From: a virus
Strand: one strand, 5' to 3'
Length of the DNA stretch: 24,169 bases
IMG/VR virus record: IMGVR_UViG_3300027734_000309
Coordinates: 1 to 24,169 of that record
Translations under genes and position numbers: made by a program
The notes under the pieces: generated by a model
Seen by the model: the letters and a program-made list of their open reading frames with translations, nothing else
Databases searched by the model: none
What the model was told of the DNA's origin: nothing
Shown: positions 1-24,169 of the stretch, piece by piece
How positions within the stretch are numbered: the stretch's first letter is position 1
Layout: every line of letters begins with the position of its first letter

Positions 1-806
1 AAATTGGTGTTATCTTAGCACCCACAGGCGTTGGTAAATCAACGGTTCTAACTAAGATTTCTAATCACGCATTTAATCTTGGATTTAATGTCTTACAGAT
101 CTTTTTTGAGGATAACCCAAAGGTAATTCAAAGAAAACACTTCACTTTATGGACTAAAGTTCATCCTGACGATTTGTCAGAGAAAAAAGATGAGGTAATG
201 TCTAAAGTTAGAGAAATTGAGGAGTCAATGCCAAACAAGTTGATTATGAAGAAGTTACCATCGGATACTATGACGATGTTACAAATCAAAAATCAAATTA
301 GAAAAATGGTTTCTGACGGAATTAAAATTGATATGATTGTTTTAGACTATATTGATTGTATTGTTCCTGAAAAAAACTTGGGTGATGAGTGGAAAAGTGA
401 AGGGTCTGTAATGAGAGCATTTGAGGCTATGTGTCATGAAATGAATCTTGTAGGATGGACGGCAACACAAGGTAATAGATCATCAATATCTTCAGAAGTA
501 GTTACTACGGATCAAATGGGAGGATCAATTAAAAAGGCTCAAGTCGGACACGTAATTATTTCAGTCGCTAAAACTCTACAACAAAAAGAGTTAAAGTTGG
601 CAACTATAGCCATAACAAAATCAAGAATTGGTGATGATGGTGTTGTGTTTGAAAACTGTAAGTTTGATAATGCAATGATCGACATTGACACTGAAAGTTC
701 TATGACATTCTTAGGTCTTGAAGAACAGAAAGAAGAAAGACAAAGACAACGTGTCAAAGAACTTTTAGAAAAAAGAAAACAAAGAGAAACACAAACAAAT
801 AATTAA
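1..806 (+). CDS. Replicative DNA helicase, DnaB/T4 gp41-like, C-terminal part (5' partial)
   Basis: This is the RecA-like motor domain of a hexameric replicative helicase that unwinds DNA ahead of the phage fork using NTP hydrolysis. The frame is open to the left edge (first full codon at base 3), leaving 267 residues visible. Counting from there, a Walker A loop PTGVGKST is at residues 7-14. A strand ending FFED (Glu36) sits where DnaB proteins carry their catalytic Glu. A Walker B strand IVLDY has its Asp at about 115. The segment WTATQGNR (about 152-159) matches the gp41/DnaB sensor region with conserved Gln and Arg. The tail is highly charged and Lys/Arg/Glu-rich. A TTG at base 174 is not the start, because the Walker A region lies upstream in the same frame. 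nrdB follows after 4 bases, so replication and dNTP synthesis are probably co-transcribed. The N-terminal domain is outside the window. A RadA-like or other RecA-fold ATPase is a less likely reading. Confidence 0.87.
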
Positions 807-810
807 AAAC

Positions 811-1758
811 ATGGAAAAAATATTAGTTGAAAACCCAAACAGGTTTGTTATTTTCCCTATCGAACACAATGATATATGGGAATACTACAAACAACATCAA
901 GCGGCCTTTTGGACGGCCGAAGAAGTTGATCTAACTAACGATATTAGAGATTGGGAAAAACTTACAGAAAAAGAACAATATTTTATTAAAAATATTTTAT
1001 CATTTTTCGCAGCATCAGATGGTATCGTAAATGAAAACTTGGCCGAAAACTTCTATCGTGAAGTGCAATATCCTGAAGCGAAATTCTTCTACGGATTTCA
1101 GTTGGCAATGGAAAACATTCACTCACTTATGTATTCATTATTAATCGACACATACATCAATAATCCGAGTGAAAAAGATGAATGTTTTAATGCGATTGAT
1201 CGGTTACCTGCGGTTCAGAAAAAAGCTAAATGGGCTTTAGAGTGGATTGAAAAAGCGTCATTCGCAGAAAGATTGGTTGCGTTTGCGGCCGTTGAAGGTA
1301 TTTTCTTTTCAGGTTCATTCTGTTCTATTTTTTGGATGAAATCACGAGGAATTATGCAAGGGTTATGTAATGCAAATTCACTTATATTCAAAGATGAAAA
1401 CCTACACTGTGATTTTGCAATCCATTTGTTAAACAATCATTTAGAAGAAAAACCTTCTGAACAAAGAATTAAAGAAATTTTACTTTCAGCATTAGAAATT
1501 GAAAAAGAATTTATTACTGAATCACTTCCAGTATCACTAATCGGTATGAACTCAAATCTAATGAAACAATACTTAGAGTTTGTTGTTGATGGTTTATTAG
1601 TAAAAATGGGTTGTAGTAAAGAATTCAATGTTGAGCAACCATTCAAATTCATGGAACAAATTGCTATCGAAACAAAAGGTAATTTCTTTGAATCAAGAAC
1701 TATGGAATACCAAAAAGCCAAGTTAAATGAATCAATAAGTTTTACAGACGATTTTTAA
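811..1758 (+). CDS. nrdB: Ribonucleoside-diphosphate reductase, class Ia beta subunit (R2)
   Basis: NrdB holds the diiron-tyrosyl radical cofactor that starts reduction of ribonucleoside diphosphates by NrdA. The 315-aa length is normal for R2. All expected metal ligands are visible: Asp70 ([11 protein letters not shown]), Glu101 and His104 (ENIH), Glu162 (VEGIFFSG), Glu196 and His199 (DENLHCDF). Tyr108, four residues after His104, is in the radical Tyr position, so this is a Tyr-radical enzyme and not a Phe-substituted class Ic one. The sequence around [11 protein letters not shown] and the ending FTDDF resemble the eukaryotic/Bacteroidota R2 subgroup more than Escherichia coli NrdB. The acidic C-terminal end is the expected docking peptide for NrdA. 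The ATG at 811 follows the helicase stop by 4 bases, with an A-rich leader and no Shine-Dalgarno. nrdA starts 10 bases downstream, so the two subunits are made together. No truncation or intron is seen. Confidence 0.97.
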
Positions 1759-1768
1759 ATTTTATATT

Positions 1769-4198
1769 ATGTCATTAAAAATAAATAAAAGAGACGGCGA
1801 ATCGGCTTCTTTTAACCCTCAGAAAATTTATCAAAGAGTTAAAAGAGCCGCAAAGGGTCTAAACGTAAATTCAGATGAAATTTTCATCAAAGTTATTACT
1901 TCAGTTCCGACTGAGGGGGAAGTAACAACAAAAGAGTTAGATAAGTTAATTTATGAAATTGCTGCGGCATATACGGGAAGTCATTATGACTATTCTAAAT
2001 TAGCGGCTCATGTTGCAATTTCATCCTACCATAAAGAAACAAATGATAGTTTTTCAGAAACTATGATGGTTCTTTACGAGGATGGTATTATTAACGAAAA
2101 ACTAATGGAAACCATTAAAGAATATGGTGAAGACACTATTGACGCGGCTATTAACCACGAAAATGATTACAACTTTGATTATTTTGCTTGGAGATCTTTA
2201 CAAGAAATGTATTTGTTGAAAAGACCTAATGGTAGAGTTATTGAAAGACCACAACACATGTATATGAGAGTTTCTCTTTGGGTTACAAATAATTTAACTG
2301 AGGCTTTGGAATACTATAACTCACTTTCAAATCAGTTAATATCTAAAGCGACACCAATTATGATCAATTCAGGAACAAAAGTTCCTCAATTAGCATCTTG
2401 TGTTCTTCACTATAACAATTCAGATTCAAGACAAGGGTTGTTGGATACTTTAAATGATATATCAACTTTCTCTTCTGATGCCGCGGGTATTGGTTTATCA
2501 ATGTCTAACATTAGAAGTAAAGAAAGTCGAATTACAACTTCAGGTGGTTATGCTGGAGGTCTTTTAAAGTATTTGAAAATTGTTAATGAGTCTCTTAGAT
2601 TCTTTAATCAACAAGGAAGAAGACCGGGAAGTGCCGCGATTTATTTAGAACCATGGCATAAAGATATTATTGATCTTCTTGAAATAAAAAAGAATACAGG
2701 TGCTGAAGAACTTAGAGCTCGTGATTTATTCACAGCGATTTGGATACCTGATAACTTTATGAGAGCGGTTAAAAACAATTCAGATTGGTATTTGTTTTGT
2801 CCAAATGATATAGTAAAAGCAGGACTAAAACCATTACAAGAATGTTATGGTGATGAATATGAAACAAACTACAATATAGCAGTTAGTTTAGGTCTTGGAA
2901 AGAAAATCAAAGCACAAGATATATGGACAAAAATCATTGAGTCTCAAGTTGAAACTGGTGTTCCGTATTTATGTTCTAAAGATAGTGCTAATAGAAAGTC
3001 AAATCATCAAAATATTGGTGTGATTAAACAATCTAACTTGTGTAATGAGATTTACCAATACACCGATGAAAAGACCACAGCGATTTGTACTTTGTCATCT
3101 ATGGTTTTGAAAAACTTTGTTGTTAATAATAAATTTGATTTTGAATTATTATTTTCTGAAGTTAGAAAAGTTGTTCGTTCATTAAATAAAGTTATTGAAA
3201 TAAACAACTATTCTACTGAAAAAGGAAGAAAAGGTGGATTAGAACAAAGGGCGATTGCAATTGGAACACAAGGATTAGCTGATGTGTTTTATCTTATGGA
3301 TTATATCTTCACGTCTGAAGAAGCTCGAAAGTTAAATAAAGACATTTTTGAAACCATTTATTACGCATCTATCTATGAAAGTAATCAATTATGTATGAAT
3401 GGTAATTATAAACCATATAACTTCTTTGAAGGATCACCGATGTCAAAAGGAGAATTCCAATTTGATATGTGGGGATTGAATGAGTCAAAACTTTCAGGGA
3501 TGTGGGATTGGAATAAGTTGAAAAATAGCGTGTCTCAGTATGGTGTTTGTAATTCATTATTCACAGCACAAATGCCCGTGGCGTCTTCAGCCAAAATCAC
3601 AGGCTCATTTGAAATGACAGAACCAGCTCACTCAGCATTATTTAACCGACGAGTAGTTGGAGGTGAAATTTTAATTGTGAATAAATACTTAATTAATGAT
3701 TTTGAAAAAATTGGAATATGGTCAGAAGACTTGAAGAATGAAATTATCTTCAACGAGGGATCAATTCAAAATATCAATTTTAATAATTATTTAGACCCTG
3801 AAGATAAAAACTATAATAAGAAAGTTAGACGAATTGAGCATTTAATTCCTAAGTATAAAACTATTTGGGAAATCTCACAAAGAGAATTAATTGATATGGC
3901 AGCCGAAAGAGCACCATTTATTGATCAATCACAGTCGATGAATATCTATATGGCAAATCCAACTTTATCAAAGATTACCTCATCACATTTCCATTCTTGG
4001 GAAAAAGGTTTGAAGACTCTTTGTTATTATGTTAGAACTAAAGCGATATCAACAGGAGCAAAACACTTGGCGATGGATATCTCAAAAAAAGAAAAACCAA
4101 GAGTAACTCCTGAACCACCAAAAGTTGATTATTCTCAATTAAATTTACCACCGAAACCAAATAATTCTGATTTTGAATGTTTTGGATGTTCTTCCTAA
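1769..4198 (+). CDS. nrdA: Ribonucleoside-diphosphate reductase, class Ia alpha subunit (R1)
   Basis: NrdA carries out the radical-based reduction of NDPs to dNDPs, with NrdB as partner. The 809-aa protein opens with an ATP-cone (residues about 1-95, with the KRDG motif at 7-10), the usual site of overall ATP/dATP control. Active-site residues are present: Cys211 (LASCVL), Asn423/Cys425/Glu427 (NLCNE) and Cys440 (TAICTLSS). Together these are the catalytic triad region and redox Cys pair of class I enzymes. Tyr753-Tyr754 (TLCYYVRT) fit the radical-transfer tyrosines near the C-terminus. After a Pro-rich linker the protein ends in CFGCSS (Cys804, Cys807), the mobile thiol pair reduced by thioredoxin or glutaredoxin. 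The frame is continuous: no intein, intron or homing endonuclease interrupts it, although phage nrd genes are common insertion sites. A strong terminator lies directly after the stop. Whether the ATP-cone still responds to dATP cannot be judged from sequence. Confidence 0.97.
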   Translation: MSLKINKRDGESASFNPQKIYQRVKRAAKGLNVNSDEIFIKVITSVPTEGEVTTKELDKLIYEIAAAYTGSHYDYSKLAAHVAISSYHKETNDSFSETMMVLYEDGIINEKLMETIKEYGEDTIDAAINHENDYNFDYFAWRSLQEMYLLKRPNGRVIERPQHMYMRVSLWVTNNLTEALEYYNSLSNQLISKATPIMINSGTKVPQLASCVLHYNNSDSRQGLLDTLNDISTFSSDAAGIGLSMSNIRSKESRITTSGGYAGGLLKYLKIVNESLRFFNQQGRRPGSAAIYLEPWHKDIIDLLEIKKNTGAEELRARDLFTAIWIPDNFMRAVKNNSDWYLFCPNDIVKAGLKPLQECYGDEYETNYNIAVSLGLGKKIKAQDIWTKIIESQVETGVPYLCSKDSANRKSNHQNIGVIKQSNLCNEIYQYTDEKTTAICTLSSMVLKNFVVNNKFDFELLFSEVRKVVRSLNKVIEINNYSTEKGRKGGLEQRAIAIGTQGLADVFYLMDYIFTSEEARKLNKDIFETIYYASIYESNQLCMNGNYKPYNFFEGSPMSKGEFQFDMWGLNESKLSGMWDWNKLKNSVSQYGVCNSLFTAQMPVASSAKITGSFEMTEPAHSALFNRRVVGGEILIVNKYLINDFEKIGIWSEDLKNEIIFNEGSIQNINFNNYLDPEDKNYNKKVRRIEHLIPKYKTIWEISQRELIDMAAERAPFIDQSQSMNIYMANPTLSKITSSHFHSWEKGLKTLCYYVRTKAISTGAKHLAMDISKKEKPRVTPEPPKVDYSQLNLPPKPNNSDFECFGCSS

Positions 4199-4206
4199 AA
4201 AAAATA

Positions 4207-4236
4207 AAATCACTGAGAAATCGGTGATTTTTTTTT
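4207..4236 (+). terminator. Intrinsic terminator after nrdA
   Basis: A 10-bp stem (4207-4216 with 4221-4230, one G-T pair) is closed by a GAAA tetraloop and runs straight into a T tract ending at 4236. It starts 9 bases after the nrdA stop and closes the helicase-nrdB-nrdA unit. Confidence 0.92.
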
Positions 4237-4245
4237 GTAATCATA

Positions 4246-4257
4246 TATTTATAAATA
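4246..4257 (+). promoter_or_regulatory. Candidate promoter, T4-late-like TATAAATA within a palindrome
   Basis: The stretch TATTTATAAATA is a perfect 12-base palindrome. It contains TATAAATA at 4250-4257, identical to the T4 late promoter core. It sits just after the nrdA terminator and 9 bases before the next ATG (4267), in a 68-base gap where a new transcript must begin. If the core acts as in T4, the transcript would start only a few bases before the ATG. In such AT-rich DNA a chance match is possible, and no -35-like box is evident. Confidence 0.45.
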
Positions 4258-4266
4258 AAAATTATT

Positions 4267-4824
4267 ATGAAAAAAATAGTAAGACTAACAGAATCAGATT
4301 TAACTCGTATTGTTAAAAGAGTTATCAAAGAAGAAGAAAATAACAATATGATGGCCAACAAAGTAGAAAATCTTATTGAAAAACCTAAAGTTGAAATGAA
4401 ACTTGAGGACATTTATTCTCAATTAACTGATGAGGAAAAAGAAGAATTAAAAATGACTTTAGATAATTTAGGTATTGATGAGACTTCTTCGGCTAATGAA
4501 GTTCATAGTAAAATTGAAAATGCTGTTAGTGATAATATGATGGGTGGTGAAATGTCGGAAGAAGAAGATAGTGATCCACGACAAAAGGCGGCTAAAATGA
4601 TGTACCGAATAGGGGCTGGAAATATTGCTGGATGGGGAGGAGTACCTGCAGCCATTTTGATTGGTGGTGCTCTTGTTGGAACCGTAGCAGCACCCATGGT
4701 CGCGGGATTCGCAATTAGTTGGGGTGTTACAGGTCTATTAATGGGTCTTGCAAAATTAGTTGCAAAAGACGACTCCTATATGGAAACCAACGAAAGTTAT
4801 AGAAGAAGATATAAAAAAAGATAA
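4267..4824 (+). CDS. Hypothetical protein with N-terminal targeting-like segment and glycine-rich hydrophobic region
   Basis: I recognise no named family for this 185-aa protein. It has three visible parts. Residues 1-22 (KKIVRLTESDLTRIVKRVIKE) form a basic amphipathic segment, and I recall similar openings on small proteins of environmental T4-like phages. It ends in I-K-E at 20-22, which fits the (L/I)xE cut rule of the T4 prohead protease. Residues 23-110 are acidic, polar and probably helical. Residues about 117-164 are two glycine/alanine-rich hydrophobic stretches (117-141 and 144-164) that could span a membrane as a hairpin, followed by a basic end (RRRYKKR). There is no classical signal peptide. 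The gene is isolated between two strong terminators with its own candidate promoter, between the nucleotide-metabolism and tail blocks. It may be a capsid-packaged internal protein or a membrane-active protein such as a holin; both are inferences. Confidence 0.72.
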   Translation: MKKIVRLTESDLTRIVKRVIKEEENNNMMANKVENLIEKPKVEMKLEDIYSQLTDEEKEELKMTLDNLGIDETSSANEVHSKIENAVSDNMMGGEMSEEEDSDPRQKAAKMMYRIGAGNIAGWGGVPAAILIGGALVGTVAAPMVAGFAISWGVTGLLMGLAKLVAKDDSYMETNESYRRRYKKR

Positions 4825-4832
4825 AAAATCTT

Positions 4833-4859
4833 AACCCTCCCCAAAAAGGAGGGTTTTTT
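4833..4859 (+). terminator. Intrinsic terminator before the tail block
   Basis: A perfect 8-bp stem (AACCCTCC at 4833-4840 with GGAGGGTT at 4848-4855), a 7-base loop and a T run through 4859. It lies 8 bases after the stop of the 185-aa gene and isolates it from the tail genes. Confidence 0.93.
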
Positions 4860-4910
4860 ATTTATACTAATTTTTACTTAAAAAAAACCTAACCTATATT
4901 TATTGATGAT

Positions 4911-5369
4911 ATGTCGACAGGTATTTCATATGGTATAACTTTTCCGTTTAGGGATTCATTCGTAGGTAGATACTTGGATGTTTCTAATACAAACGAAGAA
5001 GAAATAAGAAACTCTTTGGTTCATTTAATATTGACCAAAAAGGGTACAAGATATTACTTGCCTGATTTTGGTACGAGACTTTATGAATATATTTTCGAAC
5101 CATTAGATGGCCCTACATTTTCTGATATTGAGGCAGACATTAGAGAATCGATTGGAACATATATGCCAAATTTGTTGGTCACAAATGTTACTATCGAACC
5201 GGCTTCTGCAGGATTGGAAGATAAAGGTTATACCGTAAATGAATTTAAAGAAAGAGAATTTAAAGTTCCTAACATATCACAATTAGAACACACAGCAAAA
5301 ATTAAAATAGATTACAAAGTTACAAATCAAGCATTTGAAAGTAGTGATTTTGTTATCATCAATATTTAA
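4911..5369 (+). CDS. 25: Baseplate wedge protein, gp25-like
   Basis: This 152-aa protein fits the GPW/gp25 family in both length and motifs. gp25 sits at the inner baseplate wedge with gp6 and gp53 in T4 and helps start sheath assembly. The diagnostic block LTKKGTRYYLPDFGT is at residues 41-55 (T/S-kGeR-x-PdfGt pattern), followed by EYIFEP (59-64), an acidic helix and a YMPNLLVTNVTIEP strand (84-97), as in the family. The usual core is followed by about 50 extra C-terminal residues of beta character. The ATG at 4911 opens the tail block, 51 bases after the terminator. The leader is AT-rich without Shine-Dalgarno and contains TATTTAT at 4897-4903. gp6 follows after 6 bases, the pairing expected for contractile tails and related injection machines. 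Confidence 0.94.
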   Translation: MSTGISYGITFPFRDSFVGRYLDVSNTNEEEIRNSLVHLILTKKGTRYYLPDFGTRLYEYIFEPLDGPTFSDIEADIRESIGTYMPNLLVTNVTIEPASAGLEDKGYTVNEFKEREFKVPNISQLEHTAKIKIDYKVTNQAFESSDFVIINI

Positions 5370-5375
5370 TGATAT

Positions 5376-7217
5376 ATGGCAGAAAAAAAGATTTCCTATA
5401 CAACAAGAGATTTTCAAGGGGTAAGAACCGAGTTAATAAATTTTACAAGAACTTACTATCCTGAGTTAGTTCAAAATTTTAATGATGCTGGAATTTTTTC
5501 AGTACTATTAGATCTTAACGCTGCGGTAACTGATAACCTACAATTTCAAATTGATAGAAGTATTCAAGAAACTGTATTACAATTTGCACAACAAAGATCG
5601 TCAATATATAATATCGCAAGAACTTACGGATTAAAAGTACCTGGTCAAAGACCATCTGTTGCTTTAGTTGATTTTTCGATTACGGTTCCTGCTTTTGGTG
5701 ACAGAGAAGATTTAAGATATTGTGGAATATTAAGAAGAGGATCACAAGTAAATGGTGCAGGACAACCATTTGAAACCGTTTATGATATTGATTTCGCATC
5801 ACCAATAAATGCTGAAGGAACACCAAACCGACTAAAAATACCAAATTTTGACTCTAGTGGTAACTTAATAAATTATACCATAACAAAAAGAGAAGTTGTG
5901 GTTAATGGGGTTACAAAAGTTTTCAAAAGAGTTATTACCCCTAATGATGTTGTACCATATTTTCCTTTGTTTTTACCTGAGAAAAATGTTTTAGGTATAA
6001 CAAGTGTTTTGTTAAAAGATGGAACACAATATAGTACAATACCACAACCACAAGATTTTATTACACTTGGCCCTGATCGATGGTATGAAGTTAAGGCGTT
6101 GGTTGAAGATCGAGTATTTGTTGAAGACCCAACTAAACCATCTGATCAACCTGGTATAAAAGTTGGAAGATACATATCTACATCACAAAAATTTATATCA
6201 GAATATACACCTGAAGGTTTTTGTAAATTAACATTTGGGGGTGGTAATATTTCTGCCGAACAACAATTAAGAGAATTTGCAAGAGATGGTAAAGGATTTG
6301 ACATTTCTAGATACTCGAATAATTTAGGATTGGGAAGTACATTAAAATCAAATAGTACTTTGTTTATCCAATACCGAATTGGAGGAGGAACTGGAAGTAA
6401 TTTAGGTATTGATACTATAAATCAAATTGGTACTGTTTCTTTTTCTGTAAATGGACCATCGGCTAATGTAAATAGAACTGTTATCAATAGTCTTAGATGT
6501 AATAATGTTACGGCAGCTATTGGAGGTGCAAACGCACCAACAACCGAAGATGTTAGACAAATGGTTTCATTCAACTTCTCAGCCCAAAATAGAGCCGTTA
6601 CTGTAAATGATTACGATTCAATAATCAGAACGATGCCTTCTATATTTGGAGCACCTGCAAAAGTTTCAATAACCGAAGAAAATAATAAAATAAAAATAAA
6701 AATGTTGTCTTACGACACTAGTGGTAATTTAACTGATGTTATATCAAATACTTTAAAACAAAATGTTGCAAATTATTTATCAAACTATCGAATGATAAAT
6801 GATTATATTTCAATTGAAAGTGCTCAACCTATAGATTTAGCCGTGGAGTGTGATGTCGTGTTAGATAGCTCAACAACATCGGGGGCTGTGGTTGCTAAAG
6901 TTATTGAAATTATTTCAAATTATTTTAACCCACTTACAAGACAATTAGGTCAAAATGTTGTCGTGTCTGAGCTAAAAAGATTAATTCAAAGTCAAAATGG
7001 GGTTATTAGTATTTCAGATATGAGATTTTTCAATTTAGTTGGAGGTCAATATTCATCATTTGAAACATCACAAACTTATTCAGATCCTGCAACTCGAGAG
7101 ATACAATTATTTGCAGATACTATATTTGCTGAACCATCACAGATCTATCAAATTAGATTTCCAAATAAAGACATTACGGTTAGAGTTCTTAATTTAAAAA
7201 CCGTTAGTTTTTCTTAG
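5376..7217 (+). CDS. 6: Baseplate wedge protein, gp6 / baseplate J-like
   Basis: This 613-aa protein is close to the length of T4 gp6 (about 660). gp6-like proteins form the wedge dimers that make the inner baseplate ring around the hub and contact gp25. The N-terminus has ISYTTRDF (6-13) and then LLDLNAAVTDNLQFQIDRS (44-62), the pattern seen at the start of gp6-like proteins of T4-like phages. In the C-terminal half, TTEDVR (389-394) followed by RAVTVNDYDSIIRTMP (about 407-422) matches the baseplate J signature (T.eDiR and RAVT..DY). Most of the middle looks like beta structure. The start at 5376 is 6 bases after gp25 with no Shine-Dalgarno. A 74-base gap with a hairpin and a repeated leader motif follows, so transcription or translation may be adjusted after this gene. 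Confidence 0.9.
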   Translation: MAEKKISYTTRDFQGVRTELINFTRTYYPELVQNFNDAGIFSVLLDLNAAVTDNLQFQIDRSIQETVLQFAQQRSSIYNIARTYGLKVPGQRPSVALVDFSITVPAFGDREDLRYCGILRRGSQVNGAGQPFETVYDIDFASPINAEGTPNRLKIPNFDSSGNLINYTITKREVVVNGVTKVFKRVITPNDVVPYFPLFLPEKNVLGITSVLLKDGTQYSTIPQPQDFITLGPDRWYEVKALVEDRVFVEDPTKPSDQPGIKVGRYISTSQKFISEYTPEGFCKLTFGGGNISAEQQLREFARDGKGFDISRYSNNLGLGSTLKSNSTLFIQYRIGGGTGSNLGIDTINQIGTVSFSVNGPSANVNRTVINSLRCNNVTAAIGGANAPTTEDVRQMVSFNFSAQNRAVTVNDYDSIIRTMPSIFGAPAKVSITEENNKIKIKMLSYDTSGNLTDVISNTLKQNVANYLSNYRMINDYISIESAQPIDLAVECDVVLDSSTTSGAVVAKVIEIISNYFNPLTRQLGQNVVVSELKRLIQSQNGVISISDMRFFNLVGGQYSSFETSQTYSDPATREIQLFADTIFAEPSQIYQIRFPNKDITVRVLNLKTVSFS

Positions 7218-7240
7218 TAATTTATTTTTTGACTTTTAGA

Positions 7241-7258
7241 CCTATTTTTGAAAATAGG
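7241..7258 (+). promoter_or_regulatory. Hairpin in the leader of the 1928-aa gene
   Basis: CCTATTT (7241-7247) pairs with AAATAGG (7252-7258) around a TTGA loop, giving a perfect 7-bp stem. No T tract follows on the + strand, so it is not a standard terminator. The right arm can instead pair with CTATTT at 7266-7271, giving two mutually exclusive folds in the leader. It may be a processing site, an operator or an attenuator-like element; function is not shown. Confidence 0.4.
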
Positions 7259-7263
7259 AAATA

Positions 7264-7281
7264 AACTATTTATCAAAAAAG
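7264..7281 (+). promoter_or_regulatory. Leader motif AACTATTTAT + A-rich tract, copy 1
   Basis: AACTATTTAT followed by CAAAAAAG lies 18 bases (from the last T of TATTTAT) before the ATG at 7292. Nearly the same block occurs at 16832, 17 bases before another tail gene. Conserved sequence and spacing in two otherwise unrelated gaps suggest a promoter or translation enhancer of this phage. Confidence 0.45.
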
Positions 7282-7291
7282 TAAAAAATTA

Positions 7292-10200
7292 ATGCCAAAG
7301 TCATATAGGATAAGAACACAAGTTGGTGTTGATAAGTACATCAACGTAGAATTAGATCAAGATTTTGAGTTTTTAGAAATACTTTCTTTAAAGTTATTAT
7401 CTGAAGATGTTTATACCAGATTTTGTTCAGACTATGGTGTTATAGTAGGAAGAGTTTTGGTAAATAATGGATTTGGTGTTCCGAATGCTAGAGTTTCGGT
7501 TTTCATACCATTAGAAACTGAAGATCAGTTAAATCCTATTATTGCGGAATTATACCCATATCAAAATTTATCCGATAGAAACGAAGAAGGTTACAGATAT
7601 AATCTATTACCGAAAGATCCTGCATACATTGGACATCAAGCGACGGGAACTTTTCCAACAAGAGCTGACGCCCTAATGGATCAATCATATATTGAAGTGT
7701 ATGACAAGTATTATAGATTTTCTGTAAAAACTAATGAAAGTGGCGATTTTATGATTTTTGGGGTTCCGTTGGGGGATCAAACGGTGGTTATGGATGTTGA
7801 TTTATCAGACATCGGTTGTTTTTCACTTTCACCACAAGATTTGATACAACAAGGAGTTGCCACTGAAGACCAAGTAGATGGTGCCAGTTTTAAAACATCG
7901 ACAAACTTAGATTCATTACCTCAAATAGTAAATTTAAATTTTGATGTTGATGTGAGACCACTTTGGGGTGATACAGATATTTGTCAAATTGGAATAACTA
8001 GAGTTGATTTTGATTTGACAAAATTAGCTAACATTAAAATAGAACCTACTTCAGTGTTCATGGGTTCTATAATATCAACAACAAACGATGACGCTCTTAA
8101 AATAAGTTGTAAGCCAAAAAATGACACCGGAAATCTTTGTGATTTAATTGCGGGTGAGGGTCAAATAATGGCAATTAGACAGACAATTAACACCGATGAT
8201 GATGGATACCCAATATTAGAACAATATAATTTAGAAAATAATGGGAAAGTTATAGACGGAGATGGGTCATTTTTAGTTAATTTACCTATGAATTTGGACT
8301 ATGTTGTAACTGACGAATTCGGACAACAAATTTTATCTCAAGATCCAACAAAAGGAATTGCCACAAAAGGTAAGTATAGGTTCAAATTTAAATGGGTGAA
8401 CAAAGAACAAAATTTAACATTGTCGGACATCCAAAAAAATATTGATGAACAATTAAATAAAGTAAAAAAAGAAGTAGGGATTAAAGAACAAGATTACAGC
8501 GGAAACTTCCAAAGAGCACATTTTTTAGTACCAAATATAAAAGAATACGGATGGTCAGTTTATGATAAGGATCCATTACAAACAAAAAAACCAACCACAT
8601 TTAATTATCAAATTTCTGCCAACAACACCGTAGGACCAACTCAAATAATCGGACCTGTAGGTCTTCAGTTTGTTAGTGCTCCAAATACATCATCATTTAT
8701 TATTTATATCAACGGACAACAATATTTTGGAGACCCAAATCAAATTTCTATACCCGCACTATCATCTTTTTATATTGATGGTATCGCTTTAAATACAAAC
8801 CAACCACAAAATTTTACTTTCACTGAATATCCTATTGAATTATATGATGTTTTTAGATCTTACGCATTTTCATTAGATTGGAATGATTATGGTAATACAC
8901 AAATGATCCAAGAAGCCATTAATTGTGAAGATAGGTTCTATGAATTTAATTATAATAAAGTATATACAACAGCACTTTTTCTTGACAGATATAAAAATGG
9001 TATTGGTAGGGCAAAACATTTGGGTATCAAAGAAATAGACGATAGAGCTTGTGCATCAACTAACAATACATTTCCAGTAAATGATATTATAAGAAACTTT
9101 GACCCATTGTTTTTTGTTTTTAACATTTTCACAAACATTTTAATATTTCCATTGATGACTTTATTGTTTGTAACACATTTTGTTGCATTTATTTGGCCAA
9201 TCTTAAAATGGGTTCTTTTGTTTCTAAGTATTAGATTTATTGCAGATAGTTATCAAGCCGCTGCGGTTGCCATTGACACCGCTCAAGAGGCGGTAAATGA
9301 CGCTTTAAGTTTAATTTCTTTTACACCTACAGGTCCAGTTATTGATCCAGGTCTAACTCCCGAATTAATAAAAGATACTTTGGCTGCGGTCAGAGACGCC
9401 GCATACTCAATTTTAACTTTTGCGTCCTCGATAGTTTATTTAGCATTTATTACAGCCGCAATATTTGATTTTAGAAATGGAACATGGAGACGACTTAATA
9501 TACCTAGATTAGGGTTTCCAATGATAACATATAATGATTGCACAACTTGTGAATGTGAGTGTAATACTGCCGAGTTAGATGATGATGTTACACCTCAATC
9601 AATTCAAGACGAAATAGACCAACAAATTGCCGAATCAGGTAGCGGTTCGAATCTTCAGTTGGCGGTTCCAAGAAGTTTTTTGGCACCTGTAAACTCACCT
9701 GGTTCTTATGATATATCACATCCAAATTTAAATCAAAACCCAATAGACTCAAATGACCCTGACGATGGTCTTTTTGATTGTGGCGGACCGATTAAAAACT
9801 TTCAGTCTTTTTCATACACATTACAACAACAAGATATTGACCCTGAATTAGTCGTAAGGGCTAGTTTTGACTTTTTAAGAATATTCTCAGGATATGATAT
9901 ATTAAGTTCAACAGACCCTATAAAATTAACACCAAACGAAAAAGACTTATTACACGCACCACAACCATTTTTGTGGTCTGCAAGAAAAGATAGTACCATA
10001 GGTTTAAATGAAAGATGGTTTGCGATTCCAACATCGGTTACTTATCCGCAAAAACTCAATGATTTCAATACAAGAGATAAATATTTTACAAACGCTGGTA
10101 CTGGTGTCGGACCGAATAGAATTAAAGTAAATGTTAATAATTCACCAAATAATTTTTATGACCAAGTATTAGTGGTTTTGGCAAATCCTGGAACGACAAG

Positions 10201-13078
10201 TTCTTTGGGTACGGGACAATTCTTTTCATTTCAAGATCCAAATCTATCTAATTCATTTGTTAATTTAACAGGGGCATCATTTAATCAATTTCAAACAAAC
10301 TCAATTACAGGAGTTACATTTACAGGACAGACAACCGTAAGTGTTGGATATGCTAATTTTTTTAATATTGATCAAATATCTAATTTAACATCACAAATAA
10401 TTATTACCGCAACAACAGAAACACAAATACCCTCCACATTACAAGGAGTACCCGGCATAAATGGATATGAAGAAAGTTATCTGAAGTATCCAACAGACAT
10501 AGAATATTTCCAAGTGGTTACTGGTATGACTGTTGGCACCTTTCTTTCTATGTCAAATAATACAACACCAGGTTTATTTCCTAACGAATATTTGTTACAT
10601 AGAATAAAATATGCAACACCTGACTGCGGATTATTCCCTTTCAATCCAAGTTCCCCTTCCTATAACATCAGAACAACTTCACCAGCCTTACAATACATGC
10701 CGGGATATCAAAACTTCGAGGTTATTATTATGGTTAGAGGTGTTGATCCCCACACTCAAAAACAAAATATTTCATATGATTTGTCAAGAATTTTTGGTTA
10801 CACAACTTTTGGTCAAAATTCAAATTTATTAGTTAGTGGTGATTATTATTTAAACGTACCAATTCAGGCTTACCCAACCACACCAAGAAAACCTAAATCC
10901 CATAATACAGGAAACAACGTTGGTCATAATTTATATTTTAATTCTTATTCACTACAAATAAGTGGTCCATTAGGATCTAATCCTAATTTTACTGCATTTA
11001 CATCTACATTACCATATTATTACATTGCAACTGATGATCCTATATATTCATCATATACTCCTATAGGTGTTCTTCCGGCGAACTCCACAAATTTAGCGGG
11101 ACCCACTAACCCAATTGTATTTCCAACAACAAGTACTTTACCTTATTATAGTCCCTTAGTGAACCCACCACAACCAATTTCAACAGGAGCTGGTGGAGGT
11201 GCTTATTTGAAATCAAATACAAGTTTAAGTTTATCGCCCGGATCAAATTTTCTTTCTCAGTTTTATTATTTTGCGCTTGGAACAGATAAATATTATTTAA
11301 ATGCACCACCAAATGCAAACTTTAATAGATTATATTATTTGTATTCACCTGTTTATTACGGAAATACTTTTTTAACTCCTGTTAATTTTACAGACAGAAA
11401 TAGAATCGTTATGAGAAGTGATCGCATCCCAACATCAACGAGAGTTGAAAATGGTGTTTCATTAGTAACAGGATATGGGTTACATCAAAATAATAACTTC
11501 ACATATTATTCTGCAAACGGAGAACAAGCACCTGAAATAATTCAAGCAGGTTTTGATATACCTGACGGAGGACAAGCAGATCTCGACCCTATTACATCAG
11601 CATTGACCGATACCCTTCAGTGTGAAAATATGGTGTCATTACAATGTTATTCTGGTAGCGGAACTAATATTGGTATTATACCTGCTGATCAATGCTCGAT
11701 TCCACCTGGACGTGTGGTAAAAGGATGTTATTGTTTATTAAACAAAGGAGATGAGGTTGCAAATAAAAGATGGTATTTGATTGGAGATGCATTTAAATAC
11801 GACTCTGCATTATTATTGGAATGGAAAGTTAGATTTACTTTGAACTTTGCCGCTTGTAGAGGTGTGTTTTCACAAACATTTCAAAACAATTGGGTAAATG
11901 GTGTATTATATATGTTTTCATTTAATACTCGAAAATTGTTTGGTTTAGATCCAAATAATCCTAATTATACGTCAAGAAAATTTTATAAAGCATATTGTGA
12001 TGACGTTATTATTCATAACGACATTACAAATAATTTCTACTATAGATGTTCCCCATGGAATGAATCCACACAACAATTCATAGGTAAAGAATCTCCAAAT
12101 ACTAGCGGGTTTATACCGGCATTGTTAAATTTCCCTGGAACAGGGTATAATGTAAAACAAGTACAATTCCCAACAACTGTTGTTGATTTGGGACCAAGAG
12201 ATTTGTTTGTTAATCAAATTTGCGCCAATCCTTCTTTTGGGTCTTATTACGCAAACCAAACAACTCCAACATCATATCAAGACAATTCAGATATTTTACA
12301 GTTGGCATTCTTATCAAGAATTTTAAATAATACGTTTAGAACAGGTATGCAAGCCGGTATAACGGGTAATAATGTTAGAGAAGGTGTTGGTATTGCTGAA
12401 TTTTTTGATAACGATAGAAAAGGACAAAGAATAGATGGTGACATTGCTCAAATGATGTCAATTAACTCAGAATGGAAAGTTTCACCTTTTATAACAGAAA
12501 ATCTAATTGGACTTACCAATCCTAATTCATACATTTATTTTGGAAATCAGGGGGGTAACAACAACCAATTTAAACCAGTGTTTGGTGTATTCTTTTCGTC
12601 AAGAACTGATGAGTTTAGATATAGAAGAATTATGTCACCTGGAATCGAAACGTTTAATCAATCACCGTTAATACAACAATCATTTGGTTATCCTAAGTCT
12701 CAAGTTGTCCCAAATTATAAATGGTCATTAAGTACGGGATCTAGTATTTTTGGTAATGAAAATAACAATTGGTACACCGATAGTGTAAATGCTCAATTAG
12801 GATTTTTCCAAAAACAATATCAAGATGTTGATTTTGATACACCACTTGAAAAATATAGAACTTCGACAACTAAGTTTGGATTTATAAGTAATTTTACAGG
12901 TGCAAACCCACCATTACCAAATCCAAACCCATTTAACGTTTTACAAGGGGTTCCGAGCCCTGTTGTAACACCTATATCCACGTTTGTTGTTGGAGCTCCT
13001 TATTATTTCTATTTTGGTTTAGTTAATGGAAACACCGCAGTGGATAAATTTTATAAACTTTATGTAGCCGATTTCTAA
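7292..13078 (+). CDS. Giant putative baseplate/tail structural protein (1928 aa)
   Basis: I do not recognise a named family. Position between gp6-like and other tail genes makes a virion role likely. Residues about 45-175 look like a carboxypeptidase-regulatory/prealbumin-type beta domain (GRVLVNNGFGVPNARVSVFIP, then FSVKTNESGDFMIFGVPLG). Residues about 370-400 are charged and helical. Residues 606-650 are strongly hydrophobic, enough for two membrane passes, and 706-725 form another hydrophobic segment; they flank an alanine-rich helix. Immediately after comes a Cys cluster, CTTCECEC (Cys750, 753, 755, 757). Residues about 900-1430 are Asn/Thr/Ser/Pro/Tyr-rich and beta-like. A second Cys cluster (1444, 1452, 1468, 1479, 1481) opens a more globular end domain. 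The ATG at 7292 follows the AACTATTTAT leader; the stop overlaps the next ATG by one base (TAATG). Membrane-like segments in a baseplate protein are unusual. Confidence 0.85.
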   Translation: MPKSYRIRTQVGVDKYINVELDQDFEFLEILSLKLLSEDVYTRFCSDYGVIVGRVLVNNGFGVPNARVSVFIPLETEDQLNPIIAELYPYQNLSDRNEEGYRYNLLPKDPAYIGHQATGTFPTRADALMDQSYIEVYDKYYRFSVKTNESGDFMIFGVPLGDQTVVMDVDLSDIGCFSLSPQDLIQQGVATEDQVDGASFKTSTNLDSLPQIVNLNFDVDVRPLWGDTDICQIGITRVDFDLTKLANIKIEPTSVFMGSIISTTNDDALKISCKPKNDTGNLCDLIAGEGQIMAIRQTINTDDDGYPILEQYNLENNGKVIDGDGSFLVNLPMNLDYVVTDEFGQQILSQDPTKGIATKGKYRFKFKWVNKEQNLTLSDIQKNIDEQLNKVKKEVGIKEQDYSGNFQRAHFLVPNIKEYGWSVYDKDPLQTKKPTTFNYQISANNTVGPTQIIGPVGLQFVSAPNTSSFIIYINGQQYFGDPNQISIPALSSFYIDGIALNTNQPQNFTFTEYPIELYDVFRSYAFSLDWNDYGNTQMIQEAINCEDRFYEFNYNKVYTTALFLDRYKNGIGRAKHLGIKEIDDRACASTNNTFPVNDIIRNFDPLFFVFNIFTNILIFPLMTLLFVTHFVAFIWPILKWVLLFLSIRFIADSYQAAAVAIDTAQEAVNDALSLISFTPTGPVIDPGLTPELIKDTLAAVRDAAYSILTFASSIVYLAFITAAIFDFRNGTWRRLNIPRLGFPMITYNDCTTCECECNTAELDDDVTPQSIQDEIDQQIAESGSGSNLQLAVPRSFLAPVNSPGSYDISHPNLNQNPIDSNDPDDGLFDCGGPIKNFQSFSYTLQQQDIDPELVVRASFDFLRIFSGYDILSSTDPIKLTPNEKDLLHAPQPFLWSARKDSTIGLNERWFAIPTSVTYPQKLNDFNTRDKYFTNAGTGVGPNRIKVNVNNSPNNFYDQVLVVLANPGTTSSLGTGQFFSFQDPNLSNSFVNLTGASFNQFQTNSITGVTFTGQTTVSVGYANFFNIDQISNLTSQIIITATTETQIPSTLQGVPGINGYEESYLKYPTDIEYFQVVTGMTVGTFLSMSNNTTPGLFPNEYLLHRIKYATPDCGLFPFNPSSPSYNIRTTSPALQYMPGYQNFEVIIMVRGVDPHTQKQNISYDLSRIFGYTTFGQNSNLLVSGDYYLNVPIQAYPTTPRKPKSHNTGNNVGHNLYFNSYSLQISGPLGSNPNFTAFTSTLPYYYIATDDPIYSSYTPIGVLPANSTNLAGPTNPIVFPTTSTLPYYSPLVNPPQPISTGAGGGAYLKSNTSLSLSPGSNFLSQFYYFALGTDKYYLNAPPNANFNRLYYLYSPVYYGNTFLTPVNFTDRNRIVMRSDRIPTSTRVENGVSLVTGYGLHQNNNFTYYSANGEQAPEIIQAGFDIPDGGQADLDPITSALTDTLQCENMVSLQCYSGSGTNIGIIPADQCSIPPGRVVKGCYCLLNKGDEVANKRWYLIGDAFKYDSALLLEWKVRFTLNFAACRGVFSQTFQNNWVNGVLYMFSFNTRKLFGLDPNNPNYTSRKFYKAYCDDVIIHNDITNNFYYRCSPWNESTQQFIGKESPNTSGFIPALLNFPGTGYNVKQVQFPTTVVDLGPRDLFVNQICANPSFGSYYANQTTPTSYQDNSDILQLAFLSRILNNTFRTGMQAGITGNNVREGVGIAEFFDNDRKGQRIDGDIAQMMSINSEWKVSPFITENLIGLTNPNSYIYFGNQGGNNNQFKPVFGVFFSSRTDEFRYRRIMSPGIETFNQSPLIQQSFGYPKSQVVPNYKWSLSTGSSIFGNENNNWYTDSVNAQLGFFQKQYQDVDFDTPLEKYRTSTTKFGFISNFTGANPPLPNPNPFNVLQGVPSPVVTPISTFVVGAPYYFYFGLVNGNTAVDKFYKLYVADF

Positions 13079-14856
13079 TGTACGACGAAAATACAAATAT
13101 AATATTGGGTGATCGAAGATTCAAAGGAGCCATAAATGTTGATGGGGCTATTAATGTTCCATTACAACAAAGTACCAAACTAATCACCGAATATGACAGA
13201 ACAATAAATGTGAATTTAGAAGATCTATTCGATGTTGAGAGACAAGAATCTACAATTTTTAGACCTGTTTGTAAGTATAGTATTGTCTTTGATAATGCAA
13301 TTACTGGATCAACTACTTATGTACCATTTAGAAATAATTTGTATTATACAAATGAATTACAAAATACTATAACGGCATTTCCTAGTGGAAATATTGGACA
13401 AAGTGCCTTACCAACACCATGGGATGGTTTTCCACAATACTTTGAATTTGATTTTATTAGAACCGATAGAGGAATTGTTGGATATACATCACCCCCCAAT
13501 AATCACATTAACTTCAAACCATTAAGTGCTTCTACATACAATTGGACTCATTATATAAGTTATCCTTTTGAAAATGATTATACCAAAACTTTAAATCTTA
13601 CCGAACCAAAATCAAACAATTCTTGGGTTTGGACCGCATCTCAGGGTATTCCATTTGTGATACGTGTTGGTTCTGAAATAAACGGAAGAGTAATAAGTTT
13701 TTATTGTCCATTACCACATGGACTAACGGCCGGAAATTACGTAGAATTAACAATTTCTTACAATGGGGAAAATTATTTTCAAGTCACAAGTTTAGGAACA
13801 CCAGGATTTGATTCCAATGAATATTACTTTAATTTAGTAAATGTCGGTTATACGGGTACTACTTTTGTAACAGGAACTCAAGGATTTTTAAAAAGAGTTA
13901 TTAACATTAATAATATTAACGAAACAAAAAGTGAGTATTATATAAGAAGACATAAAATAATAACGGATGTTCAGTGTTCTGTTTTAGTAAATTCAGGATT
14001 TGAACAAAATGCCTTTAACACCAAAACTAAGTTTGAGAATCAAGCTTTAACACCAAATCAAATTGCAAGATCGTCAGTTAAAGAATCTAGTCAATCATAC
14101 ACACTAAGTTTTAATTGCGACATCGACGTTCAACCATATAGAGACAATCAAAAAAGACCTATTAGTGAGTTGTTTTTTACTACATTATGGAGAGGTTATT
14201 TTGGTTGGTCAAGAAATTTAAAACAAGGATGGTTTTTTAATACATACTTAAATAATGGTGCCCCATCGGCATGGTGGGATCAATCTAACCCATTATCAAA
14301 TACTAATATCCAACAATTACAATATAATAGTTTGTACAACAACACAGGGCCATTTTATTATAATAAAACACTAACCAGCGGCGATACTATTGATGGTGAT
14401 TATTGTGAGTGGAATAATTATGATCAATTAGAAAGGGTAATTTCAGAATACAGACAAAAAATAAAATTCAACACGAATTACTTTTATCAAAGTACAGGTC
14501 AACCACCAACAAATCAACTTGGATATTTTTATGATCCACACTCACCAATTCAAATACGAAGTTATTCTAGTTATGTGGAAGAAGGAAATGAATCAGTAGT
14601 TGGAATTCCTGATTATGCTTACTTTTCACAATTATCAAATACTTTTAGATGGAGAGATCTATTACCTTATGGTTATATTGATGAAGATTTCAGTGGGGTT
14701 GATTTTCCTTTTTTAAACGGAAAACATTACCCTTACACAGATATCGTATTTAGAATTACTCCTGAAAATTACAATGTCGATAGCGAATATACACAAGGTA
14801 TTCTTACACCTGACATAACCCAAATACAAGATCCGATAGTCGATGAATGTGAATAA
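13078..14856 (+). CDS. Putative tail/baseplate structural protein (592 aa)
   Basis: No family recognised. The protein is beta-rich, aromatic and Asn-rich, like many phage tail-surface proteins, with no signal peptide or membrane segment. Near the start the pentad GAINV is written twice in a row (residues 18-27, KGAINVDGAINVPL). The segment HGLTAGNYVEL (214-224) followed by alternating short strands resembles small beta domains common in phage fibre and baseplate proteins. The middle (about 280-330) is polar and the end is acidic (IVDECE). The start codon shares its A with the stop of the 1928-aa gene (TAATG), so translation is probably coupled. The last 14 bases overlap the next gene in another frame. 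A peripheral baseplate or fibre-connector role is inferred from context only. Confidence 0.82.
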   Translation: MYDENTNIILGDRRFKGAINVDGAINVPLQQSTKLITEYDRTINVNLEDLFDVERQESTIFRPVCKYSIVFDNAITGSTTYVPFRNNLYYTNELQNTITAFPSGNIGQSALPTPWDGFPQYFEFDFIRTDRGIVGYTSPPNNHINFKPLSASTYNWTHYISYPFENDYTKTLNLTEPKSNNSWVWTASQGIPFVIRVGSEINGRVISFYCPLPHGLTAGNYVELTISYNGENYFQVTSLGTPGFDSNEYYFNLVNVGYTGTTFVTGTQGFLKRVININNINETKSEYYIRRHKIITDVQCSVLVNSGFEQNAFNTKTKFENQALTPNQIARSSVKESSQSYTLSFNCDIDVQPYRDNQKRPISELFFTTLWRGYFGWSRNLKQGWFFNTYLNNGAPSAWWDQSNPLSNTNIQQLQYNSLYNNTGPFYYNKTLTSGDTIDGDYCEWNNYDQLERVISEYRQKIKFNTNYFYQSTGQPPTNQLGYFYDPHSPIQIRSYSSYVEEGNESVVGIPDYAYFSQLSNTFRWRDLLPYGYIDEDFSGVDFPFLNGKHYPYTDIVFRITPENYNVDSEYTQGILTPDITQIQDPIVDECE

Positions 14857-15652
14857 AGTTAAAATATTAAGATCTGACTTAGATAACTATTTGAATATTC
14901 CTGTTGAAATGACTTGGGATTTTTCAGGTAGAGATCAAGCAATTGAGGAATATGAAGATACGGTACTAAAAGAAATTTTAGGTCAAATAAAAGATTTTGA
15001 AATAATTAGGTTTTCACATAAACCATTTGCAAATGAAGATACTGATATTAATTATGAATTTAATTTTTATGATAATATCACTCCAATAACCGCAAATACT
15101 GTAAATGCGACAAATTGGGGGTCGACATATATCAATGAAGGATTTACCGTTGCTGAAGTGTATTACAACGCAAATTCATTTAAAAAGTCATTTTTTAAAT
15201 TAGATTTTTACGACACGACAAATCAACGAACTCAAAAAAATTACTTAACAATTGTAATACCAACTCAACAAGGATTAACACAAAATGTTCAATTGGGGCC
15301 ACAAATACCAAACGTTGATATTAAAATACCAACTTATAAGTTGGATTTTTTGGGTGATAAAGAAGGCTTTTTTGTTTATTGGTTAAGAAATAGAGACTAC
15401 ATAAATATAGATACTTTTTATATGAGTGCCAAATTTTTTGATGGTAAGTTGGGTGTCTTTGTTGATATGACAAACACACCGCAATCACAATTGGTACCAA
15501 GTAAATTCACTTTTAACGGAGCAGACTATTTTTATTATAGAGTTAAATTAAACTATTCAGATTTTACCTACGAAGTAACAGATGTGAATGGATTAAATAG
15601 AATTGGAGGATCTTCAAATCCGATAAAGTGGTATGAATACGTTAACCCATAA
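14843..15652 (+). CDS. Putative tail structural protein (269 aa)
   Basis: No family recognised. The first 60 residues look helical and charged (KVKILRSDLDNYL, then DQAIEEYEDTVLKEILGQI). The rest is beta-rich with many Tyr, Phe and Asn and ends IKWYEYVNP. There is no signal peptide and no Cys cluster. The ATG at 14843 lies inside the end of the previous gene (14-base overlap), and the stop overlaps the next ATG by one base (TAATGG). This tight packing supports a shared tail-assembly unit. It could be a connector between larger baseplate parts, but nothing in the sequence fixes that. Confidence 0.82.
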   Translation: MNVNKVKILRSDLDNYLNIPVEMTWDFSGRDQAIEEYEDTVLKEILGQIKDFEIIRFSHKPFANEDTDINYEFNFYDNITPITANTVNATNWGSTYINEGFTVAEVYYNANSFKKSFFKLDFYDTTNQRTQKNYLTIVIPTQQGLTQNVQLGPQIPNVDIKIPTYKLDFLGDKEGFFVYWLRNRDYINIDTFYMSAKFFDGKLGVFVDMTNTPQSQLVPSKFTFNGADYFYYRVKLNYSDFTYEVTDVNGLNRIGGSSNPIKWYEYVNP

Positions 15653-16833
15653 TGGATACACAATATTATAAATTTATAGTTTCACCCGAAAATATAAAAG
15701 GTGATTTGATTTCAGTACCTTTTACAGGAGAGACGGACATTAGAATTTTAATAGATCCATGTTGTCCGATTACCGCAGAGACAATTACAACAGTAACAGG
15801 AAATACTGGGTATTATTTACCCATGCGTGAGGTATTATCGGGAGGTACCGATGGGAACTCTATATTAACAGGTTTAAGTATAAATCTACTACTGATTCAA
15901 AATACGGTAGATATTGGATATTACTCAGTATTTGATGGTGCTATATTACAAAAAGAAGTTTTAACAAATTTCTTATTTAGTGCCGATACCATTACAGATC
16001 CTTTGGGATATTCATATTATTTTTATAACACATCGGATATTGAGTTTGCAAAATTTTTACAACAATCAACATATGTAATTGATTGGGGAGATGGATCACC
16101 ACAACAACCAATAACAAGTCCTCTTCCCGTTTTTCACCAATATCCATCAGGTAATAATGTATATACAATAACACTAACATCATATTCTCCATGGGGGATA
16201 TCATATGTAGAAAAGGATGTTGTTGTACCATTTACAGGTACTACAATACCAAACCCTAACGGAACCGCATTTTTTGTTCCTGCAGGCGGAAGTTGGTCAG
16301 GAACTCCAATAAGTTATGATTATATATTTAGCGGAGATTCAAACACCAACATAAATGATTTTTATAGTTACAATTACACTACAATACCTTTCTTTATCAC
16401 GGGATATACCGAATCTTCAATTAGTGACTTAATACAATATGGGCCAGTAAGTAGTTTAATTGGGGGTAAATATATATATGGGCCTGTCACAGGTAGTACA
16501 GGATTGGTTGGTGAGTTCATAGGACCAGATCCTTCAGGTCTTTACACAGCATACACTATAAATAACATAACTTATTATGATTATGAAGATTTTACCATAT
16601 ATGTTGTTGAATCTTCAGGATTTACTCAAAACGATCTTATATTAAGTGCTATTACAAAAAATGAGGCTTTACTAAATGTTGTTGATGAATTACAAGTTTT
16701 ATCTAACGTTTATGTTGAGAGGGGTGTTTATGCCCCGTTAGAAAGTGTTATGAGATTAGGTGAAGTTGATAGTGTTGGAGATATAGAAAAATACGGATAT
16801 GGATTCTTTAATGTCGAAAAAATCGCGACATAA
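15652..16833 (+). CDS. Putative tail protein with a PKD-like domain (393 aa)
   Basis: The central region (about 139-192) looks like a PKD/Ig-like domain. VIDWGDGSP (142-150) matches the WxFGDGS-type hallmark, followed by FHQYPSGNNVYTITLTSYS (161-179), the usual H-Y...Y-x-I-T-L strand pair. PKD domains are extracellular beta-sandwich modules used for adhesion or as spacers and are very common in Bacteroidota surface proteins. The N-terminal region has a Cys pair (PCCP, 36-39) and beta/Gly-Thr-rich sequence. The C-terminal 60 residues change character and are helical, then end SVGDIEKYGYGFFNVEKIAT, possibly an attachment tail. The ATG overlaps the preceding stop (TAATGG). A role in the outer baseplate or host contact is inferred. 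The PKD call is by eye from motif spacing. Confidence 0.83.
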   Translation: MDTQYYKFIVSPENIKGDLISVPFTGETDIRILIDPCCPITAETITTVTGNTGYYLPMREVLSGGTDGNSILTGLSINLLLIQNTVDIGYYSVFDGAILQKEVLTNFLFSADTITDPLGYSYYFYNTSDIEFAKFLQQSTYVIDWGDGSPQQPITSPLPVFHQYPSGNNVYTITLTSYSPWGISYVEKDVVVPFTGTTIPNPNGTAFFVPAGGSWSGTPISYDYIFSGDSNTNINDFYSYNYTTIPFFITGYTESSISDLIQYGPVSSLIGGKYIYGPVTGSTGLVGEFIGPDPSGLYTAYTINNITYYDYEDFTIYVVESSGFTQNDLILSAITKNEALLNVVDELQVLSNVYVERGVYAPLESVMRLGEVDSVGDIEKYGYGFFNVEKIAT

Positions 16834-16848
16834 CTATTTATAAAAAAG
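16832..16848 (+). promoter_or_regulatory. Leader motif AACTATTTAT + A-rich tract, copy 2
   Basis: AACTATTTAT followed by AAAAAAG overlaps the stop codon of the PKD-domain gene and lies 17 bases (from the end of TATTTAT) before the ATG at 16859. It matches the block at 7264 in sequence and spacing, and probably marks an internal transcription or translation start within the tail block. Confidence 0.45.
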
Positions 16849-16858
16849 AGAAAAAAAT

Positions 16859-17767
16859 ATGGCAACAGGTAGTTACGGAACGGTAAGAGGTTCAGATGTT
16901 AGTCCCGAAGATGTTGAGATTATACTAACATATACACCAAGTAGGGATGATACAAATAATTTTATTTTAACAACTTTGAACGCACAAGACGTTTTGAGAC
17001 CTTATTTTCATAATTCAGACACAGGAGGAAATGCGAATGTTGAAATATTGGGTGGTCTATATAATTTGAAATTGCCGGCAAACCAATTTAATAAATTAGG
17101 TATATATACACTTTTAATAAGACCTGCAGAAATTAGAACTACGATTAATGATTGTGGTGTTTTATCTGCCTTACCAAATGTTAAAGGGATTGTTATTGAC
17201 ATAAACCAAGTTCCGATCGAATACCGTAATAAATTTGTTAATCAAGGGTTGGTTGGTTTTAGAGTTGAATATTTGAATCCAAATGGAACTAAAATTCCAA
17301 ACTTTTTTAGAATAATAACTTCGTCTTTTTATTGCGAACCTGTAGTTCAAAATTTAACAAATACGATTCAAAAATCTATTAGATATAGATATGTGGATGG
17401 AGCAACTAATTTAATGTTCTGTACTTTATCCCCATCATCTTCACCTACAAACAAACCAAATGCGACACCATACATCGGTCAGCCAAATCAAAATATCATA
17501 ATTACAAATACATATTTCAATCCTATAACCACTGAAGTAGAAATTGTTGATCAAGATATCTCAACGTTGGCAATCGCTCTTTATGGTAATCAAACCAAAT
17601 CAATTGATGATGGTATTTACACTATTTATGACTCCAATAATAACATCTATAAGCAATATAACCTTTACGAAATTAAAGACCAATTTAATCAACTATTATA
17701 TGAAGTTAGACAAGATAGAGGTACTAATATAGATTTCAGTAAAAGCTTTACTAATATAACGGCATAA
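16859..17767 (+). CDS. Putative tail/baseplate protein (302 aa)
   Basis: No family recognised. The first 170 residues form a regular beta-rich domain: EIILTYTPSRDD, ILGGLYNLKLP, YTLLIRPAEIRTTI, IVIDINQVP. A turn-rich Ser/Pro/Asn linker follows (about 190-215) and then a short end domain. Two or three isolated Cys are present, with no signal peptide. The gene has its own 25-base leader with the repeated AACTATTTAT motif and a long A run, unlike its overlapping neighbours, so it may be made at a different level. Its stop overlaps the start of the 996-aa gene (TAATGG). The order (compact beta protein, then very large wedge-like protein) suggests that the two interact; this is inference. Confidence 0.82.
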   Translation: MATGSYGTVRGSDVSPEDVEIILTYTPSRDDTNNFILTTLNAQDVLRPYFHNSDTGGNANVEILGGLYNLKLPANQFNKLGIYTLLIRPAEIRTTINDCGVLSALPNVKGIVIDINQVPIEYRNKFVNQGLVGFRVEYLNPNGTKIPNFFRIITSSFYCEPVVQNLTNTIQKSIRYRYVDGATNLMFCTLSPSSSPTNKPNATPYIGQPNQNIIITNTYFNPITTEVEIVDQDISTLAIALYGNQTKSIDDGIYTIYDSNNNIYKQYNLYEIKDQFNQLLYEVRQDRGTNIDFSKSFTNITA

Positions 17768-20757
17768 TGGCAACACAAAAATTTACCTGTCCACCCCAAA
17801 ACGCTAGCGGTCAAGGCACGTTTTCTGACAATATAGTTGGATTACAGCTCGTTGGTGGAGGTGGTTTTACGCAGGCAAATTTTGAATTTACGACCTCGAT
17901 ATCTGAAAAACAAAACAGAAATTTCAATATAGGTACTTTTTCAGACCCTATGAGTTTGAAAAGTATGAACATCGAAAGTGTTCTTGAGGCAAGAAATATT
18001 CTTACAAATAATTTTCAGGTATATCCTAATTATGATTTATCACAAGTTACGAATTTTACCGAGTATGGTTCATTAACGAAAAGATTATCAACGTCTGTTA
18101 CGAAAATTATTAATTATTTTCCAGCGGCTTTAGAAATATCTCCCGTAAATCCCAAACTATTAAATGTCGAAACTGCATTTAATGCGATTTATGATGTCGT
18201 TGATAATGAAACACAATTTGAGATAAAAATAACATCAATTAACAATCCGTTAGATATTGATTTTTCAGTTGATGCCACAAGAAACTTGGCTTTACGAGAA
18301 ATTCCTGTTTCACCACTACGAGATATGACGGTTGAATATAAAAAATATTCATTATTTATTAGACAACAAGAATATCCTGTTAATTTTATTTACCCGATTG
18401 ATAATAATTCAGTCACCTTTAAGTTGATCGTTGAAGGAAATCCTTTTTCGGGGAATTCAATTTCGTATGAGTACTTAGTTATTAGACCTAATAATATTGA
18501 GGTAAATAAAGTTTTTAATGATAGTTTAGATCCTGTTGAAAACTTCTTGTTAAATAGAAATGTAAATCCAATATACACGGCAAGTTTTAGAGTACCTATT
18601 GAAAATGAAGCAGGAACATACGTTTTTACTGAACAATACGCAACGTTCCCACTTAATGGGGTTTGGAACTTAGATATCGAATCAGCGGCTTTTGATAACT
18701 ACCTTCAAAAACTTAGTGAATATGGTATTAATTTAGACGAGTACAAAACCAATTTGATTTCTAGATTTTTGACCACTGCAGCTTTAAAAGAGTTTGATAC
18801 ACCAGATCAAAGTTTTGAAAAGGTATTACAAATATATGGTAGAAGTTTTGATGAAACAAAAACATTCATAAATGCTTTGGCAAATATGAACAACGTTAAT
18901 TATATCGTTAAAAACGATATTCCTTCACAACTTTTAAAGAATCTGGCAGAAACTTTAGGTTGGAAAACTAACATTTCACCTATAACTAATGACCAATTAC
19001 TACAGAGTGTATTTTCACCGACAACTAATACATTTACGGGACTATCAAAAGGTCAAACTCCTGATGAGTTAAATTATCAATATTATAGAAATTTAATTTT
19101 GAATTCAGCATACCTTTTCAAATCAAAAGGTACTAGAAAATCAATCGAATGTTTATTAAAATTAATTGGGGCACCTGAAGCTCTAACTGAATTTAATGAA
19201 TATGTTTATGTTGCAGATCAAAGAATCAACATGAGTGATTTTGAGCAACAATATAAACAAATCACCGGAGGAACCTTTACTCAACAATTCCCGACATTAC
19301 AAACAAATAACATATTTTCAATACAAGGAATACAATACACAGGATTTACCACAAATAGTCTCACTGTTGATGTTACAACAACAAGAGATGATTATCCTGT
19401 TGATATCTTTGGGTGTCCTCAAATGCCAAGATCCACTGAAAATTATTATTACCAAATTGGAGGTGGGTGGTTTGAATCGACACCACAACACAGAATGCCT
19501 GCGGTAACAAATATAACTAATAGTGTATTCACAGGAAATAACCCCGATTTTCAAACTACCTTATTACCATTCAATTACGGAGAAGAGTATCTTCAAAGAT
19601 ATAGAGAGTTCCCATATATGAATTTAGGGTACAGACTTCAAAAAATTGCAGACAATAAAAAGAGTTGGTATGATAATCAAGGAATTTTAAGACAAAGTTT
19701 TGATGGTGGTTTTAATGCTTATTATACAGCGTCTGAAGATTGTTTAGTACTTAACGTAAAGAATGTTGATATATTTATGAATCCAGCTCAAGGTTTGGTT
19801 TATGATGTATGGTCAATGTCAAGACAATACAATTTCCCAATTCCTGAACAAGGATTAAATTACATTCCGCCGACACCTTGTAATGTATCAAATCCATACC
19901 CAAAACGAGGGGGTATCGATTGGACTGAAATAGTACCAAAACCAAAACAAAAAACATTTTTTGAATTCGCACAAACTTTTTGGCGAAACATGATTAATGT
20001 TAGAAATCGTCAGTTTATTACCGATGGTAAAACTGGAGGTTATCCAACATTACAATCAATATATTGGAAATACTTGGAGTCACAAGAATTGGCGGGTATC
20101 CAAAATGATAATTTCACATATCAAACAATGATTGATTATGTGAATGGATTAGGAAATTATTGGATAAATTTGATCGAACAAATGATTCCAGCAACAACCA
20201 TTTGGACTACAGGTATGAAATTAGAAAATTCTATTTTCCACCGACAAAAATTTGTTTGGAGAAGACAAACAGGTTGTAAATTTATACCAGTACCGTGTAA
20301 GCCATGTAGTATTATTACACAACTCTATACGTATGATTGTCCCGCACAAGTAATTGAGTGCGGAATATTCCCATGGAATAATGATCCAACAGTAGTATCC
20401 TTCGGTTATATTTTAAACCAAACGTTACAACAATATTATGAATCCACAAATATAAATTATGCGGATTGTTTAGGGACTACTATAATTGCAAATTGGTATG
20501 TTGATCTAAGAATAAACGGAGCACCTATTGTTCAAAATCAGTTTTTAACAACATATGGGGCATTAAACGCACCAACACAACAACAATGGTTAGTGGCTTT
20601 GGAAGATAGTCTATCCACTTTACAAGTAGATGGATATAGTTATGATATAGACATAGAAAATGAAACCGTTTCGGTTTTTAATAATAATTGCACCTCAACA
20701 TTTGATGATTTTCAAATCAATGTTGGGTTAGATTTTCAAGTTTTATGTAACGGATAA
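17767..20757 (+). CDS. Large putative baseplate wedge protein, possible gp7/tail-protein-I analogue (996 aa)
   Basis: Residues 1-290 are beta-rich, with a Gly cluster (LVGGGG) near the start. Residues about 315-470 are helical and contain NLAETLGWKTN and then LFKSKGTRKSIECLLKLIG (450-468). The latter resembles the SKGTR...L.L.G motif of tail-protein-I-type baseplate proteins in contractile-tail systems. The length is close to T4 gp7 (about 1030 aa), the largest wedge protein and partner of gp6, so a gp7-like role is plausible but not shown. Residues 837-865 hold five Cys (837, 844, 847, 858, 865), spaced like a small metal or disulfide knot, after FVWRRQTG. The last 90 residues form a separate alpha/beta end domain. 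No signal peptide or membrane segment is seen. One-base overlaps link it to both neighbours. Confidence 0.85.
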   Translation: MATQKFTCPPQNASGQGTFSDNIVGLQLVGGGGFTQANFEFTTSISEKQNRNFNIGTFSDPMSLKSMNIESVLEARNILTNNFQVYPNYDLSQVTNFTEYGSLTKRLSTSVTKIINYFPAALEISPVNPKLLNVETAFNAIYDVVDNETQFEIKITSINNPLDIDFSVDATRNLALREIPVSPLRDMTVEYKKYSLFIRQQEYPVNFIYPIDNNSVTFKLIVEGNPFSGNSISYEYLVIRPNNIEVNKVFNDSLDPVENFLLNRNVNPIYTASFRVPIENEAGTYVFTEQYATFPLNGVWNLDIESAAFDNYLQKLSEYGINLDEYKTNLISRFLTTAALKEFDTPDQSFEKVLQIYGRSFDETKTFINALANMNNVNYIVKNDIPSQLLKNLAETLGWKTNISPITNDQLLQSVFSPTTNTFTGLSKGQTPDELNYQYYRNLILNSAYLFKSKGTRKSIECLLKLIGAPEALTEFNEYVYVADQRINMSDFEQQYKQITGGTFTQQFPTLQTNNIFSIQGIQYTGFTTNSLTVDVTTTRDDYPVDIFGCPQMPRSTENYYYQIGGGWFESTPQHRMPAVTNITNSVFTGNNPDFQTTLLPFNYGEEYLQRYREFPYMNLGYRLQKIADNKKSWYDNQGILRQSFDGGFNAYYTASEDCLVLNVKNVDIFMNPAQGLVYDVWSMSRQYNFPIPEQGLNYIPPTPCNVSNPYPKRGGIDWTEIVPKPKQKTFFEFAQTFWRNMINVRNRQFITDGKTGGYPTLQSIYWKYLESQELAGIQNDNFTYQTMIDYVNGLGNYWINLIEQMIPATTIWTTGMKLENSIFHRQKFVWRRQTGCKFIPVPCKPCSIITQLYTYDCPAQVIECGIFPWNNDPTVVSFGYILNQTLQQYYESTNINYADCLGTTIIANWYVDLRINGAPIVQNQFLTTYGALNAPTQQQWLVALEDSLSTLQVDGYSYDIDIENETVSVFNNNCTSTFDDFQINVGLDFQVLCNG

Positions 20758-22943
20758 TGGGATACATTGAAATATATAACTTATCGGTAACTGGGGATTG
20801 TTCGAATACAGGCTCGGGAGGTTTTTCATTTAGTGTTACTGGTGATAGCGGACCAAGTTGGTTAGTTTATGACATTACATCAGGAAGCTCAATACCAACT
20901 TCAGCAACAACCAATTATTACGAGGCCACGGGATTATTTTCAAACACCTATTTTGTTGGAGTCCAAGACTCAGTGGAAACGTTACCTCTTGTAATTTACA
21001 TTTCATCAGGAACAACGGTTTCTGCATTATCTAGTGATACTACTTGTGGTGTTAATAATGGATCGATAACCGCAGCAACGGAATATGTGTATGGTCAATC
21101 TTTTTATTATCTATATGATGGTTTAAATAATTATATGTCCAGTGGTACCACAAATGAGTTATATTTTGAATTTTCTAATTTAAGTGCCGATACGTATTAT
21201 GTTATAGCAAACGATGGTGGTGGATGTACGGGAAGTACCGCATCGTTATTAATACAACCCTCAACAGCTTTCGATTTTGGTTATTACGTTGTTAGTGACT
21301 CAAGTTGTTATAATGAAGGTAGTGGAAAAATATTTATCACAGGATTGACACCAATATCTGATTATGTTATAACATGGTTATCTGATGTTAATGGACAAAC
21401 AGGATCAACAGTAACAGGATTGACCAATGGAATATATCAAGTTCAAGTTGAAGATCCAAATAATTGTGTTAGTATAAAATCAATAAACGTTCCATCGGTT
21501 GATATTATTGGTTTAGGTGCATTTTTTGTAACACCAAGTAGTGCGTGTTTTATTGATGATGCAACAGTAGATGTTGTAATAACTGGAGGTACCGCACCAT
21601 TCTATTATAGTGGTTCGTCAGGACAAGTTGAAATTTCATTTGCAAGATCATATACTTTCACTGGCGTTTCTGCGGGTGATTTCGCGGTTAATGTCACAGA
21701 TGCGGGATTATGTAGTTTTTATGCTCAAACATCGGTATTAAATCCAAATACTTTTTATCAGGTTGATATAAACACCACAAATTCTAATTGTTCATCAAAC
21801 GATGGAACAATTCAGATTATTGTAGATCAAGGTAATCCACCTTTATCGACATTTAATTATAGTGTGTCGGGAGATTCAGGTTATTACCAATCAGTTAGTT
21901 TTGGTAATCCAATACAAACTTTTAATGGACTAAGTTCAGGTGATTATATTATAACGGTTTCAGATGAAAATGGATGTACTTTTACTGGAACCACATCAAT
22001 AAATAATGTCTCTTCATTTTCAGTAACCGCAAATACAACAGGAACCACTTGCGGATTTAACAATGGGATTGTTGAAATATTAGTTTCAACGGGAGGTACC
22101 TATCCATACTCATTTACTTTAGTTGGACCACAAGGTAACGAACAAATTTTCAACAACAATTTAGGTATGTTCGAAAATTTACCACCTGGAAATTATGATC
22201 TTATTGTTTCAGATAGTAGTTTGCCAACATGTAATGAAGAATCTGCAATTTTTATATCACCGTCAAATAAAGTAAGTTTTGATTTTTATGTTAATCAACC
22301 TGTTTTTGGTGGTGATGGAAGAATAAGTGTTTATATAACAAGAGGTACTCCTCCATTTACATATAGTTGGAGTGGTGATGTTGGAACTCAAACAGGTTTA
22401 GTAATAACAGGAGCATCATCAGGAGAATATAGTTTAGAAATTACTGATAATAACGGTTGTGGTTTAAAAAAAGACGTAGTTTTATTTGGAACAAAAAGTG
22501 TTTCTAACTACAGAACTTTTACTGTTTGTGAACAGACATTTGAAAGTGTAAATACGGTTACCAAAAGAGGTGTGAGACAAATGTTTTGGGAAGGTTTTAC
22601 CGATCTAACTAGTGGAGATACTAATTGTATAATAACATCTGCAGATTTTATAATTATTGCGAGTGTTGATGGTGAAACTAAAGAAGAAATCTTTTATAGT
22701 TCATCAGGATTCACTGACTACCCAACTGATACTATTTGGGCGAATACAATCATTGAGGTTTTGAATAGTTTCCCTGGTATTTCTAATGTTGTTGTGGATA
22801 TACAAAACAACAAAATAACGATCACGAGCGATTGTAGTAAAATTCAAAAAAATTGTGAAAACGAAACCGTAAATATTTTAGACAATACACCTATAATTGT
22901 AGATTTAAAAATAAACTACGACATTGCTTGTGTAAGTTGTTAA
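20757..22943 (+). CDS. SprB-repeat adhesin-like tail protein (728 aa)
   Basis: The protein is seven tandem beta modules of about 80 residues (residues about 5-577) plus a unique C-terminal domain (about 585-728). Each module follows the SprB-repeat layout: Cys-x-x-x-x-G-x-I near the start, often a GG/GTPP-Y/F-x-Y-S middle (clearest at 529-540, RGTPPFTYSWSG), then GLSSGDYIITVSDENGC-type endings (390-407). SprB repeats are known from the gliding-motility adhesin of Flavobacterium and other Bacteroidota surface proteins. No signal peptide or type IX secretion tail is present, and the gene is overlapped with tail genes on the left, so a virion part such as a tail fibre or tip adhesin fits best. 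Five modules carry a Cys pair (97/157, 184/237, 264/319, 345/407, 432/492). The end domain ends in CVSC. A host-to-phage transfer of the modules is inferred. Confidence 0.88.
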   Translation: MGYIEIYNLSVTGDCSNTGSGGFSFSVTGDSGPSWLVYDITSGSSIPTSATTNYYEATGLFSNTYFVGVQDSVETLPLVIYISSGTTVSALSSDTTCGVNNGSITAATEYVYGQSFYYLYDGLNNYMSSGTTNELYFEFSNLSADTYYVIANDGGGCTGSTASLLIQPSTAFDFGYYVVSDSSCYNEGSGKIFITGLTPISDYVITWLSDVNGQTGSTVTGLTNGIYQVQVEDPNNCVSIKSINVPSVDIIGLGAFFVTPSSACFIDDATVDVVITGGTAPFYYSGSSGQVEISFARSYTFTGVSAGDFAVNVTDAGLCSFYAQTSVLNPNTFYQVDINTTNSNCSSNDGTIQIIVDQGNPPLSTFNYSVSGDSGYYQSVSFGNPIQTFNGLSSGDYIITVSDENGCTFTGTTSINNVSSFSVTANTTGTTCGFNNGIVEILVSTGGTYPYSFTLVGPQGNEQIFNNNLGMFENLPPGNYDLIVSDSSLPTCNEESAIFISPSNKVSFDFYVNQPVFGGDGRISVYITRGTPPFTYSWSGDVGTQTGLVITGASSGEYSLEITDNNGCGLKKDVVLFGTKSVSNYRTFTVCEQTFESVNTVTKRGVRQMFWEGFTDLTSGDTNCIITSADFIIIASVDGETKEEIFYSSSGFTDYPTDTIWANTIIEVLNSFPGISNVVVDIQNNKITITSDCSKIQKNCENETVNILDNTPIIVDLKINYDIACVSC
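20769..22487 (+). repeat. Seven diverged SprB-like coding repeats
   Basis: In-frame modules of about 240 bases encode residues near 5-82, 88-168, 172-245, 255-328, 334-416, 420-500 and 505-577. They share the Gly-x-Tyr-x-(I/V)-x-(V/A)-x-D-x-x-x-Cys ending but are diverged at DNA level, so this is an old array and not recent slippage. The first and last modules each lack one Cys of the pair. Confidence 0.78.
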
Positions 22944-22944
22944 T

Positions 22945-23163
22945 ATGAATGAAATAACTATTAATTCTGTTAGCGGATTTACATTACCAGTAACCGCATA
23001 CACCTGTGATGTTTATCAAAATCAATGTGTGTTTGGAGGTATTATCACAACAACACCTGAAACCATAACAATTAACTCACAATTCGACACAGCACCTGCT
23101 GTTGGTTTATTATTAACTGACGGAACATGTGAAACATTTGAAATTGTAATTTGTGATAGTTAG
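22945..23163 (+). CDS. Small protein (72 aa), probable accessory tail protein
   Basis: No family recognised. It is a short beta-rich protein with four Cys (21, 28, 62, 70) that could make two disulfides or bind metal. There is no signal peptide or membrane segment. It starts one base after the adhesin-like gene (TAATATG) in the same transcriptional direction and shares that gene's Thr/Ile/Asn/Cys-rich style. A cap, chaperone or small decoration partner of the adhesin-like protein would fit the position; this is inference. An alternative is a split-off end module of that protein. The coding call rests on tight spacing and composition matching its neighbours. Confidence 0.72.
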   Translation: MNEITINSVSGFTLPVTAYTCDVYQNQCVFGGIITTTPETITINSQFDTAPAVGLLLTDGTCETFEIVICDS

Positions 23164-23203
23164 TCGTAATTCACTTTTTAGTTTTTAATGTTAATATAGT
23201 TTA

Positions 23204-24169
23204 ATGGACGATTTAATTTTTGTAACGGCACAACCTGATGTACCATATTTTCATTGGCAAATTCGATTGTATGTTCATAATTTTATCAGTAAAGGTATAA
23301 ACCCAAAAAATATCCACGTTATATTTTCCATTCCTGAACAAAAAAAAGAACCAAGCGACGAGGCAATCGAACTTTTAAAATTAGGAATACAAATTCATTT
23401 CTTTAAAGACGATAGAGACAATAAACATTATATACCATCAATAAAACCATATTTAATTTCAAAGTGGATTCAAAAAAATCCCAAACATGGTGAGTTATTT
23501 TTTCTTCACGATGCTGATATTATTTTTAATGAACTACCGAGTTTTGATCGGTTGTTAAATGATGAGGTTTGTTATTTGTCAGATACGATTGGTTATATTG
23601 GATACGATTATTTGAAAAATTGTTCTAAAAATTATGAAACCAAATTCGAAAATTGTGGAAATGAAGAATTAATAGATTTAATGTGTGACGTTATTGGTAT
23701 TGATAAGGAAGTTATAATTAAAAATCAAAACAACTCAGGAGGTGGTCAATACCTCATTAAAAATACAAACTATGAGGTTTGGGAAAAGATATATAAAAAT
23801 TCAAATGAGATGCATTCAACACTAATCAAATTCCAAAGAAAGTATCCGATCAACACAGGTCAAATACAGTTTTGGACTTCAGAGATGTGGTCACTATTGT
23901 GGAACTTATGGTTGATTAATAAAGAAACTAAGATAACTCCTGAATTAGATTTTTCTTGGGCCACTGACACAATTGAGATTTATGAAAAAAAACCAATACT
24001 TCACATGGCTGGAGTTACTGAAAATTTAAAACACAACAAATTTTATAAAGGTGACTTTATAGAAAAAAACCCAATTGAATTTTTACAAAAAGACCCAAAA
24101 TATTTTGATTATATTGAAAAAACTAGCTCAACCGTCAAATATATTGACAACATGAAAGATTACATAAAA
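23204..24169 (+). CDS. Putative glycosyltransferase, GT-A-like with DxD motif (3' partial)
   Basis: A frame open to the right edge encodes 322 residues with no stop. It begins MDDLIFVTAQPDVPYFHWQI, the opening strand of a nucleotide-sugar transferase fold. At 97-108 it has ELFFLHDADIIF, whose Asp103-Ala-Asp105 fits the metal/UDP-sugar-binding DxD motif. Downstream SGGGQYLIKN (178-187), TSEMWSLLWNLW (226-236 region) and ILHMAG (265-270) are in the order expected for acceptor and nucleotide loops of GT-A enzymes. This general layout recalls the hydroxyproline/serine-type transferases. No signal peptide or membrane segment is visible, so it would act in the cytoplasm. ATG 23204 is chosen because an in-frame TAA lies at 23192-23194. 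The 40-base gap before it has no Shine-Dalgarno. It may glycosylate a tail protein or alter a host surface; the substrate is unknown. Confidence 0.75.
   Translation, partial: MDDLIFVTAQPDVPYFHWQIRLYVHNFISKGINPKNIHVIFSIPEQKKEPSDEAIELLKLGIQIHFFKDDRDNKHYIPSIKPYLISKWIQKNPKHGELFFLHDADIIFNELPSFDRLLNDEVCYLSDTIGYIGYDYLKNCSKNYETKFENCGNEELIDLMCDVIGIDKEVIIKNQNNSGGGQYLIKNTNYEVWEKIYKNSNEMHSTLIKFQRKYPINTGQIQFWTSEMWSLLWNLWLINKETKITPELDFSWATDTIEIYEKKPILHMAGVTENLKHNKFYKGDFIEKNPIEFLQKDPKYFDYIEKTSSTVKYIDNMKDYIK

Follow-up and report, generated by a model that had tools for sequence, protein, structure and literature searches.

The closest described systems are the SprB gliding adhesins (PF13573), whose cellular relatives are nearly all found in Bacteroidota. 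In gliding bacteria, SprB and RemA are proposed receptors for phages (PMC13288928, PMC7345892). Among solved structures, the best match to the protein considered here is Aureispira GhpA (PDB 9flp and others), a 5,898-aa cellular surface protein with tandem Ig-like modules. Tandem Ig-like modules also occur on virions, in Hoc-like, neck whiskers, and tail Ig proteins. T4-like tail-fibre adhesins possess a conserved stem with a tip that is swapped among close relatives. Of the named sequences, UniProt A0A6J5LD72 (uncultured Caudovirales phage) is the closest. It matches over its full length (29% identity, Foldseek E=5e-52) and clearly belongs to the same family. It bears the database name 'SprB repeat', and the literature search found no architecture, synteny, or function described for it. 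The search, outside of which most subscription journals lay, found neither SprB repeats in phage virions nor disulfides inside SprB repeats.

The window, which is the whole stretch of DNA analysed, is a 24,169-base record of a T4-like virus. It encodes a DnaB-type helicase and both ribonucleotide reductase subunits. One of its genes encodes a protein with seven SprB-type modules (Table 1). With moderate confidence, the product of this gene is the stem of a tail fibre or of a baseplate-attached adhesin in a T4-like Bacteroidota virus, with exchangeable surface-binding tips. A host-adhesin module in a putative virion gene, an invariant array of seven modules with a sharp swap point, and an inter-module cysteine pattern are the unusual points of this locus.

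The first-pass annotation had placed the gene in overlap with the preceding tail gene, downstream of baseplate genes, and both statements are correct. Its ATG begins inside the last codon of the 996-aa gene, and gp25-like and gp6/Baseplate_J-like genes lie upstream. The window also contains a 1,928-aa tail-region protein (7292-13078) without a convincing family match, the first 829 residues of which had no tblastn match in the phage collection. By gene order alone, it is probably a gp7-like wedge protein. A conserved gene for 324-330 aa follows the fibre gene (23204-24169 in the window, L001:8450-9442 in a relative). It belongs to phrog_4417 and has a glycosyltransferase-like HDADI motif. Its product could modify the Ser/Thr-rich fibre or the Pro/Thr stalks described below.

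The host of the virus is likely a member of the Bacteroidota. This can be inferred from several features. The ribonucleotide reductase best matches are from Cellulophaga and Tenacibaculum phages (about 40%), and the baseplate wedge protein has Flavobacterium phage immuto among its matches. A Shine-Dalgarno motif precedes none of 14 start codons, and these motifs are rarely used in Bacteroidota. SprB-type proteins are themselves a feature of this phylum.

Table 1. Positions of the putative fibre-stem gene, its parts, and neighbouring genes in the window.
Feature	Position	Strand	Remarks
gp25-like baseplate wedge protein	4911..5369	+	Context
gp6/Baseplate_J-like wedge protein	5376..7217	+	Context
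996-aa conserved tail gene	17767..20757	+	Ends in the same C-terminal domain, about 20329-20754
Putative fibre-stem gene	20757..22943	+	728 aa; seven SprB-type modules and a C-terminal domain
Module 1	20769..21011	+	Residues 5-85; AB-loop Cys C15; FG position is D71
Module 2	21012..21260	+	Residues 86-168; C97 (AB), C157 (FG; putative partner C15)
Module 3	21261..21500	+	Residues 169-248; C184 (AB), C237 (FG; putative partner C97)
Module 4	21501..21749	+	Residues 249-331; C264 (AB), C319 (FG; putative partner C184)
Module 5	21750..22013	+	Residues 332-419; C345 (AB), C407 (FG; putative partner C264)
Module 6	22014..22268	+	Residues 420-504; C432 (AB), C492 (FG; putative partner C345)
Module 7	22269..22496	+	Residues 505-580; without AB Cys; C568 (FG; putative partner C432)
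C-terminal alpha/beta domain	22548..22940	+	Residues 598-728; variable tip attached after the domain in relatives
Small 72-aa protein	22945..23163	+	71-100-aa counterparts in the same place in several relatives

Homologues were collected from IMG/VR by scans with the gene, with its alignments, and with the upstream gene as queries. A set of 111 non-redundant homologues (less than 90% identical to each other) was obtained, 29-99% identical to the window protein with a median of 39%. At least 566 relatives were confirmed in IMG/VR from one scan. The family is larger than these 566, with hundreds of IMG/VR matches. The homologues come from viral contigs, and the virus origin given in the first-pass annotation is upheld. 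The refuting case that it named, a gene confined to host chromosomes, does not apply. A host-chromosome or prophage gene was rejected: a scan of cellular genomes with two short conserved patterns, which is weak evidence, found no relative. In 109 of 110 loci, a homologue of the 996-aa gene immediately precedes it. This fixed neighbour is part of the tail-baseplate cluster, which in the window has gp25- and gp6-like genes upstream. Collagen-like and further fibre-type genes are present in the same stretch of relatives. The cultured Flavobacterium phage immuto has the wedge protein in common with the window, but an SprB match is absent from it.

The seven modules occupy residues 5-580 and are 76-88 aa each. 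The whole protein matches Pfam SprB PF13573 (E=1.1e-9) at 38.2 bits, above the curated cut-off of 28. Single modules of the window protein reach 24.6 and 19.7 bits, each below this cut-off, and module 7 is the best single match. Single modules of relatives do score above it, and all 38 homologues scanned match SprB (E<=0.001, best 2.4e-31). In profile-profile comparison of the module columns, all 21 module pairs match each other (E 7e-5 to 4e-23). The C-terminal domain does not match the module profiles (E 0.05-0.6). AlphaFold2, run with a 38-member alignment, gave a model with a mean pLDDT of 81. It predicts all-beta modules of six or seven strands each, followed by a linker of low confidence (580-601) and the alpha/beta C-terminal domain. 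Its pTM is 0.37, and the model does not fix the placement of the modules relative to each other. The best fold match is the tandem Ig-like GhpA (fold E=1e-16, sequence profile E=2.3e-7), with a low overall TM-score, since the chain geometry of the two is not comparable. The seven SprB-type modules and the Ig-like fold proposed in the first-pass annotation are both supported. Pfam matches of the core to HMA (heavy-metal) and sorting-domain families were put down to chance or to generic beta-sandwich similarity.

Searched with a module profile made from the phage proteins, host SprB-type proteins yield 2,006 modules. The phage and host domains are thus homologous. Nevertheless, the window protein is not an SprB gliding adhesin proper, since it lacks the export signals and the genomic context of one. 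Its N-terminus, MGYIEIYNLSVTGDCSNTGSGG, is without a hydrophobic stretch when judged by eye, in agreement with the earlier statement that it lacks a secretion signal. NCBIfam models for the type IX secretion system (T9SS) sorting domain (TIGR04131/TIGR04183) found none in the window protein, and TIGR04131 was detected in comparator P0003. The gene sits in a virus record with baseplate genes, not beside gliding or T9SS partner genes in a cellular genome, where the weak two-pattern scan found no relative. In addition, it is limited to seven modules, and these are nearer to same-position phage modules than to any host module.

These results bear on the idea that the protein is a secreted adhesin or moron, which the infected host would export through its type IX secretion system and carry on its surface. 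Phage-borne T9SS cargo has been described for a cryoconite phage (PMC7468147), and the SprB protein encoded in a 642-kb phage record appears to have a signal peptide as well as a type B sorting domain. For the window protein this export is highly improbable, given the missing signal peptide (by inspection) and NCBIfam sorting domain and a gene that adjoins or overlaps the same tail gene in nearly all relatives. The 642-kb record, LR756502, was the one matching record in the annotated phage collection. Its protein (L086:10828-15840 in LR756502.1) is 1,670 aa long and has many canonical SprB repeats, a signal-peptide-like start, and TIGR04131. It was rejected as an orthologue on account of this start and the type B sorting domain. 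It is a secreted host-type adhesin distinct from the virion family, and mis-assembly with host DNA is possible.

The C-terminal domain of the window protein is also present at the end of the upstream 996-aa protein. Residues 598-728 match that end with an hhalign probability of 97.3% (E=2.5e-11), while five other segments of the 996-aa protein reach at most 2.2%. HMMER links both C-terminal domains in relatives, down to E=1.5e-9. BLASTP between the two domains found nothing, and profile comparison alone detected the link. Both models have the same order of elements, helix-strand-strand-helix-strand-strand-strand. The model of the 996-aa protein is poor (pLDDT 50) and is usable only for the C-terminal domain and residues 120-250. 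A common terminal domain in two adjacent tail proteins suggests a common docking site or partner.

Some matches point to the particle's head or neck. Residues 198-313 of the relative L054 match phrog_2973 (Hoc-like head decoration) with E=2.5e-19. Weaker PDB sequence matches of the window protein are to the 'neck whiskers' protein gp24 (residues 469-562) and to a decoration protein. The L054 and whisker matches count against a fibre, and they would be expected if the protein were a Hoc-like or whisker-like capsid or neck decoration, whose Ig-like modules hold particles to mucus, polysaccharide, or cells with no role at the baseplate. Such a decoration is unlikely. The matches cover generic Ig-like modules alone, and the window protein itself had no match among PHROG families. 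The locus is fixed in the baseplate/tail-fibre cluster, and the C-terminal domain is common to the adjacent gene product. The window family further differs from the Ig-domain phage proteins in its SprB-type module and its conserved inter-module cysteines.

The first-pass annotation proposed to look for variable repeat number in sister phages, and the number does not vary. Seven modules of near-constant lengths are present in 111 of 111 homologues, with no module gained or lost, and it is the C-terminus that varies. At every position, and in 111 of 111 homologues, the nearest relative of a module is its positional counterpart in other phages. It is never a host module or a neighbour in the same protein. 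Recent capture from a host SprB was rejected on this basis. The fixed lengths and the same-position closeness argue that the array is an old, vertically inherited, fixed structure.

The variable part begins after the C-terminal domain. Among 105 complete relatives, 73 have fewer than 30 residues beyond the core, another 6 have 30-99, and the remaining 26 carry extensions of 100-692 residues. The window copy ends at the C-terminal domain and is the bare form, as in most relatives. The extensions frequently start with a Pro/Thr-rich stalk, followed by unrelated domains. These tips include leucine-rich repeats (LRR), Cys-rich domains, and DUF285 repeats (E to 9e-90) with a PKD-like domain. In L067, L043, L017, and L020, the cores are about 83-90% identical and the tips are without detectable similarity. 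Tip swapping between such close cores is the pattern of a host- or surface-recognition part, which suggests that the tips may bind a surface. The same arrangement of conserved stem and exchanged tip is seen in T4-like tail-fibre adhesins, but here the stem to which the tips are fused is of the SprB type, and a Pro/Thr stalk often forms the join. Phage tail proteins with DUF285 (BspA-type) repeats were also observed in L030, L036, L039, L074, L140, and L044:16031-18295. The repeats lie in a C-terminal tip or in the gene that follows, and Pro/Thr stalks often accompany them.

The 73 tipless relatives count against the fibre reading as well. They are consistent with a purely structural baseplate spacer that links wedge and fibre proteins, in which the modules do not bind and the tips hitch-hike. 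Module number and lengths fixed in all homologues, the position-specific orthology of every module, and the C-terminal domain common with the upstream protein are also consistent with a spacer. However, long tips have been gained and exchanged repeatedly at one point, which suggests an exposed end under diversifying selection. A spacer is considered quite unlikely, and a fibre or adhesin stem remains the preferred reading.

The cysteines can indicate how the modules are joined. Modules 2-6 each have one AB-loop and one FG-loop cysteine, module 1 has the AB cysteine only, and module 7 has the FG cysteine only. All twelve positions are kept in at least 109 of 111 homologues (C15 in 109, C568 in 110). 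The first-pass annotation listed 97/157, 184/237, 264/319, 345/407, and 432/492, which are correct as positions, and it omitted C15 and C568. Its proposal of one disulfide per module does not agree with the cysteine pattern, the co-loss, or the host arrays described below, all of which favour links between neighbouring modules. Pairing inside modules would leave the conserved C15 and C568 without partners. Pairing the AB cysteine of one module with the FG cysteine of the next uses all twelve: 15-157, 97-237, 184-319, 264-407, 345-492, and 432-568. In an Ig-like sandwich, the AB and FG loops are at opposite ends, and each AB loop points towards the FG loop of the following module. By this strand-order argument, pairing inside one module is unlikely.

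Losses of cysteines in the phage family can be compared with this pairing. L052 and L238 share only 53% identity, and each of them lacks C15 and C157 and has kept the other ten. Relatives 80% identical to L052 retain C15 and C157. The pair has thus been lost jointly twice, in independent events. Module 7 of one large subgroup carries an AB cysteine, and in 51 of 53 such cases a further cysteine lies just past the last strand. Where module 7 is without the AB cysteine, the second cysteine is found in 0 of 58. Single-sided losses in the 432/568 pair (C432F in L117 and C568S in L009) show that the last putative staple may be dispensable, or that pairing at this position may not be strict.

The same cysteines are present in host SprB repeats. 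A test set of 2,034 SprB-type modules from 78 loci, nearly all from Bacteroidota, was explored for joint losses. Within one module, the AB and FG cysteines are lost independently of each other (odds ratio 1.0), and the association of AB loss with FG loss in the previous module is not significant (odds ratio 1.4). AB loss is strongly tied to FG loss in the next module, with an odds ratio of 193 (p=7e-22). At offset +1 there were 14 joint losses, from 11 proteins, and each of the six other offsets had 0 to 5. When cysteines were shuffled within arrays 2,000 times, the highest count obtained was 7, and 14 was never reached. A rarer intra-module pair of cysteines (columns 21 and 113) was observed in the host SprB loci L256-L333, with both in 148 modules and one in 7. 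The co-variation method thus also detects intra-module pairs. One disulfide per module was rejected on the basis of the leftover C15 and C568, the joint loss of C15 and C157, and the host-array odds ratios. The conserved cysteines most likely link neighbouring modules in series. Since the host arrays co-vary as the phage modules do, the inter-module staple seems to be a general property of SprB repeats, common to the hosts and this phage family.

A possible mechanism can be put together from these features. The seven SprB-type Ig-like modules would form a fibre stem of fixed length. Disulfide staples would join neighbouring modules in series and stiffen the chain. Virions are assembled in the reducing cytoplasm, and the staples would therefore form after lysis, once the particle leaves it. 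The C-terminal domain, common with the upstream 996-aa protein, may serve as a docking or capping unit. In many relatives this domain is followed by a Pro/Thr-rich stalk and then by an exchangeable tip that would do the binding.

The gene thus appears to represent a widespread, uncharacterised fibre family of viruses with probable Bacteroidota hosts and a fixed, recognisable stem. The mapped swap point makes work on receptor specificity tractable for uncultured viruses. The disulfide topology is testable for SprB repeats generally, host adhesins included. With SprB and RemA as proposed receptors, the presence of the module on both sides gives a concrete hypothesis, and a functional link between the phage stem and these host receptors is worth testing. 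According to the first-pass annotation, such a virion could bind host polysaccharide, compete with host SprB, or travel with gliding hosts. It is possible, though doubtful, that the phage lineage adopted the host adhesin module for a disulfide-stiffened virion fibre whose tips set host or surface specificity, competing with or mimicking the gliding filaments that some phages may use as receptors.

Other variations were seen among the relatives. A second SprB-matching protein is present two to three genes on in L001 (9446-11482, 679 aa) and L013 (16218-17537, 439 aa), and both fall outside the seven-module family. In L026 (13003-15250), two ORFs of 174 and 491 aa take the place of a single fibre gene, through either a frameshift or a sequencing error.
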